NCBI RefSeq assembly: GCF_028863665.1
Contig: NZ_JARBFX010000006.1
Coordinates: forward strand, 310,001 to 374,000
Length of the DNA stretch: 64,000 nucleotides
Origin: Aquabacter sediminis
Lineage (GTDB): Bacteria; Pseudomonadota; Alphaproteobacteria; Rhizobiales; Xanthobacteraceae
Reading direction: 5' to 3'
Shown: in pieces, positions 1 through 64,000 of the stretch
How the letters are laid out: each line of letters starts with the position of its first letter
How positions within the stretch are numbered: the first letter of the stretch is position 1
Made by a program: the position numbers and the translations under genes
The notes under the pieces: generated by a model
The model's input: the letters and a program-made list of their open reading frames with translations, nothing else
What the model was told of the DNA's origin: nothing
The model's database searches: none

Positions 1-14
1 TCAGGCCCGGATCA

Positions 15-140
15 TCAACCCTGGCGCGCCTTGTAGCGCTTCTGGGTCTTGTTGATGATGTACATGCGGCCCTTGCGGCGAACCAGACGGTTGTCGCGGT
101 GGCGGCCGAGGAGCGACTTGAGCGAATTACGGATCTTCAT
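15..140 (-). CDS. rpmJ: 50S ribosomal protein L36
   Basis: A 41-codon frame read directly from the reverse strand begins [20 protein letters not shown] and ends YKARQG. It is the alphaproteobacterial L36 of the large ribosomal subunit. The usual C-X2-C zinc-ribbon cysteines and histidine of the short L36 are absent, so this is the zinc-independent (C-minus) form, which is a few residues longer than the 37-38 aa zinc form. The composition (Arg/Lys rich) fits an rRNA-binding protein. It stands alone, upstream of and codirectional with the DsbA-like gene on the minus strand. Confidence 0.93.
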
Positions 141-308
141 GACACACTAGCCTTCGGCCGACCGCGGCGCGCTTGCCGCGCGGCTCGTCGACACGTCTTG
201 ATGGATCGAGCCGGCGTGATACGGGCCGAGGGGCGCCTTGTCAACGCCCCGCGGCCGTAAATGCCCGGCTTTCCCCTCAAAGGGAGCGCGCGAAAGCCCC
301 GCCCCGAC

Positions 309-989
309 TCACTTTCCCTGCAGCAGGGGCGCCAATTCCTTCTCCAGGTCCTCGGGGGTCAGAGCGCCCGACACCTTCTTGCCGTTGATGAAGAAGGTCG
401 GGGTGGAATCCACGCCCAGCTCCTTGTTCGCATATTGGGCGCTGGCCTGGACTTTCTCCGCCAACTCCTTGTCCGTGAGGCACTTCTCGAAATCCGCCTC
501 GGTCATGCCGGCCTGCTTGTAGACCGCCAGAAGCCCCTGCGCTGGATTGGAGCTGAACGCCCAGCTCTTCTGGGTGTCGAACAGGCTCGACACCATGGGG
601 AAATACTTGTCCTGGGGCATGCAGCGCGCCAGCATGAAGCCTGCGGTGGCCACCGGGTCGAAGGGGAATTCGCGCAGGATGAAATAGACCTTGCCAGTGT
701 CGATATATTTCGACTTCAGCTCGGGAAAGGTCTTGGCGTGGAAAGTGGCGCAATGGCTGCAGGTCAGCGAGGCATATTCCACGATGGTCACCGGCGCGGA
801 CGGATTGCCCAGTGCCTGGGGCGGCAGGGGGCTTGCGGCGGGCGCCATCAGCTTGGCCTGGTCAATGGCCTGCGCCTGGGCCGGCGTGATCGGCCCCAGC
901 CCCGCCACATGCGCCAGGGGGCCGGCGATCGCGGCGAACAAGGCGATCTGGCTTGCGCCCTTCAGGAACCGGCGACGGTGCAACAGCAT
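309..989 (-). CDS. Tat-exported DsbA-family thiol:disulfide oxidoreductase
   Basis: A 226-residue thioredoxin-fold protein of the DsbA/thioredoxin_4 family, expected to act on protein disulfides in the periplasm. The start used here (MLLHRRRFLKGAS) is preceded by GGAG and leaves a twin-arginine signal peptide (RRRFLKG followed by a hydrophobic stretch, AQA near the cleavage site). An upstream in-frame extension to 1172 is open but has no support. The redox motif is C-S-H-C at about residues 77-80, and a cis-proline T-P-T motif follows near the C terminus (STPTFFINGKK). It lies next to the DUF721 gene and mutY, an arrangement seen in many alphaproteobacteria. Whether it oxidises or isomerises cannot be told from sequence. 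Confidence 0.88.
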   Translation of the reverse strand: MLLHRRRFLKGASQIALFAAIAGPLAHVAGLGPITPAQAQAIDQAKLMAPAASPLPPQALGNPSAPVTIVEYASLTCSHCATFHAKTFPELKSKYIDTGKVYFILREFPFDPVATAGFMLARCMPQDKYFPMVSSLFDTQKSWAFSSNPAQGLLAVYKQAGMTEADFEKCLTDKELAEKVQASAQYANKELGVDSTPTFFINGKKVSGALTPEDLEKELAPLLQGK

Positions 990-1226
990 GGAATTCTCCG
1001 AACAATGGAAGCGCATGACGGCCGCTTCCAGGCCGTCCAACGGGAAGACCGGATGAGAGCCCGCAGCCCAACGGATGGCCTTTCCGATCGCGAGAGGACA
1101 ACCCTCGTCCCGATCGACCACCTCCGTGCCGGACAGGACCCGACCAACCGGCGGCACCGCGTTATCCCTCAAAGATCAGACGTGGGCGTTTAACATGGCG
1201 GTCTTGGGGCGCCAATGCGCGCCCGT

Positions 1227-1700
1227 TCAAGATTTCCGGCGCTCCCGCCGCACCAGGGCGCCAAGCCGCGCGAGGGATGCGGCGAGCCCCTCGTTTTCGA
1301 ACGCGCCGATCTGCCGGCGCGCCTCAGCCACGGCGGCAGGATCAGGCTCCACCGGACGAGGGGGAACGCGGCGCGGCGGCACCGGACCCTGGCGGAGCGC
1401 GATGCGCGTGACGCAGCGCCAGCCGAAATAGGTGTTGATCCGCTCCACGATCTGGGCGGCGGCATATTGCATTTCGATGGCGTATGGCCCCTCCACCCGC
1501 ACCACCAAGGTGGCCTCCTGGTTGCCGTCGCGTGGCCATTGCAGCTTCACCGGCATGCTGCGGGGACCCAGCTCCGGTCCGGCGATCTCGTCCCAGTGGG
1601 TCACGATCTCGACAGTGGAAAACCCGGCGCGTCCACAGGCGTCCGCGATGGTGGGGCCGACCAGGTCAGCCAGGGGCCGGGGGCCGAACCTTTTCTTCAT
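1227..1700 (-). CDS. DUF721 / DciA-like protein
   Basis: A 157-residue protein of the DUF721 family, which includes DciA, the bacterial loader of the replicative helicase DnaB. The start MKKRFGPRPLADLVG is supported by the upstream AAGGGTGAGG. The fold core is visible as a KH-like segment (about residues 20-95: FSTVEIVTHWDEIAGP, then LVVRVEGPYAIEMQYAAAQI and INTYFG). The C-terminal part is a Pro/Arg-rich tail. It is divergent from mutY with about 80 bp between the starts. The family assignment is good; the helicase-loading role is taken from characterised DciA proteins and is not shown here. Confidence 0.8.
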   Translation of the reverse strand: MKKRFGPRPLADLVGPTIADACGRAGFSTVEIVTHWDEIAGPELGPRSMPVKLQWPRDGNQEATLVVRVEGPYAIEMQYAAAQIVERINTYFGWRCVTRIALRQGPVPPRRVPPRPVEPDPAAVAEARRQIGAFENEGLAASLARLGALVRRERRKS

Positions 1701-1780
1701 CCTCACCCTTCCACGGCGGACCGCATACCCATTGCCAAGCGCATCTTGCGGGCCGCGCCTTGCCCCGTCAGGGTGCAGGC

Positions 1781-2878
1781 ATGACCAGCGCCATCCTATC
1801 CGCTCAGCACACGACAATGAAGGCTCAGCCCGATCCCGCCGCTCTCCTCGCCTGGTATGATCGCCATCGCCGGCGCCTGCCCTGGCGGGCGGAAGAGGGG
1901 CGGATGGCCGATCCCTATCACGTCTTTCTGTCGGAAATCATGCTCCAGCAGACGACGGTGAAGGCGGTTGGGCCTTATTTCGTGGACTTCCTGCGCCGCT
2001 GGCCACGCGTGTCCGACCTTGCCGCCGCGCCCCTGGAGGAGGTGCTCTCGGCTTGGGCGGGCCTTGGCTATTATGCCCGTGCGCGCAATCTCCATGCCTG
2101 CGCCAAGGCGGTGGTCGAGCGGCATGGCGGCGCATTTCCGGCCGATGAGGCCGCGCTCCTCGACTTGCCCGGCATCGGTCCCTACACCGCCGCCGCCATC
2201 GCCGCCATCGCCTTCAATCTTCCGGCGGCGCCAGTGGATGGGAATATCGAGCGCGTGGTGAGCCGGCTTTACGCCATCGATACACCCCTCCCCAAGGGCA
2301 AGGTCGAAATTCGCGCACGCACCGCCGCTTTGGTTCCTCCGGCGCGCCCCGGCGACTTCGCCCAAGCCTTGATGGATCTCGGTGCCACCATCTGCACGCC
2401 CAAGTCTCCGGCCTGCAGTCTCTGCCCCTGGATGGAACCGTGCATTGCCCGAGCGGAGGGTGACCAGACGCGCTATCCGGTCAAGGCCGCGAAGGCAGAC
2501 AAGCCCCATCGGCAGGGCATCGCTTTCCTGGCGGTTCGGGGCGACGGGGCCGTGCTTCTGCGCACGCGGCCGCCCAAGGGCCTTCTGGCGAGCATGACCG
2601 AAGTGCCCTCCACACCCTGGGGGGCCGTTCTCCCGCCCCCGGAGCCCCACGCCCCGCTGGCGGCGCGCTGGCGCACGCTTCCCGTGACGGTGGAACATGT
2701 GTTCACGCACTTTTCCCTGACCTTGCGCGTCCTGCGGGCGGACCTGCCGGCCCAGACGCCCGCGCCCGACGGACACCGGTGGGTCCACCCGGACCGGCTT
2801 GCGCAGGAAGCGCTCCCGTCCGTGATGCGCAAGATCCTCGCGGCCGCAGAGCCTTCGCCTGATCGACGGCCAGCCTAG
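1781..2878 (+). CDS. mutY: A/G-specific adenine DNA glycosylase
   Basis: A 366-residue MutY that removes adenine mispaired with 8-oxoguanine in base-excision repair. Visible features in order are the EIMLQQTTV helix, the helix-hairpin-helix LPGIGPYTAAA (about 128-138), the catalytic Asp in VDGN (about 151), the [4Fe-4S] cluster C-X6-C-X2-C-X5-C (about 205-221, CTPKSPACSLCPWMEPC) and a C-terminal NUDIX-like 8-oxoG recognition domain (HVFTHFSLTLRV). The frame is open upstream to 1484, but that part overlaps the divergent DUF721 gene. The ATG at 1781 gives a normal-length protein; another in-frame ATG at 1817 is possible. Its Fe-S cluster requirement links it to the suf operon further along. Confidence 0.95.
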   Translation: MTSAILSAQHTTMKAQPDPAALLAWYDRHRRRLPWRAEEGRMADPYHVFLSEIMLQQTTVKAVGPYFVDFLRRWPRVSDLAAAPLEEVLSAWAGLGYYARARNLHACAKAVVERHGGAFPADEAALLDLPGIGPYTAAAIAAIAFNLPAAPVDGNIERVVSRLYAIDTPLPKGKVEIRARTAALVPPARPGDFAQALMDLGATICTPKSPACSLCPWMEPCIARAEGDQTRYPVKAAKADKPHRQGIAFLAVRGDGAVLLRTRPPKGLLASMTEVPSTPWGAVLPPPEPHAPLAARWRTLPVTVEHVFTHFSLTLRVLRADLPAQTPAPDGHRWVHPDRLAQEALPSVMRKILAAAEPSPDRRPA

Positions 2879-3269
2879 GGCGGATCCCTCACCCTTGAAC
2901 CGCACACGCGGATTTCATGTGAGAGGCGAACCCCTGCCTACTCGCCCCTCGCCGGCTTAATACCTTAAGGGATTGGCCCGACCACGCGGTCGGATGCCTT
3001 TGCTCCGGCTCGCTTCCGGGCAGAACGGGCTGCGTGCTTCTCATCGCGAAGCGCGTTTGTGCCGCAGGCAACATGCCGCAAGGGAACTATCTTAGCGTTA
3101 CGTCGTTTTGCGATGTTGATCCACATTCTGCAAATCTTACGCACGGGAATGTGAGTTTAAATTTTCCATTTTCATTTATATTTGAAATCAAATCCCAATA
3201 AAAATAGACAAAAACGTCTATTAAAATGGAATTAATTCACATCTAAACACAAATTAATCACTCAACAGG
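2879..3269. other. Intergenic region with AT-rich promoter block
   Basis: No convincing gene. The left part (about 2890-3060) is GC-rich and contains a segment resembling one at 30541-30590 (see findings). From about 3130 to 3269 the base composition drops sharply to AT-rich, unlike anything nearby, and ends at the methyltransferase start. Such a block normally holds a promoter or nucleoid-protein sites. A 61-codon minus-strand frame at 2889-3074 has no family resemblance and was not called. Confidence 0.6.
3203..3222. promoter_or_regulatory. Inverted repeat, possible operator
   Basis: AATAGAC and GTCTATT form perfect 7-bp arms separated by 6 bases, within the AT-rich leader and about 48 bp before the methyltransferase start. 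It could be an operator. No regulator can be named. Confidence 0.35.
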
Positions 3270-4124
3270 ATGAAACCGATGGAAATTTCCGCCTCCTTCG
3301 ACCGCCAGTCCTGTCGCCGGCTTTCCCGCCTCCCCGCGCTTGTGGCTGCTCTTGCGCTCGGGTTCTCCCCCTCGGCCATGGCGCAAGCGATTGCACCTGC
3401 GGGACCCCAGCCTCGACTTGACGTCCCTTATGTGCCGACACCCAATGATGTGGTCGCTCAGATGCTCGCCATGGGTGATGTGGGAGCCGAGGATTTCGTC
3501 ATCGACCTGGGCTCCGGCGACGGTCGCATCGCCATCGCCGCCGTGCGGGATCGGGGTGCCAAGGGCGCCTTCGGTGTGGACATCAACCCGGAGCGCATCG
3601 CTGAGGCGCGGGAAAATGCCCGTGCGGCCGGGGTTGCAGACAAGGTGACCTTCGAGCAGCAGAACCTGTTTGAGACGGACCTCAGCAAGGCGACGGTCGT
3701 GACCATGTACCTGCTTGAGACCGTGAATGCGAAGCTGCGCCCGAAGCTATTGGAACTGGAGCCGGGGACACGCATCGTTTCCCACGCCTTCTCCCTGGGC
3801 GACTGGACGCCCGACCAGAGCGCAACGGTGAATGGTCGCACCGTCTATATGTGGACAGTGCCCGCCAGCGTGGAGGGGCGTTGGACCCTGACTGACGGAA
3901 GCGAGCGCCTCACCCTCGACCTCAAGCAGTCCTTCCAGAATGTTCAGGCCAGCGCGGTCTCCGGCGGACGCAAGGCGCAGGTGAAGGAGGTCAAGCTCTC
4001 CGGCGATGTGATTGAGTTCACCCTCGCCGGAAGCAAGGGTGAACGCACCTATAGCGGCACCGTGGCGGGCGACGCCATCAGGCCGTCGCATGGCAGCGGC
4101 GACTGGACGGCCGCCCGCAGCTGA
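3270..4124 (+). CDS. SAM-dependent methyltransferase with N-terminal signal peptide
   Basis: A 284-residue class I methyltransferase-like protein. Motif I is clear (VIDLGSGDGR, about residues 77-86), followed by the acidic motif II region (GVDINPERI) and QQNLFETDLSKATVV. About 80 C-terminal residues form an extra beta-rich domain. The N terminus looks exported: RR near residue 16, hydrophobic LPALVAALALGF, then SAMAQA as a plausible signal-peptidase site. This is odd because S-adenosylmethionine is cytoplasmic. ATG 3270 is used; ATG 3279, with AGGA just upstream, is equally possible. The substrate is unknown. The neighbours (mutY, APC permease) give no functional hint. Confidence 0.75.
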   Translation: MKPMEISASFDRQSCRRLSRLPALVAALALGFSPSAMAQAIAPAGPQPRLDVPYVPTPNDVVAQMLAMGDVGAEDFVIDLGSGDGRIAIAAVRDRGAKGAFGVDINPERIAEARENARAAGVADKVTFEQQNLFETDLSKATVVTMYLLETVNAKLRPKLLELEPGTRIVSHAFSLGDWTPDQSATVNGRTVYMWTVPASVEGRWTLTDGSERLTLDLKQSFQNVQASAVSGGRKAQVKEVKLSGDVIEFTLAGSKGERTYSGTVAGDAIRPSHGSGDWTAARS

Positions 4125-4288
4125 TCCGTCATTCCCAAACGAGGCTGACGCCCTTTCCGACGGCGTGGACGCTCCGCCGGGAAAGACGTCAGCCTGCCCT
4201 GCCAGATAAGCCTGCCGCGCAAGAGGGGCAGGATCGTGATCCGGCAACGCCTCGCCGCCGCCCCCTGTGCGCCCTCCGGAGATCCAGC

Positions 4289-5644
4289 ATGCAAGTGGAA
4301 GCCAGCCGGCGCTCCGGCAATGGACTGTCTGTCGTCGATGGCGTGGCCTTCATGCTGGGGGTGGTTTTCGGGGTGGGCATCTTCAAGACGCCTTCGCTGG
4401 TAGCAGCCAATGTGGCCGGCGAACTTACCTTTCTGGCGGCCTGGGTCGCCGGCGGCCTGATCACCCTCGCCGGCGCCTTGTGCTATGCCGAACTGGCATC
4501 CGCCCATCCCCACCGGGGCGGGGAATATCATTTTCTCTCGCGTGCCTATGGCCGGCCGCTTGCCGTCCTGTTCGCCTGGGCGCGAGGCATGGTGATTCAA
4601 ACCGGCGCCATCGCCGCTGTCGCCTTCGTCTATGGCGAATATGCCCAGGCCCTGCTCCCGCTCGGCGGTCGCGGCGCCGACCTTCATGCCGGGCTGGTGG
4701 TGATCGCCCTCACCGCCCTCAACATGGCCGGCACGCGCCGCGCCAGCCTTGGCCAGCGCATCTTCACGCTCCTGACAATCTTCGCCATTGCCGCAGTGGC
4801 GGTTGCCGGCTTTCTGGTGGAGGAGACGGTGGCGGCTGCGTCCCTCCCCACGCGCACCGATCCGACCGCCGCCTTTGGCATGGCCATGGTGCTGGTGCTG
4901 CTTACCTATGGCGGGTGGAGCGAAGCGGCCTATCTCGCCGGAGAAATGAAGGATGTGGCGCGCACCATCACCCGCACGCTGATCTTCGGCACGCTGGCGG
5001 TGGTGGTGACTTATGGGCTCTTCAACCTCGCCCTTCTCAATGCATTCGGCCTGGAGGGGCTGCGGGAGACCCAGACACCGGTTCCCGATCTGATGCGGGC
5101 CGTATTCGGCCGAGCAGGGGAAGTCGCCCTTGCCCTGGTGGTGGCGACCATGGCGGTGAGCACCCTCAATGCCACCATCGCGACGGGCGCCCGCGCGTTC
5201 CATGCACTGGGCGAGGATGTGCGGCCTCTCGCCTTCCTTAGCCGGGCGGACCTAAAGGTCAGCCCCCCTGTGGCCGCGCTGGCGATCCAGGGCGTACTGG
5301 CGCTTGTCCTGATCTTGTTCGGCTCGCTGGCGCGGGATGGCTTCCAGACCATGGTGGATTTTACGGCCCCTATTTTCTGGGCCTTCCTGCTGCTGGTCAG
5401 CCTGTCCCTGTTCCTCTTCCGCATGCGCGAGCCGGAGCGGGCGCGGCCGTTCCGCGTACCTCTCTATCCGTTCACGCCGCTTCTGTTCAGCGCGGGCTGC
5501 GGCTATCTGCTCTATGCCAGCCTCGCTTATACCGGCACGGGGGCGCTGGCGGGCCTCGCGATGGTGGCGGCCGGCGTGCCGCTGCTGTTCTTCATCACGC
5601 GCCGTCCGAAGGTCGCACCATTGACCGAGACCCCCGCGGAATAG
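4289..5644 (+). CDS. APC-family amino acid permease
   Basis: A 451-residue inner-membrane transporter of the amino acid-polyamine-organocation superfamily. The N-terminal signature GVVFGVGIFKTPSLVAAN is the unwound TM1 substrate-binding glycine motif. About 12 hydrophobic segments follow, with the conserved TYGGWSEAAYLAGEMKD (TM6 region) and a Lys/Arg-rich loop before the last helices (MREPERARPFRVPLYPF). The start is supported by GGAG about 10 nt upstream. It follows the methyltransferase by 164 bp and is convergent with ccrM. Substrate is not predictable; the family exchanges or imports amino acids with protons. Confidence 0.88.
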   Translation: MQVEASRRSGNGLSVVDGVAFMLGVVFGVGIFKTPSLVAANVAGELTFLAAWVAGGLITLAGALCYAELASAHPHRGGEYHFLSRAYGRPLAVLFAWARGMVIQTGAIAAVAFVYGEYAQALLPLGGRGADLHAGLVVIALTALNMAGTRRASLGQRIFTLLTIFAIAAVAVAGFLVEETVAAASLPTRTDPTAAFGMAMVLVLLTYGGWSEAAYLAGEMKDVARTITRTLIFGTLAVVVTYGLFNLALLNAFGLEGLRETQTPVPDLMRAVFGRAGEVALALVVATMAVSTLNATIATGARAFHALGEDVRPLAFLSRADLKVSPPVAALAIQGVLALVLILFGSLARDGFQTMVDFTAPIFWAFLLLVSLSLFLFRMREPERARPFRVPLYPFTPLLFSAGCGYLLYASLAYTGTGALAGLAMVAAGVPLLFFITRRPKVAPLTETPAE

Positions 5645-5712
5645 GTGCGAATGCCAACGCGGACAATGCCTTCAGCGTCGTCCGCGCCGGCCTCAAATAT
5701 CGCTTCTGGGCT

Positions 5713-6993
<1,281 letters not shown>

Positions 6994-7018
6994 TACGCCG
7001 CCTCACGCTCAGCCGGCT

Positions 7019-7699
7019 TTAAACCTCCGACCACTGGCGCAGGAGGTTGTGATAGACGCCCGTCAACTGCACCGCTGAGGGATGGTTCGGAACGTCGTGG
7101 TTCAGGCGGATGATCGCCATGTCCATATCGAACAGCAGCGCCCGCCGCGTCACGTCCCGCACGAGGCTCTGCGTCCAGAAGAAGGAGGCCACCCGTGCGC
7201 CCCGTGTCACCGGCGTCACATGGTGGAGCGAGGTGGCAGGATAGATGATGGCATCCCCCGCCGGCAGCTTCACCGCATGGGTGCCATAGGTGTCCTCCAC
7301 CACCAGTTCGCCGCCCTCATATTCCTCCGGGTCGGAGAGGAAGAGCGTGGTGGAGACATCCGTGCGCATGCGCTCGCCGGTGCCGCGCAGGGTGCGGATG
7401 GCATTGTCCACGTGGGAGCCGAAGGTCATGCCCTCCTCATAGCGGTTGAACATGGGCGGCAGGACGCGGCGCGGCAGCACCGCCGACATGAAGAGCGGCG
7501 AGCGCTCCAGCGCGGTGAGCACCATGTCGCCCAGTTCCGCCGCCTCCGGCCCGCCATCGGGAAGCTGGAGGTTGCGCTTCACCGCGCTCGACTGGAAGCC
7601 GGCGGTCACGCGGCCATCAGCCCAGGCGGCCCGGTCCATCACTTGGCGACAGCGCGCCACCTGCTCACGGCTCAGCACGTTGGGAATGTGGATCATCAT
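7019..7699 (-). CDS. Fe(II)/2-oxoglutarate PKHD-type hydroxylase (PiuC/YbiX family)
   Basis: A 226-residue Fe(II)- and 2-oxoglutarate-dependent dioxygenase. The metal and cosubstrate residues are visible: H-V-D in [10 protein letters not shown], the distal His in [10 protein letters not shown] and the Arg just after it. The first residues [10 protein letters not shown] are typical of the PiuC/YbiX family, so the start is set at 7699; a longer frame to 7933 would run into the receptor gene. It lies directly downstream of a TonB siderophore receptor, the same pairing as piuA-piuC and fiu-ybiX elsewhere, which suggests iron-limited expression and a role in processing siderophore or its complex. 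The actual substrate is unknown. Confidence 0.88.
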
Positions 7700-7722
7700 G
7701 GCAGGGCATCCGAAACGGCAAA

Positions 7723-7748
7723 GCCCGCGCCGGGGGACCGGCGCGGGC
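7723..7748 (-). terminator. Hairpin between receptor and hydroxylase genes
   Basis: An 11-bp GC-rich stem (GCCCGCGCCGG / CCGGCGCGGGC) with a 4-nt loop, followed on the minus strand by TTTGCCGTTT. It lies between the receptor stop and the hydroxylase start, so it probably attenuates transcription into the downstream gene or protects the 3' end of the receptor mRNA. Confidence 0.6.
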
Positions 7749-7767
7749 AAGACTTTGAGGAGGGCGC

Positions 7768-10101
7768 TCAGAAGGTGGCGCGCGCCGTCAGCGAGGCATA
7801 GCGCCCGGCCGCCGGAACCGCATGACCACCATAATATTGCGCGTAGTACAGCTCGTTGGTCAGGTTGTAGACGTTGAGCTGGAGCTGAAGGTTCTTCGAG
7901 ACCTGATAGCTCGCCATGGCATCGAAGTTCCAATAGGACGGCACATAGACTGTATTATTGGCATTGGCGAAGGTGTCGTCCGCATAGGTGATGCCGCCAC
8001 CGACGGTCAGCTGGGGCGTGATGTCGTAAGTGGTCCAGAGCGAGAAGGAGTTGGGCGGGGTGTTCGGCAATTCCTTGCCCACCGTCTGGAGGCTGGCGAT
8101 GGTGGGGTTGGAGCCCACCGACAGGATCTCCGACTGGAGATAGGTGTAGCTCGCCGTCAGGTTCCACTGCTGCGTGATGGCCCCGCCCGCACTGAGAGAA
8201 ATGCCCTGCACCCGCTGCTCTCCACCCAGCACTGTCGGCGGCAGGCCGGCGGCGGGATCGGTGGGCACGCGGGTATTGGTCTTCATGGTGCGGAAGACGG
8301 CGCCGGTGAGGGTCACGCGCCCGTCCAGCACTTCCGCCTTCACGCCGGCTTCCAGCGTATTGTTGCTCTCGGGAGCCAGGGTGACCGTGCCAGTCTCCAG
8401 CACGCCATATTCCGAGGAGGGGTTGGAGGAGGTGCCGTAGGTCACATAGAGATTGACGGTCTTGATGGGGCTGTAGACCACGCCAAGCCGATAGTTGAAC
8501 AGGCTCTCATCACTCTGGAGCGCCGAGGTGACGCCCGCATTGGTGAAGGCGTTATAGGTGGTGTCGGCAATGTCCCAGCGGACACCACCCATGACCTGCC
8601 ACTGGTCGTTGATCTTGATCTGATCGCCCGCATAGAAGGCGACATCCGTCATGTCGGTATTGTTGTTGGACGGCAGGTAAGTCGCGAAACCGCCCACGCC
8701 GCCGGTCAGGGACACATTGTTTGGATAGGCCAGCGAGGTGCGGCAGACGGCGGCCGTCGGGCTGCACAGATTGGTGCGCCACTGTTCGCGGGTTTCCTTG
8801 GTCAGCTCAATTCCCGCATTGAGCGTGTGCTCGAACGCCCCCCATTTGAACTTCGCCACCATGTCCGTGAGGTTGGTGAGCTGGGTGTTGTCGGTGACGG
8901 TGTTGAAGCGTTGCATGCCAATGGTCATGGCATTGACGGGATAGTTGTAATAGGCGGCCGGCAACGGGCTGGCGAAGGCGGTGTTGTTGGCCGGGCCAAG
9001 GCTCCGGGGTGCCGTCACCGTGGCGTTGCGGTCGTTCGACGTGTAGCGCGTGCTATTGCTCAAGGTGACGAAGTCATTGAGCTCATGCTCGATGATGAGC
9101 GTCGCCATATTGGTGTCGGTGAGCAGGCGGTCCCGGAAGGGCCCGTTGGTCACGCCATACCAATTGCTGCGATTGACCGGCACCGGCGGCGTCGCCTGGC
9201 CGTTGCCGTAATAGCCGCCGACCGGCTGCCCGAAGGTGGCGGGATTGGAGCTCAGGGTCGGCTGCGGCAGGTAGGGCACACCATAGTCCGGCACGCTGTC
9301 TTCGTGCTGGTAATAATAGGAGGCGGTGAGCGTGGTCTTGTCGCTCAGATTGACAGTGAGCGAGGGCGCCACGCCCCAGCGGCTGGCGTTCACATTGTTG
9401 CGGTCGGCAGTGTCGACATCCTGCGCCATCACATTGATGCGGGCATAGACATTGTCGTTGTACTTGCCGTTGGCATCGAGCGTCGCCCGCCAGCCCTGGC
9501 TGGTATAGCCGGTGACGTCCGCCTCCACGAAGGTGGCGTTCTTGGGCAACTTGGACACCATGTTGATGACGCCGCCCGTGGACCCGCGCCCGAAGGCGAA
9601 GGAGGACGGCCCCATGAAGACCTCCACCGCCTCGATGTTGAACATGTCGCGGGTGTACCAGCCGGTGTCCCGAATGCCGTCCCGGAAGATGTCGCCGCGG
9701 GCGGAGAAGCCGCGGATGATCGGCGCATCGCCCTGGGTGCCACCCTCGCCGGCCGAGAAGGTGATGCCGGAAATGTTGCGGAGCGCCTGCTCCAGCGTGG
9801 TGGCATTCTCTTCGCGGATCACCTCCTGGGTGACCACATTCACCTGCTGCGGCATGTCGAAGAGCGGCACCGGCAAGCGCGTGATGCCGGTGGACGTGGC
9901 CACGTAGCCACCTGTGTCCGTCTGCACCTGCACGGTGGGCAATTCGATCTCGCCAGCAGGGCTCGCCTGCTGGGCCAAAGCGGGGCCGGCCATGGCTGAA
10001 GCCATGCCAACGCCCAATTGAAGGGGTCCCAATAGGCCCAAACGGCCTGCATCCGCATGCTTGGAAGCGCGGATGCCTCCAGAAAATCCAGCCGAACCCA
10101 T
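7768..10101 (-). CDS. TonB-dependent siderophore receptor
   Basis: A 777-residue outer-membrane receptor that imports ferric siderophore using TonB energy. A signal peptide (ending near ALAQQ) precedes a TonB-box-like segment (ELPTVQV), the plug domain (about 65-200, with [35 protein letters not shown] and [26 protein letters not shown]) and a long beta-barrel ending in aromatic F (SLTARATF), the Bam recognition signal. ATG 10101 is used; an in-frame TTG at 10119 has no ribosome site. The overall pattern resembles the Fiu/PiuA catecholate group. The following PiuC-type gene supports an iron role. The exact siderophore cannot be given. Confidence 0.92.
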
Positions 10102-10344
10102 CCCCAAACTCCGTCGCAATATAAAATATGGAATGGCTTGTCGTAACGTCGCCCTATTTCCCTTCTATGCGAAACGTTTCTCGAACATCAATAAGCAACA
10201 CAAAGATACGAATTAGACATATGATAAACTGGTGGCAGTTCCAGTTTTTAGTTATTTTAATTTGAACTTCTTTTGATGCGGGACGAGCGGCCGAACCTCG
10301 CCCAAATGCAGACGGGACAAGCGGTTTATGCAAGACTGCCCGCC
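10102..10344. promoter_or_regulatory. AT-rich divergent regulatory region
   Basis: The stretch between the siderophore receptor (minus) and the CHAD gene (plus) is much more AT-rich than its surroundings and must hold the receptor promoter. A 10-bp perfect palindrome GAAACGTTTC lies at 10171-10180. I found no clear Fur, RirA or Irr consensus, so the iron regulator remains open. Confidence 0.5.
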
Positions 10345-11286
10345 ATGAGCCAGAGCCCCACTCCTTCGCCCGCCGCACTCAGCCCCTCGGCTGGAGATGC
10401 TCCCGCTCCGCCCAATGCGAGCCTTGCTTTGGTGGCGCGCATCAGCCGGACCTTGCGAAAGCTGGAGCGGACATTGTCGGAAGGCGCGAGCGCCAGCGGC
10501 ATCCATGACGTACGCAAGGCGGTGAAGGAGTATCGCGCCTTGCTCCGGCTCGTGGACAGCGCGCAGGCCCGGCAGGCGCGACGCGCCGCAGGCGCCGCCG
10601 CACGTGCCCTGTCAGCGACCCGCGACCGGCAGGCGGCGCGAGATGCGCTGGCGGTTTTGCACAATGCCGGACGGCTGGGTGCGCCGGAGATGGACAGGCT
10701 GCTGCCGGCCATCGGAAACGACGAGACCGCTTCTGACACTGCCACCTCAGGCTTGGCGGGCCTCATGCAGTGGGTCCGCGATGCCCGGGCGCTTCATGCC
10801 GCGGTTCTCGACCAGCAGATTCTCGATGCCAATCTGATGCACGGCCTGCGCCGCGGCTATGCCCGCGCCCGGGCCGCCGGGCGCTGGGACACCCCCGAGC
10901 ACATTCATGACCTGCGCAAGCGCGTGGTCACCCACCGCTACCAGATGTCCTTCTTCGCCAAGCTCCATGGCGGCGTGGGTCTCAACCGGGCCCAGAAGGT
11001 GCAGGATTTGCGGGAAGTCCTCGGCACATGCCAGGATATCGAGGCGCTCGGGGCCGTGATGGAGCGCGTCCGGGAGGACGACCCGGATGCCGTTCCGCCC
11101 TCGCTCCTCGCCCGGCTTGCCGAGGCGGGCAAGGGGCAGCAGGCCCATCTGGTGCGGCAGGCCAAGCGAGCCCATGGACGGCTCTTCCACCGCAAGCCCA
11201 AAGCCTTCATCGCGCGCCTGGAGCGCAAGTGGCGCGCGGCGCAGAACAATGCCGAGGAACAGGCTGGCCTCCCGGCTCCAGCCTGA
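10345..11286 (+). CDS. CHAD domain protein
   Basis: A roughly 313-residue alpha-helical CHAD protein (conserved histidine alpha-helical domain). Diagnostic repeats are visible: IHDVRKAVKEYRALLRL near the N terminus and HDLRKRVVTHRYQMSF in the second half, each with the conserved His and basic residues that form the positively charged groove. CHAD domains bind inorganic polyphosphate and often localise to polyphosphate granules. Here no CYTH triphosphatase domain is fused or adjacent. The start is uncertain: ATG 10345 is used, but in-frame starts at 10276 and 10306 would add up to 23 residues and none has a strong ribosome site. Confidence 0.8.
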   Translation: MSQSPTPSPAALSPSAGDAPAPPNASLALVARISRTLRKLERTLSEGASASGIHDVRKAVKEYRALLRLVDSAQARQARRAAGAAARALSATRDRQAARDALAVLHNAGRLGAPEMDRLLPAIGNDETASDTATSGLAGLMQWVRDARALHAAVLDQQILDANLMHGLRRGYARARAAGRWDTPEHIHDLRKRVVTHRYQMSFFAKLHGGVGLNRAQKVQDLREVLGTCQDIEALGAVMERVREDDPDAVPPSLLARLAEAGKGQQAHLVRQAKRAHGRLFHRKPKAFIARLERKWRAAQNNAEEQAGLPAPA

Positions 11287-11354
11287 GCCGGCCGGCCGCG
11301 CACCCCCCCGACAACCCCGAGATCTTCCAGGCAGCCTGCCGGGCCGTGGCGCGC

Positions 11355-11383
11355 TTGACAAGAATCGTTCGTATAGAAACAAT
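11355..11383 (+). promoter_or_regulatory. Promoter with pathway operator (site A, before nicA)
   Basis: TTGACA (11355-11360) is followed 17 bases later by AACAAT (11378-11383), a reasonable sigma-70-type pair. Between them lies TTCGTATAGAAA (11368-11379), which matches the palindromic consensus TTNGTATACNAA shared with three other promoters of this cluster at 11 of 12 positions. Placement between -35 and -10 suits a repressor. It lies about 140 bp before the nicA start. Confidence 0.6.
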
Positions 11384-11519
11384 CTAAACCACGGGAAGCA
11401 TTTCGCGACTTTCCGAACCGCCGAAAACCAGAGGGGCGGAGCATGTCATTCCATCGGAAGGATGCTGCGCGCCGGCATGCGCGGCAGCAGCAGTGTCGTG
11501 CCGCGTTTGGGGCCAGGGC

Positions 11520-12005
11520 ATGCCCGCTCCGGTAACGTTGACGGTGAACGGCACCGAGCATGCGTTCGCCTTGCCGGGCGAAACCCCTCTTCTTTACGTG
11601 CTGCGCAACGACCTCAGACTGAACGGCCCGAAGTTCGGCTGCGGCCTCGGCGAATGCGGGGCTTGCACGGTGCTGATGGATGGCATCGCCACCCGAGCCT
11701 GCGTCACCCGCCTCGCCAGCGCCGAGGGCCGGCAGATCGTCACCCTGGAAGGCCTCGGCTCGGCCGAGGCGCCCCATCCGGTTCAGGCGGCCTTTATCGC
11801 CGCGCAGGCGGCCCAGTGCGGCTATTGCCTCAACGGCATGATCATGACCACCGTCGCCTTTCTCGCCCGCACCCCACACCCCACAGAGACCCAGGCGCGC
11901 GAGGCGCTGCGGCACAATCTGTGCCGGTGCGGCACCCACGTGGAGATCCTCAAGGCCGTCCTCCTGGCGGCGGAAAGCCTTGCCGACGCAGGAACCGCGC
12001 CATGA
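11520..12005 (+). CDS. nicA: [2Fe-2S] subunit of nicotinate dehydrogenase-like molybdenum hydroxylase
   Basis: A 161-residue small subunit of the xanthine dehydrogenase family with two [2Fe-2S] clusters. The plant-ferredoxin-type cluster is C41, C46, C49, C61 (FGCGLGECGACTVLMDG). The second, helical cluster is C100, C103, C135, C137 (CGYCLNG, LCRCGTH). It passes electrons from the molybdenum centre. No signal peptide is seen, so it is cytoplasmic. The start at 11520 removes nine residues with no similarity; a GTG at 11493 is also in frame. It overlaps the large-subunit gene by 4 bp (ATGA). Size and partner match NicA of Pseudomonas putida nicotinate hydroxylase. Other N-heterocycle hydroxylases share this form, so substrate specificity rests on the neighbouring enamidase. 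Confidence 0.85.
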   Translation: MPAPVTLTVNGTEHAFALPGETPLLYVLRNDLRLNGPKFGCGLGECGACTVLMDGIATRACVTRLASAEGRQIVTLEGLGSAEAPHPVQAAFIAAQAAQCGYCLNGMIMTTVAFLARTPHPTETQAREALRHNLCRCGTHVEILKAVLLAAESLADAGTAP

Positions 12006-15000
12006 ACGGCGCCGTAACCGAGCCCCTCGCCGACCCCAAGGACCTGCTCTCCCGCCCGGGCACCCTGGCGGTGCTTCGCCCGGCGCAGGTGGTTGGCGGG
12101 CTGGTGCGCACAGCGGCGCCGGCCGAGGGCGCCCTCGACCTCTTCCTGTTCCTGGACGAGACGGGTCGCATCCTCGCTTTCAACGGCCATGTGGATCTCG
12201 GCACCGGCATCCGCACCGCGCTCGCCCAGATGGTGGCCGAAGAACTCGACGTGCCGTTGGATCGCGTCACCATGGTGCTCGGCCATACCGGAGGCACGCC
12301 CAACCAGGGCGCGACCATCGCCAGCGACACCATCCAGGTCTCCGCCGCGCCGCTGCGCCGCGCCGCTGCGCAGGCGCGCCATCACCTGGTCGCGCTGGCC
12401 GCGCAGGCGCTGGACCTGCCGCCGGAGGACCTCACTGTCACCGAGGGCATCGTCCATCCCAAGGCCGGCGGAAATGCGGGCCTGTCCTACGCCGCGCTGC
12501 TTTCAGGCCGCACCGAACGGCTGATGCTGGCGGATGCGGTGGCGCTGAAGCCCGTCTCGGAGCACCGCATTATCGGCCAGCGGGTGCCCCGCGTGGACAT
12601 CCCCGCCAAGGCGCTCGGTCAATTTACTTATGTGCATGACGTGCGCGTGCCCGGAATGCTCCATGGGCGCGTGGTGCGCCCACCTTATGCGGGGCTCGAC
12701 GCGGGCGACTTCATCGGCACCAGCCTCCTGAAGGTAGAGGAGGCCTCCATCGCCCACATTCCCGGTGTGGTGGCGGTGGTCACCATGGGTGACTTCATCG
12801 GCGTGGTCGCCGAACGGGAAGAACAGGCCGCCCAAGCCGCCCGCGAACTGGTGGTGCACTGGAAGCCCACCCCGCCTTTGCCGGACCTCTCAGACGTGAC
12901 GCAGGCGCTGCGCGCCAATCCCAGCACACCCCGCCTGCTCCTCGACCGGGGCGACGTGGACACCGCCCGCGCCGCCGCTGCCCGGCCCATGGACCGGACC
13001 TATGCCTGGCCCTACCAGATGCATGCCTCCATCGGCCCGTCGTGCGCCGTGGCGCACGTGGGCACGCACGGTGCCACCATCTGGGCGGGCACGCAGAACC
13101 CCTATCCGCTGCGTGCCGACATCGCGCATCTCCTGGGCCTGCCCGAACCTGACATCGAGATCATCCGCTTCGAGGCGGCCGGCTGCTACGGGCGCAATTG
13201 CGCCGACGACGTGGCGGCCGATGCGGCCTTGCTTTCCCGCGCGGTGGGGCGGCCGGTGCGGGTGCAGCTCACCCGCGAGCAAGAACATGCCTGGGAGCCC
13301 AAGGGCGCGGCCCAGCTCATGGAGGTGAGCGGCGGGCTGAATGCGGACGGAACGCCGGCCGCCTACGACTTCTCCACCCGCTACCCTTCCAACGCGGCCG
13401 TCACCTTGGCGCTGCTGCTCACCGGTCGTGTCCCCGCGAACAATCCCGTCTTCGAGATGGGCGACCGCACCGCCATCCCGCCCTATGACTACGGCCATAT
13501 GCGCGTGGTGGTCCATGACATGGCGCCCATCGTGCGGGCAGCCTGGCTGCGGGGCGTCTCGGCGCTGCCCAATTCCTTCGCCCATGAAAGCTATATCGAC
13601 GAACTGGCCGCCGAGGCTGGCGTCGATCCGGTGGAATATCGCCTGCGCCACCTGCACGACCCGCGCGCCGTCGACCTGGTGAAGGAGGTGGCGGACCGCG
13701 CCGGCTGGGTCCATCGCACCGGGCCACGCCGCGAGGCGGTGGAGGGTGACATCGTGCGCGGGCAAGGCTTTGCCTATGCGCTCTATGTGCATTCCAAGTT
13801 TCCCGGCTACGGCGCCGCCTGGTCCGCCTGGGTGGCGGACGTGGAGGTGAACACCACCACCGGCGATGTGGCCGTGCGCAAGGTGACGGTGGGCCAGGAT
13901 TCCGGGCTCATGATCAACCCGGCGGGCATCGAGCACCAGATCCACGGCAATGTCATCCAGTCCACCAGCCGGGCGCTGAAGGAAGAGGTGGCCTTCGGCG
14001 AGACGGCGGTGACCAGCCGGGAATGGGGCGCCTATCCCATCCTCACCTTCCCCGAGGTACCGGTCATCAATGTGGTGCTGATGCCACGGCCGGACGACCC
14101 GCCGCTCGGGAGCGGGGAATCCGCCTCGGTCCCCTCCGCCGCCGCCATCGCCAATGCCATCTTCGATGCCACTGGCGTGCGCCTGCGCGAGCCGCCCTTC
14201 ACACCGGACAAGGTGCGCGCCGCGCTTGCGGGCGAGCCGCCTCCGAAGCCCACCCGGCCGGAAAAGGCCAAGCGCAAATGGTTCGCGCTGGCCGGCGCGA
14301 CGCTGGCCGGCGCCCTCGGCATGGCCGCCATCGCCCTGCCCCTGCGCGGTACCATCGCCCCCATCACGCCCCCCGATCCGGCCTCCTTCTCCGCCGACAT
14401 GATCGCGCGTGGCCGGCAATTGGCGGCGGTGGGCGCCTGCGCGGTCTGCCACACCGTGCCCGGCGGGGTGGAGAATGCCGGCGGGCGGGCGCTGGAGACG
14501 CCGTTCGGCACGGTCTATTCCACCAATCTCACGCCCGACCCGGAGACGGGCCTCGGCCGCTGGTCCTATGCCGCCTTCGAGCGGGCCATGCGCGAAGGCA
14601 TCTCGCGGGATGGGCGGCATCTCTACCCCGCCTTCCCCTACCCCTCCTTCACCAAGACCTCGGACACAGACCTCCAAGCCCTCTACGCCTATTTCATGTC
14701 GCAGCCGGCGGTGAGTGCGCCGACGCCTGAGGCGCGCATGATGGCGCCGCTCAACATCCGCCCGCTCATGGCGGGATGGAACGCGCTGTTCCTGAAGCCC
14801 GGCCAATTGGAAGCGGACCCGACGCAAGCCCCCCAATGGAATCGCGGGCGCTATCTGGTGGAGGGCCTCGGTCATTGCGGCGCCTGCCACACGCCGCGCA
14901 ACGCACTGGGCGCCGAGAAAACGGGCGCCGCGCACCTGTCCGGCGGATGGGCGGATGGCTGGGAGGCACCCGCTCTCACAAGCCTGTCCGCCGCGCCCAT

Positions 15001-15565
15001 TCCTTGGACGCAGGACGAGCTCTTCTCCTATCTGCGCACGGGCTTCTCCCGTTTCCACGGCACAGCGGCCGGCCCCATGGCGCCGGTGGTGCAGGAATTG
15101 GCTCACCTTCCCGACGCCGACATCCGCGCCATGGCCACCTATCTTTCCTCCTTCTCCGGCCCGGCGGCGGCCGAGCCGGCGGCGCGGGCGGCGGAGCTGG
15201 AAGCGCAGGCGCAGGCCCGTCTTCGCCCCCTCGATACGCTGGGCGGCAAGCTCTATGAGGGCGCCTGCGCCGCCTGCCATGCCCAGGAGGGGCCGACCTT
15301 GTTCGGCGTGCGCCCGGCGCTCTCCCTCAACACCAATGTGCACGCGGCCCGACCGGACAATCTCATCCGGGTGATCCTCGACGGCATCCCCTCCCCCGCC
15401 GCCCGCGATCTGGGCGACATGCCCGCCTTCCGCGACGCGCTGGACGACACCCAGGTAGCGGCGCTCGCCCGCTATATCCGGGCCACCTTCGCCCCCGAGG
15501 CGCCCGCCTGGGAGGGCCTGGAGGCGCGGGTGGGGGAAGTGCGGGCCATGAAGACAGCCCACTGA
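12002..15565 (+). CDS. nicB: Molybdopterin-cytochrome c fusion subunit of nicotinate dehydrogenase-like hydroxylase
   Basis: A 1187-residue fusion. Residues about 30-745 are the molybdopterin-binding subunit of the xanthine dehydrogenase family, with the catalytic Glu in GSGESASVPSAAAIANAI. A transmembrane segment follows (KWFALAGATLAGALGM, about 759-782). Then come three cytochrome c domains with heme motifs CAVCH (about 814), CGACH (about 958) and CAACH (about 1089). This is the NicB layout: hydroxylation of nicotinate to 6-hydroxynicotinate with water, electrons leaving through c-type cytochromes to the respiratory chain instead of NAD. The frame stays open upstream to 11087, but the ATG overlapping the nicA stop is clearly the start. 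The nicotinate substrate is inferred from context. Confidence 0.85.
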   Translation: MNGAVTEPLADPKDLLSRPGTLAVLRPAQVVGGLVRTAAPAEGALDLFLFLDETGRILAFNGHVDLGTGIRTALAQMVAEELDVPLDRVTMVLGHTGGTPNQGATIASDTIQVSAAPLRRAAAQARHHLVALAAQALDLPPEDLTVTEGIVHPKAGGNAGLSYAALLSGRTERLMLADAVALKPVSEHRIIGQRVPRVDIPAKALGQFTYVHDVRVPGMLHGRVVRPPYAGLDAGDFIGTSLLKVEEASIAHIPGVVAVVTMGDFIGVVAEREEQAAQAARELVVHWKPTPPLPDLSDVTQALRANPSTPRLLLDRGDVDTARAAAARPMDRTYAWPYQMHASIGPSCAVAHVGTHGATIWAGTQNPYPLRADIAHLLGLPEPDIEIIRFEAAGCYGRNCADDVAADAALLSRAVGRPVRVQLTREQEHAWEPKGAAQLMEVSGGLNADGTPAAYDFSTRYPSNAAVTLALLLTGRVPANNPVFEMGDRTAIPPYDYGHMRVVVHDMAPIVRAAWLRGVSALPNSFAHESYIDELAAEAGVDPVEYRLRHLHDPRAVDLVKEVADRAGWVHRTGPRREAVEGDIVRGQGFAYALYVHSKFPGYGAAWSAWVADVEVNTTTGDVAVRKVTVGQDSGLMINPAGIEHQIHGNVIQSTSRALKEEVAFGETAVTSREWGAYPILTFPEVPVINVVLMPRPDDPPLGSGESASVPSAAAIANAIFDATGVRLREPPFTPDKVRAALAGEPPPKPTRPEKAKRKWFALAGATLAGALGMAAIALPLRGTIAPITPPDPASFSADMIARGRQLAAVGACAVCHTVPGGVENAGGRALETPFGTVYSTNLTPDPETGLGRWSYAAFERAMREGISRDGRHLYPAFPYPSFTKTSDTDLQALYAYFMSQPAVSAPTPEARMMAPLNIRPLMAGWNALFLKPGQLEADPTQAPQWNRGRYLVEGLGHCGACHTPRNALGAEKTGAAHLSGGWADGWEAPALTSLSAAPIPWTQDELFSYLRTGFSRFHGTAAGPMAPVVQELAHLPDADIRAMATYLSSFSGPAAAEPAARAAELEAQAQARLRPLDTLGGKLYEGACAACHAQEGPTLFGVRPALSLNTNVHAARPDNLIRVILDGIPSPAARDLGDMPAFRDALDDTQVAALARYIRATFAPEAPAWEGLEARVGEVRAMKTAH

Positions 15566-15619
15566 GACCCGCATCGCAAAAAACCTAGGGTCAGCCCCCG
15601 CCTTTGGCCGGCAAGGCAA

Positions 15620-15659
15620 TTGACAAGGCGGCGCGCATCCATTTTCATTAGTATACAAA
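15620..15659 (+). promoter_or_regulatory. Promoter with pathway operator (site B, before fpr)
   Basis: TTGACA (15620-15625) with TTTCAT 17 bases on, then TTAGTATACAAA (15648-15659), the best match (12 of 12) to the TTNGTATACNAA palindrome. The 13-base string ATTTTCATTAGTA is identical to that at site D, at the same distance from TTGACA. Confidence 0.6.
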
Positions 15660-15706
15660 CAATTTTTCACACTACCGCCACGGCCCCGAACCTGCCCGGA
15701 AGTCCC

Positions 15707-16480
15707 ATGAGCAATTTGATGGAAGAGCGCGTCCTGAGCGTGCGCCACTGGACCGACCGCCTGTTCAGCTTCACCACCACGCGGGACCCCAGCTTCCGCT
15801 TCCGCAATGGCGAGTTCACCATGATCGGCCTGAAGGTGGATGGCCGGCCGCTGCTGCGCGCCTATTCGGTGGTCAGTCCCAATTACGAGGACACGCTGGA
15901 ATTCTTCTCCATCAAGGTGCCCGACGGCCCTCTGACCTCGCGCCTCCAGCATGTGGTGGAGGGCGATCCCATCATCATCGGCCGAAAAGCCACCGGCACG
16001 CTGGTGCTGGACAATCTGAAACCCGGCCGCACCCTCTATCTGCTCGGCACCGGCACCGGCCTTGCGCCCTTTCTGGCCCTCATCCGCGATCCCGAGACCT
16101 ATGAGCGGTTCGAGAAGATCGTGCTGGTGCATGGCTGCCGGGAGGTGGCGGAGCTGGCCTATGGGGAGGAGATCGTCAGCGGCCTGGCTTCCCACGAACT
16201 GCTCGGAGAAGAGGTCTCGGACAAGCTCATCTATTACCCCACCGTCACCCGCGAGCCCTTCCGCAATCGCGGCCGCATCACCGACCTGATCGAAAGCGGC
16301 AAGCTGTTCGAGGATGTGGGCCTGCCCATGCTGGACAAGGCCACGGACCGGGTGATGCTGTGCGGCTCGCCGGAAATGATGGTGCAGCTGCGCCACATGA
16401 TGGAGGCGCGCGGCTTCGAGGAAGGCAGCAACGGGGAAGCCGGCGACTTCGTCCTGGAAAAGGCCTTCGCCGAGCGCTGA
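15707..16480 (+). CDS. fpr: Ferredoxin--NADP+ reductase
   Basis: A 257-residue bacterial-type ferredoxin/flavodoxin-NADP+ reductase. The FAD-binding motif R-A-Y-S-V (LLRAYSVVSP, about 49-53), the diphosphate loop (GPLTSRLQHVVEGD), the NADP-binding GTGTGLAPFLALI and the C-terminal VMLCGSPEMM are all visible; the C terminus ends in Glu-Arg as in subclass I Fpr. The ATG has GGAAG upstream; an in-frame extension to 15620 would cover the promoter. It sits inside the nicotinate-type cluster with its own operator, so its likely job is to reduce the ferredoxin that drives the 6-hydroxynicotinate reductase. No ferredoxin gene is found in the window. Confidence 0.9.
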   Translation: MSNLMEERVLSVRHWTDRLFSFTTTRDPSFRFRNGEFTMIGLKVDGRPLLRAYSVVSPNYEDTLEFFSIKVPDGPLTSRLQHVVEGDPIIIGRKATGTLVLDNLKPGRTLYLLGTGTGLAPFLALIRDPETYERFEKIVLVHGCREVAELAYGEEIVSGLASHELLGEEVSDKLIYYPTVTREPFRNRGRITDLIESGKLFEDVGLPMLDKATDRVMLCGSPEMMVQLRHMMEARGFEEGSNGEAGDFVLEKAFAER

Positions 16481-16519
16481 ATTTTTGTCACGCCCGCTCC
16501 CGAGGCTGCTTCCCAAGCC

Positions 16520-16549
16520 TTGGGACCGGGCGTAACATTCGTATGCTTA
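16520..16549 (+). promoter_or_regulatory. Pathway operator and candidate promoter (site C, before enamidase)
   Basis: TTCGTATGCTTA (16538-16549) matches the shared TTNGTATACNAA palindrome at 10 of 12 positions. A weak -35 (TTGGGA, 16520-16525) and -10 (TATGCT, 16542-16547) overlap it. It lies 31 bp before the enamidase start. Confidence 0.5.
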
Positions 16550-16580
16550 CAAATAAAACAAGCCTTCCAGGAACCCGAAT

Positions 16581-17780
16581 ATGGCCCATGATGCCCCGGG
16601 CGGTCCCACCGGCCCCACCAAGCTCGTCATCCGCAATATCGGCCTTCTCCTGTCCGGTGATCTGGAAAGGCCGATCCTCGATGCGGACACCATCGTCGCC
16701 GAGAATGGCCGTATCACCGCCATCGGGCGCCTGAAGGACGTGGACACCGAGGGCGCCACCACCACGGTGGATGCCAATGGCGCGGCGGTCACCCCCGGCC
16801 TCATCGACAGCCATGTGCACCCCGTGGCCGGCGACTGGACGCCCCGTCAGCAGCAGCTCAACTGGATCGACAGCTTCCTCCATGGCGGCGTCACCACCAT
16901 GATCTCAGCGGGCGAGGTGCATTATCCCGGCCGCCCCCGCGATGTCATCGGGGTGAAGGCCCTGGCCATCACCGCCCAGCGCACCTTCACCGCCTTCCGG
17001 CCCGGCGGCGTGAAGATCCATGCGGGGGCACCCGTCATCGAGCATGAGATGGTGGAGGAAGACTTCAAGGAACTGGCCGCCGCCGGCGTGAAGCTCTTGG
17101 GCGAAGTGGGCCTCGGCGGCGTCAAGGACGGCCCCACCGCCCGCAAGATGGTGGGATGGGCCCGCAAATACGGCATCCAGTCCACCATTCACACGGGCGG
17201 CCCTTCCATTCCCGGCTCCGGCCTCATCGACAAGGATGTGGTGCTGGAGGCGGACACCGACGTGGTCGGCCATATCAATGGCGGCCACACCGCGCTGCCC
17301 GACGGGCAGATCCGCTGCATCTGCGAGGGCTGCAAGCGCGGCCTGGAACTGGTGCACAACGGCAATGAGCGCGCCGCGCTCTATACCCTGCGCATCGCGC
17401 GGGAGATGGGTGACCTTCACCGCGTGATCCTCGGGACGGACGCGCCCGCCGGCTCCGGCGTGCAGCCGCTCGGCATCCTGCGCATGGTCTCGCTGCTCTC
17501 CTCCCTCGGCGACCTGCCGGCCGAACAGGCCTTGTGCCTGGCCACCGGCAACACCGCGCGCATGCGGGCGCTGGACTGCGGCATCATTGAGGTGGGTCGC
17601 TCGGCCGACTTCGTCATCATGGACACGGCCCAGCATTCGGCCGGCACCAACCTCCTGGAGAGCATCCAGCTGGGCGACCTGCCGGGCATCGGCATGACCA
17701 TTATCGACGGCATCGTGCGCACGGAACGCTCGCGCAACACGCCGCCGGCGACCCGCGTGCCCTTCCTCGTGAAGGCCTGA
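16581..17780 (+). CDS. Enamidase (1,4,5,6-tetrahydro-6-oxonicotinate hydrolase)
   Basis: A 399-residue amidohydrolase-superfamily metal enzyme. Metal ligands fit the family: HxH in SHVHP (78, 80), a possible bridging Glu175 (GEVGLGG), His204 (IHTGGPS), His231 (GHINGGHTAL) and Asp287 (GTDAPAGSG). Many stretches, such as HGGVTTMISAG, PGRPRD, HTGGPSIPGS, DVVGHINGG, PLGILRM and SRNTPPA, closely resemble what I recall of the Eubacterium barkeri enamidase, which hydrolyses the cyclic enamide to ammonia and 2-formylglutarate. The start has AGGA upstream. This gene is the strongest pointer to nicotinate as the substrate of the cluster. A dihydropyrimidinase-like or other cyclic amidase role is less likely. 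Confidence 0.85.
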   Translation: MAHDAPGGPTGPTKLVIRNIGLLLSGDLERPILDADTIVAENGRITAIGRLKDVDTEGATTTVDANGAAVTPGLIDSHVHPVAGDWTPRQQQLNWIDSFLHGGVTTMISAGEVHYPGRPRDVIGVKALAITAQRTFTAFRPGGVKIHAGAPVIEHEMVEEDFKELAAAGVKLLGEVGLGGVKDGPTARKMVGWARKYGIQSTIHTGGPSIPGSGLIDKDVVLEADTDVVGHINGGHTALPDGQIRCICEGCKRGLELVHNGNERAALYTLRIAREMGDLHRVILGTDAPAGSGVQPLGILRMVSLLSSLGDLPAEQALCLATGNTARMRALDCGIIEVGRSADFVIMDTAQHSAGTNLLESIQLGDLPGIGMTIIDGIVRTERSRNTPPATRVPFLVKA

Positions 17781-17798
17781 CGGCATCGGGATTTGCGT

Positions 17799-17821
17799 GC
17801 GGGCGGACCCTTTCCGCCCGC
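17799..17821 (+). terminator. Hairpin after enamidase gene
   Basis: GCGGGCGGA and TCCGCCCGC form a 9-bp stem with a 5-nt loop 18 bp after the enamidase stop. No T-run follows, so it may be a partial terminator; it fits with the next gene having its own promoter. Confidence 0.5.
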
Positions 17822-17869
17822 ATTCCACATAACAGCCGCCCTTTAAAGCAGCATGCCCATTCCTTGCGC

Positions 17870-17909
17870 TTGACACTGCGGCCTATGTTCATTTTCATTA
17901 GTACACATA
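17870..17909 (+). promoter_or_regulatory. Promoter with pathway operator (site D, before hydroxynicotinate reductase)
   Basis: TTGACA (17870-17875), TTTCAT 17 bases on, then TTAGTACACATA (17898-17909), 10 of 12 matches to TTNGTATACNAA. The block ATTTTCATTAGTA (17891-17903) is identical to that at site B, with the same 25-base gap between TTGACA and GTA. Confidence 0.6.
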
Positions 17910-17959
17910 TGAACTGAGCCGCAGGCCCGCTTGCGCCAGTTCATGCCCGGAGCCCCGCC

Positions 17960-19453
17960 ATGCGCGACGACACTGCCCCTGCACCAAGCCCGGCGGACGC
18001 CAAGATCCGCTGCGATGCGTGCCCGGTCATGTGCTACATCAAGCCGGGCATGACGGGCGCCTGCGATCGCTATGCCAACCATGCGGGCGAACTGGTGCGC
18101 GTCGATCCGCACGTGGTGCTGGACCGCACCCTCGCCCAGGGCGGCACGGTGGTGCCCTTCAGCCGGGGCGATGACTGGGACGGCAAGATCCTCTCCAGCC
18201 CGGAGACCTTCGTCACCGCCATCGGCGCCGGCACCACCTATCCCGACTACAAGCCCGCCCCCTTCATCGTCTCCTCCCAGGTGGAGGGAGTGGACATGGT
18301 GACCGTCGTCACCGAGGGCATCTTCAGCTATTGCGGCGTGAAGGTGAAAATCGACACCGATCGGTACCTCGGCCCTGAGCAGGCCACGGTGCGCGCCCAG
18401 GGCGAGGCGGTGGGCCATGTGACCACCAGCGAATACGGCTCCCAGATGCTGTCGCTCGGCGGCGTTCATCACCTCACCGGCGGCGGCAAGAAGGAAGGCC
18501 GTGTCACCTGCGACGCCTTGCTGGACCTGTGCAATGGCAAGGCGGTGGAACTGGCCATCGATGGCGGCTCCACCGTTGTGGTCCAGGCTGGCAAGGCGCC
18601 CATCGTCAACGGTGTGGTGGAAGAACGCATGCGGGTGGGCTGCGGCTCGGCCACCATCGGCATGTTCGCCAAGCAATGGCTCGGCAAGGTGGACGAGGTG
18701 GTGGTGGTGGACGACCACATCACCGGCGTCCTGTCCGAGCACCAGGCCGGCAAGCTGCTGGATATTCCCGACACCGGCATCAAGATGAAGGGGCGCCGCT
18801 CCACCCCCGGCCGCTATTTCCAGGTGGCCGAGCCCGGCACCGGCTGGGGTGGCACCAATCTCACCGATCCTCTCGCCATCATCGGCCCGTTCGATCCCAA
18901 GGTGGCCTGGCCGGGCCTGCGCCTCTTCTTCATCTCCACCACCGGCGAGCACAGCGCCTATTTCGAGCTGGACGAGGCGCTCGTGCCGGTGGAGAAGCCG
19001 CTGCCGCCGGATCTGGCCGCCTCTGCGGAGCGGGTGAAGGAAAATTGCGAGCCGGCTCTGTCCACCGTGCTCTTCATGGCCGGCGCGGGCGGTTCCCTGC
19101 GGGCCGGTGTCACGGAAAACCCGGTGCGCCTCACCAAGTCGGTGAAGGATGCGCTGACCTATGTCACCAGCGGCGGCGCGCCGGTCTATGTCTATCCGGG
19201 CGGCGGCATCACCTTCATGGTGGACGTGACCCGCCTTCCTGAGAACGCCTTCGGCTATGTGCCGACCCCGGCTCTGGTGGCGCCCATCGAATTCACGCTG
19301 AAGCTCTCCGACTATGAGGCCCTCGGCGGCCATATGGCGGAGGTGCGTCCGGTGGAAAGCGTGCGCGGCCATGACGGGCTGCTGCCGCTGGCTCCGCTCC
19401 ACGACAACCCCTGGCCGCTGGCGCCCGAAGGCGCCAAGCGCTCCCACGGGTGA
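17960..19453 (+). CDS. hnr: 6-hydroxynicotinate reductase-like Fe-S protein
   Basis: A 497-residue protein with an N-terminal iron-sulfur motif C18-X2-C21-X3-C25-X9-C35 (KIRCDACPVMCYIKPGMTGA) and five more cysteines (in FSYCGVK, VTCDALLDLCNG, RVGCGSATIG and KENCEP). It has no nucleotide-binding fold I recognise. Position between the enamidase and a UPF0280 gene, plus the cysteines, point to 6-hydroxynicotinate reductase, the E. barkeri enzyme that reduces the pyridone ring to 1,4,5,6-tetrahydro-6-oxonicotinate with ferredoxin and is reported to hold several Fe-S clusters and a covalently bound flavin. GGAG precedes the ATG. I considered a cyanuric-acid/barbiturase-type ring opener and found none of its repeated Ser-Lys motifs. 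Confidence 0.7.
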   Translation: MRDDTAPAPSPADAKIRCDACPVMCYIKPGMTGACDRYANHAGELVRVDPHVVLDRTLAQGGTVVPFSRGDDWDGKILSSPETFVTAIGAGTTYPDYKPAPFIVSSQVEGVDMVTVVTEGIFSYCGVKVKIDTDRYLGPEQATVRAQGEAVGHVTTSEYGSQMLSLGGVHHLTGGGKKEGRVTCDALLDLCNGKAVELAIDGGSTVVVQAGKAPIVNGVVEERMRVGCGSATIGMFAKQWLGKVDEVVVVDDHITGVLSEHQAGKLLDIPDTGIKMKGRRSTPGRYFQVAEPGTGWGGTNLTDPLAIIGPFDPKVAWPGLRLFFISTTGEHSAYFELDEALVPVEKPLPPDLAASAERVKENCEPALSTVLFMAGAGGSLRAGVTENPVRLTKSVKDALTYVTSGGAPVYVYPGGGITFMVDVTRLPENAFGYVPTPALVAPIEFTLKLSDYEALGGHMAEVRPVESVRGHDGLLPLAPLHDNPWPLAPEGAKRSHG

Positions 19454-19457
19454 CACC

Positions 19458-20405
19458 ATGGCCCTCGCCCGCCCCCTCCCCTCCATATCGCGCGCGCCCC
19501 AGGTGGCGCGGCTTGCCGATGGGCGGCGCCTGCATCTGCAGGACGGCCCCATCGACCTCGTGATCGAGGCGGACGGGCCGGCCGGCGTGGTGGAGGCGGC
19601 CTATGCCGCCGCCGCCCGTCGCTTTGCCGGCCTGCTGGACGCATTGTGCGCGGAACTGCCGGCCCTGCGGTCACCCGCCGAACCGGACGCCTCGCCCCTC
19701 CAGGGCACGGTGGCCCGGCGCATGTGGCAGGCGGTGCGGCCCTTCGCCGGCACGCATTTCATCACCCCCATGGCGGCAGTGGCCGGCGCGGTGGCGGAGG
19801 AGGTCTTGGCCGCCATGGTGCGGCCGGGCCTGACCCGCGCCTATGTGAACAATGGCGGCGACATCGCCCTCCATCTGGAGGCGGGCGCGACCTTCACCGT
19901 CGGCCTTGTGGACCGGCCGGACCAGCCGCGCATTGTCGGCACCGCCCTCCTCCAGGCCACCGAGCCGGTGCGCGGCGTGGCCACCAGCGGCTGGCGGGGA
20001 CGCAGCTTCTCGCTGGGCATCGCCGATGCGGTGACCATCCTGGCCTCGACCGCCTCAGGCGCCGATGCGGCGGCCACCATCATCGCCAATGCGGTGGACC
20101 TGCCGGGGCATCCGGGCATCCTGCGGGCGCCCGCGTCTCACCTCCAGCCCGACAGCGACCTGGGCGACCGCCTCGTCACGCGCGCGGTGCCTGAGCTTTC
20201 CTCTGACGAGCGCGCCCGCGCGCTGGAGGCGGGCCTTGCTCGCGCGCAGGACCTCGTCCGCCAGGGCCTCATCCAGGCCGCCGCGCTCCACCTCCAGGGG
20301 GAGAGCGCCGGCACCGACCCTGAGCTGAATTTGAACGCCCCTCTTCCGGCCCTGGCCGGCCATTCCCTCGCGCACCGCCAACAACAAGGGCCGTCCCATG
20401 CCTGA
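19458..20405 (+). CDS. UPF0280 family protein, ApbE-like; candidate flavin transferase
   Basis: A 315-residue UPF0280 member. The core resembles ApbE (FMN transferase): AYVNNGGDIALHL (about 134-146), GVATSGWRGRSFSLGIADAVTIL and the Ala/Asp-rich GADAAATIIANAVD that follows it. The last 40 residues are Pro/Ala-rich and lack similarity. No signal peptide is seen, so it would act in the cytoplasm, unlike periplasmic ApbE. It begins 4 bp after the reductase stop and overlaps the next gene by 8 bp, so it is translationally tied to both. Because the E. barkeri reductase carries covalent flavin, I infer that this protein may attach it. That role is not established for UPF0280. Confidence 0.75.
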   Translation: MALARPLPSISRAPQVARLADGRRLHLQDGPIDLVIEADGPAGVVEAAYAAAARRFAGLLDALCAELPALRSPAEPDASPLQGTVARRMWQAVRPFAGTHFITPMAAVAGAVAEEVLAAMVRPGLTRAYVNNGGDIALHLEAGATFTVGLVDRPDQPRIVGTALLQATEPVRGVATSGWRGRSFSLGIADAVTILASTASGADAAATIIANAVDLPGHPGILRAPASHLQPDSDLGDRLVTRAVPELSSDERARALEAGLARAQDLVRQGLIQAAALHLQGESAGTDPELNLNAPLPALAGHSLAHRQQQGPSHA

Positions 20406-20982
20406 CGTGAAGATCCGCAAGCGCCTGCTCATCCTGGAAGAGACCCTGCACGAAGGCGGGCCAGTGGCCGCCGTGCCGCGCAAGCGCGGCGCCATCCTCA
20501 CCGTGATCGAGAATCCCTTTGCCGGCCGCTATGTGGAAGACATTGCCGGCTTCATGGATGACCTCACTCCGCTGGGCATCGCCATGGCCGGCGACCTCCT
20601 GAAGGCCCTGGGCGGCGACAAGGCGGCGGTGGACGGCTATGGCAAGGGCGCCATCATCGGCGCCGCCGGCGAATTGGAGCATGGCGCGCTGTGGCACGTG
20701 CCCGGCGGCTATGCCATGCGCGAGATCCTGGGCGATGCCAAGGCCATCGTGCCCTCCACCAAGAAAGTGGGCGGTCCCGGCACCCGGCTCGACGTGCCCG
20801 TGACCCATGTGAACGCCTCCTATGTGCGCAGCCATTTCGACGCCATGGAAGTGGGTGTGCCGGATGGCCCCAAGGCCGACGAGATCGTGCTCGTCCTGGT
20901 GATGACCTGCGGCGCGCGGGTTCACGCCCGCGTCGGGGGCCTGGCCGCCGACAAGATCAAGGGAGAGGACGGCCTGCGATGA
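20398..20982 (+). CDS. DUF1185 (AA_synth) family protein, first of tandem pair
   Basis: A 194-residue cytoplasmic protein of the DUF1185 / 'amino acid synthesis' family, whose biochemical function is not established. It shares long blocks with the next gene: KIRK at the start, EETL, VIENPFAGRY (about 35-44), GELEH, YVRSHFDAMEVGVPDGPKADEIV (about 141-163) and IKGEDGLR at the C terminus. It overlaps the UPF0280 gene by 8 bp and the second copy by 4 bp (ATGA), so all are cotranslated. In this operon it may act after ring opening, or form a heteromer with its paralogue. Nothing in the sequence reveals a cofactor site. Confidence 0.8.
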   Translation: MPDVKIRKRLLILEETLHEGGPVAAVPRKRGAILTVIENPFAGRYVEDIAGFMDDLTPLGIAMAGDLLKALGGDKAAVDGYGKGAIIGAAGELEHGALWHVPGGYAMREILGDAKAIVPSTKKVGGPGTRLDVPVTHVNASYVRSHFDAMEVGVPDGPKADEIVLVLVMTCGARVHARVGGLAADKIKGEDGLR

Positions 20983-21563
20983 GCGCGAAGATCCGCAAGA
21001 TCCTGGTGGTGGTGGAAGAAACCCTCACCGAGATGGGTCGCCCCGTACCCCAGCCCGCCAAGCGCGCGGCGGCGGTGGCCGTGATCGAGAACCCCTTTGC
21101 CGGCCGCTATGAGGAGGACCTCTCCCCCCTCATCGCCATGGGCGAGGAACTGGGCGGGCTGCTGGCCGAAAAGGCGGTCGCCGCCCTCGGCATCGCCGGC
21201 CCCGACGCCCAGTCCTACGGCAAGGCGGCCTTGGTGGGCGAGAATGGCGAATTGGAGCACGCCGCCGCCCTCCTCCATCCCAAGATGGGCACGCCCGTGC
21301 GCCAGGTGCTGGGCAAGGGCGCGGCGCTGATCCCCTCCTCCAAGCGCCGGGGCGGGCTTGGTGCCGAGCTGGACATTCCGCTCGGCCACAAGGATGCGGC
21401 TTATGTGCGCAGTCATTTCGACGGCATGCAGGTGAGCGTGCCCGATGCGCCGCGTGCCAACGAGATCGTGGTGGCCGTCGCCGTGACCACGTCCGGCCGC
21501 CCCCTCCCCCGGATCGGGGGATTGAAGGCGGAAGACATCAAAGGAGAGGACGGGTTGCGTTAG
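20979..21563 (+). CDS. DUF1185 (AA_synth) family protein, second of tandem pair
   Basis: A 194-residue paralogue of the preceding protein, same length, roughly half identical by eye, with the same landmark blocks (EETLTEMGRPV, VIENPFAGRYEEDL, GELEHAAALLHPK, AYVRSHFDGMQVSVPD, IKGEDGLR). The start overlaps the stop of the first copy. The frame is open upstream to 20691, but that part is out of phase with the real first gene. Duplication with equal length and conserved ends suggests a hetero-oligomer, not a decaying copy. The function is unknown; the context is an N-heterocycle ring-opening pathway that needs at least one further enzyme after enamidase. Confidence 0.8.
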   Translation: MSAKIRKILVVVEETLTEMGRPVPQPAKRAAAVAVIENPFAGRYEEDLSPLIAMGEELGGLLAEKAVAALGIAGPDAQSYGKAALVGENGELEHAAALLHPKMGTPVRQVLGKGAALIPSSKRRGGLGAELDIPLGHKDAAYVRSHFDGMQVSVPDAPRANEIVVAVAVTTSGRPLPRIGGLKAEDIKGEDGLR

Positions 21564-21565
21564 AG

Positions 21566-21585
21566 TGGCGCCGGGTTCGGCGCCA
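21566..21585 (+). terminator. Hairpin between catabolic and transport genes
   Basis: TGGCGCC and GGCGCCA form a 7-bp stem with loop GGGTTC immediately after the second DUF1185 stop. No T-run follows, so it is more likely an attenuator or mRNA-stabilising structure between the catabolic and transport genes than a full terminator. Confidence 0.4.
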
Positions 21586-21626
21586 AGGTAGCGGCGGTAC
21601 GTCGAATAACCAGAGGGGACGATCGC

Positions 21627-22823
21627 ATGAAGAAGTCGATTTCAGTAGCACTGGCGGCCCTTGCGCTTGCGGCCGGCCTCGGCCGGGCGACGGCGCAGGA
21701 GATCAAGGTCGGGGAGATCAACTCCTATTCCGGCCTTCCCGCCTTCACCGAGCCCTATCGCAAGGGCTGGCAGCTCGCGGTGGACGAGATCAACGCGGCC
21801 GGCGGCGTGCTGGGCAAGAAGTTCACGGTCATCTCCAAGGATGACGGCGGCAAGCCGGCGGACGCCGTCACCGCGGCGAACGAGCTGGTCTCCAGCGACA
21901 ATGTGGTGATGCTGACCGGGACCTTCTTCTCCCATATCGGCCTGGCCGTGGCCGACTATGCTGCGCAGAAGAAGATCCTGTTCCTGGCGGCCGAGCCGCT
22001 CACCGATGCCATGACCTGGGCGAAGGGCAACAAATACACCTTCCGCCTGCGGCCCTCCAACTACATGCAGGCCGCCATGCTGGCCGAGGAGGCCGCCAAG
22101 CTCCCTGCCAAGCGCTGGGCCACCATCGCGCCCAATTACGAATACGGCCAGTCGGCCGTGGCGGTGTTCAAGCAGCTCCTGTCCGCCAAGCGCCCCGACA
22201 TTGAGTGGGTGAGCGAGCAGTGGCCCCCGCAGGGCAAGATCGACGCCGGCGCCGTGGTGCAGGCGGTGGCTGCGGCCAAGCCCGATGCCATCTTCAACGT
22301 CACCTTCGGCCCCGACCTCGTGAAGCTGGTGCGCGAGGGCAATACGCGCGGCCTGTTCAAGGACCGCACGGTGGTGAGCCTGCTCACCGGCGAGCCGGAA
22401 TATCTCGACCCGCTGAAGGAGGAGACTCCCGAAGGCTGGATCGTCACCGGCTATCCCTGGTACGACCTGAAGACCCCGGCCCATGACGCCTTCCTGAAGG
22501 CCTATCAGGCCAAGTTCAACGACTATCCCCGGCTCGGCTCCATCGTCGGCTACCTGACCATGAAGGCGGCCGCCGCCATCATCACCAAGGCCGGCTCGAC
22601 CGACACCGACAAGATGATCGCCGCCGCCGAGGGCCTGTCGCTGGACACCCCGTTCGGCCCCATCCTCTTCCGTGGCATCGACCATCAGTCGACGCTGGGT
22701 GCCTTCGTGGGCAAGACGGCGGTGAAGGACGGCAAGGGCGTGATGGTGAATTCCGTCTATCGCGACGGCGCCGCCTACCTGCCCTCCGACGAGGAAGTGA
22801 AGAAGCTGCGTCCGCAGAACTGA
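21627..22823 (+). CDS. ABC transporter periplasmic substrate-binding protein (Liv/HAAT family)
   Basis: A 398-residue periplasmic binding protein of the branched-chain amino acid/aromatic acid (HAAT, peripla_BP_6) type. The signal peptide is clear (MKKSISVALAALALAAGLGR, cleaved after TAQ). Landmarks are EIKVGEINSYSG, AVDEINAAGGVLGKK, SKDDGGKPADAVTAANELV and YEYGQSAVAVFKQLL. GAGGGG gives a good ribosome site. It starts the transporter set that continues with a fused permease and two ATPases. Given the upstream genes, nicotinate or another small aromatic/heterocyclic acid is the likely ligand. Many HAAT receptors bind aromatics, so this fits but is not proven. Confidence 0.88.
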   Translation: MKKSISVALAALALAAGLGRATAQEIKVGEINSYSGLPAFTEPYRKGWQLAVDEINAAGGVLGKKFTVISKDDGGKPADAVTAANELVSSDNVVMLTGTFFSHIGLAVADYAAQKKILFLAAEPLTDAMTWAKGNKYTFRLRPSNYMQAAMLAEEAAKLPAKRWATIAPNYEYGQSAVAVFKQLLSAKRPDIEWVSEQWPPQGKIDAGAVVQAVAAAKPDAIFNVTFGPDLVKLVREGNTRGLFKDRTVVSLLTGEPEYLDPLKEETPEGWIVTGYPWYDLKTPAHDAFLKAYQAKFNDYPRLGSIVGYLTMKAAAAIITKAGSTDTDKMIAAAEGLSLDTPFGPILFRGIDHQSTLGAFVGKTAVKDGKGVMVNSVYRDGAAYLPSDEEVKKLRPQN

Positions 22824-23130
22824 CCGGACGAAGCAGGTCAAACGACGGCACCGCCCGGCCCGGCTTGCCTCCGGGTCGGCACTCCTCCTCTGCTCACGCA
22901 TGGGCATGGCCACGTCATGGCCGGGCTTGTCCCGGTCATCCACGGGGTTCCGCTAGGTGCGGGCATCAGGGAGAAGCGTCGATGCGCGGGACAAGCCCGG
23001 GCATGACGTTAAAGGGGTGCCGGTCCCTGGCCTTTGTCTGATCGCCGGCCGGCTCTGTTGAAAATGGGCCCGGTCCATCGAGGGCGCGCTTTGCCCCACT
23101 GAACCTGACGTCTCAACGAAAGGCCATGCC
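22824..23130. other. Intergenic region holding a palindromic repeat
   Basis: No gene. About 95 bp of it is a palindromic repeat element, listed separately. The rest contains a ribosome site (AAAGG) for the GTG start of the fused permease and no pathway operator. Confidence 0.6.
22914..23008. repeat. Dispersed palindromic intergenic repeat, copy 1
   Basis: The left arm reads GTCATGGCCGGGCTTGTCCC and the right arm is its near-perfect reverse complement (GGGACAAGCCCGGGCATGAC), about 50 bases apart. The same arms recur at 32462-32652. This looks like a REP/RPE-type non-autonomous intergenic element. It sits between the substrate-binding and permease genes of one transporter. Confidence 0.75.
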
Positions 23131-25035
23131 GTGGATTTCATCGTCGTCCAGGCCCTGACAGGTCTTGCCAGCGCAGCTTCGCTGTTCCTGGTCGCCTCCG
23201 GCCTGTCGATCATCTTCGGCGTGACGCGGATCGTGAACTTCGCCCACGGCGCCTTCTACATGCTGGGGGCGTATCTCGCCTATACGCTCACCGAGCAACT
23301 GGCCGGAACCTGGGGCTTCTGGGGCGGCATCGTGATTGCCGCCTTCGTGATTGCGGTCCTGGGTGCCCTCCTGGAAATCGTGCTCTTGCGCCGCATCTAC
23401 CGGGCGCCGGAACTCTTCCAATTGCTCGCCACCTTCGGCGTGACGCTGATGGTGCAGGACATCGTGATCCTGATCTGGGGCCCCGAGGACCTCATGGGAC
23501 GCCGCGCCCCCGGCTTCCGGGGCGCGGTGGACATCATGGGCCAGATGGTGCCGGCCTATGACCTCCTGCTCATCGGGCTTGGCCCGGCCGTGCTGGGCCT
23601 CCTGTGGATCGTCTTCCACCGCACCCGCTGGGGCGTGCTGGTGCGCGCGGCGACCCAGGACCGCGACATGGTGGCGGCGCTGGGCGTCAACCAGAAATGG
23701 CTGTTCACCAGCGTGTTCGCCCTCGGCGTATTCCTGGCGGCGCTGGGTGGCGCCCTCCAGATCCCGCGCGATGCGGTCAACCATTCCATGGACTTGCGGA
23801 TCATTGTCGACGTGTTCGTGGTGGTGGTGATCGGCGGCCTTGGCTCGGTCACCGGCGCCTTCATCGCAGCGGTTCTGGTGTCCGAGCTGAACGCCTTCGG
23901 CATTCTCATCTTCCCCAAGATCTCACTGGTGCTGGTGTTCCTGGTGATGGCGGTGGTGCTGGTGATCCGGCCCTACGGCCTTTTCGGCAAGCCGGAAGGC
24001 CCGCAGCGCTCGGCCATCGGCCTGTCCGTGCGCCCCTGGCGCCCCTTCTCCCAGGCGGAGCGCCTGGCGGTGGGCGCGGCGGTGCTGGTGGCCGCGAGCA
24101 TGCCCTTCTTCCTCGGCAATTACGCACTGACCGTGGGCTCGGAGATCCTCATCTTCGTGCTCTTCGCCGCCAGCCTGCACTTCCTGATGACGGTGGGCGG
24201 TCTCGCTTCCTTCGGCCATGCGGCCTATTTCGGCCTCGGCGCCTATGGCGCCGCTTTCATGGTCAAGCTCATCGGCGCCCCCATGGAAGTGGCCCTCCTG
24301 GTCGGCCCGTTTCTCGGCCTCGTCGGGGCGGTGCTGTTCGGCTGGTTCTGTGTGCGCCTGTCGGGCGTCTATTTCGCCATGCTGACGCTGGCCTTCGCCC
24401 AGATCACCTGGTCCGTGGCGTTCCAGTGGGTGGAAGTCACCGGCGGCGATAATGGCATGCTCGGGATCTGGCCCGCCGGCTGGGCGTCCCGCCCCGCACC
24501 TTTCTTCTGGATGGTGCTGGCGGTGGTGACATTGGGCGTCGGCGTGCTGCGCCTCCTGGTCTTCTCCCCCTTCGGCTTCTCGCTGCGCGCGGCCCGCGAC
24601 AATGCCCTGCGCAGCGAGGCGGTGGGGCTCGACCGCAACGGCACGCAATGGGTGGCCTTCATCGTGGCCGGCACCTTCGCGGGCATTGCCGGTGCCCTGT
24701 TCGCCTTCCTCAAGGGCTCCGTCTTCCCGGACAATTTGGCCATTCCCATCTCGGTGGATGGCCTGGTCATGGTGCTGCTCGGCGGCATTGAGACGGTGTC
24801 GGGGGGCGTGGTGGGGGCGCTCGTCTACAAGGCGCTCTCCATCTGGCTCATCAGCAAGACCGAATTGTCCAAGCTGGTGCTGGGCGGGGTGATCGTTCTG
24901 CTGGTGGTGGCCTTCCCGAAGGGGATCGTGGGCTTCCTCGAAGACCTGCGCCATCGCCGCCGACCGAAGGCACCGGACGGAACTGGTCCGCAGACTGCGC
25001 CCCTTGGCGCCCAAAAGGCGGAGGCGGCCCGATGA
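23131..25035 (+). CDS. Fused ABC transporter permease (LivH-LivM)
   Basis: A 634-residue inner-membrane protein joining two permease domains normally encoded separately. The N-terminal half (about 1-290) is LivH-like (GLSIIFGVTRIVNFAHGAFYM, RAATQDRDMVAALGVNQ, GGLGSVTGAFIAAVLVSEL). The C-terminal half (about 310-620) is LivM-like (FGHAAYFGLGAYGAAF, RAARDNALRSEAVGLDRN, GGIETVSGGVVGALV). The linker is short (GLFGKPEGPQRSAIGLSVRP). The GTG start has AAAGG nearby. The stop overlaps the next ATG (ATGA). One polypeptide thus supplies the whole transmembrane pore. The substrate is as for the binding protein. Confidence 0.9.
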   Translation: MDFIVVQALTGLASAASLFLVASGLSIIFGVTRIVNFAHGAFYMLGAYLAYTLTEQLAGTWGFWGGIVIAAFVIAVLGALLEIVLLRRIYRAPELFQLLATFGVTLMVQDIVILIWGPEDLMGRRAPGFRGAVDIMGQMVPAYDLLLIGLGPAVLGLLWIVFHRTRWGVLVRAATQDRDMVAALGVNQKWLFTSVFALGVFLAALGGALQIPRDAVNHSMDLRIIVDVFVVVVIGGLGSVTGAFIAAVLVSELNAFGILIFPKISLVLVFLVMAVVLVIRPYGLFGKPEGPQRSAIGLSVRPWRPFSQAERLAVGAAVLVAASMPFFLGNYALTVGSEILIFVLFAASLHFLMTVGGLASFGHAAYFGLGAYGAAFMVKLIGAPMEVALLVGPFLGLVGAVLFGWFCVRLSGVYFAMLTLAFAQITWSVAFQWVEVTGGDNGMLGIWPAGWASRPAPFFWMVLAVVTLGVGVLRLLVFSPFGFSLRAARDNALRSEAVGLDRNGTQWVAFIVAGTFAGIAGALFAFLKGSVFPDNLAIPISVDGLVMVLLGGIETVSGGVVGALVYKALSIWLISKTELSKLVLGGVIVLLVVAFPKGIVGFLEDLRHRRRPKAPDGTGPQTAPLGAQKAEAAR

Positions 25036-25814
25036 CCCGTCTGTTGGAAGTGGAAAAGCTCGCCAAGTCCTATGGCGGCGTGCATGCGGTGCGCGGCGTC
25101 TCGTTCGGGCTTGAGGCGGGCGAGATCCTCGCCCTCATCGGCCCCAACGGCGCCGGCAAGAGCACCTGCTTCAACATGCTCAACGGCCAGATCCGCCCCA
25201 ATGGTGGCGCCATCCGGCTCAAGGGCGAGAACATTGTCGGCCTGCCGCCGCGAGCCGTGTGGCGGCGGGGCGTCGGCCGCACCTTCCAGATCACCGCCAC
25301 CTTCCCCTCCATGACGGTGCGGGAGAACGTGCAGGTGGCGCTTCTGTCCTTCCATAAGCGGGCCTGGTCGCCGCTCGGCTATGCGGGCGCGGCCCATCGG
25401 ACCGAGGCCGACCGCTTGCTCGCCATGGTGGGCATGGAGGCCCAGGCGGACCGGCCGTGCGGGGAACTGGCCTATGGCGACCTGAAGCGCCTGGAACTGG
25501 CGGTGGCTCTCTCCAACGATCCCGGCCTCCTGCTCATGGACGAACCCACCGCTGGCATGGCGCCCAAGGAGCGCGTGGACCTCATGCGCCTCACCGCCGC
25601 CATCGCGCGGGAAAAATCCATCGGCGTGCTCTTCACCGAACACGACATGGACGTGGTGTTCGAGCATGCGGACCGGGTGATGGTGCTGAACCGGGGTGAA
25701 CTGATTGCTGCCGGCACGCCTGCCGAGGTGCGCCAGGACCCCCAGGTGCGTGCCATCTATCTGGGCGAGGGCCTGCTCTATGACGCCCGCCACCGCGAGG
25801 GGAGCGCCGCATGA
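25032..25814 (+). CDS. ABC transporter ATP-binding protein (LivG type)
   Basis: A 260-residue ATPase of the branched-chain/aromatic acid ABC transporter. Walker A is GPNGAGKS (about 37-44), the signature region is degenerate (CGELAYGDLKRLELAVAL, with AYGD in place of SGGQ as usual for LivG), and Walker B is LLLMDEPTAGMAPKE. The extended ending, VRQDPQVRAIYLGEG, is typical of LivG. It overlaps both neighbours by 4 bp (ATGA), so it is cotranslated with the fused permease and LivF-type partner. Cytoplasmic, at the membrane. Confidence 0.92.
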   Translation: MTRLLEVEKLAKSYGGVHAVRGVSFGLEAGEILALIGPNGAGKSTCFNMLNGQIRPNGGAIRLKGENIVGLPPRAVWRRGVGRTFQITATFPSMTVRENVQVALLSFHKRAWSPLGYAGAAHRTEADRLLAMVGMEAQADRPCGELAYGDLKRLELAVALSNDPGLLLMDEPTAGMAPKERVDLMRLTAAIAREKSIGVLFTEHDMDVVFEHADRVMVLNRGELIAAGTPAEVRQDPQVRAIYLGEGLLYDARHREGSAA

Positions 25815-26515
25815 AGCTCGAAGTCTCCAGCCTTAACAGCCATTACGGCCCGGCCCATATCCTGTTCGACGTGACTTTCGAGGTGGGCGCGGGCGAAGTG
25901 GTGGCGCTGCTGGGCCGCAACGGCGCAGGAAAGAGCACCACGTTCCGCTCGGTGGTGGGGCTGGTCGCCGACCGCTCGGGCCAGATCCGCTTCGACGGCG
26001 CCGACATCTCCCGCTTGCCCACCTATGAGATCGCCCGCCGGGGACTGGGCTATGTGCCCGAGGACCGCCGCATCTTCACCGAGCTGACGGTGGAGGAGAA
26101 TTTTGAAGTGGGCCGTCAGCCACCCCGCTCAGGGGTTGCCGCCTGGACGCCCGAGCGCATCTACAAGCTGTTCCCGAACCTCGGCGAGATGCGCCGCCGG
26201 CCGGGCGGCCATATGAGCGGGGGCGAGCAGCAGATGCTCACCATCGGGCGCACCCTCATGGGCAATCCGTCCCTCGTGCTTCTGGACGAGCCGTCGGAGG
26301 GCCTCGCCCCCAAGATCGTGGAGCAGATGGCGGATGCCATCCTGACCATGAAGCGCGACGGCATCAGCGTTGTGATTTCCGAGCAGAACCTTCATTTTGC
26401 CAAGCTGATCTCGGATCGCGCCTACATCATCGAGAAGGGGCGGATGCGCTTTTCCGGGACCATGGCGGAGCTGGAGGCCAATCCGGAAATTCGCGACGCC
26501 TATCTTGCAGTGTGA
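25811..26515 (+). CDS. ABC transporter ATP-binding protein (LivF type)
   Basis: A 234-residue second ATPase of the transporter. Walker A is GRNGAGKSTTFRSVVG (about 36-51), the signature is MSGGEQQMLTIGRTLM and Walker B is LVLLDEPSEGLAPK. The segment YVPEDRRIFTELTVEENF is characteristic of LivF. It pairs with the LivG-type ATPase to energise uptake. The stop at 26513-26515 lies 14 bp before the MarR gene start, so the regulator is probably in the same transcript. Confidence 0.92.
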   Translation: MKLEVSSLNSHYGPAHILFDVTFEVGAGEVVALLGRNGAGKSTTFRSVVGLVADRSGQIRFDGADISRLPTYEIARRGLGYVPEDRRIFTELTVEENFEVGRQPPRSGVAAWTPERIYKLFPNLGEMRRRPGGHMSGGEQQMLTIGRTLMGNPSLVLLDEPSEGLAPKIVEQMADAILTMKRDGISVVISEQNLHFAKLISDRAYIIEKGRMRFSGTMAELEANPEIRDAYLAV

Positions 26516-26529
26516 GGGAGGCCCTCACC

Positions 26530-27072
26530 ATGACACGGACGCCTGGCGGCCGGAGCACTGAGATCCCGGGATCTCGGGGCTCGGACCCGGCGGCCCGAGA
26601 AAGAGGCCGGGGAGTGAGCACGAAGACAAAGGCGGGCGCGCGTCAAAGGGCACGCGGGGCTCCGCCCTACCAACTCGACGCCCAGGTGGGTTTTCTTCTC
26701 CGCCAGGTCTCCCAGCGGCACACCACCATTTTCGGCAGCCTGATCGGCGAGGACTTGACCCCCACCCAATGGGCGGCGCTGGCGAAGCTCCAGGAAAAGG
26801 GCCCAAGCTCCCAAAATCTCCTGGGCCGCCTGACCGCCATGGACGCCGCCACCATCAAGGGCGTGGTGGATCGTCTGGTGAAGCGGGGACTGGTGGAGAC
26901 GCGTCCCGATCCCGAGGACGGCCGGCGGCTCGTGGCCGTCTTGACCTTGGCGGGCGAGCAGACCGTGGCGCGGGCGACCCCGAACGCCCTGGCCATCACC
27001 CAGGAAACGCTGTCGCCCCTGACGCCCGAAGAACAGGCCCTGTTTCTGGCCCTGCTGGAACGCCTGCGCTGA
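26530..27072 (+). CDS. MarR family transcriptional regulator
   Basis: A 180-residue winged-helix regulator with an N-terminal extension of about 45 Arg/Gly-rich residues. The MarR core starts at YQLDAQVGFLLRQ, with LTPTQWAALAKLQEKGPSSQNLLGRLTAMDAATIKGVVDRLVKRGLV as the DNA-binding part and the wing DPEDGRRLVAVLT. ATG 26530 has GGGAGG upstream; a GTG at 26614 would remove most of the extension. It is the only transcription factor gene beside the catabolic and transport genes. MarR repressors commonly sense aromatic acids, and NicR of P. putida nicotinate catabolism is one. It is therefore the prime candidate to bind the four TTNGTATACNAA sites. Confidence 0.85.
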   Translation: MTRTPGGRSTEIPGSRGSDPAARERGRGVSTKTKAGARQRARGAPPYQLDAQVGFLLRQVSQRHTTIFGSLIGEDLTPTQWAALAKLQEKGPSSQNLLGRLTAMDAATIKGVVDRLVKRGLVETRPDPEDGRRLVAVLTLAGEQTVARATPNALAITQETLSPLTPEEQALFLALLERLR

Positions 27073-27100
27073 CGCCACCTCGGACCGCTTGAAAACCAGA

Positions 27101-27125
27101 GGCCGGCGTGGGATCCACGCCGGCC
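27101..27125. terminator. Bidirectional intrinsic terminator
   Basis: An 11-bp perfect stem (GGCCGGCGTGG / CCACGCCGGCC) with a 3-nt loop, flanked by CCTTT on the right and TGGTTTTC (minus strand) on the left. It sits between the convergent MarR and aminotransferase genes and can serve both. Confidence 0.8.
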
Positions 27126-27146
27126 CCTTTGCCTGACGCGCCGGCC

Positions 27147-28499
27147 TCAGGCCGTAGCGGTGATGGCGGCGCCCACCTTCTCGATCAGCTCGCCCACTTG
27201 CGCCTCGGAAATGATGAGGGGCGGGGTGAGCGCGATGGTGTCGCCGGTGGAGCGCACCATGATGCCCTGGTCGTGGAAGGCGGTCTCCAGCGTTGCATAA
27301 CCGCGCAGCCCGGGCGTGCCCGCCTTGGGGGCGAGATCGATGCCGGCGGTGATGCCCACGGTACGGATGTCCACCACGCCCGGCTTCTCGCGCAGGCTCA
27401 TGACCGCATCTGCCCACAAGGGCTCCAGGCGCTTGGCGCGGGCGAACAAATCCTCGCGGGCATAAAGGTCCAACGTCGCCAGAGAGGCGGCGCAGGCGAG
27501 CGGATGGGCAGAATAAGTGTAGCCGTGGAACATCTCGATGACGTGTTCCGGGCCCTTCATGAAGGCGTCGTGGATCTTGCCGCGCACGATGGCGCCTCCC
27601 ATTGGCACAGCGCCGGCGGTCACCCCCTTGGCGAAGGTGATGATATCCGGCACCACCCCATAGCGCTCGGCGGCGAAGGCATGGCCGAGGCGCCCGAAGC
27701 CGGTGATGACCTCGTCGAAGATCAGCAGGATGCCGTGCTTGTCGCAGATCTCGCGCAGGCGCTTCAAATAGCCCTTGGGCGCGGGAATGACGCCCGTGGA
27801 GCCGGCCATGGGCTCCACAATCACCGCCGCGATGGTGGAGGCGTCGTGCAGGGCGACGATGCGCTCCAATTCGTCGGCAAAGTGCGCGCCATAGTCCGGC
27901 TCGCCCTTGGTGAAGGCCTGGTGGGCGCGGTCATAGGTGGTGGGCAGGTGGTCGACGCCCGTGAGCAAGGTGCCGAACGCCTTGCGGTTGGGCACGATGC
28001 CGCCCACTGAGATCCCGCCGAAGCCCACGCCGTGATAGCCGCGCTCACGGCCGATCAGGCGGGTGCGCGAGCCCTGACCGATCACATTCTGGTAAGCGAG
28101 CGCGATCTTCAGCGCGGTATCCACCGCCTCCGAGCCGGAATTGCAGAAGAAGACGTGGTCAAGGTCCGCCGGCGCCAGGGCTGCGATGCGGCTCGCCACC
28201 GTGAAGGCGGCGGGGTGGCCGAACTGGAAGGTGGGCGCGAAGTCCAACTCCGAGGCGGAGGCGCGGATGGCCTCGACGATCTCGGTGCGGTTGTGGCCGG
28301 GATTGGTGCACCAAAGGCCGGCGACGCCGTCCAGAATGGGTTTCCCCTCCGGCGTGTAATAGTGCATATCCTTGGCGCGGGCGATCAGTCGCGGACGCTT
28401 CTTGAAAGCCCGGTTTGCAGTGAACGGCATCCAGAAGGCTTCCAGATCGTTCGGCACGACACCCGTCACCACCCGGTCCGTCACGTCATCCAAAGCCAT
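27147..28499 (-). CDS. Beta-alanine/omega-amino acid--pyruvate aminotransferase
   Basis: A 450-residue class III PLP aminotransferase. Strong family blocks of omega-amino acid:pyruvate transaminase are visible: FWMPFTANRAFKKRPRL, LDGVAGLWCTNPGHN, FFCNSGSEAVDTALKIA, IGRERGYHGVGFGGISVGG, LLIFDEVITGFGRLG and the PLP lysine in ITFAKGVTAGAVPMGG. It moves amino groups from beta-alanine or other omega-amines to pyruvate. The ATG at 28499 has a strong AAGGAGATAATC site; a long open extension to 29108 overlaps the divergent gene and is rejected. It is convergent with the MarR gene and separated by a terminator, so membership in the nicotinate-type pathway is unsupported. Confidence 0.9.
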   Translation of the reverse strand: MALDDVTDRVVTGVVPNDLEAFWMPFTANRAFKKRPRLIARAKDMHYYTPEGKPILDGVAGLWCTNPGHNRTEIVEAIRASASELDFAPTFQFGHPAAFTVASRIAALAPADLDHVFFCNSGSEAVDTALKIALAYQNVIGQGSRTRLIGRERGYHGVGFGGISVGGIVPNRKAFGTLLTGVDHLPTTYDRAHQAFTKGEPDYGAHFADELERIVALHDASTIAAVIVEPMAGSTGVIPAPKGYLKRLREICDKHGILLIFDEVITGFGRLGHAFAAERYGVVPDIITFAKGVTAGAVPMGGAIVRGKIHDAFMKGPEHVIEMFHGYTYSAHPLACAASLATLDLYAREDLFARAKRLEPLWADAVMSLREKPGVVDIRTVGITAGIDLAPKAGTPGLRGYATLETAFHDQGIMVRSTGDTIALTPPLIISEAQVGELIEKVGAAITATA

Positions 28500-28648
28500 G
28501 ATTATCTCCTTGCCGCCCTCAGGGCGGATTCCACCGGCCTCACAATCGCCGCGGTGGTGGAAGGCTATCAGGGCGCGGGACGGGAGGAAACACGTCACGC
28601 ACAGCCGCCGGGGCCGGCCCGACGGACAGGCTCGAAAAACGCCGCGAA

Positions 28649-28663
28649 TTGACTTAAGGTCAA
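28649..28663. promoter_or_regulatory. Palindrome in divergent promoter region
   Basis: TTGAC-TTAAG-GTCAA lies between the aminotransferase (minus) and the TPR protein (plus), about 47 bp before the latter. It could be an operator or part of a -35 element. No regulator is suggested. Confidence 0.35.
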
Positions 28664-28709
28664 GTGCCGCATCGGGGCCCCCGATCGTGGTGGCCCGCTC
28701 AGACAATGT

Positions 28710-30524
28710 GTGAAGAACAACGTGACGAATGCGTCCCTGAGTCCAGATCTGCCCGAGGACCAGAGCACCCCGCCTGACGAGGCGCGCGCGGCATTGGCGC
28801 GGGTGCTCGGCTCGGAAGAATTCGTCTCCTCCCCCCGTCTGGCGGATTTCCTGCGCTATGTGGTTGAGACCACGTTGGCGGGCCGGGCGGACGAGATCAA
28901 GGGCTACACCATTGCCGTTGAAGCCCTGGGGCGCCCGACCTCCTTCGATCCGCAGTCCGATCCCATTGTCAGGGTAGAGGCCACCCGCCTGCGCCGATCG
29001 CTGGAGCGCTATTATTCCGGCGCCGGTGCCGGAGATGGCATCGAGATCGTCATTCCCAAGGGGGCCTATGTCCCCCTTTTCCGCAATCGTGGGCAAAGGC
29101 CCGACCAATCGGAGGAAGCCGCGCCCCCGCCGGCCCTTGCGGAGACGCCGGCACCCCTTTTGCCGCGGCGCCGCCGCCTTTGGCCGATCCTGATCGGCGC
29201 GGGTGCCGCGCTCGCCGCGGCGGCGGTCGCTCTTCTCTCCCCCACCCTTGAGAGCGGGCCTTCCTCTTTTACCATCGCCTTCGGCAACCGCACCCTCAGC
29301 GCCGCCGATCTCGCGGACCGCATGGGCATGCCCATCCTAGAGGTTCGGCCCTTCGAACTGGCGGGCAACCCCGCCCCGCCGCCCGACGACATCCATGCGC
29401 TGGAAGCGCGCATGCGCGATGCCTTTGCCCGCTTCGACTTCGTCGACGTGGTCGCGCCCGGGGGCGAGGCCTCCGCCGGCGAATGCCGCGGCGCTCCCTC
29501 GCGCCCCGTCTTTTCACTGGGTGGCCTTGCCGAAGGCCATGACGACGGCACGCAGTCCCTCTTGCTGCGCCTCACGGACCGGTGCAGCGGCGTCATCGTC
29601 TGGTCCACCGAGATGGACGGGCTCAAGCGAAGCGCGGATCTGGAGCAGAAGGTGGTGCGCGACGTGGCGACCGCCTTGATGCAATTCCATGGCGTCCTCC
29701 CCACCCGGGCCCGCGCGCAGGCGAGGCTGGATGCGCCGGGGTCCGGCTTTGCCTGCATCGCGCAGACCTTTGGCGTGCTGAAGGGCGAAGACGGAGCCCA
29801 GCGCTCCGCAGCCCATGCCTGCATCGATCGCCTCGTTGCCCATGACAATGGCTATGGGGTGGTGCATTCCCTCAAGGCCCTGCTGCTGCTGAGCGAGGCG
29901 CGCGCCGAACCGGAGCGCGAACCCGATCCTGCTGTGCTCGCAGCCATCTCCCAGGAAGCGGATATGGGGGCGGACCTCGCCCCCACCAGCGCCTTTGCGG
30001 CTCGCATACTCGCCCAGTCCGCCTATCTGGAGGGCGATACAGAAACCGCACTCGTTGCGGCGGACAAGGCGCTCACCCTCAATCCGCTCGACTACGACAC
30101 GATGGCCTCCATGGGGGCCATTCTCATTGGCCTCGGCCAGCCAGAGCGGGGGGAGGCCCTCATCCTGGCTGCCCGCGAACACGGGGCACCGCGCAGCACC
30201 ACGCAGGACGCCTATCTGGCCATTGCCGCCTTCCTGACATCCGACACGCGGATGGCAGGAGCGGTGCTACCCCAGCTCAGCGGCAAGCCCGGCCTCGTCA
30301 GCCGCATCGCCCTCGCGCTGGCCCTGCGCACGCTCGGCCGCATGGAGGAGGAGCAGCAAGTGGTGGCGACCCTGGTGCGGGAGGCACCCGGCGGGTTTTC
30401 CGGCGTTCGGCGCGCCATCCGCAGCCTTCTGCCCGCCGGGCATACGGCGAACCGCGTTCTCGGGGAAATCGAGGCCGCAGCGCACCTGCAGGACGAGTTC
30501 AACGTCCACACCTCGCGCGGCTAG
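28710..30524 (+). CDS. Membrane-anchored TPR-like protein with N-terminal regulatory-type domain
   Basis: A 604-residue protein of a class common in Hyphomicrobiales. Residues about 20-125 form a conserved domain (LADFLRYVVETTLAGRADEI, GYTIAVEALGRPTSFDPQSDPIVRVEATRLRRSLERYY, IPKGAYVPLF). A Pro-rich linker and one transmembrane helix (about 157-176, LWPILIGAGAALAAAAVALL) follow. The outer part holds a TolB/cyclase-associated-like domain and helical TPR-like repeats (about 420-560). The GTG start follows an unclear ribosome site. The layout suggests a sensor or scaffold facing the periplasm with a cytoplasmic head. I cannot name a partner. It diverges from the aminotransferase. Confidence 0.6.
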   Translation: MKNNVTNASLSPDLPEDQSTPPDEARAALARVLGSEEFVSSPRLADFLRYVVETTLAGRADEIKGYTIAVEALGRPTSFDPQSDPIVRVEATRLRRSLERYYSGAGAGDGIEIVIPKGAYVPLFRNRGQRPDQSEEAAPPPALAETPAPLLPRRRRLWPILIGAGAALAAAAVALLSPTLESGPSSFTIAFGNRTLSAADLADRMGMPILEVRPFELAGNPAPPPDDIHALEARMRDAFARFDFVDVVAPGGEASAGECRGAPSRPVFSLGGLAEGHDDGTQSLLLRLTDRCSGVIVWSTEMDGLKRSADLEQKVVRDVATALMQFHGVLPTRARAQARLDAPGSGFACIAQTFGVLKGEDGAQRSAAHACIDRLVAHDNGYGVVHSLKALLLLSEARAEPEREPDPAVLAAISQEADMGADLAPTSAFAARILAQSAYLEGDTETALVAADKALTLNPLDYDTMASMGAILIGLGQPERGEALILAAREHGAPRSTTQDAYLAIAAFLTSDTRMAGAVLPQLSGKPGLVSRIALALALRTLGRMEEEQQVVATLVREAPGGFSGVRRAIRSLLPAGHTANRVLGEIEAAAHLQDEFNVHTSRG

Positions 30525-30804
30525 AGCCGGGTCCCATCACGTTGAAACGCATCGGAGGTTCAATGTGAGGGGTGGATCCTTTCCTATCCAATAGGCGAGA
30601 GGGCGATTCACTGACCGGATGGAACGGGAAGCGGTTCCATCCGGTCGGATCGGGTGCGGCCCGCCGAATGCTCCAACGACACCGCTTGCGCGGGCTACGC
30701 TCCACTCAAGACATGAGCCACCTCAGAACGCACGACGCCCGCCGCTGCGGCTGCAGGGCGGGCGTCGAAAACGTCAGGTCAGCCCCCGGCTCAGCCGGCG
30801 CGGG
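30525..30804. other. Intergenic region with two hairpins
   Basis: Convergent region between the TPR protein and the end of the suf operon. It has a 13-bp perfect stem GACCGGATGGAAC / GTTCCATCCGGTC (30613-30625, 30634-30646) and a 10-bp stem GACGCCCGCC / GGCGGGCGTC (30734-30743, 30757-30766). Neither has a clean T-run; they probably end or stabilise the convergent transcripts. No sufA-like gene is present here. Confidence 0.55.
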
Positions 30805-31179
30805 TCACCACAGATTGAGCGTGGCGCGGGCCTCTTCCGACATGCGGCCCTGGTCCCACGGCGGGTCGAAGGTGATGTCCACGGTGACGCCGGCGACGCC
30901 GGGCACGGTGTTCACCGCCCCTTCCACCATGCCGGGCAGTTCCGCCGCAGAGGGGCAATTGGGGGTGGTCAGGGTCATCTCCACGGCCACGGTGCGGTCG
31001 TCGGCGATGTCCACCTTGTAGATGAGGCCCAGCTCGTAGATGTCCACCGGGATCTCGGGATCGTAGACGGTCTTGAGCGCGCCGACGATGTCATCGGTCA
31101 GGCGCGTCAATTCCTCTTCCGGGATGCCGGACTGGAACTGCGGGACGTGGGGCGTTTCGTTGGTCAGCGTATCGGTCAT
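30805..31179 (-). CDS. sufT: Fe-S assembly protein SufT (MIP18/DUF59 family)
   Basis: A 124-residue MIP18-family protein that helps insert or deliver Fe-S clusters. Signature parts are LKTVYDPEIPVDIYELGLIY (about 35-54), TLTTPNCPSAAELP with the conserved Cys, and VDITFDPPWDQGRMSEEAR. It is last in the suf operon and overlaps the sufS stop by 4 bp. The assignment is secure from both sequence and position. Confidence 0.92.
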   Translation of the reverse strand: MTDTLTNETPHVPQFQSGIPEEELTRLTDDIVGALKTVYDPEIPVDIYELGLIYKVDIADDRTVAVEMTLTTPNCPSAAELPGMVEGAVNTVPGVAGVTVDITFDPPWDQGRMSEEARATLNLW

Positions 31180-32432
31180 GCGAACAAATCCTGCGCCTTC
31201 ACGAGCGCCTCGGCAAGGCGATCCACGTCGGCACGCGTATTATAGAATGATAATGATGCGCGACAGGTGGCTGTCACCCCATATCGGGCGAGCAAGGGCT
31301 GGGCGCAATGGGTGCCGGCGCGCACCGCCACCCCATAGCGGTCCAGCACGGTGGCGACATCATGGGGATGGGCGCCCTTCAGCTCGAAGGAGAGGATGGC
31401 CCCCTTCCCCGCCGCCGTACCGAAGATGCGCACGGAATTGAGCGCGCCCAGCTTTTGGTGGGCATAATCGGACAGTTCCGCCTCATAGGCGGCGATGGCC
31501 GGGCGGCCGACCACTTCCATATAGTCCAGCGCCGCGCCGAGGCCGATGGCCTGCACGATGGGCGGGGTGCCGGCCTCGAAGCGGTGGGGCGGGGCGGCAT
31601 AGGTGACGCGGTCCTCGCTCACCTCGCGGATCATCTCGCCGCCACCCTCATAGGGCGCCATTTCGGCCAGCAGCTCCCGCTTGCCATAGAGCGCGCCGAT
31701 GCCGGTGGGCCCATAGAGCTTGTGGCCGGTGACCACGTAGAAATCCACGTCCAGGTCCCGCACGTCCACCGGCATGTGGACCGCGCCCTGGCAGCCATCC
31801 ACCAGCACCTTGGCGCCCACCGCATGGGCGGCGCGCACGATCTCCTTCACCGGGGTCACCGTGCCCAGCACGTTGGACATCTGGGTGATGGCGACGATGC
31901 GGGTGCGCGGGGAGAGCAGCGCCTTGAAGGCCTCGAGGTCGAAGCTGCCATCCTCCTGCACCGGCGCCCAGCGGATCACCGCACCCTTGCGCTCCCGCAG
32001 GAAGTGCCAGGGCACGATATTGGAATGGTGCTCCATGATGGACAGGATGATCTCGTCTCCCGGCCCGATCTCCTGCCCCAGGCTGGAGGCGACGAGATTG
32101 ATGGCGCCGGTGCCCGAGCGGGTGAAGATGATCTCGTCGGGGGAGGCCGCGTTCAGGAACACCCGCACGCTCTCGCGCGCCGCCTCGAAGGCCTCGGTGG
32201 CGGCATTGGCGAGATAGTGCAGGCCGCGATGAACGTTGGAATATTCGCTCTCATAGGCCTGCCGCATGCGGTCCAGCACCTGGCGGGGCTTCTGGGCCGA
32301 GGCGGCATTGTCCAGATAGGTGAGCGGATGGCCGTTCACCACGAGGGAGAGGGCGGGAAAATCGGCACGCACCGCCTCCACGTCGAAGGGACGGGTGGCG
32401 GGCGGGGCGGCGGACAAAGAGGCGTGGGTCAT
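31176..32432 (-). CDS. sufS: Cysteine desulfurase SufS
   Basis: A 418-residue group II PLP cysteine desulfurase that provides sulfur for the SufBCD scaffold. Visible are YLDNAASAQKP, the His of MEHHSNIVPWHF, the PLP lysine in VVTGHKLYGPTGIG and the active-site Cys in RAGTHCAQPLL (short loop, group II). ATG 32432 is used; an upstream in-frame TTG at 32447 adds five residues. A palindromic repeat lies between it and sufD. No sufE follows, so the sulfur-acceptor partner must be encoded elsewhere or replaced. Confidence 0.93.
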   Translation of the reverse strand: MTHASLSAAPPATRPFDVEAVRADFPALSLVVNGHPLTYLDNAASAQKPRQVLDRMRQAYESEYSNVHRGLHYLANAATEAFEAARESVRVFLNAASPDEIIFTRSGTGAINLVASSLGQEIGPGDEIILSIMEHHSNIVPWHFLRERKGAVIRWAPVQEDGSFDLEAFKALLSPRTRIVAITQMSNVLGTVTPVKEIVRAAHAVGAKVLVDGCQGAVHMPVDVRDLDVDFYVVTGHKLYGPTGIGALYGKRELLAEMAPYEGGGEMIREVSEDRVTYAAPPHRFEAGTPPIVQAIGLGAALDYMEVVGRPAIAAYEAELSDYAHQKLGALNSVRIFGTAAGKGAILSFELKGAHPHDVATVLDRYGVAVRAGTHCAQPLLARYGVTATCRASLSFYNTRADVDRLAEALVKAQDLFA

Positions 32433-32461
32433 GGATTGATCATCCAACCATCTGAGTGACC

Positions 32462-32652
32462 GTCATGCCCGGGCTTGTCCCGGGCATCCACGGCTGTCCC
32501 TTAGAGGGCGGTCATCAAGCGAGCGCTCCGCCCACCCTCGATTGCGGTGAGAGACGGATCCCCCGCTCGTGTTGGACCGCCATGCGCCCCAACAGGCTGG
32601 ACTCCGTCCCCGGCGGCGCCTCATGGATGGCCGGGCCAAGCCCGGCCATGAC
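32462..32652. repeat. Dispersed palindromic intergenic repeat, copy 2
   Basis: Left arm GTCATGCCCGGGCTTGTCCC (32462-32481) with GGGCATCCACGG after it; the right arm (32626-32652) is the near reverse complement (GGCCAAGCCCGGCCATGAC end). The arms match those at 22914-23008, with a longer internal segment (about 130 bases). It interrupts the suf operon between sufD and sufS. Confidence 0.75.
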
Positions 32653-32664
32653 GCGCCCGCGTCT

Positions 32665-34005
32665 TCAGCCGGCGCGCTTCTTCAACCAGGTGACGGCGCG
32701 GGTCATGAGGGCCTCGCGCAATTCGTCATGCTCCACGAACTCGATGGCCTCGCCCACGAAGGCCTGGATCAGCAGCGCCTCCGCTTCCTTGGCGGGGATG
32801 CCGCGCGCCATGAGATAGAAGAGCAGGTCCTCGTTGATGGCGCCGGCGGTGGCGCCGTGGCCGCACTGGACGTCGTCGGCGAAGATTTCCAGCTCCGGCT
32901 TGTTGTCCATCTCCGCCGCCTCGCCCAGCAGCAGCGACTGGCTCATCATGCGCCCGTCGGTCTTCTGCGCCTCGCGATGGACGATGATCTTGCCCTGGAA
33001 CACGCCCTTGGCCTCGTCCGCGAGCACGGTCTTGAACAATTCCCGGCTCTCGCAATGGGGCACCACATGGTCGAGCAGCAGGGTAATGTCCGCATGCTGC
33101 CGGCCGCGCGCCAGGGTGGCCCCGCGCAGCGCGCCCTCCGTATGGGCGCCGGCGAAGCGGCCATAGACGGACAGGCGAGAGGCCGCCGCGCCCGAGGTGA
33201 GCGCGAAGGAATGGAACTTCGCGTCCTTGCCCAGATGGGTCAGGAAGGTGCCCAGATGCAGGGCGGCATCGCCCTCCTCCTGCACCCGCACATAGTCGAC
33301 GTGGGTGTGATCGCCCACGAACAGCTCGATGGCGTCATTGGTCACATAGGCCCGGCCATCGAGGCCCTGGAAGCTCTCCACCAGCGTCAGCTTTGCGCCG
33401 TCAGCCACATCCACCAGGCGGCGGGAGAACAGGGTGGCCGGCTCGTCGCCGGTGAAGATGTGAGCGACGTGAAGGGGACGCTCGATCTTCGCGCCCTCGG
33501 CCACATGGATCACCAGCCCCTCGCCCAGATAGGCGGTGTTGAGGGCATAGGGACCGTCATAGCGCTCGGGCGCGAGCATGCCGAGCCTTTCAACAGCGCC
33601 CCGGCCACCGGCCAGCGCGCTGGCGAGCGGCAGCACCGAGAGGCCGGCCTCCAGGCCGTGCAGGTCCGAATGGGCGCGAGAGAGCACACCGTTCACGAAC
33701 AGGATGCGGCGGGCGCCGGGGATGGACAGCGCCCGGAACGAGCCTTCGGCCGCATCGGCATCGGACAGCGCCCCGGCGGGGGTTGGCGCGGTGCGCAGCA
33801 GGGCGCGCAGATCCGTGTATTTCCACTCCTCCACCCGGCGGTGGGGCAGGCCGAAGCGGGCAAAAGCGTCGGCGCCGGATCGGCGCAGCTCGCTGATGCG
33901 GGCGCCGAGCGGACCTTCCACCGGATCGGAGACGAGGCGGGCATCGAGAAAGCCCTTCAGGGCCTCCTCGGCCGCGGTGCGCGGCGGCTGGTTCTGGATG
34001 TTCAT
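32665..34005 (-). CDS. sufD: Fe-S cluster assembly protein SufD
   Basis: A 446-residue SufD, partner of SufB in the SufBC2D scaffold. Landmarks are RVEEWKYTDLRALL near residue 60, the beta-helix core, FQGKIIVHREAQKTDGRM and the conserved HGATAGAINEDLLFYLMARGI with the functional His (CGHGATAG, about 385), and the C-terminal helix LIQAFVGEAIEFV. ATG 34005 is used; the frame is open a further 26 residues upstream but overlaps sufC. The gap to sufC is only 10 bp. Confidence 0.93.
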   Translation of the reverse strand: MNIQNQPPRTAAEEALKGFLDARLVSDPVEGPLGARISELRRSGADAFARFGLPHRRVEEWKYTDLRALLRTAPTPAGALSDADAAEGSFRALSIPGARRILFVNGVLSRAHSDLHGLEAGLSVLPLASALAGGRGAVERLGMLAPERYDGPYALNTAYLGEGLVIHVAEGAKIERPLHVAHIFTGDEPATLFSRRLVDVADGAKLTLVESFQGLDGRAYVTNDAIELFVGDHTHVDYVRVQEEGDAALHLGTFLTHLGKDAKFHSFALTSGAAASRLSVYGRFAGAHTEGALRGATLARGRQHADITLLLDHVVPHCESRELFKTVLADEAKGVFQGKIIVHREAQKTDGRMMSQSLLLGEAAEMDNKPELEIFADDVQCGHGATAGAINEDLLFYLMARGIPAKEAEALLIQAFVGEAIEFVEHDELREALMTRAVTWLKKRAG

Positions 34006-34015
34006 CGACCGATCC

Positions 34016-34771
<756 letters not shown>

Positions 34772-34888
34772 GGTCGTGTCCGTTTCGTTGGCGCTGCCGC
34801 CGGCCGCGGCGCCCTGACATGGGGCCGCGCGGGGCGCGCGATCACAAGGGATGCGGCCGGACACCCCGGCCGCGAAGAGCATCGGGCC

Positions 34889-36358
<1,470 letters not shown>

Positions 36359-36406
36359 CTTCCTGTCTCCTCTCCCGCGCGGGTTCAAGGCCCGCGGGTC
36401 AAGTCC

Positions 36407-37618
36407 TCATGCCACCCGTGCCGGGCGACTGCTCAAACGCGGCACCGCGCGGCCAAGAGCCGCCAGCGCCAGATCCACATCCTCTTCCCCGCTCGACCAG
36501 CCGAGCGAAAACCGTATGGCGCCCGCCGTCGCCTCCGGCCCGAGGCCGGAGGCCGCCCCCATGGCCGCGAGCACATGCGAGGGACCGACCTTGCCCGAGG
36601 AGCAGGCAGACCCGGCGCTCACGCGGACATGGGCGAGATCGAGCGCGATCACCAGGGTTTCGGCCTTGAGGCCCGGAAACACCGCACAGACCGTATTGGG
36701 CAGGCGCGCCGCACCCGCCCCCGCGATCCACGCGTCCTGGAGCCGTTCCACAATCCCCGTTTCGAGGCGGCGGCGCAAGCCCGTCAGGCGCATGGCCTCT
36801 GCGCTCAGATGGGCCGCCGCGTCGGCGGCAGCAGCGCCGAAGCCGACCATGGACGGCACATTCTGCGTGCCGCCCCGTCGGCCCCGCTCCTGGCCCCCGC
36901 CCGCCATCAAGGGCACGCGGGCTCGGCTGTCGGGATGGGCGGCCACCAGGGCACCCGCCCCCTGCGGCCCGCCCAGTTTGTGGGCGGACAGCGTGACGAA
37001 ATCCGCCTGCAAGGCGGCGCAAGTGGTCTCCACCCGCCCGGCGGCCTGGACCGCATCACAATGGACGACGCCACCGACCGCGTGCACCCGCTCTGCCGCC
37101 TCCGCCACCGGCTGGAGGACACCCGTCTCGTTATTGGCGGCCATGAGCGAGAGGTAGGGGCGAAGACCCATGGCGGCAAGGGCGGCGAGCCGGTTTTCGA
37201 GGACTTTGAGGTCGATTACGCCCGCCTCGTCCACAGGGATCACCTCGACCTTGTCGACCGGGAAACGGTGACCCGACAGGACGCAGGGATGCTCCACGGC
37301 GGAGACGAGGAGCACATCGCAGGTCACTGGCCGGCCGGCAATCTCCAGATCGGGGTGAAGGATGGCGCAAGCCGCCTCGGTAGCCCCCGACGTGAAGGTC
37401 ACGCCGCGCGGATCCACATCCAGGAGCCCCGCCACCTGCCCTCGCGCCCGCTCGAGACGCGCGCGCGCGGCGCGCCCGTCCGCATGCACGGACGAGGCAT
37501 TGCCGCCCGCCTCCAGCGCCTCAAGAAAGGCCGCTCGGGCGGCGGGACGCAGGGGGGAGGTCGCGTTGTGGTCGAGATAGGCGACCGTGCGTGGGGAGGT
37601 GAGGGAGGCGGCGCTCAT
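36407..37618 (-). CDS. NifS/IscS-type cysteine desulfurase
   Basis: A 403-residue group I PLP cysteine desulfurase. YLDHNATSPLRP opens the fold, VEHPCVLSG carries the PLP-stacking His, TLSAHKLGGPQGAGALV holds the PLP lysine and RVSAGSACSSGKVGPSHVL is the long mobile loop with the active Cys typical of group I. It is the first gene of the suf operon, so the operon has two desulfurases of different groups, a layout frequent in Hyphomicrobiales. The ATG at 37618 follows the ICE-like site by about 190 bp. An in-frame extension to 37753 is not used. Confidence 0.9.
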   Translation of the reverse strand: MSAASLTSPRTVAYLDHNATSPLRPAARAAFLEALEAGGNASSVHADGRAARARLERARGQVAGLLDVDPRGVTFTSGATEAACAILHPDLEIAGRPVTCDVLLVSAVEHPCVLSGHRFPVDKVEVIPVDEAGVIDLKVLENRLAALAAMGLRPYLSLMAANNETGVLQPVAEAAERVHAVGGVVHCDAVQAAGRVETTCAALQADFVTLSAHKLGGPQGAGALVAAHPDSRARVPLMAGGGQERGRRGGTQNVPSMVGFGAAAADAAAHLSAEAMRLTGLRRRLETGIVERLQDAWIAGAGAARLPNTVCAVFPGLKAETLVIALDLAHVRVSAGSACSSGKVGPSHVLAAMGAASGLGPEATAGAIRFSLGWSSGEEDVDLALAALGRAVPRLSSRPARVA

Positions 37619-37810
37619 GCCGCGCCCCTTAGCTTGAAGATTATGAGAGGCATAGAGGCTGGCGCGCGGACACAGGTCTGCGCGTGCGAGAAGGAGCCAT
37701 CCTTCCGCCCGAGCCAAGGCTTGCAATTGCGCCCGATCTCGGTCATACCTCAAACTTCATCCGATCCTGCCTTGCCGCGAGACCACTCTCGCACGCCCGG
37801 CTGGGATAAA

Positions 37811-37825
37811 TTAGAATTATTCTAA
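37811..37825. promoter_or_regulatory. ICE / Irr-box-like palindrome before the suf operon
   Basis: TTAGAATTATTCTAA is a perfect 15-bp palindrome (7+1+7) and, with its flanks, matches the iron control element TTTAGAA-N3-TTCTAAA in all but the first base. ICE sites bind Irr, the haem-responsive iron regulator of Hyphomicrobiales, which is known to act on suf/isc genes in relatives. It lies about 190 bp before the first suf gene and 127 bp before the divergent hydrolase gene. Confidence 0.75.
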
Positions 37826-37952
37826 ATAGATAGGGTGGCGTCCGGGCTGAGTCAAGACGTCGAGCACTGACGTCCGAGCGGGACGCGCGATTCCGGGGCA
37901 CCCGGAAACGAGATCCCCGACTTCGCCGCGCCCCCCAGAGGTTGCGGACTCC

Positions 37953-38615
37953 ATGCCAGAAGTCATCTTCACCGGCGAGAAGGGGCGGCTCGAAGGTCGC
38001 TATCAGCCCGCAAAGACGCGCAATTCCCCCATCGCCATCATTCTTCATCCCCACCCCCAGTTCGGGGGGACGATGAACAACCCGCTCGTCTACAATCTGT
38101 ACTACCAGTTCGTGAACCGCGGCTTCTCGGTGCTGCGCTTCAATTTCCGTGGGGTCGGCCGCAGCCAGGGCTCGTTCGACCACGGCACGGGCGAACTCTC
38201 GGACGCCGCCGCGGCGCTCGACTGGGCGCAATCGGTCAATCCCGATGCGCGCGCCTGCTGGATCGCCGGCGTCTCCTTCGGCGCCTGGATCGGCATGCAG
38301 TTGCTGATGCGCCGTCCCGAGGTGGAAGGCTTCATCTCGGTGGCCGCCCCGGCGAGCCTCTATGACTTCTCCTTCCTCGCCCCCTGCCCCTCGTCCGGCC
38401 TGTTTGTGCATGGCGACAAGGATGCGGTGGTCCCCACCTCGGCGGTGGCGACCCTGGTGGACAAGCTGAAAACCCAGAAGGGCATCGTCATCGAGCAGCA
38501 GATCGTGCCCGGCGCCAACCACTTCTTCGACGGCAAGAATGACGAGCTGATGAGCGTGGTGGGCACCTATCTCGACAAGCGCCTGCCCGGCACGCGCAAG
38601 GACAGCGCGGCCTGA
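37953..38615 (+). CDS. Alpha/beta hydrolase
   Basis: A 220-residue small cytoplasmic alpha/beta hydrolase. The oxyanion segment LHPHPQFGGTMNN, the nucleophile elbow G-V-S-F-G (about 109-113, AGVSFGAWIGMQ), the acid residue in VHGDKDAVVP and the His in PGANHFFDG complete the triad. The length and motifs match a conserved family of unknown substrate found in many alphaproteobacteria. It diverges from the suf operon and shares the region with the ICE-like site; whether iron affects it is open. A terminator follows. Confidence 0.85.
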   Translation: MPEVIFTGEKGRLEGRYQPAKTRNSPIAIILHPHPQFGGTMNNPLVYNLYYQFVNRGFSVLRFNFRGVGRSQGSFDHGTGELSDAAAALDWAQSVNPDARACWIAGVSFGAWIGMQLLMRRPEVEGFISVAAPASLYDFSFLAPCPSSGLFVHGDKDAVVPTSAVATLVDKLKTQKGIVIEQQIVPGANHFFDGKNDELMSVVGTYLDKRLPGTRKDSAA

Positions 38616-38656
38616 GCCTGACCCGGCGCCTTGCGGCGCCGCGTGCGAGACATCTG

Positions 38657-38683
38657 AAGCGCCCGGCCCTCGGCCGGGCGCTT
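38657..38683 (+). terminator. Intrinsic terminator after hydrolase gene
   Basis: A 12-bp perfect stem (AAGCGCCCGGCC / GGCCGGGCGCTT) with a 3-nt loop, followed by TGCGTTT. It lies between the convergent hydrolase and permease genes. Confidence 0.82.
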
Positions 38684-38724
38684 TGCGTTTCAGCTCCCTT
38701 TTTGCGGTCCGGACCCGTCTCGCC

Positions 38725-40362
38725 TCAGTGCTTGTGGCGCAAGGCGCTTTCCGCGCGCACCACGCCATGATCGCCGATCTGTGCCTCCGCCAGCACCTCG
38801 TCGGAGACATAGGCCCGGAACTTCGCCTCGCTCAGGCGGCAGCGCACCGCGTGGTAGAAGACGCCGATGGAGAGCAGCACCACCAGGAGAGTATCAAGGC
38901 CGTGGGTGAGGACCCCCATGCCGCCGAATGTGCTCAGTCCCGAAATGGCGCCCATGCCAACGAAATAGGGCCCGAGCCAGGCCGCCTCCGCAAGGTCCGT
39001 CGTACCCTTGATGTGCCGTACCCCATAGGTGAAGAACAGCACCGCACCCGCCGCCAGGCACAGGCCGAGGCGCCACACGGTGCTCCAGCCCGCCCACAGG
39101 ATGATGAGACCGCACACCACGAAGGCGGCGCAGGCCAGCACCTTCACTGCCGGTAGCACGATGGGCCGGCGCGCCGTGGGCAGGATATAGCGCAGCGCCA
39201 CCACCCCCACCGGGCCGACGATGAAGGACAGCATGATGGCGGATTCGTTCAGCTTCACCACCTCCTCGAAGGGCAGGAGGATGAAGGTGAAGACCGCCAC
39301 GGCAAGGTTCATGAACAGGGCGGTCAACGGCACGCCCCGGTCCGACAAGGTGGCGATGAGGCGCGGGAAGAGGCCGTTTTCGGCGAGGGCGAAGCTGATG
39401 CGGGCGCACGAGCCGGTCGCCACCAGCGCGCCGCCCATGGGACCGACCACCGCGCCCACGTTCAACAGGCTCACCAGCCACATGAGACCTAGCGCGCTCG
39501 CCACCGCGCCCAGCGGGCCATAGTCGGAGGACAGCTTCAGCGACCCCCAGCCATTCACCAGCTCCTCCGGCTTCAGGGCGCCGATGAAGGCCAGTTGCAG
39601 CCCGCCATAGATCAGGAAGCAGATGAAGACCGAGAGGATCAGGGCGGTCGGGATGGTGAAGCCGGGATTGCGCACCTCGCCGGCCATGTCCACCGCATGG
39701 CGGAAGCCGATATAGGAGAAGATGACGCCGCCGGACGACACCGCGCTCATCACCCCCGCCCACTGGAATGGCGCGAAACCCCCATGGTCGGTGAAGTTGG
39801 AGACCTCAAACCGGGTCGCCAGCAACATCACCACCAGGATCAGCGGGATGGCGATCTTGGCCCAGGTGATGGAGCTGTTCACATAGGCGAAGAACTTCAC
39901 ACCGATGGCGTTGATGACCACGAACACCGCCAGCAGCGTCATGGAGATGGCGATGCCGGTCCAGGACAAATCGGTGCCGGGGCCGGCCACATAAAGCCAG
40001 TTGGCGTGCGGCCCCACATAGCGCAGCATGGCCTCCACCTCGATGGGGGCCTGCGTGGTATAGCCCACCCAGCCGCTCCAGCCCATCATGGTGCAGACGA
40101 AATTGCCGTGGCTGAACAAGGGCACGCGGGCCACGCCGCCAGGCACCGGCAGCATGGCGGAGATTTCCGCGAAGGTGAGCGCCAGCAGCAGCATGGCGAC
40201 GCCGCCGATGATCCAGGCGATCAGCGCGGCCGGACCCGCATGCTGGGCAGCAAGCAGCGGCGCGAACAGCCAGCCCGAGCCGATGATGCCGCTGACCGCG
40301 ACGAACGTCAGGCCCACGAGCCCGATGTCACGGTGCATCTTGTGGGATCCGTGCGCTTCCAT
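38725..40362 (-). CDS. APC-family permease
   Basis: A 545-residue inner-membrane transporter of the APC superfamily with a long C-terminal tail. The TM1 motif is GIIGSGWLFAPLLAAQHAG (about 25-43), the TM6 region is VIFSYIGFRHAVDMAGEVRNPG and about 12 hydrophobic helices are seen, then two more before the hydrophilic C terminus. GGGGGG lies just before the ATG. The presence of GEVRNP and the size resemble the amino acid permease/spore-germination-like branch. Substrate unknown. It is codirectional with anmK but 118 bp apart. Confidence 0.85.
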   Translation of the reverse strand: MEAHGSHKMHRDIGLVGLTFVAVSGIIGSGWLFAPLLAAQHAGPAALIAWIIGGVAMLLLALTFAEISAMLPVPGGVARVPLFSHGNFVCTMMGWSGWVGYTTQAPIEVEAMLRYVGPHANWLYVAGPGTDLSWTGIAISMTLLAVFVVINAIGVKFFAYVNSSITWAKIAIPLILVVMLLATRFEVSNFTDHGGFAPFQWAGVMSAVSSGGVIFSYIGFRHAVDMAGEVRNPGFTIPTALILSVFICFLIYGGLQLAFIGALKPEELVNGWGSLKLSSDYGPLGAVASALGLMWLVSLLNVGAVVGPMGGALVATGSCARISFALAENGLFPRLIATLSDRGVPLTALFMNLAVAVFTFILLPFEEVVKLNESAIMLSFIVGPVGVVALRYILPTARRPIVLPAVKVLACAAFVVCGLIILWAGWSTVWRLGLCLAAGAVLFFTYGVRHIKGTTDLAEAAWLGPYFVGMGAISGLSTFGGMGVLTHGLDTLLVVLLSIGVFYHAVRCRLSEAKFRAYVSDEVLAEAQIGDHGVVRAESALRHKH

Positions 40363-40480
40363 ATTCCCCCCGCTGGGCCTTTTTCGTCACCCTGACGGAT
40401 CGCCCGCTTTTCCCCCGCTGGCGGCCCCTCCGGGAGGTAGTCTAGCGCAACCATTTAGCCGCGCATCCCCCCGGCGGCGG

Positions 40481-41593
40481 TCAATCCGCTTGAAAAATCA
40501 AGCCGCCCGTGAGGGGGGCCGAGACCCCCGTTGTGGTGGGAAAGGTCAAGGGCAGGCCTCGCAGCGCGCGCACCGCCAGATACCCGAAGGCATGGGCTTC
40601 CAGGGCATCCGCCGACCAGCCCACCGCCTCCGCCGGTCGTACGGGGCGGTGGAGGCGCCCCTCCAACTGTCCCAGCAGCACGGGATTGCGCGCCCCGCCC
40701 CCGCCGACGATCCACATCTCAGGCGGGCGCGGCAGGAGGGGGACCAGTGCCGCCACCGCCGCGGCGGTGAGCGCGGTCAGCAGCAGAGCCCCATCCGCCG
40801 TGCTGCGGCCGGAAAGGCCGGCGCGATCCGCCACGAAGGCGCGGAAATCGTTCCGATCCAGAGACTTGGGCGGCGGAGCGGTGAAGAAGGGATGGCGGAG
40901 GAGATCGGCCAGAGCCGCCTCGTCCAGCCTGCCGGATGCGGCGATGCGGCCGCCCTCGTCAAACGGCAGACCGGTGCGGGCAAAAACGAAATCATCGATC
41001 AGCGCATTGCCGGGGCCGGTGTCGCAAGCAATGGGATCGGCCTTGCCGTCGAGCCAGGTGACATTGGCCACGCCCCCCACATTGAGCACCGCCACCGGAC
41101 CGGGAAGGTTGAGGCTGGCCACCAGCGCCTGGTGAAAGACCGGCACCAAAGGGGCGCCCTGCCCGCCCGCCGCCACGTCGGCGGCCCGGAAATCGGCCAC
41201 CACCCGAGTGCCGAGGAGCCGCGCGAGGCGCGCACCCTCCCCGATCTGCACGGTAAGCCCCGCCTCAGGGCGATGGAAGACGGTCTGGCCGTGAAAGCCC
41301 ACCACGTCGAGGTCGGAGGGGGACAGGCGCAGCGGGGTGAGAAGCGCATGCACCGCCTGCGCATGAAGGTCCGTGATCCGCCGTTCCGCCGCCGCGAGCG
41401 CGCCCGGCCGGCCGTCCCGGCTGTTCAACCCGCGTGCGTCCTCCAGCGCCGCGCGCAGGAGCGCCCGGTCGTCCTCCCCATAGGGCAAAGTGAGGGACGG
41501 CCCGAGCCAGTGCACCCCCTCTCCGTCCGTGTCGATGAGGGCGGCGTCGATGCCGTCCATGGACGTGCCGCTCATCAGCCCCAAAGCCCGCAT
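40481..41593 (-). CDS. anmK: Anhydro-N-acetylmuramic acid kinase
   Basis: A 370-residue AnmK, which cleaves and phosphorylates 1,6-anhydroMurNAc to MurNAc-6-phosphate in peptidoglycan recycling. The N terminus [21 protein letters not shown] is diagnostic. [58 protein letters not shown] and the ATP-binding [12 protein letters not shown] follow in order. GGGGGAGC precedes the ATG. An in-frame extension to 41671 would overlap the tyrS leader and is rejected. It diverges from tyrS with 86 bp between the starts. Confidence 0.95.
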
Positions 41594-41679
41594 GACAGCT
41601 CCCCCGGCACGACCGATGCATTTATCGGCAAACCCTGTTAAAGGAGCCCCCTTTCCGAAGCCTTTTCGCACGGGCCCCC

Positions 41680-42924
41680 ATGACTGGTTTTCGCTCCGAC
41701 TTCATGCGCACCCTCGAGGCGCGCGGCTATATCCACCAGTGCTCCGACGCCGAGCGCCTGGATGCCAAGGCGTGCGAAGGGCCCATCACCGCCTATATCG
41801 GCTTCGATGCCACCGCCTCCAGCCTCCATGCCGGGCACCTGTTGTCCATCATGATGCTGCGCACGCTCCAGCGCACCGGGCACACCCCCATCGCGCTCAT
41901 GGGCGGCGGCACCACCAAGATCGGCGACCCGTCCGGCAAGGACGAGGCGCGCAAGATGCTCACGGACGAGCAGATCAATTCCAACATCGCCTCCATCCGC
42001 CGCGTCTTCTCCCGCTTCCTGGACTTCGATGCCGGGGCGATCATGGAGAACAATGCCAACTGGCTGGACGAGCTGAAATATATCCCGCTGCTGCGGGAGG
42101 TGGGGCCGCACTTCACCATCAACCGCATGCTGACCTTCGATTCGGTCAAGCTGCGGCTGGAGCGCGAGCAGCCGCTCACCTTCCTCGAATTCAACTACAT
42201 GATCCTGCAGGCCTACGACTTCGTGGAGCTCAACAAGCGCCATGGCTGCGTGCTTCAGATGGGCGGCTCCGACCAGTGGGGCAACATCGTCAACGGCATG
42301 GAACTGGGCCGGCGCATGCACGGCGCCGACCTGTTCGCGCTGACGACGCCGCTTTTGACCACCTCCTCGGGCGCCAAGATGGGCAAGACGGCGGGCGGCG
42401 CCGTGTGGCTGGATAGCGACCTGCTGCCGGCGTTCGAATATTGGCAATATTTCCGCAATACCGGCGATGCGGACGTGGTGCGTTTCCTGAAGCTCTTCAC
42501 CGAGCTGCCGCTGGACGAGATCGCCCGGCTCGGCGCGCTGGAAGGCCAGGAGATCAATGTGGCGAAGGAAATCCTCGCCACCGAGGCCACCGCCCTTCTG
42601 CATGGCCGCCAGGCTGCCGAGGACGCCCGCGCCACCGCCCGCGCCACCTTCGAGGAAGGCGCTTTGGCGGTGAACCTGCCCACCATCGAAGTCCCCGCCG
42701 CGACCCTGGAGGTGGGCCTGCCGGTGGCCACCGCATTCGTGACCGCAGGCCTCGTCGCCTCCACCTCGGAAGCCCGCCGGCAGATCAAGGGCGGCGGCCT
42801 GAAGGTGAATGATGCGGGCGTCGCCGACGAAAAGGCCGTCCTCACGCCGCGTGACCTCACCCCCGAGGGACTGCTGAAGCTCTCGCTGGGAAAGAAGCGG
42901 CATGTGCTGCTGAAGCCGGTGTGA
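41680..42924 (+). CDS. tyrS: Tyrosyl-tRNA synthetase
   Basis: A 414-residue class I aminoacyl-tRNA synthetase. The HIGH-type motif is SSLHAGHL, the tyrosine pocket and activation region follow ([30 protein letters not shown]), and the KMSKS-type loop reads GAKMGKT. A C-terminal S4-like RNA-binding domain is present ([17 protein letters not shown], about 365-381). The ATG has weak upstream pairing; no T-box or other leader structure is evident. It is followed by a strong terminator. Confidence 0.96.
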
Positions 42925-42931
42925 CGCAAGA

Positions 42932-42958
42932 AACCGCCCGGCTTAACGCCGGGCGGTT
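42932..42958. terminator. Intrinsic terminator after tyrS
   Basis: An 11-bp stem (AACCGCCCGGC / GCCGGGCGGTT) with loop TTAAC, then CCGTTTTC on the plus strand. The minus strand reads TTTCTTGC, so it may also serve the convergent PRC-barrel gene. Confidence 0.88.
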
Positions 42959-42994
42959 CCGTTTTCAGGGGTTGCTCGGGACGAGGGCGCCCGG

Positions 42995-43393
42995 TCAGCG
43001 CTTCCAGCGGCCCTCATACTTGAATTCGGGGGCGGCCTTGAGGGCGTCGCGGGTGGTGTTCATCACCGCCGTCCATTTGGCGTCCTTGTCCGAATAGGCG
43101 ATCTTGATGGCATTGGGGCGCACGATCACATAGCGCTCGCCGATGCCGAGGAAGCCGCCCACGGAGAGGATGTAGCCGGCCAGCTCGCCCTGAGAGAGGA
43201 TGAGATCCTTGATCTCGCCCACACTCTCGTTCTGGCCGTTCACCACGTTCAGGCCGATGAGGTTGTAGCTGAGCACGTCGGTGGGACGAGCGGCGGTGAA
43301 GGTCTCGGTGGCGACCGCATTCTGCGCCATGGCGCCCGCCTGGGGCACGATCAGGGCGGCAGCGGTGGCGAACGCGATCAAGGTCGTCTTCAT
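42995..43393 (-). CDS. Exported PRC-barrel domain protein
   Basis: A 132-residue protein with a signal peptide (MKTTLIAFATAAALIVPQAG, cut near AMAQ) and one PRC-barrel (about 40-105: DVLSYNLIGLNVVNGQNESVGEIKDLILSQ, then GGFLGIGERYVIVRPNAIKI). PRC-barrels are small beta folds that take part in protein-protein or RNA-linked interactions; exported ones are frequent in alphaproteobacteria but their role is unclear. AGGAG is placed 9 nt before the ATG. It stands alone between tyrS and the AsmA-like gene. Confidence 0.85.
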   Translation of the reverse strand: MKTTLIAFATAAALIVPQAGAMAQNAVATETFTAARPTDVLSYNLIGLNVVNGQNESVGEIKDLILSQGELAGYILSVGGFLGIGERYVIVRPNAIKIAYSDKDAKWTAVMNTTRDALKAAPEFKYEGRWKR

Positions 43394-43634
43394 GGGAAAA
43401 TCATCTCCTGCCGAGGCGCGCGAAGCCGTTCGGGCAGCGGTCACCCGCCCGGGACATCACATGCCAAGTCGTTGAGAGACGGACGCTCTTTGAACCGGCG
43501 CCGCGCGTCCGGGACAAGCCTCCGTCTCGGCAGGATAAATTCCCAAGCGGGGCTATTGGTTCCGGGGCGGCCGGAAAATACCCGCGCTGGACGCTAGGAC
43601 GCGGCCCGGATGGAGCGGGAAGGCGCGGTCCGCC

Positions 43635-46600
43635 TTATCGTGGCGGCACAGGCGGGGCGTCGTTCTGGTCGCGGAACTCGAACATCTTGCGCAGGAAGCC
43701 CGGCGCCACGGCGGAGAGCGGGTTCACAGTGAGGCGCGGGCCGCTCAAGGGGCCGACAATCTCGAAGGTCACGCCCACCAGGCCCTCATTGGGCCCGCCG
43801 CCCAGCAGCGCCCCGATCACCGGCAGCTTGGAGAACAGGTTGTTGAGGCCATAGGCGGGCACATAGGTGCCGCGAATGCCGATCCGCTCGGCGATGAAGT
43901 CCACCGAGCCGTCCAGCGTCACGCCCGCCACCGGCCCCCAGATGGCGGCCTCGCGCACGGCGATGGCGCCGGGGGTGCGGGTGAACTTGGCCTGCGCCTT
44001 CTGGAACACCGCCGTGCCGGCTTCCGCCTTGCCCGAGGAATCGCGGGCGGCGTCGGAGAGGATGGCAAGGCCCGGCTCGCCGCGCACCACGAAGTCGCGC
44101 AGGTTGAGTGTGCCTTCCTGCGGCGAGGGATCGGAGCGGGGGGGGTCGAGCACCACCCACATCTCGCCGCCGTCGATCTTGGGATAGACGTCGAGGAAGC
44201 GCAGCACCGCGCCGGCATCGGAGGTGGTGACCAGCATGGCCCGCTTGCCGTTGGGCATGCCGCGGATCTCGCCGGCCACGGTGCCGTCGCGCCCCGCCTT
44301 GGCGCTCAACTGAAAGCTGCGCAGTTCCACGCCCCGGCGCCCCAGCGACAGGTCCATCTGGCGGAGCACCTCGCCATGATTGCCGGTGAGGGCGCCGATC
44401 TTGGCCTCCACGTCCACATCCTGGCCGGTGCGGTTCTGGCGCTGTTCGCGCCGCGCCGCCGCGCTCGACGAATTGGCAGTGGCGGCGGTGGCCGGAGTGC
44501 TCATGAGGCTCTTCATGATGCCGCGGGCGTCGATCACCTCGCCGGTGATCTTCACCTTCAGCACATCGCCTGCCCGGTCCGCCTTCAGGCTCGCCTTGTC
44601 GCCGTCGGAAATCTGGAAGACGGGGAAGTTGGCCCCGTTCACCTCGCCCGCATTGGACAATTCCAGCGAGCCCTTGATGAGGGTGCCGGAGCCTTCCAAC
44701 GTCAGGTCATTGATCTTCAGCGACGAGCCGCTGTCCACCGAGGCGAACTTGGCTTTCAGCGGCTTGCCCGCTGGCTTGGTGAGGCCGGGCACCAGGTCGC
44801 TGATGCGGGCATTGGTGAGGTCGAGTTCGATATTGGCCCGGGTGTCCTTGTTGTTGGTGGTACCCACCAGGCGCACCAGCACCGGCCCGCTGACGGCGGG
44901 CAGGTTCACGCCCAGCTTGCCGCGGGCACTGTCATCCAGGGTGGCGTTCACCTTGATGTCGGCGTCGGCCACGTCCTTGCGCTTCTCGTATTCGAAATTC
45001 ATGGGCGCGCCGGCAATCTTGCCGTCGCCGCGCAAGAGGATGCCCGCGGGGGTCGCGAAAGCGGAGACGGTGGCGCCCTCCACCCGCTGGCCGGCGAACA
45101 CATTGTCGAGGCCGAAATCGGTGAGCGTCGCCTCCACCGAATAGTCAGTGTCTGTAGGATCGGCCACCTTCCGGAAATGGATATTAATCTGCACCAGGGC
45201 CGAAACCTTGCCCCGGGTGGTTGCGGGATCATAGGCGGTGCCGGTGGGGCCCTTGAGGGCGTCCATGCCCAAGATCTCAACACCCGCATCAGCGGGCCCG
45301 GCAAACTTCACCCGCACCTGCGCCTTGGGTTCGCGGGGGAAATAGTCGGGCATGAAGAAGACCCCGTCGGAAACCGCCAGCTTGCGGTTCTGCGGCGTCA
45401 CCACGGTGCCTTCGGGGATATCCACGCGCACGGAGCGCCCGGTCACCACCACGGACAGGCGCATGTCGCGCAAAGGGGGCAGGCCCTTCAGTGCCATTAG
45501 GGTGAAGCCGGAGCCGGTCATCTCCAGATGCACCGCGTCCTCCGGCAGCGGCACTTCCTTCTGCCCGATCAGGTCGATGGGCATGTTCACCGTGACCTTG
45601 GTGCCGTCGACGGTGCCGCCGGAGAGGTTCTCCAGCACATAGGCGCGCGCAGGCGGGGCGATGCTCACGGGCCAGAAGCGCCGCACGGTGGAGGCCGGCA
45701 TGCGCGAGCCGGTAGCGTTCAGCTTGATGGTGGGCACGTCCATGCCGAAATCCACCATGCCCGCGAAGGTCAGCGACCCGGTGGGGCCGGCGAGGGTGCC
45801 GGTGTCGAACATCAGGCGCTTGTCGGCGGGCACATAGCGCCCGGTAACGGAGACGGTATCCATCACCAGCGGCGGGTCGGGCATTTCCGGGCCGGCGAAC
45901 AGCACCTTCTGCTGGCGCAGCACATAGGGCCATTCGGCGCCAGCGGTGGCGGGCACGGTGATCTCGCCGGTCAGCGCCACGATATTGGCATTCTTGCCAG
46001 CGCCGAGCGGATCGATGGTGATGATGCGCCGGGCGGGATCGAGTTTCAGCCCGAGCTTCATGTAATCGAGGACGAATCGCTCCTGCGGGTCCTCGCCATT
46101 GCCGATCTGGCCGGCGCCCAGCTCCACATGCGCCTCGCCCGCGAGCACCCGTCCATCGCGGGCGATACGGGCGGACACGGACGCATTGAGCGGCATGTCC
46201 ATGTAGAAGCGCTTCCAGTCCTGGGTGAAGGCGTGGACCAGGTCCTCGGTCTCCACATTCTTCACTTCGAAGGTGAGCGAGCGCTCGTTCCCGGTGACGG
46301 GTCCCACCCCGGCCGTCAGGCTCGCGGTGCCGCTCGGCCCTTCCGTGCTGAAGGTGAGCACCGCGCCGCCGCCATCGGGACGGTTCAGGGAGATGGAGAT
46401 ATCGTCGAATGTGACGCGGCGGCCGTTGGATTCGTTCTCCACCTCCACGGTGGCATCGCGGATGCCGATCTCGCGCAACGCGCCGCCATCGAACACGCCG
46501 TTGTCCAGGTCCTCCATCCATTGGGCGAGCACCCGCAGGACCAGAGGATCCATGCCCGCGGCCCCGTTGGCGGCCGGAACGGCCGGCGCACCGGGCGCCG

Positions 46601-47165
46601 AGGACTGCGCCGGCGCCACCACGGGCGGGGCGGGGGCGACGGGTGTGGAGGTGATGGGCTTGGCGCCCTTGCCGGTGGAGACCGCCAGGCTGCCGGAGGC
46701 CGCGATCTTCACGAACATTTCGGCGCCGATCAGATCGAGGCGCCCCACCTTGGGCGAGAGGGTCAGGATGGAGCCTTCCATCTCCACCTCGGCGGAGGGG
46801 GCGGAGGCGATCAGCTCGCCCTTGGGGCCGAGCACGCGGATGTCGCGCACCACCAGAGCGGTTGAGCCCTTCTTCATGGTCTCGAAGGCGATGGCGCCGA
46901 TCTGGACGTCATATTCGCCACCGAGGCGGGCTTCGATGGCGCGTTCCACATAGGGGGTGGCCATGTTGGCCGTCAGCACGCCCGTTGCGACCAAGCCATA
47001 GACGCCCAGCGCCAGCGCGCCCGCCAGCGCCACCAGCCACACCAGCGACCAGACGAGGATGCGCGCAAAACGCCCGCGCGGCACCAGCGCACCGGCAAGA
47101 CCCCGCACATGCCCCCGTCGCAGATGGCGGCCGCCCGCAACGGTCGAGCCGCTCTCTTCGCTCAT
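43635..47165 (-). CDS. AsmA/YhdP-like envelope protein (DUF3971/AsmA-like C-terminal domain)
   Basis: A 1176-residue protein anchored by one N-terminal transmembrane helix (about 36-57, ILVWSLVWLVALAGALALGV). Beyond it lies a very long periplasmic beta-rich region with repeated short LxLTG-like strands, typical of AsmA-like bridge proteins (YhdP, TamB), which move phospholipids between the two membranes. The N-terminal segment (MATPYVERAIEARLGGEYDV) and the C-terminal FEIVGPLSGPRLTVNPLSAVAPGFLRKMFEF are characteristic of the family. ATG 47165 is used; another in-frame ATG at 47243 has a weak site. A Pro/Ala linker is visible near residue 180-210. Confidence 0.82.
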   Translation of the reverse strand: MSEESGSTVAGGRHLRRGHVRGLAGALVPRGRFARILVWSLVWLVALAGALALGVYGLVATGVLTANMATPYVERAIEARLGGEYDVQIGAIAFETMKKGSTALVVRDIRVLGPKGELIASAPSAEVEMEGSILTLSPKVGRLDLIGAEMFVKIAASGSLAVSTGKGAKPITSTPVAPAPPVVAPAQSSAPGAPAVPAANGAAGMDPLVLRVLAQWMEDLDNGVFDGGALREIGIRDATVEVENESNGRRVTFDDISISLNRPDGGGAVLTFSTEGPSGTASLTAGVGPVTGNERSLTFEVKNVETEDLVHAFTQDWKRFYMDMPLNASVSARIARDGRVLAGEAHVELGAGQIGNGEDPQERFVLDYMKLGLKLDPARRIITIDPLGAGKNANIVALTGEITVPATAGAEWPYVLRQQKVLFAGPEMPDPPLVMDTVSVTGRYVPADKRLMFDTGTLAGPTGSLTFAGMVDFGMDVPTIKLNATGSRMPASTVRRFWPVSIAPPARAYVLENLSGGTVDGTKVTVNMPIDLIGQKEVPLPEDAVHLEMTGSGFTLMALKGLPPLRDMRLSVVVTGRSVRVDIPEGTVVTPQNRKLAVSDGVFFMPDYFPREPKAQVRVKFAGPADAGVEILGMDALKGPTGTAYDPATTRGKVSALVQINIHFRKVADPTDTDYSVEATLTDFGLDNVFAGQRVEGATVSAFATPAGILLRGDGKIAGAPMNFEYEKRKDVADADIKVNATLDDSARGKLGVNLPAVSGPVLVRLVGTTNNKDTRANIELDLTNARISDLVPGLTKPAGKPLKAKFASVDSGSSLKINDLTLEGSGTLIKGSLELSNAGEVNGANFPVFQISDGDKASLKADRAGDVLKVKITGEVIDARGIMKSLMSTPATAATANSSSAAARREQRQNRTGQDVDVEAKIGALTGNHGEVLRQMDLSLGRRGVELRSFQLSAKAGRDGTVAGEIRGMPNGKRAMLVTTSDAGAVLRFLDVYPKIDGGEMWVVLDPPRSDPSPQEGTLNLRDFVVRGEPGLAILSDAARDSSGKAEAGTAVFQKAQAKFTRTPGAIAVREAAIWGPVAGVTLDGSVDFIAERIGIRGTYVPAYGLNNLFSKLPVIGALLGGGPNEGLVGVTFEIVGPLSGPRLTVNPLSAVAPGFLRKMFEFRDQNDAPPVPPR

Positions 47166-47329
47166 CCCCACGTCGTGCTCCGCGCCCTCATCGTGCCCCG
47201 CTGCGCTGCGCACCGCCTTTCCAAGGCCGGCAGAATGGACCATCCATGGTGTCAGGCAAGACCCGGACTTAACCGAGGTCCGCCTGGATGTCCTGCCGGT
47301 AGGACGCGCTCACGTCGAAAGGAAGGCAG

Positions 47330-47800
47330 ATGACGAAGATTCCCGCGCCCGGCACGCCCGCACCCGCATTTTCCCTCAAGCGGGACGGCGGCGGGGAGGT
47401 GTCGCTCAAGGACTTCGCTGGCCGCAAGCTGGTGCTCTACTTCTATCCCAAAGCCAACACCTCAGGCTGCACAAAGGAAGCCATTGCATTCAACGGACTT
47501 CGGCAGGACTTCGAGAAGGCGGAGACGGCGATCCTTGGAGTCTCCGCCGATCCGGTGGCCGCCCAAGACAAGTTCAAGGCCAAGTATGACCTCGCCTTCC
47601 CCTTGGCCTCCGACGAGCAGACGCAGATGCTGTCCGACTATGGGGTGTGGGTGGAAAAGAGCATGTATGGCCGCAAATATATGGGGATAGAGCGCGTCAC
47701 CCTGCTCATCGACCGCGACGGAACGGTCGCGAAGGTGTGGCCGAAGGTGAAAGTGGACGGCCACGCCGCCGAAGTGCTCGCCGCCGCACAGGCGCTGTGA
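47330..47800 (+). CDS. bcp: Thiol peroxidase, Bcp/PrxQ type
   Basis: A 156-residue peroxiredoxin that reduces hydroperoxides in the cytoplasm. The catalytic segment reads YFYPKANTSGCTKEAIAFN with the peroxidatic Cys at about residue 46; the usual second (resolving) Cys five residues later is missing, so it would work as a 1-Cys enzyme or use another thiol. Further family blocks are ILGVSADPVAAQDKFKAKYDL and TLLIDRDGTVAKVWPKVKVDGH. GAAAGGAAGG lies before the ATG. It diverges from the AsmA-like gene. Confidence 0.92.
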   Translation: MTKIPAPGTPAPAFSLKRDGGGEVSLKDFAGRKLVLYFYPKANTSGCTKEAIAFNGLRQDFEKAETAILGVSADPVAAQDKFKAKYDLAFPLASDEQTQMLSDYGVWVEKSMYGRKYMGIERVTLLIDRDGTVAKVWPKVKVDGHAAEVLAAAQAL

Positions 47801-47805
47801 TTCGC

Positions 47806-47837
47806 GGCGGGCGGGAGGCACGCCCTCCCCGCCCGCC
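47806..47837 (+). terminator. GC-rich hairpin after bcp
   Basis: GGCGGGCGGG (47806-47815) pairs with CCCGCCCGCC (47828-47837) right after the bcp stop. No T-run follows; it is likely a terminator or mRNA-end structure in the convergent region before the LVIVD gene. Confidence 0.45.
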
Positions 47838-47872
47838 CGGTGCCCTGTAGCGGAGGCCGCCCGGCCCGCCGG

Positions 47873-49408
47873 TCAGTCGTCCCAACCCGCATTCACATGG
47901 GGCACCGACCAGCGCTCCACCGCCTTGGGCTCCAGCACCGGCGCGCCGAGGAACGGGGCAGAGAGGCAGTAGAGCCCCGCATGGGTGGACAGCCAGATGA
48001 GGTTGCGGTCCCACTCGATGAACACCGCCTCCGAAGTGCCCCGCCGCCAGCTCATATAATCCTCGATCTCCCCATCCCGGGGCGGGACGAAATAGGCCAC
48101 CTCCTGTGGCGCGGTGGGGTCGGAAATGTCGAACAGGCGCAGGCCGGCATTGAGGTAGGACAGGGCGACGATCTCCGGCCGCGCCTTCCCCGGCGCGATC
48201 CAGTGCTGCATCACCCGCGAGGAAAACCGCCCGCGTGCCATGGCGAAGTCCTTATAGGGGGCGTCCGGATGGGGGATGGGGCGGGGGAAGAGGCCGATGA
48301 TGCGCGGCTTTTCCGGGTCCTTCACATCGATCACATAGCTCGTATGGAAAGGCTCACGGCAATCGGCCTCCAGGCTCTCGGGGATGCCGATGACGAGATT
48401 TTGGAGGTGCGGGTGGGTCTGCGGGTCGGCTTCCACCGGCACCACATGGTGGAAGGGAATGCCGCCGATCGCCTCCAGCGGATGGGCGACCTTGCCCAGC
48501 ACCTTCGGGCGGGTGATGTCCGAGAGATCATGGACATAAAAGCCGAAATGGCCCCAGCCGCCATAACCGATCCGACCGCCATCCTCCACGCGCTTGGGCA
48601 CGATGCAGGGGGTGCGGTTGGAGGTCCATGAGCATTGGTCGCCGGCGAAGGGATAGGTGGCGCGATAGAGGGCCTCTTCCTCCAGCCGCTGGCCCGGCAC
48701 CCACCAGCGCGAGACTTCCTTTACCGCTGAGGGATCGGCCATGTCGACGATCATGAGGCCGTTGGAGAAGACACGCTCGGTGCTCTCCATGCGCATCTGG
48801 TCGTCCCAGCCGCAGGCCAGATACGCATAGCGCCCACCATCATAGAAGGGCGCATGGACGCCGTGGCCGGTGGCGCCGGTTTCGAAGGCGTTGAGCAGGA
48901 CCGGCCGTTCAGGGTTCGTCACGTCATAGGTCTTGATGCCCCGAAAGCCCGGATCCTCCATCGACTTGCGGGCATAATCGGGATGGTACTTGCCGCGCGG
49001 ATATTGGGGCGTGCCGGGAGTGAGCGGCATCTGGTGGGCGACCACGCGGATCCACTTCTTCAGCGCGGTGTTGAAGACGCAACTCTGGAAGACGCCGAGC
49101 CCGCTCTCGCCAATCACGCTGGCCTTCAAGGGATCGGTGATGTCCACAAAGCCGCCCTGATAGGCGAGCATGCGCCGCGCGCCCCGCGCCCAGAGGCAGG
49201 AATGCTCGTCCCCGAAGATCATCAGCTTGATGTCGGGAAAATAGGAAACCACCTCCATGTTGGAGATGTAGGAGGCGCGGTCCAGATAGGTCAGCGCGCC
49301 CGCCGGCAGGCGAAACGGCACGGTGCCGCCGCCTTCCATGACGCCGGGAGCGGGGTGAGGCGCTTCGAGGTTGGGATGGGTGCCGTGGGGGTGATGATCG
49401 CCAGCCAT
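47873..49408 (-). CDS. LVIVD-repeat beta-propeller protein
   Basis: A 511-residue protein made of LVIVD-type repeats that form a beta-propeller. Repeats are seen as GGFVDITDPLKASVIGE, GIKTYDVTNPERPVLLN, LMIVDMADPSAVKEVSRW, VHDLSDITRPKVLGKV, SYVIDVKDPEKPRIIGLF and LRLFDISDPTAPQEVAYF. No signal peptide is evident. The N terminus is His-rich (AGDHHPHGTHPN). GAGGGAAA supports the ATG at 49408. Function is unknown; the Cys and His residues might bind a metal, but that is a guess. Neighbours (bcp and prfB) do not suggest a pathway. Confidence 0.7.
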   Translation of the reverse strand: MAGDHHPHGTHPNLEAPHPAPGVMEGGGTVPFRLPAGALTYLDRASYISNMEVVSYFPDIKLMIFGDEHSCLWARGARRMLAYQGGFVDITDPLKASVIGESGLGVFQSCVFNTALKKWIRVVAHQMPLTPGTPQYPRGKYHPDYARKSMEDPGFRGIKTYDVTNPERPVLLNAFETGATGHGVHAPFYDGGRYAYLACGWDDQMRMESTERVFSNGLMIVDMADPSAVKEVSRWWVPGQRLEEEALYRATYPFAGDQCSWTSNRTPCIVPKRVEDGGRIGYGGWGHFGFYVHDLSDITRPKVLGKVAHPLEAIGGIPFHHVVPVEADPQTHPHLQNLVIGIPESLEADCREPFHTSYVIDVKDPEKPRIIGLFPRPIPHPDAPYKDFAMARGRFSSRVMQHWIAPGKARPEIVALSYLNAGLRLFDISDPTAPQEVAYFVPPRDGEIEDYMSWRRGTSEAVFIEWDRNLIWLSTHAGLYCLSAPFLGAPVLEPKAVERWSVPHVNAGWDD

Positions 49409-49548
49409 GCGGTTTCCCTCGCCAGTGGCCCGCGCGGGCGTGCGCGGCAAGGGAACGCTAGCAGCATTAAGGCTTCTTTCAAATCACTTGAATAAAGAGA
49501 AAGAGACTTGAAGGAAGCTCGGGCGGCCGCTCGGCCGCCCGTCGGACG

Positions 49549-50679
49549 TCAGTCCACGTCCTCCACCTGGGCGGGGCCGCCGCCATAGGCACGCTGGGCG
49601 AGGGCGGCTTCCATGAACGGATCGAGATCGCCGTCCAGCACCTCCTGGGGGGTGCCGGAGGTCACGCCCGTGCGCAAATCCTTCACCAATTGGTAGGGCT
49701 GGAGCACATAGGAGCGGATCTGATGACCCCAGCCGATGTCCGTGCGGGCGGCCTGCTCGGCGGCGGCGGCTTCCTCGCGCTTCTTCAGTTCCATCTCGAA
49801 CAGCTTGGCGCGCAGCATGTTCCAGGCGGTGGCCCGGTTCTTGTGCTGGGAGCGGTCGCCCTGCGAGACCACCGCAATGCCGGTGGGAATGTGGGTCAGG
49901 CGAACGGCCGATTCGGTCTTGTTCACGTGCTGGCCACCGGCGCCGCCGGAGCGCATGGTGTCCACGCGCACGTCGCTTTCGTTGATGTCCACCACGATGC
50001 GGTCGTCGATGACCGGATAGACGTCGATGGAGGCAAACGAGGTCTGGCGGCGGGCATTGGAATCGAACGGCGAGATGCGCACCAGGCGGTGCACGCCGGC
50101 CTCCGTCTTCAGCCAGCCATAGGCATTGTGGCCCTTGACGATGATGGTGGCGGACTTCAGGCCCGCCTGCTCGCCGGCGGACTCATCCACCAGTTCCACC
50201 TTGAAGCCGTGCCGCTCGCACCAGCGCCGGTACATGCGCAGGAGCATCTCGGCCCAGTCCTGGCTGTCGGTGCCGCCGGCGCCCGCATGGACTTCCAGAT
50301 AGGTGTCGTTGGAGTCGGCTTCGCCGGACAGCAACGCGTCCAGCTCGCGTCGCGCCAGCTCCACCTTCAGCGCGTCGAGCGCGGCGGAGGCCTCGGAGAT
50401 GACGCCCTCGTCGCCTTCCATCTCGCCGAGCTCGATCAGCTCGATATTATCAGCCAGGTCCTGGGTCACCCGGTCGATCGCGCCCAGCGCATCCTCCAGC
50501 GAGGTGCGCTCCTGCATGATCTTTTGCGCCCGCTCGGGATCGTCCCAGAGCTTGGGGTCCTCGGCGATGGCATTGAGCTCCGCGAGGCGCCGGCGCGAGC
50601 GGTCCACGTTGAGATGCTGGCGCAGCAGCTCAACGGACTTGTTGACCTCGTCGACTTTCGCGGCGAGTTCCGCACGCAT
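49549..50679 (-). CDS. prfB: Peptide chain release factor 2
   Basis: A 376-residue RF2 that ends translation at UGA and UAA. The stop-codon recognition tripeptide S-P-F is in VRISPFDSNARRQTSF (about 208-210) and the catalytic G-G-Q is in RSGGAGGQHVNKTESAVR (about 248-250). The gene reads through without the internal UGA and +1 frameshift site found in many bacteria. It starts MRAELAAKVDEVNKSVELL and is downstream of and codirectional with mrcA, the alphaproteobacterial pairing. Confidence 0.96.
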   Translation of the reverse strand: MRAELAAKVDEVNKSVELLRQHLNVDRSRRRLAELNAIAEDPKLWDDPERAQKIMQERTSLEDALGAIDRVTQDLADNIELIELGEMEGDEGVISEASAALDALKVELARRELDALLSGEADSNDTYLEVHAGAGGTDSQDWAEMLLRMYRRWCERHGFKVELVDESAGEQAGLKSATIIVKGHNAYGWLKTEAGVHRLVRISPFDSNARRQTSFASIDVYPVIDDRIVVDINESDVRVDTMRSGGAGGQHVNKTESAVRLTHIPTGIAVVSQGDRSQHKNRATAWNMLRAKLFEMELKKREEAAAAEQAARTDIGWGHQIRSYVLQPYQLVKDLRTGVTSGTPQEVLDGDLDPFMEAALAQRAYGGGPAQVEDVD

Positions 50680-50809
50680 GGTTCACTGAGCTCCGATGAA
50701 AGGCCGCGGAAAATAGCGAGGGGGGCCCGCAGTGTAAACGGCCCTTTGGGCAGGGCCGCCTCGGAAAAAGGCAGCCCCGCATGTCACGGTGGCGGGATTT
50801 AAGGTCCGG

Positions 50810-53260
50810 CTAATAGAGCCCGCCGGTGCCTGAGCGCACCGCCCGCTCCGCCTCTGGGGTGACGCCGAGGCTCGAATCGGACGAGCCGATCACCGAATAG
50901 CTGTCGGGGGGTGCCGTGCCCGGCTTGAAGGCTTCCAGGATGGAATTCTCGCCCGGCCCGGCGCGCAGGCCGCTCTTGGGATTAATGCGCACCAGCTTGA
51001 TACCGGTGGGCACCCTGAAGGGAATGGCCGGCTGGTTGGCCAGCGCTTCCTTAAAGAAGTCGCGCACGATCGGGGCAGACAAGACACCACCGGTCGCGCC
51101 CTTGCCCATGGCGCGGGGACGGTCATAGCCGAGATAGACACCCACCACGAGCTGGGGGGTGAAGCCCACGAACCAGGCGTCCTTCTCGTCATTGGTGGTG
51201 CCGGTCTTGCCGGCAATAGGCCGTCCCAGCTCTTTGAGCGCGGTGCCCGTGCCGCGCTGGATCACGCCTTCCATCATGGAGGTGATCTGGTAGGACGACA
51301 TGGGATCGAGCACCACCGGCCGCCGGTCGATCAGCGACGGCTCGGACTGGTTTTCCCACTTGTCCGCGTCGCAGCCCCGGCATTCGCGCTCGTCATGGCG
51401 GTAGATGGTGTGGCCGTAGCGATCCTGGATGCGGTCGATGAGCGAGGGCGTCACCTTGCGCCCGCCATTTGCGATCATGGCATAGGCGCTGACCATGCGC
51501 ATGAGCGTGGTCTCGCCCGCGCCCAGCGACATGGACAGCACGGGGAGCATGTCGTCATAGATGCCGAACTTCTTGGCATAGTCGGCCACCAGCGGCATGC
51601 CGATGTCCTGCGCCAGGCGCACGGTCATCACGTTCCGCGACTGCTCCAGCCCGAAGCGCAGGGTCTGCGGGCCGTAGAACTTCTTGGCATAGTTTTCCGG
51701 CGCCCAGACCGGCATGCCCGGCCCTTGGTCGATCTCGATGGGGGCGTCCAGCACCACGGTGGAGGGCGTGTAGCCATTGTCGATGGCGGCCGCATAGACG
51801 AACGGCTTGAAGGACGAGCCCGGCTGGCGAAGCGCCTGGGTGGCGCGGTTGAACTGGCTTTCGTCATAGGAGAAGCCACCGACGAGCGCGACCACGCGGC
51901 CGGTCAGCGGCTCCATCACCACCATTGCCCCTTCCACGTCGGGGATCTGGTGCAGACGATACTGGCCGTCCTTGTTGGCGATGGGCTCCACATAGATGAC
52001 ATCGCCGGGCTTGAGCACCTGCGCCACCGACGTGACCGCGCGTCCCGCATCCGGCCCCTTGGTCCAGCGCGCCCATTTCACGCCATCGAGGGTGATAAGC
52101 CCCACGTCGCGCTGGGTGGAAATGATGCCGCCCTTCTCCCGCGGCGGCTGCAGGCCGATGCGCGCATTGTCCTTGCTGGAATCCAGGACCACCGCCAGCT
52201 TCCAGGGGATGTCGGAATAGGGTTTGATCTCGGCCAGCTTGGCGCCCCAGTCCGGCCCCAGCTCGATCTTGGTGATCGGCCCGCGCCAGCCGCGCTGCTC
52301 GTCGAACCGCACCAGCCCATCGGTCAGAGTCTTCTTGGCGAAGCGCTGGAGCTTGGGGTTGAGCGCGGTGCGCACCGAAAGCCCGCCCTCATAGAGCTTG
52401 TTCTCGCCGTAGCGGTCGATGATCTGGCGACGCACCTCTTCGGCGAAATATTCGGCCGCGAAGATCTGCGCGCCGGTGGGCCGGGGGGTCACGTCGAGGG
52501 ACGACTTCTTGGCCGCCTCCGCCTGGGCGGCAGTGATGAAGCCGTTCTCGGCCATGCGGTCGATGACCCAGTTGCGCCGGTCGATGGCGCGCTCGCGGTC
52601 GCGGAAGGGGTTGTAGGAAGACGGCGCCTTGGGCAAAGCGGCGAGATAGGCCACCTCGGGCACGGTCAATTCGTCCACCGACTTGTCGAAATAGACCAGG
52701 GCTGCGGCGGCGATGCCGTAGGCGCCCATGCCCAGATAGATCTCGTTCAGGTAAAGTTCGAGGATGCGGTCCTTGGAATAGGCGCGCTCGATGCGCAGGG
52801 CCAGCAGCGCCTCCTTGATCTTGCGATCGAAGGACACCTCGTTGGTGAGCAGGAAGTTCTTGGCCACCTGCTGGGTGATGGTGGACGCGCCCTGCGGCCG
52901 GCGGTTGGAGCCGAAATTCTGCGCGTAGACCATGGCCGCGCGGAAGATGCCGGACGGGTCGATGCCGCCGTGCTCGTAGAAATTCTTGTCCTCGGCGGAG
53001 AGGAAGGCCTCGATGACGAGCTTCGGTACGGACTGGATGGGGATGTAGAGCCGGCGCTGGCGCGCCCATTCGGCCACCAGAGCACCGTCGTCCGCATGGA
53101 CGCGGGTCATGACGGGCGGCTCGTAATTCTGGAGCTGGGTATAGTCCGGCAGGTCCTGGGAATATTTCCACACCAGGTATGTGGCCGCGGCGGCGCCTCC
53201 CAGCAGCACCACGGTGCCGAGCGCAAAGAGAAAGCCGAAGAACCTCAACAGCAGCCGCAT
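50810..53260 (-). CDS. mrcA: Penicillin-binding protein 1A
   Basis: An 816-residue bifunctional class A PBP. A short cytoplasmic tail and one transmembrane helix (about 5-30) anchor it. The glycosyltransferase domain carries EDKNFYEHGGID (catalytic Glu about 90), RRPQGASTITQQVAKNFLL and KIKEALLALRIE. The transpeptidase domain has S-x-x-K in PGSSFKPF (about 483-486), S-R-N (EQSRNVMT) and K-T-G-T-T. An OB-like insertion lies between the two domains. It builds and crosslinks peptidoglycan. It precedes prfB by 130 bp and follows the cell-wall amidase gene, which may share the cell-envelope context. Confidence 0.96.
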   Translation of the reverse strand: MRLLLRFFGFLFALGTVVLLGGAAAATYLVWKYSQDLPDYTQLQNYEPPVMTRVHADDGALVAEWARQRRLYIPIQSVPKLVIEAFLSAEDKNFYEHGGIDPSGIFRAAMVYAQNFGSNRRPQGASTITQQVAKNFLLTNEVSFDRKIKEALLALRIERAYSKDRILELYLNEIYLGMGAYGIAAAALVYFDKSVDELTVPEVAYLAALPKAPSSYNPFRDRERAIDRRNWVIDRMAENGFITAAQAEAAKKSSLDVTPRPTGAQIFAAEYFAEEVRRQIIDRYGENKLYEGGLSVRTALNPKLQRFAKKTLTDGLVRFDEQRGWRGPITKIELGPDWGAKLAEIKPYSDIPWKLAVVLDSSKDNARIGLQPPREKGGIISTQRDVGLITLDGVKWARWTKGPDAGRAVTSVAQVLKPGDVIYVEPIANKDGQYRLHQIPDVEGAMVVMEPLTGRVVALVGGFSYDESQFNRATQALRQPGSSFKPFVYAAAIDNGYTPSTVVLDAPIEIDQGPGMPVWAPENYAKKFYGPQTLRFGLEQSRNVMTVRLAQDIGMPLVADYAKKFGIYDDMLPVLSMSLGAGETTLMRMVSAYAMIANGGRKVTPSLIDRIQDRYGHTIYRHDERECRGCDADKWENQSEPSLIDRRPVVLDPMSSYQITSMMEGVIQRGTGTALKELGRPIAGKTGTTNDEKDAWFVGFTPQLVVGVYLGYDRPRAMGKGATGGVLSAPIVRDFFKEALANQPAIPFRVPTGIKLVRINPKSGLRAGPGENSILEAFKPGTAPPDSYSVIGSSDSSLGVTPEAERAVRSGTGGLY

Positions 53261-53688
53261 AAGCGGGCTCCTTCCGCCCCTGGAGCCTGACCCGGCGAGC
53301 CCTTCGGCCCGGCCGACCTTTCAGCCTCGCCACCAACCAATAACACCTGGGCAGATCGCGCCGCGCATCCGACCCCGCACTTTCCATCCCCGGCACCACC
53401 CCGGAGAGGACCAGCCGCCCACAAGCCTCAACTCCGGCAGCGACGCAAGGGTTCGTTCACGAGCGCGAACTTTTGCGCCCGCTCTCCCCGCGGCTTCCGG
53501 ACGGCTCAGAGTCCGATCCGGTCAACTGCGTGCCATGCAGTCTGATCGGAACCGGCTCCAGGTGCCTGTGGGTCCGCTATGTTGGCTAAAAGTGGCTGCT
53601 TCGCGGCCAAGCCCCCTATTCGCCCTGCGTCATGGGGCCCTGACGCACGGAAATGGCGCCCTAGCCATCTTACGCAAGGGCAGACCGG
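53261..53688. other. Intergenic region with nested hairpin
   Basis: No gene. It holds a nested stem-loop: outer TCCGATC / GATCGGA (53512-53518, 53544-53550) and inner ACTGC / GCAGT (53525-53529, 53537-53541). It probably contains the mrcA promoter. Short frames here have no family resemblance. Confidence 0.5.
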
Positions 53689-55272
53689 TCACTTTCCGGC
53701 GGGCGTACGGGCCGTGATGGTGCCGGTGGCGCCGACCCCGGAGGCAAAGCGCGGGGCGAAGAAGTCGTCGATCGCCCCCGCCATGGCCTGGGCCAGCTTT
53801 TCCCGCCAGGCGTCGGAGGTCAGCAGCTTGAGGTCCTCGCGCGAGGACATGTAACCCAGTTCGACCAACACAGAAGGCACGTCATGGGCTTTCAGCACCT
53901 TGAAGCCGGCAGACTTTACTGGCGTCTTGTGCACCCGCCCGACGCTTTTCATGGCGACCACCATGGTCCGGGCGAAGGTGGCGGAGAAGTTGCGCGTCTC
54001 GCGCTGAGCGAGGTCGAACAGGATGCCGGCCACCTCGTCGCTCTCCTCGGACAGATCGACGCCTGCGATGAGGTCCGCCTTGTTCTCCTTTTCCGCCAGA
54101 TGGGCGGCGTCGGCGTCGGAGGCGGTCTCAGACAAAGTGTAGACGCTGGCGCCCCGGGCATTGCCATCGTCGCGGGCGAGGGCATCCGCATGGATGGAAA
54201 TGAACAGCGCCGCCCGGTTGGCACGGGCGATCTGCACCCGCTCACCCAGCGGCACGAACACATCCGTGCTGCGGGTCATCACCACCCGGTAGCGTCCCGC
54301 GCGCTCCAATTCCGTGCGCAGCGCCAGGGCCACGTCCAGCACGATGTTCTTCTCGTTGAAGCTGGAGGCGCCGGACGTGCCCGAATCGATCCCGCCATGG
54401 CCGGGGTCGAGCACGATGACGGGGCGCACGTCGCCATCGGCCACCGGGCCCGGCGCCAGAGCGGCCGACGGCGCGCCGCGCGCCTCGGCGGCGGTGGCCA
54501 CCGTGGTGTTGAAGGTGGCCGCATCCGTGCGCACCAGGTCCAGCACCAGGCGCGCCGGCTGGCCCTCGGCGGGGGGCAGCACGAAGGCCTTGTCGATCAT
54601 CACCGGCTCGGTCACGTCCAGCACCATGCGGGCCTTGCCGGGGGCCAGGACGCCGTAGCGGAAGCTGGAGACGAGGCCGCGCCGGGTCTGCACGCGGGTC
54701 TCGGCGAGGGTGAAGGTCACATCCGTCAGATCGAGGATGACCCGATAGGGGTTGGCCAGGGTGAAGGCACGGAATTCCGCCGGCTTGCTGAGGTCGAGGA
54801 TCAACCGGGTACGCTGCCCGTCGCCCGCCAGGCGCGCATCAAGGGCGGAGACCGGCGGCGGCTCCGTGGCCGGGTCCGTCGCGGCAGCCACCGGTACGGA
54901 GAGCGGGATGGCGGAGGGGGAGCTGGCGGCGGGGGCGGCGGCGGCGACCATCGGCGCGGGGTTTGGCGCACCCTCCCCCGCAACGCCGGCCGCGGACGCG
55001 CGCTCGCCCGCGCGCACCATGCCTGTGGAGCCGACTGCCCCCATAGCCAACAGGGCCGCTAGAGCGAGAAGCGCCACCAGCTTGCGGCCAATGGAACGGG
55101 CAACTCGACCGGCAGGGCGGCGCGAGAGCAACGGGACAAGGGCCCGTGCAAGGGCAAAAGCGGCACCCGGCGCGCCGGAGCGCTCCGCGCGCGCGCGACT
55201 CAAGGCCCGGAGTTGCGCGTTCCGGACGTGTGAGTTCCGAACCTGCGCGGACTGCCGCGTGTGCGCCACCAT
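53689..55272 (-). CDS. amiC: N-acetylmuramoyl-L-alanine amidase (AmiC type, AMIN domain)
   Basis: A 527-residue periplasmic zinc amidase that cuts peptidoglycan stem peptides, usually at cell division. After a basic N-terminal region and a signal-anchor helix (near 53-68, LVALLALAALLAMG), an AMIN domain (about 135-235, TRLILDLSKPAEFRAFTLANPYRVILDLTDV) targets the septum. The amidase_3 domain (about 290-510) has the zinc ligands His in LDPGHGGIDSG, Glu in NEKNIVLD, His in ISIHADA and the catalytic Glu in LVELGYMSS. ATG 55272 has GAGGGTGAG upstream; the frame is open to 55560 but unsupported. The unusually long N-terminal extension is Arg/Ala-rich. Confidence 0.9.
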   Translation of the reverse strand: MVAHTRQSAQVRNSHVRNAQLRALSRARAERSGAPGAAFALARALVPLLSRRPAGRVARSIGRKLVALLALAALLAMGAVGSTGMVRAGERASAAGVAGEGAPNPAPMVAAAAPAASSPSAIPLSVPVAAATDPATEPPPVSALDARLAGDGQRTRLILDLSKPAEFRAFTLANPYRVILDLTDVTFTLAETRVQTRRGLVSSFRYGVLAPGKARMVLDVTEPVMIDKAFVLPPAEGQPARLVLDLVRTDAATFNTTVATAAEARGAPSAALAPGPVADGDVRPVIVLDPGHGGIDSGTSGASSFNEKNIVLDVALALRTELERAGRYRVVMTRSTDVFVPLGERVQIARANRAALFISIHADALARDDGNARGASVYTLSETASDADAAHLAEKENKADLIAGVDLSEESDEVAGILFDLAQRETRNFSATFARTMVVAMKSVGRVHKTPVKSAGFKVLKAHDVPSVLVELGYMSSREDLKLLTSDAWREKLAQAMAGAIDDFFAPRFASGVGATGTITARTPAGK

Positions 55273-55989
55273 GGGCTCACCCTCGTCCCGATCGGCGAAC
55301 ATTATCATAGCCAAGGGATAGGCGCCCGCCGTTAATCGAGGGTTCACGGCCCCCAATCGCCCCCGCCCCGCGCGCCGGCCGGGCCTTCGGCGCGTCCCGC
55401 GCAACCTTTCGCCACGGGAGAATGTTGCCGCGCAAACAGGCATGAACCTTGCCAAGATGCGAGCCCGACGTTTAAGAAGGAACTCGCATATGGTTCGCGT
55501 TCCGGAGCAGGCTGTTCGGCCCCGGGTGCGCGGCACCCGCCGATACCTCCCTCCGGCCAAGCCGGGCCTGGGGTGTCACCCGTCGTGCGTTCTCCCCCGC
55601 CAGGCCGTTCATGCCAGGCCAGAGACCGGCCGGCGAGCGCGCGATACGCGTGCGAGGGCGGAGGGTCGCCATTCGACGATAGGCCGGGCGCCCCGCATTG
55701 AAGGGGACCGAGCGGACATATGCCGGGGTCGGACAGCAGTCCGATCCGAACGCTTCGCTTGAGGGACTGGTTACCCAGGGCATGGACGCTCAACCGCACG
55801 AACGCCGCGCAATGCGTGCTCCCGTGTGCCCCGACGCCGATCGCGTCGCGCTGAGGCCTGACTGCCGCCGCCCCTCACCTTCCTTCCGCCTTCATTCGTG
55901 GCGCAACGACGGTCCGCAGGCCTTGCCGCGCCGGCCGTTGCCGAGCCTTGGGTCCGCCCATGGCCGCAGCGCCGCCCAGAGAGATTTAC
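55273..55989. promoter_or_regulatory. Long divergent leader of amiC and rne
   Basis: About 715 bp with no supported gene. The rne mRNA of many bacteria has a long autoregulatory 5' leader, and this region would be the place. TTGCCA (55449-55454) with TTTAAG 16 bases on (55471-55476) is a weak promoter candidate for rne. Overlapping short frames on both strands show no family resemblance. Confidence 0.45.
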
Positions 55990-58900
55990 ATGGCCAACAA
56001 GATGCTCATCGATGCCACCCACCCGGAGGAGACCCGGGTGGTGGTCGTGCGCGGCAACCGGGTCGAGGAATTCGACTATGAGTCCGCGTCCCGCAAGCAG
56101 TTGCGGGGCAACATCTACCTTGCCAAGGTGACCCGCGTCGAACCCTCCCTCCAGGCGGCGTTCGTGGAATATGGCGGCAACCGCCATGGCTTCCTCGCCT
56201 TCAGCGAAATCCATCCCGACTATTACCAGATCCCCGTCGCCGACCGCCTCGCTTTGATCGAGGAAGAAGAACGCGCCGCCCGCCTTGCCGACGAGGAAGA
56301 TGAGCGCCGCGAGCGTCGCCGCGAGCGCTCGCGCCCCCGCCGCGCCGCCGAGGACGACGCCGTCTCCGGCAATGTGGTGGAGATCGAGGACGCCGAAGTG
56401 GTGGAGACCATCGAGGACGGCCAGATTTCCGGCGGCGACCATGACGAAGATGGCGACGCGCCAGTCGCCGAAGCCCTGTCCGAGCAGCCGTCCGATCCCT
56501 CCGAGGCCCCGGAGGCCGACGGCGCCATCGCCGGCGAAGACGGCACCAGCACCGATGCCGTCGTCGGGACGGCAGAAGAGGCTCCCGCGATCGCGCCCGT
56601 CGAGACGCAGGGTGAATCCGCGTCGGAGGCAGCTTCCGCGCCCGAAGCCCTGCCCGCCCCCCAGGAGCAGGCCGCGCACAGCGACGCCGAGCAGGCCGCC
56701 GAAGCCCCCGAGGGTGAGCGTGAGGAGTCCCCCGTCGTCAACGCCTTTGCCGAGGCGGCCCCCACCGAGGCCTCCGACGACGAGGATGAAGACGACAGCG
56801 ACATCGAGCAGATCGACGACGAGGAAGAAGTCGTCGAGCAGCTCGGCTCCGGCGACGACGCCATGGAGGAAGTGCCCGAGCGCACCCCCCAGCGGCGCGG
56901 CCGCACCTACAAGATCCAGGAGGTCATCCGCCGTCGGCAGGTGATGCTGGTCCAGGTGGTCAAGGAAGAGCGCGGCAACAAAGGCGCGGCGCTCACCACC
57001 TATCTGTCCCTGGCCGGCCGCTATTCGGTGCTGATGCCCAACACCGCCCGGGGCGGCGGCATCTCGCGCAAGATCACCAATGCCGTGGACCGCAAGCGTC
57101 TGAAGGAAGTGGTGCAGGACCTGGAGGTGCCCGAGGGGATGGGCGTCATCCTGCGCACCGCCGGCGCCAACCGCACCAAGGTGGAGATCAAGCGCGACTT
57201 CGAATATCTCCTGCGCCTGTGGGAGACAGTGCGCGAGCTGACGCTCAGCTCCAGCGCCCCGAGCCTCGTCTATGAGGAAGGCTCGCTCATCAAGCGCGCC
57301 ATCCGGGACCTCTACAACAAGGACATCGACGACATCCACGTCGCCGGCGAGGAGGGCTTCAAGGAAGCCCGTGACTTCATGCGCATGCTCATGCCGAGCC
57401 ATGCCAAGAACGTCATTCCCTATCGCGAGGCCCAGCCCATCTTCGCCAAGCATGGCGTGGAGCACCAGCTGGACGCCATGTTCTCGCCGGTGGTCCAGCT
57501 CAAGAGCGGCGGCTACATCGTCATCAACCCGACCGAGGCGCTCGTTTCCATCGACGTGAATTCGGGCCGGGCGACGCGCGAGCACCATATCGAGGACACC
57601 GCGCTCAAGACGAACCTGGAGGCCTCCGAGGAGATCGCCCGCCAGTTGCGCCTGCGCGACCTTGCCGGCCTCATCGTCATCGACTTCATCGACATGGAGG
57701 AGAAGCGGAACAATCGGGCGGTGGAGCGCAAGCTCAAGGACTGCCTGAAGAATGACCGCGCCCGCATCCAGGTCGGCCGCATCTCCCATTTCGGCCTCAT
57801 GGAGATGTCCCGCCAGCGTATCCGCACCGGCGTGCTGGAAAGCTCCATCGAGGTGTGCCCCGTCTGCGGCGGCACCGGCCATGTGCGCTCCGCCGCCTCC
57901 GTGGCGCTGCAGTTGCTACGCGCTTTGGAAGAGCAGCTGCTGCGCTCCACCACCCATAACCTTATCGCCCGCACCCGCGGCGAGGTGGCCCTCTATGTGC
58001 TGAACCAGAAGCGCGCCCATCTGCGCGAGCTGGAAGACCGCTTCTCGGTGACGCTGATCATCAGCGCCGACGAGAGCGTCACCGGCCACCAGCCCTTCCT
58101 GATCGAGAAGGGCGACCTGGCCGCCCCCGCCCCCGCCGCGCCCCGTTCCGGCCGCGTGGTGCAGCCCGATTCCATCCTTCCCGACGAGGAGTATGAGGAA
58201 GAGGACGAGGCGCTGGAGGAGGCCGAGATCACCGAGGCGACCGAAAGCGCCGAGGAGAGTGAGGACAATTCCGAGCGCGGCGAGGATGGCGGCCGCCGCC
58301 GGCGGCGCCGCCGCCGTCGCCGTGGCGGCGAGCGTGACGTGGAAGCCCGCGAGCCGCGCCCCGAAGGCGAGGCCGCCGAGGGCGAGGATGACGCCGCCTC
58401 CACCGAAGCCGACGGCGAGGCCGAAGGCGAGGAGGGGGACGACGAGGACCGCTCCGAGAGCCAGAACGAGCGCCGCCGCCGCCGTCGCGGCCGTCGCGGT
58501 GGCCGCCGCAATCGCCGTGAAGGCGAGGAGGGCGCGCCCTCCGAGCGCGGCGAGGGCGAGGAGGATGGGGCCGAGGACGGCGAGGCATCGACCGATGCCG
58601 AAGCGCCCGTGACCTTTGCCTCCGGTGCCATCTCCGAGGTACCGCAGGCGGAGCGCCCGTCCGCCGAAGCCGCCAGCTTCGAGAGCCCCGCCCCCGCGCC
58701 GGACATGACGGCGCAGGACGCATCCACTCCCGCAGCGGCTGTCGAGCCGAGCGCCCTTGCCGAGCCGGCTCCCGTCGCAGAGGCGCCCGTCGCGGCTCCT
58801 GCGATCCCGGCAGAGCCCGCGCCCGAGCCCAAGCCCACCCGTCGCCGCTCGACGGTGCGCGAGAAGGCACCGTCCGTGCTCGCCGCCGCACCGGCCGAGA

Positions 58901-59190
58901 CCATTGCGGCCGAGGCCGCCCCGGTCGAGGCCGCTCCGGCGGAAGCCGCTGTCACCGGCGAGGAGACGGCCCGTGCGGGTGAGCCGAGCATTGATGCCAC
59001 CGGCGCCGACGCCTCCATGCCCATCTCCAACGCAGACTTCGCCAGCGGCGCTGGCGTGACCGAGACGCCGGCCGCCGAGCCGGCGGCCGAAGCCGCGCCG
59101 GCCGCCGCCCCCCCGCAGACCGAGGACGCTCCGAAGGACACCGGCAAGCGCAAGTCCGGCTGGTGGCAGCGCAAGCTGTTCGGCGAATAG
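55990..59190 (+). CDS. rne: Ribonuclease E
   Basis: A 1066-residue endoribonuclease, core of the RNA degradosome. The S1 domain (about 35-95 then resumed after 300) includes RGNIYLAKVTRVEPSLQAAFVEYGGNRHGFL. It is split by an acidic insert (about 96-302, rich in Glu/Asp/Ala) typical of alphaproteobacteria. Catalysis residues are in SIDVNSGRAT and LIVIDFIDM; the zinc link is CPVCGGTGH (about 622-630). The C-terminal part (about 720-1066) is disordered, with two Arg-rich RNA-binding patches and Ala/Pro/Glu repeats, ending GWWQRKLFGE. ATG 55990 has AGAGAGA upstream; in-frame upstream ATGs have weaker support. Confidence 0.95.
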   Translation: MANKMLIDATHPEETRVVVVRGNRVEEFDYESASRKQLRGNIYLAKVTRVEPSLQAAFVEYGGNRHGFLAFSEIHPDYYQIPVADRLALIEEEERAARLADEEDERRERRRERSRPRRAAEDDAVSGNVVEIEDAEVVETIEDGQISGGDHDEDGDAPVAEALSEQPSDPSEAPEADGAIAGEDGTSTDAVVGTAEEAPAIAPVETQGESASEAASAPEALPAPQEQAAHSDAEQAAEAPEGEREESPVVNAFAEAAPTEASDDEDEDDSDIEQIDDEEEVVEQLGSGDDAMEEVPERTPQRRGRTYKIQEVIRRRQVMLVQVVKEERGNKGAALTTYLSLAGRYSVLMPNTARGGGISRKITNAVDRKRLKEVVQDLEVPEGMGVILRTAGANRTKVEIKRDFEYLLRLWETVRELTLSSSAPSLVYEEGSLIKRAIRDLYNKDIDDIHVAGEEGFKEARDFMRMLMPSHAKNVIPYREAQPIFAKHGVEHQLDAMFSPVVQLKSGGYIVINPTEALVSIDVNSGRATREHHIEDTALKTNLEASEEIARQLRLRDLAGLIVIDFIDMEEKRNNRAVERKLKDCLKNDRARIQVGRISHFGLMEMSRQRIRTGVLESSIEVCPVCGGTGHVRSAASVALQLLRALEEQLLRSTTHNLIARTRGEVALYVLNQKRAHLRELEDRFSVTLIISADESVTGHQPFLIEKGDLAAPAPAAPRSGRVVQPDSILPDEEYEEEDEALEEAEITEATESAEESEDNSERGEDGGRRRRRRRRRRGGERDVEAREPRPEGEAAEGEDDAASTEADGEAEGEEGDDEDRSESQNERRRRRRGRRGGRRNRREGEEGAPSERGEGEEDGAEDGEASTDAEAPVTFASGAISEVPQAERPSAEAASFESPAPAPDMTAQDASTPAAAVEPSALAEPAPVAEAPVAAPAIPAEPAPEPKPTRRRSTVREKAPSVLAAAPAETIAAEAAPVEAAPAEAAVTGEETARAGEPSIDATGADASMPISNADFASGAGVTETPAAEPAAEAAPAAAPPQTEDAPKDTGKRKSGWWQRKLFGE

Positions 59191-59215
59191 TCCAACCTGC
59201 GCTTGAACGTTCCTG

Positions 59216-59247
59216 AGCGGCGCCGCCGCACCCGAGGCGGCGCCGCT
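59216..59247 (+). terminator. Intrinsic terminator of rne
   Basis: AGCGGCGCCGCC and GGCGGCGCCGCT form a 12-bp stem with an 8-nt loop, 25 bp after the stop, followed by TGCGTTT. The motif resembles those after the hydrolase gene and after the dehydrogenase. Confidence 0.82.
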
Positions 59248-59530
59248 TGCGTTTGGGGCGCACGGCTGCGCCTACAGCCCCGCGCCGGGCACATGACCGA
59301 TGGCGGGGCGATGGCGTTATCATGGGGCAACCGGCCGGATCACACGCGCCGGGCCAAGACACGGGGTCGCACCCCGCAGGGAATGGAGATGCCAGGGCCC
59401 TCCGGTCGGTTGGATCAATGCGACCGGCATGTGTGCCCGCCATAGGTTTGATCGCAGACGGGGCTCGGCCGCGCCCTGGGTCACGGATGATCCGACGGCC
59501 AGGCTTCCGCCGTGGCAGAGGAGGCAGACC

Positions 59531-59752
59531 ATGAAATGCCAGTTCAAGGACGATGACTTCCACCAGGCCATCCTCGACATCGTGGCCGACAAGGACGGGC
59601 AAGCCCTCGTGATCCAGGTGGTGGGAGGCGCCACCATCACCGGCTTCGCGCCCGTGAGTGTCGGCCGGGACTATCTGCGCTGCCAGGTTTCCGCCGGCGG
59701 CAATCACAAGGAGCAGATCGTCCCCTTCCACTCCATTACCTGTATCAGGTAG
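59531..59752 (+). CDS. Small conserved-looking protein, Sm-like candidate
   Basis: A 73-residue protein with a strong ribosome site (AGAGGAGG). It begins MKCQFKDDDFHQAILDIVAD and ends IVPFHSITCIR. The C-terminal two thirds read as alternating beta strands (ALVIQVVGGATITGFAPVSVGRDYLRCQVS, then KEQIVPFHSITCIR) in the order of an Sm/Hfq-type fold: G-x-x-I-x-G-F, then a D-Y-L strand, then a final I-x-x-I strand. This is only a fold impression. It lies 340 bp downstream of rne, after a terminator, and 142 bp before the dehydrogenase gene. Function unknown. Confidence 0.7.
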   Translation: MKCQFKDDDFHQAILDIVADKDGQALVIQVVGGATITGFAPVSVGRDYLRCQVSAGGNHKEQIVPFHSITCIR

Positions 59753-59894
59753 GGTGCCGCCCGCGCGGTCCCCGCGCCCGGTCTCTGCCGGTTCCCGCCT
59801 CCTTCGCCGACCGTCCCGGGCGAGCCGAGCTTGCCCCCGACGGCGCGGCATTCCCGCGCTCAGCGCGCTGTCCCGTCCTGAAGGAAGTTCCGCC

Positions 59895-61376
59895 ATGGCT
59901 CTCACCGCTTCCGCCCCCATTCCCGGCGACGCGCCCGAATTTGCGCTGATGCGCGAGCAGATGCTGATCGGTGGGAAATGGGTGGACGCCGATGGCGGCG
60001 GGACCATCGCGGTGATGAATCCGGCCACCGGCGATCTGCTCGGAACCGTTCCGGATGCCGGCGGCGCGGAAACCCGCCGCGCCATCGAGGCGGCGGCCGC
60101 CGCCTTCCCCGCCTGGCGGGCAAAGACCGCCGCCGAACGCGCCACCGCGCTCCACAAGCTGGCCGACCTGATCATCGCCAACACCGATGAACTGGCCCGC
60201 CTGCTGACCACCGAGCAGGGCAAGCCGCTGGCCGAGGCCAAGGGCGAGATCGGCGCGTCCGCCGCCTATGTGCGCTGGTTCGCAGAAGAGGCCCGCCGGC
60301 TCTATGGCGATGTCATCCCCTCCCCCTGGCCCGGCCGCCGCATCCTGGTGACCAAGGAGCCGGTGGGGGTGGTGGCCGCCATTACTCCCTGGAACTTCCC
60401 CTCCTCCATGCTCTCGCGCAAGATCGGCGCGGCGCTGGCAGCCGGCTGCACCGTGGTGTGCAAGCCCTCCGAACTCACCCCCTATTCGGGCCTCGCCTGG
60501 GGCGTGCTGGCCGAGCAGGCGGGCATTCCGGCGGGTGTCATCAACATCGTGCTGGGCGATGCCAAGGCCATCGGCGCGGAGATGACCTCCAATCCGTTGG
60601 TGAAGAAGGTGACCTTCACCGGCTCCACCCCCGTGGGCAAGCTGCTCATGAAGCAGTCCGCCGACACCATGAAGAAGATCTCCATGGAACTGGGCGGCAA
60701 TGCCCCCTTCCTGGTGTTCGACGATGCGGACGTGGACGCGGCGGTGGAGCAGGCCATCGCCTCCAAGTATCGCAATGCCGGGCAGACCTGCGTGTGCACC
60801 AACCGCTTCTATGCCCAGGCCGGCATCTATGATGCCTTCGTGGAAAAGCTCGCCGCCGCCTCGAAGGCGCTCAAGGTGGGCAACGGCCTGGATGAAGGCG
60901 TGGTGCAGGGTCCGCTGATCGAGGAGAAGGCGGTGGCCAAGGTGGAGCGCCTGTTGCAGGACGCGCTCGACAAGGGCGGCCGCGTGGTCACCGGCGGCAA
61001 GCGCTCGGAGCTGGGCGGCACCTTCTTCGAGCCCACCGTCATCGCCAACGCCACCTCCGACATGGCCTTTGCCCGCGAGGAGATTTTCGGCCCCATGGCC
61101 CCGGTCTTCAAGTTCGAGACCGAGGAAGAGGCGGTGCGCCTCGCCAACTCCACCGAATATGGCCTGGCCTGCTATTTCTTCACCCGCGACGTCGGCCGGA
61201 CCTTCCGCGTCTCCGAGGCGCTGGAATATGGCCAGGTGGGCGTGAATGCGGGCGTCATCACCACCGAAGTGGCCCCCTTCGGCGGCGTCAAGGAGAGCGG
61301 CGTCGGCCGCGAGGGCTCCAAGTATGGCTGCGACGACTATCTCAACATCAAATATGTGTGCATCGGCGGGCTCTGA
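59895..61376 (+). CDS. gabD: NAD(P)-dependent succinate/glutarate-semialdehyde dehydrogenase
   Basis: A 493-residue aldehyde dehydrogenase. The substrate class fits GabD/DavD: TPWNFPSSMLSRKIGAALAAGCTVVCKPSELTPYS, FTGSTPVGKLLMKQSA, the catalytic Glu in MELGGNAPF (about 268) and the catalytic Cys in NAGQTCVCTNR (about 302). AAGGAAG precedes the ATG at 59895. It oxidises succinate semialdehyde (GABA degradation) or glutarate semialdehyde. The latter is the expected intermediate of the Azorhizobium-type nicotinate route, but the gene is 38 kb from that cluster, so a link is only possible. Confidence 0.9.
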   Translation: MALTASAPIPGDAPEFALMREQMLIGGKWVDADGGGTIAVMNPATGDLLGTVPDAGGAETRRAIEAAAAAFPAWRAKTAAERATALHKLADLIIANTDELARLLTTEQGKPLAEAKGEIGASAAYVRWFAEEARRLYGDVIPSPWPGRRILVTKEPVGVVAAITPWNFPSSMLSRKIGAALAAGCTVVCKPSELTPYSGLAWGVLAEQAGIPAGVINIVLGDAKAIGAEMTSNPLVKKVTFTGSTPVGKLLMKQSADTMKKISMELGGNAPFLVFDDADVDAAVEQAIASKYRNAGQTCVCTNRFYAQAGIYDAFVEKLAAASKALKVGNGLDEGVVQGPLIEEKAVAKVERLLQDALDKGGRVVTGGKRSELGGTFFEPTVIANATSDMAFAREEIFGPMAPVFKFETEEEAVRLANSTEYGLACYFFTRDVGRTFRVSEALEYGQVGVNAGVITTEVAPFGGVKESGVGREGSKYGCDDYLNIKYVCIGGL

Positions 61377-61442
61377 GTCCGGGATCACGCCCTTCACCTG
61401 CCGGGCAGGGGCGCCGGCCCGTGCGTAACCCAGCCTGCGACC

Positions 61443-61462
61443 GGGCCCGCTTCGGCGGGCTC
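61443..61462 (+). terminator. Intrinsic terminator after dehydrogenase gene
   Basis: GGGCCCGC-TTCG-GCGGGCTC makes an 8-bp stem (one G-U pair) with the stable TTCG loop, then TTTCGTTT. Confidence 0.82.
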
Positions 61463-61507
61463 TTTCGTTTCGGGCGCAGCGCAGATTGAGCGGGAAGAGA
61501 AAGAGAG

Positions 61508-61551
61508 AAGCGCGGCGCCTCTGGGTGGGGGGCGGAAGAGGCGCCGCGCTT
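61508..61551. other. Strong 14-bp hairpin with G-rich loop
   Basis: AAGCGCGGCGCCTC (61508-61521) and GAGGCGCCGCGCTT (61538-61551) are perfectly complementary around a 16-nt loop TGGGTGGGGGGCGGAA. It lies in the 353-bp space between the dehydrogenase terminator and the secreted-protein gene, which otherwise shows no gene. It could end a small RNA or be a leader structure of the next gene. Confidence 0.6.
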
Positions 61552-61729
61552 TGCTTCGACCGATCCGAGGGTGGGGAGATCGGAGCCGGTTACCGAAGTG
61601 AATTCACCCTAGACGGCGAAGCTTGCGTCAGGCTGTTGCTGCAAGTGCGGTATGCACGGGCCACAGCGCGCGCAGGACGGGCAGACAGGCCGCGCCGGGC
61701 GAGGCATGATCGGCAAAATAGGAGGAATC

Positions 61730-62695
61730 ATGCGCGTCCAGGCCTTGCTTCTGGCGGCCCTGCTCGCCCTCGCCCCGCTTGCGGCGAAGGCCCAGCCCGT
61801 GGCCCGGCCCAGCACGGAACCCGCCGTGCCGCTGGCGGTGGAGGTGCGCAATGACAGCGTGCCGGAGACCTGCGCCGAGAAGGACAATGTGGCGCTTACC
61901 TTCTCCAATCCGGCGGTGCGCCGCTTCCGGGTGGAGGCGGTCCATCCCGCTTATATCGGCACGCTCCAGCGCGACCGCACCGCGCCGGACTGGACCGCCT
62001 GCGACATGACGGCGGACCCGGTGGTGCCGGCCCGTCCCCGGCGGGACGTGCTGTTCAATTCCGATCGCTACCGGCTGGTGGGCTTCACCTTCCCCTCCTT
62101 CTGGCGGCCCGCCGACGTGCCGGTGCGCATCGGCGGCCATGTGTTTCCCGGGCTGCACATGGTGCAGCTCTTCGTGCCCCACGGGGTAGGGCGCTATGAG
62201 GTGCTGGTCTTCTATCCGCCTGACGGCTATTGGCGCGCCCGTCCCATGGCGCCCTTCCCTCTGCGCGAGGCCGCCTACGGCTCCTCCTTCCTCCTGGGCC
62301 CGGTGGAGGTGCAGGGTCGGCCGCTGGTGCGGCTGAAGGAAGTGGTTTTCGAGCCCGAGACCGGAAGCTTCACCTTGTCCTTCGCCGCCGGCGGCTCGGC
62401 TCAGTTGCGCATCGCCACCCTGGATGCCGAGCGCCAGGTCCTGGACGTGACCTTGGACGCCACGCCGGGCGACCGCCCGTTCGCGGCGCTGCGCTCCATG
62501 TATGTGACCGCTTTCAACAACGACGTATCGTCCGTGGCCTGGCGCGCGCCGGGTGCGGCCGGCTGGAAGGAAGGTCCGATCATGGACTTTCCTGGCGGTC
62601 AAGCCCTGGGCCTGTGGGCGGGGCGGCTCACGCCGTCCCGCCACAATACCAGCTCGCCCGACATGGTGTTCGGGCCGTTCGGGGCAAGCCCCTGA
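61730..62695 (+). CDS. Exported protein of unknown function
   Basis: A 321-residue secreted protein with a clear signal peptide (MRVQALLLAALLALAPLAAK, cut after AQ). The mature part is beta-rich and has two cysteines (VPETCAEK and WTACDMT) that may form a disulfide. I do not recognise a named family. TAGGAGGAATC is a near-perfect ribosome site, which fixes the start; an open extension to 61652 is not used. It is convergent with the DUF4394 gene. No membrane helix follows the signal peptide, so it is likely periplasmic. Confidence 0.75.
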   Translation: MRVQALLLAALLALAPLAAKAQPVARPSTEPAVPLAVEVRNDSVPETCAEKDNVALTFSNPAVRRFRVEAVHPAYIGTLQRDRTAPDWTACDMTADPVVPARPRRDVLFNSDRYRLVGFTFPSFWRPADVPVRIGGHVFPGLHMVQLFVPHGVGRYEVLVFYPPDGYWRARPMAPFPLREAAYGSSFLLGPVEVQGRPLVRLKEVVFEPETGSFTLSFAAGGSAQLRIATLDAERQVLDVTLDATPGDRPFAALRSMYVTAFNNDVSSVAWRAPGAAGWKEGPIMDFPGGQALGLWAGRLTPSRHNTSSPDMVFGPFGASP

Positions 62696-62707
62696 CAGGG
62701 GGCGACC

Positions 62708-63496
62708 TCACATGGCCTTGGTGGGCAGCACGGCCATGTCGCGCACCTGCCCCGTGAGCCCGGTGATCTTGCCCTTCGCAATCGCCGCGCCGGAGGTGAG
62801 GTCCACCGAGTAGAGCGTGTCGCCGGCGATCAGCCACGTCCCATTGCCGGCGCCGTCGGACACAATGTCGAAGGCCACCCCGTTACCCACCACTCCGAGC
62901 TTGCCCACGCTATTGAGGACCCCATCATTGGGCGGAGCCTGCTTCAGCAGGGTGCCGGAGGCGTCGATGTCGAACAACGCCGTCTCCTTCGCCCCCTTCA
63001 CCGAATTGGTATAGGCGCCGGCCACTACGGTGGGCTTCCTCTCCTTCATGGCATCCGAGCCGGCGAAGTTCAGGTTGCCATCGCGGATCACCTTCCCGTC
63101 ATCCACATTGACCCGCAGATTGGTGCCGTCCGAGCCCATGAGGCGCAGGCGATCGGCCACCGGATTGAAGTCCACGGTGGCGGTGACGCCCGCCGGCAGC
63201 GTGCTTTCCAGTTTGGCCTTCATCGTCGCCTTGCCGGTTGCGGTGTCGAGGGTGACGATCGAGCCGTCGTCGATCACGGCATAGAGGAGGCCGTCGGAGG
63301 GCCGCACGTCGATGCCGAGCACCTTGCCGGAAACGCCCGAGACCGGCCGGCTCTTGCCGGCGCTCCTGGTGGCCACGTCGACCATCACGATCATGTTGTC
63401 GCCGACCAAGGCGGCGACGCTCTGCGCGCTCGCGCCGGTGGCGAGGACGGCGCCGGTTGAGGCGAGCAGCGTGGCGAAAAGGGTGCGCTTGAGCAT
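62708..63496 (-). CDS. Exported DUF4394 domain protein
   Basis: A 262-residue periplasmic protein with a signal peptide (MLKRTLFATLLASTGAVLAT, cut near ASAQ). The rest is DUF4394: a beta-propeller-like repeat region with VLGIDVRPSDGLLYAVIDDGSIVTLD, VDFNPVADRLRLMGSDGTNLRVNVDDG and a closing TLYSVDLTSGAAIAKGKI. AGGGAGAC precedes the ATG. It diverges from an ECF sigma factor gene, a common arrangement, so the sigma factor may control it. Function is not established. Confidence 0.85.
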   Translation of the reverse strand: MLKRTLFATLLASTGAVLATGASAQSVAALVGDNMIVMVDVATRSAGKSRPVSGVSGKVLGIDVRPSDGLLYAVIDDGSIVTLDTATGKATMKAKLESTLPAGVTATVDFNPVADRLRLMGSDGTNLRVNVDDGKVIRDGNLNFAGSDAMKERKPTVVAGAYTNSVKGAKETALFDIDASGTLLKQAPPNDGVLNSVGKLGVVGNGVAFDIVSDGAGNGTWLIAGDTLYSVDLTSGAAIAKGKITGLTGQVRDMAVLPTKAM

Positions 63497-63657
63497 GTGA
63501 TGTCTCCCTGTGATGGGCCGGCCTGTCCGCCGGTCGTCAGGGCTACACGCCACCTCCCGCCCCGGATGCAGGGACCTTCAGAAAAATTTTCCCCGCGGCG
63601 GACGCATCCAAGTGCCGCTCCGGCATGTACTGTCACAGAACGGGAGAGAGCGACGCG

Positions 63658-64000
63658 ATGACAGCCGCCGCGCGGACGGAACCGGTCCTTGATTGCGAAG
63701 CTGCGCTTCTTGCCTGTGCAAAGGGCGAACGGGAGGCGCTGCAGGCCCTCTATGCCGCCGAGGCCGGCCGCATGCTTGGGGTCGCCCGCCGCATCCTGCG
63801 CCGCGATGCCCTGGCCGAAGAGGCGGTGCATGACAGCTTCGTCCTGATCTGGCGGCAGGCGGGCTCGTTTGATCCGACGCGAGGCGGCGGACGCACCTGG
63901 ATCTATGCCATCCTGCGCCATCGCGCCCTGAATATCCTGCGCGGGGAGACCCGCACCGACCTGATGGACGACATGGAGCCGCTCGGCCTCGAAGCGCCGG
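63658..64000 (+). CDS. ECF RNA polymerase sigma factor (truncated by window end)
   Basis: Read from the sequence, a frame beginning MTAAARTEPVLDCEAALLAC continues without stop to the window edge (114 codons). It contains the sigma-70 region 2 pattern: ALYAAEAGRMLGVARRILRR, AEEAVHDSFVLIWRQAGSFD and GRTWIYAILRHRALNILR. GGGAGAG lies before the ATG. It belongs to the extracytoplasmic function group (SigK-like). An anti-sigma gene would be expected just beyond the window. The region 4 half is missing only because the window ends. Confidence 0.9.
   Translation, partial: MTAAARTEPVLDCEAALLACAKGEREALQALYAAEAGRMLGVARRILRRDALAEEAVHDSFVLIWRQAGSFDPTRGGGRTWIYAILRHRALNILRGETRTDLMDDMEPLGLEAP

Follow-up and report, generated by a model that had tools for sequence, protein, structure and literature searches.

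A UPF0280 protein with a predicted ApbE fold as a proposed dedicated maturation factor for 6-hydroxynicotinate reductase

The window, meaning the whole stretch of 64,000 nucleotides that was analysed, carries a gene for a putative 6-hydroxynicotinate reductase (HNR; 17960..19453) among pathway-related neighbours, and all features described here lie on the plus strand. Furthest upstream, 11493..15565 encodes a [2Fe-2S] protein and a molybdopterin/cytochrome c protein that resemble nicotinate hydroxylase by their Pfam matches (over cut-off: PF01799, PF00111; PF20256, PF02738, PF00034, PF13442), and from this context we infer nicotinate as their substrate. A ferredoxin-NADP reductase-like protein follows (15620..16480; NF008178, 161.2 bits, below the cut-off of 390), which possibly supplies electrons; its listed TTG start may sit too far upstream. 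The gene at 16581..17780 encodes the enamidase of the next pathway step (PDB 2vun ENAMIDASE, E 5.5e-112), and HNR is thus found in its pathway context, with enamidase and nicotinate-hydroxylase-like genes upstream. On the other side of HNR lies a gene for a UPF0280 (COG2122) protein (19458..20405), followed directly by two AA_synth proteins (20398..21563; PF06684, 231 and 248.3 bits), a family matched at 70 of 80 HNR loci, frequently as a single gene. The first-pass annotation had placed the UPF0280 gene 4 bp after the reductase gene, and the reading frames agree: 19453 is the last position of the HNR stop codon and the 315-residue UPF0280 protein starts from an ATG at 19458, leaving 4 bp (19454-19457) between them.

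The HNR frame encodes 497 amino acids, for which the Pfam search returned no match over cut-off and a PDB sequence search none up to E 1. The enzyme of E. barkeri reportedly holds a covalently bound flavin. Many of the homologues on the 26 plasmid records found are annotated as 6-hydroxynicotinate reductase, and E. barkeri HNR is 42% identical to a homologue from a comparable cluster, according to the available text of PMC3511419. An N-terminal CxxCxxxC...C pattern (Cys 18, 21, 25 and 35; 18011..18064) is kept in 44, 44, 45 and 46 of the 47 alignment rows respectively, every row having a residue at those columns showing Cys, and the spacing makes it likely that the four form one [4Fe-4S] site. 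His 153, 171, 253 and 261 and Cys 125, 184, 228 and 363 are also conserved in the alignment; His253 and His261 flank Ser/Thr259. The predicted model is of moderate quality (pLDDT 75), and therefore the failure of a structure search to find a convincing match to a known fold says little. Its top match, also not convincing, was the C-terminal barrel of the glycine-cleavage T-protein (Z 4.6, residues 125-212), and Pfam GCV_T_C was found in 42 of the 47 HNR sequences at E <= 0.1. An apparent two-subunit HNR in genome G028 was rejected, as it reads as a single gene with a frameshift, and the viral contigs searched gave 25 pattern matches, not one of which was a relative.

The association between HNR and UPF0280 extends well beyond this locus. 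In a class sample of 289 genomes, HNR was present in 44 and UPF0280 in all 44 of those, with a weak relative in one of the 245 genomes having no HNR; in a phylum sample of 398 genomes the two occurred in the same 32 and were adjacent in 32/32. UPF0280 lay within 76 of 80 named HNR loci, and elsewhere in the genome in the remaining four (L086, L087, L104 and L112), and it was present on 26/26 plasmid records with HNR, these four samples overlapping in some genomes. The gap between the two open reading frames was within -100 to +300 at 64 of 75 loci, a count affected by wrong start choices, and we relied on gaps derived from alignments in its place. The co-occurrence survey proposed in the first-pass annotation therefore gave a near-obligate pairing in both directions, with the genes mostly next to each other. 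Because HNR and UPF0280 are hardly ever apart in the genomes searched, UPF0280 is very probably a dedicated accessory or maturation protein of HNR of some kind.

Membership of the window protein in UPF0280/COG2122 is clear from NCBIfam NF003322 (427.5 bits, cut-off 290). Pfam ApbE (PF02424) matched residues 106-212 under its cut-off (E 0.00016, 21.7 bits against 25.6), and it matched 26 of 68 UPF0280 relatives at E <= 0.01. The ApbE-like motifs noticed at first sight, NNGGDIALHL, VATSG and GADAAATIIANA, are all present, and together these two profile matches put them beyond chance. The predicted model (pLDDT 92.7) has the ApbE fold, as the proposed structural comparison revealed: ApbE, Ftp and FmnB structures aligned over 203-222 residues with Z 13.4-16.0, the next family reaching 7.6, and 2o34 gave Z 19.8. 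Foldseek against ApbE structures gave a best E of 1.7e-5 with a TM of 0.45, and a PDB profile search with the UPF0280 alignment (A2) reached 2o34 and not ApbE.

The NNGGDIALHL loop (residues 131-140; 19848..19877) aligns to the ApbE G-(D/E) loop, and its N131, G133, G134 and D135 are invariant across 68 UPF0280 sequences. Within the stretch from VATSG (residues 174-178) to R182 (19977..20003), S177 aligns with the catalytic Ser of ApbE and is present in 68/68 sequences, R182 in 67/68. In GADAAATIIANA (residues 201-212; 20058..20093), D203 (67/68) and T207 (68/68) align with the metal-site Asp and Thr. The canonical ApbEs aligned, 21 of the 25 ApbE loci, have Ser, Asp and Thr at the positions of S177, D203 and T207, each in 21/21. 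The ApbE catalytic His (Vc His257), likewise in 21/21 canonical ApbEs, falls in a gap in UPF0280, where the hairpin after the Ser is missing. Some His lies between S177 and D203 in 22 of 66 UPF0280 relatives and none does in the window protein; the best His column in that stretch reaches 15/68.

We also examined HNR for a possible flavin acceptor. The target motif published for ApbE is D-x-x-[S/T]-G-A-[S/T] (PMC12052999), and neither this motif nor the shorter [S/T]-G-A-[S/T] occurs in any of 120 HNR sequences (108 distinct). GCGSATIG, HNR residues 227-234, had been thought to recall the ApbE target; the published motif differs from it and we rejected this segment as a candidate. Nor does the full motif occur in the operon and neighbouring genes (13 proteins, AA_synth included), which argues against these as canonical ApbE targets. 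A speculative acceptor is DHITGVLS (HNR residues 252-259; 18713..18736), part of a conserved pattern DHITGxx[S/T] that occurs in 120/120 HNR sequences; of the 108 distinct ones, 93 have Ser at residue 259 and the other 15 have Thr. It is like the ApbE target motif save that it has one additional residue and no Ala. D-x-x-[S/T]-G is short and its chance occurrence likely, no control having been run, and we therefore treat DHITGxx[S/T] as a lead only. The initial proposal that UPF0280 may flavinylate HNR is thus partly supported: the fold, Ser, Asp and Thr, the pairing with HNR and the HNR genomes lacking a canonical ApbE agree with it, and the deleted general-base His and the target motif that HNR does not have do not.

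The reading we prefer, with a probability of about 0.45 for flavin attachment, is that UPF0280 matures the flavin of HNR, and the likeliest mechanism would be transfer of FMN from FAD onto a Ser or Thr by a flavin transferase that lacks the His. UPF0280 would then be a cytoplasmic ApbE-fold helper with HNR as its client; FAD would be its substrate, and the FMN would become bonded to the hydroxyl of the HNR Ser or Thr. Since the general-base His is deleted, the base would have to come from elsewhere; candidates would be Arg182 of UPF0280 and conserved residues of HNR such as His253 and His261. Flavin attachment is favoured by the fold, by the conserved Ser, Asp, Thr and GGD, by the pairing with HNR and by those HNR genomes in which canonical ApbE over cut-off is missing (19 of 41, this genome among them). 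The loss of the Cys of homocysteine-linked relatives, the lack of a convincing match of HNR to a known fold and the covalent flavin reported for the E. barkeri enzyme point the same way. Against it are the loss of the His and hairpin, the absence of the target motif from HNR and the operon proteins, and the presence of canonical ApbE in the other 22 of the 41 genomes. We know of no covalent flavin in the enzyme served by homocysteine-linked UPF0280s, and consequently the family need not be flavin-specific.

That latter branch is the source of an alternative which we consider somewhat unlikely, namely that UPF0280 is an HNR assembly factor for something other than covalent flavin, such as insertion or trafficking of Fe-S clusters or sulfur, or bond-free flavin loading. 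According to the available text of PMC5764234, homocysteine synthesis requires COG2122 together with DUF39 and a NIL/ferredoxin protein, and a role in persulfide modification is proposed there; M. acetivorans MA1715 is termed a sulfur trafficking protein (PMC12068725). Consistent with this, a COG2122 gene adjoins HcyBio in 8/8 Acidobacteriota HcyBio loci, and both clients, HNR and HcyBio, appear to use Fe-S clusters. However, relay through a Cys looks unlikely for the HNR-linked proteins, where position 175, Cys in 7/8 HcyBio-linked proteins, is Ala in 68/68; no Cys is conserved in the HNR-linked proteins (best column 35/68) and two of the 68 have none at all. A sulfur role is further disfavoured by HcyBio not being found in this genome (E <= 1) or in the 289 class genomes (E <= 1e-4). 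These Cys and HcyBio counterpoints say nothing on bond-free flavin loading.

Constant adjacency and one-to-one presence would also fit UPF0280 being no maturation factor but an HNR subunit, or an independent pathway enzyme, with nucleotide or flavin binding serving catalysis. The AA_synth proteins of unknown function that follow in 70/80 loci show that further unknown pathway parts exist. Nevertheless, we regard this as quite improbable given that UPF0280 is apart from HNR in four genomes, that relatives in homocysteine synthesis work with another enzyme (PMC5764234), and that, locus for locus, identity to the window is higher for HNR (67-84%) than for UPF0280 (47-71%), which is unusual, albeit not impossible, for two catalytic subunits. 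Least probable is self-flavinylation of HNR, in which a conserved Cys, His or Tyr would carry the flavin by an 8-alpha linkage, with UPF0280 aiding folding only or unrelated; the conserved His and Cys residues listed above and the missing target motif would suit it, but it leaves the strict pairing with an ApbE-fold protein unexplained and no known self-flavinylating fold was recognised in the moderate HNR model.

In the accessible text of papers on the family, PMC5764234 and PMC12068725 among them, UPF0280/COG2122 is known mainly from the genetics of homocysteine synthesis, its biochemical activity not having been demonstrated, and we found no link between HNR and UPF0280 in the open-licence literature as far as its text was available. 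HNR is a second near-obligate partner of the family, in aerobic bacteria, and thereby a clean system for studying family function. The pair could explain the source of the covalent flavin of HNR, and UPF0280 could show whether an ApbE fold transfers flavin without the presumed general-base His.

Among known systems, the closest to the window protein is the UPF0280/COG2122/DUF375 structure 2o34 (DVU1097; E 2.4e-9, with the highest Z given above). The core elements GGD, S, G.S.S.G.AD and AD...T are common to HcyBio-linked COG2122 proteins and the HNR branch. The HNR branch differs by Ala175, Arg182, Gly30 and Thr103, where the HcyBio-linked proteins have Cys, His, Thr and Gly, respectively, and by its partner, HNR instead of HcyBio. 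In the homocysteine module (HcyBio/DUF39, NIL-ferredoxin and COG2122), too, the COG2122 gene neighbours that of an enzyme dependent on Fe-S. Profile comparison with hhalign did not support the idea that HNR is itself a distant HcyBio (DUF39) homologue (local: probability 0.2, E 0.36; global: probability 0.5, E 0.055); this is weak evidence because both alignments are shallow. A broader and doubtful conjecture is that maturation enzymes of the ApbE fold come in a second class, UPF0280/COG2122, which works without the catalytic His, each branch serving one Fe-S enzyme: the HNR branch would place FMN at a new kind of site, DHITGxx[S/T] (around residue 259), in the cytoplasm with a base from the client, and the homocysteine branch would have kept Cys175 and His182 for another modification. 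With ApbE, Ftp and FmnB (PF02424; PDB 1vrm, 4ig1, 7esa, 6nxi) UPF0280 shares the fold, the G-(D/E) loop, Ser, Asp and Thr, and it differs by its sub-cut-off Pfam score, the missing His hairpin and a proposed client without the target motif. The cytoplasmic ApbE of Klebsiella, which flavinylates fumarate reductase, the model protein for the canonical motif (PMC12052999), is a canonical ApbE, unlike UPF0280, and yet sets a precedent, being a flavin transferase that works in the cytoplasm on a soluble client.

The putative 6-hydroxynicotinate reductase gene (HNR; 17960-19453, forward strand) and the UPF0280 gene (19458-20405, forward strand) are separated by 4 bp, the ORF coordinates agreeing here with the first-pass annotation. 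The cluster holding both genes, in a source genome of 5.3 Mb, is by its predicted gene content of the nicotinate type: it includes a [2Fe-2S] gene and a molybdopterin/cytochrome c gene, a ferredoxin-NADP reductase-like gene, an enamidase gene (match to PDB 2vun, E 5.5e-112), a branched-chain-type ABC transporter and a MarR regulator, and two tandem AA_synth (PF06684) genes follow UPF0280 at 20398-21563. With the second AA_synth gene as query, the solved relatives 2qtp and 3byq were found, both named uncharacterized. A cluster conserved in common has been described for strain SG-6C, A. caulinodans and other proteobacteria, its HNR being 42% identical to that of E. barkeri (PMC3511419). Among the matches listed, the nearest named relatives of our HNR are from Rhodopseudomonas, Chelatococcus, Xanthobacter and Bradyrhizobium. 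A 15-mer, ATTTTCATTAGTA[C/T]A, occurs at 15641-15655, close to the beginning of the ferredoxin-reductase-like gene, and at 17891-17905, upstream of HNR (2 matches versus 0.08 expected, with a pattern derived from the same sequence), and it is possibly a shared operator.

The first-pass annotation had suggested that UPF0280 may flavinylate HNR, with co-occurrence of the two as a check, and the two do co-occur. HNR was found in 44 of 289 genomes of the class, taken from the relatives above to be Alphaproteobacteria, all 44 of which encode UPF0280, and the reverse search returned the same 44 and a single further genome, G143 (29.5 bits). The G143 sequence is a diverged relative (L128:5982-6776), an ORF without the NGGD motif, and neither HNR nor the homocysteine-synthesis enzyme HcyBio (DUF39, PF01837) was found in that genome. 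Going by the match coordinates, the two genes are neighbours on a single contig in 43 of the 44, and in the other, G231, both lie at contig ends. A draw of 398 genomes of the phylum, presumably Pseudomonadota, gave UPF0280 in 32 and HNR in the same 32, adjacent in every case; a 33rd row, G616, was left out of the HNR count, its match covering 36 residues at the N-terminal Cys motif. Fisher tests, which ignore relatedness, gave p values of 2e-51 and 6e-48, and some genomes are common to more than one draw.

The best 80 of at least 587 HNR-encoding stretches, mostly alphaproteobacterial with 8 from Acidobacteriota, contain UPF0280 within the locus in 76 cases, at -61 to +291 nt from HNR in 75 and at 1516 nt in L112. 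The remaining four loci lack it, yet it is present in all four genomes: about 8 kb from HNR on the same contig (L086), on contigs other than HNR's (L087 and L104), or in a genome where the HNR contig stops 75 bp past the gene (L115). In these best 80 loci UPF0280 stays beside HNR at 47-71% identity, molybdenum-gene matches range from 24 to 81% identity, AA_synth matches occur in 70 and an enamidase lies within the flanks of 37. On plasmids, all 26 HNR records also carry UPF0280. The pairing is real and strict in the genomes sampled. A 27th plasmid record with UPF0280, Hydrogenophaga pBPS33-1, gave no HNR match; there (L122:9123-20864) UPF0280 copies with one protein accession lie in repeated blocks with IS1071 transposases, at 4 places in the record. 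The HNR of the single-contig genome G028 (L129:5803-7265) is broken by a frameshift.

UPF0280 scores 427.5 bits against NCBIfam NF003322 and misses the Pfam ApbE cut-off (21.7 versus 25.6 bits). Its structure, predicted from 68 sequences (pLDDT 92.7), matched DVU1097 best (2o34, Z 19.8), followed by ApbE/Ftp/FmnB chains (Z 13.4-16.0, rmsd 3.0-3.8, 203-222 residues), with urate oxidase as the next family (Z 7.6). Foldseek also placed DVU1097 and ApbE chains on top, with modest ApbE TM-scores of 0.31-0.48 (of model) and a best E of 1.7e-5, and profile-profile alignment gave probabilities of 95.2 (E 2.5e-8) with 4 ApbEs and 91.5 (E 8.8e-7) with 21. An ApbE fold is well supported for the predicted protein. 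No ApbE exceeded the cut-off in the source genome, where the sole PF02424 match is UPF0280 itself. Among 41 HNR genomes (the 44 minus the three least complete, G064, G071 and G226), a canonical ApbE was over the cut-off in 22 and not in 19; should HNR in the latter owe its flavin to an ApbE-type enzyme, UPF0280 is the one candidate that turned up.

As for the client, HNR is said, from the work of Alhapel et al. in 2006 on E. barkeri, to contain a covalent flavin, one [2Fe-2S] and two [4Fe-4S] clusters. Eight Cys are conserved, at 18, 21, 25, 35, 125 (46/47), 184, 228 and 363. The canonical ApbE target motif was absent from all 120 HNR sequences (108 distinct), as well as from 13 proteins encoded in or next to the operon. 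All 120 have a DHITGxx[S/T] segment, whose last residue among the distinct sequences is Ser (93) or Thr (15) and which is similar to the target motif but has one residue more and no Ala. As a flavin target site this segment is a lead only, because short patterns of such kind are common. A moderate HNR model (pLDDT 75) found no convincing match in a PDB structure search. Residues 125-212 weakly resemble the C-terminal barrel of the glycine-cleavage T-protein (Pfam 42/47 at E <= 0.1; structure Z 4.6).

HcyBio was found in none of the 289 genomes of the class and in none of 8 HNR-carrying Acidobacteriota. A draw of 267 Acidobacteriota genomes gave it in 8; a COG2122 gene adjoins it in all 8, and in 7 of them lies on HcyBio's strand and downstream of it. 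In a joint alignment, 68 HNR-linked and 8 HcyBio-linked sequences have in common a GGD, Ser, G.S.S.G.AD and AD...T core; positions 175 (Ala in 68/68 versus Cys in 7/8) and 182 (Arg in 67/68 versus His in 7/8) set them apart. With HcyBio as a second partner and no profile similarity between HcyBio and HNR found in shallow alignments, UPF0280 thus appears to be a helper fold that serves two enzymes whose kinship is not demonstrable here. A Cys-rich motif has been noted in a methanogen COG2122 protein (PMC9431491). In the HNR branch a sulfur relay is unlikely, because no Cys is conserved there and 2 of the 68 proteins have none.

Flavin transfer by UPF0280 is, we infer from sequences and models, the best single mechanism: the pairing and the fold speak for the original proposal, and the deleted His stretch and the missing target motif in HNR against it. 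Price et al. noted that the similarity of COG2122 to ApbE seems to stop short of the flavin-binding region (PMC5764234). V. cholerae ApbE has Ser241-His257-Asp285, with His as general base (PMC12052999), and Asp280 and Thr284 are among the residues that bind metal in E. coli Ftp (PMC4767422). At the corresponding active-centre positions Ser, His, Asp and Thr are each present in 21/21 canonical ApbEs from HNR-carrying genomes (25 loci, the remaining 4 without a clean motif). In profile alignments with 4 and with 21 ApbEs the His-bearing stretch is deleted from UPF0280, and the Ser-to-Asp spacing is 26 residues (66/68 sequences, where the pattern was found) versus 44 by numbering in V. cholerae ApbE. 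Some His lies between Ser and Asp in 22 of these 66 relatives, with no conserved column (best 15/68), and the missing His is a real obstacle to the proposed mechanism. Like ApbE, UPF0280 relatives keep Ser177 (68/68), Asp203 (67/68) and Thr207 (68/68), and Arg182 (67/68) stands five residues past Ser177 as the FAD-contacting Arg262 of FmnB (PMC12052999) stands past Ser257, a parallel based on numbering only.
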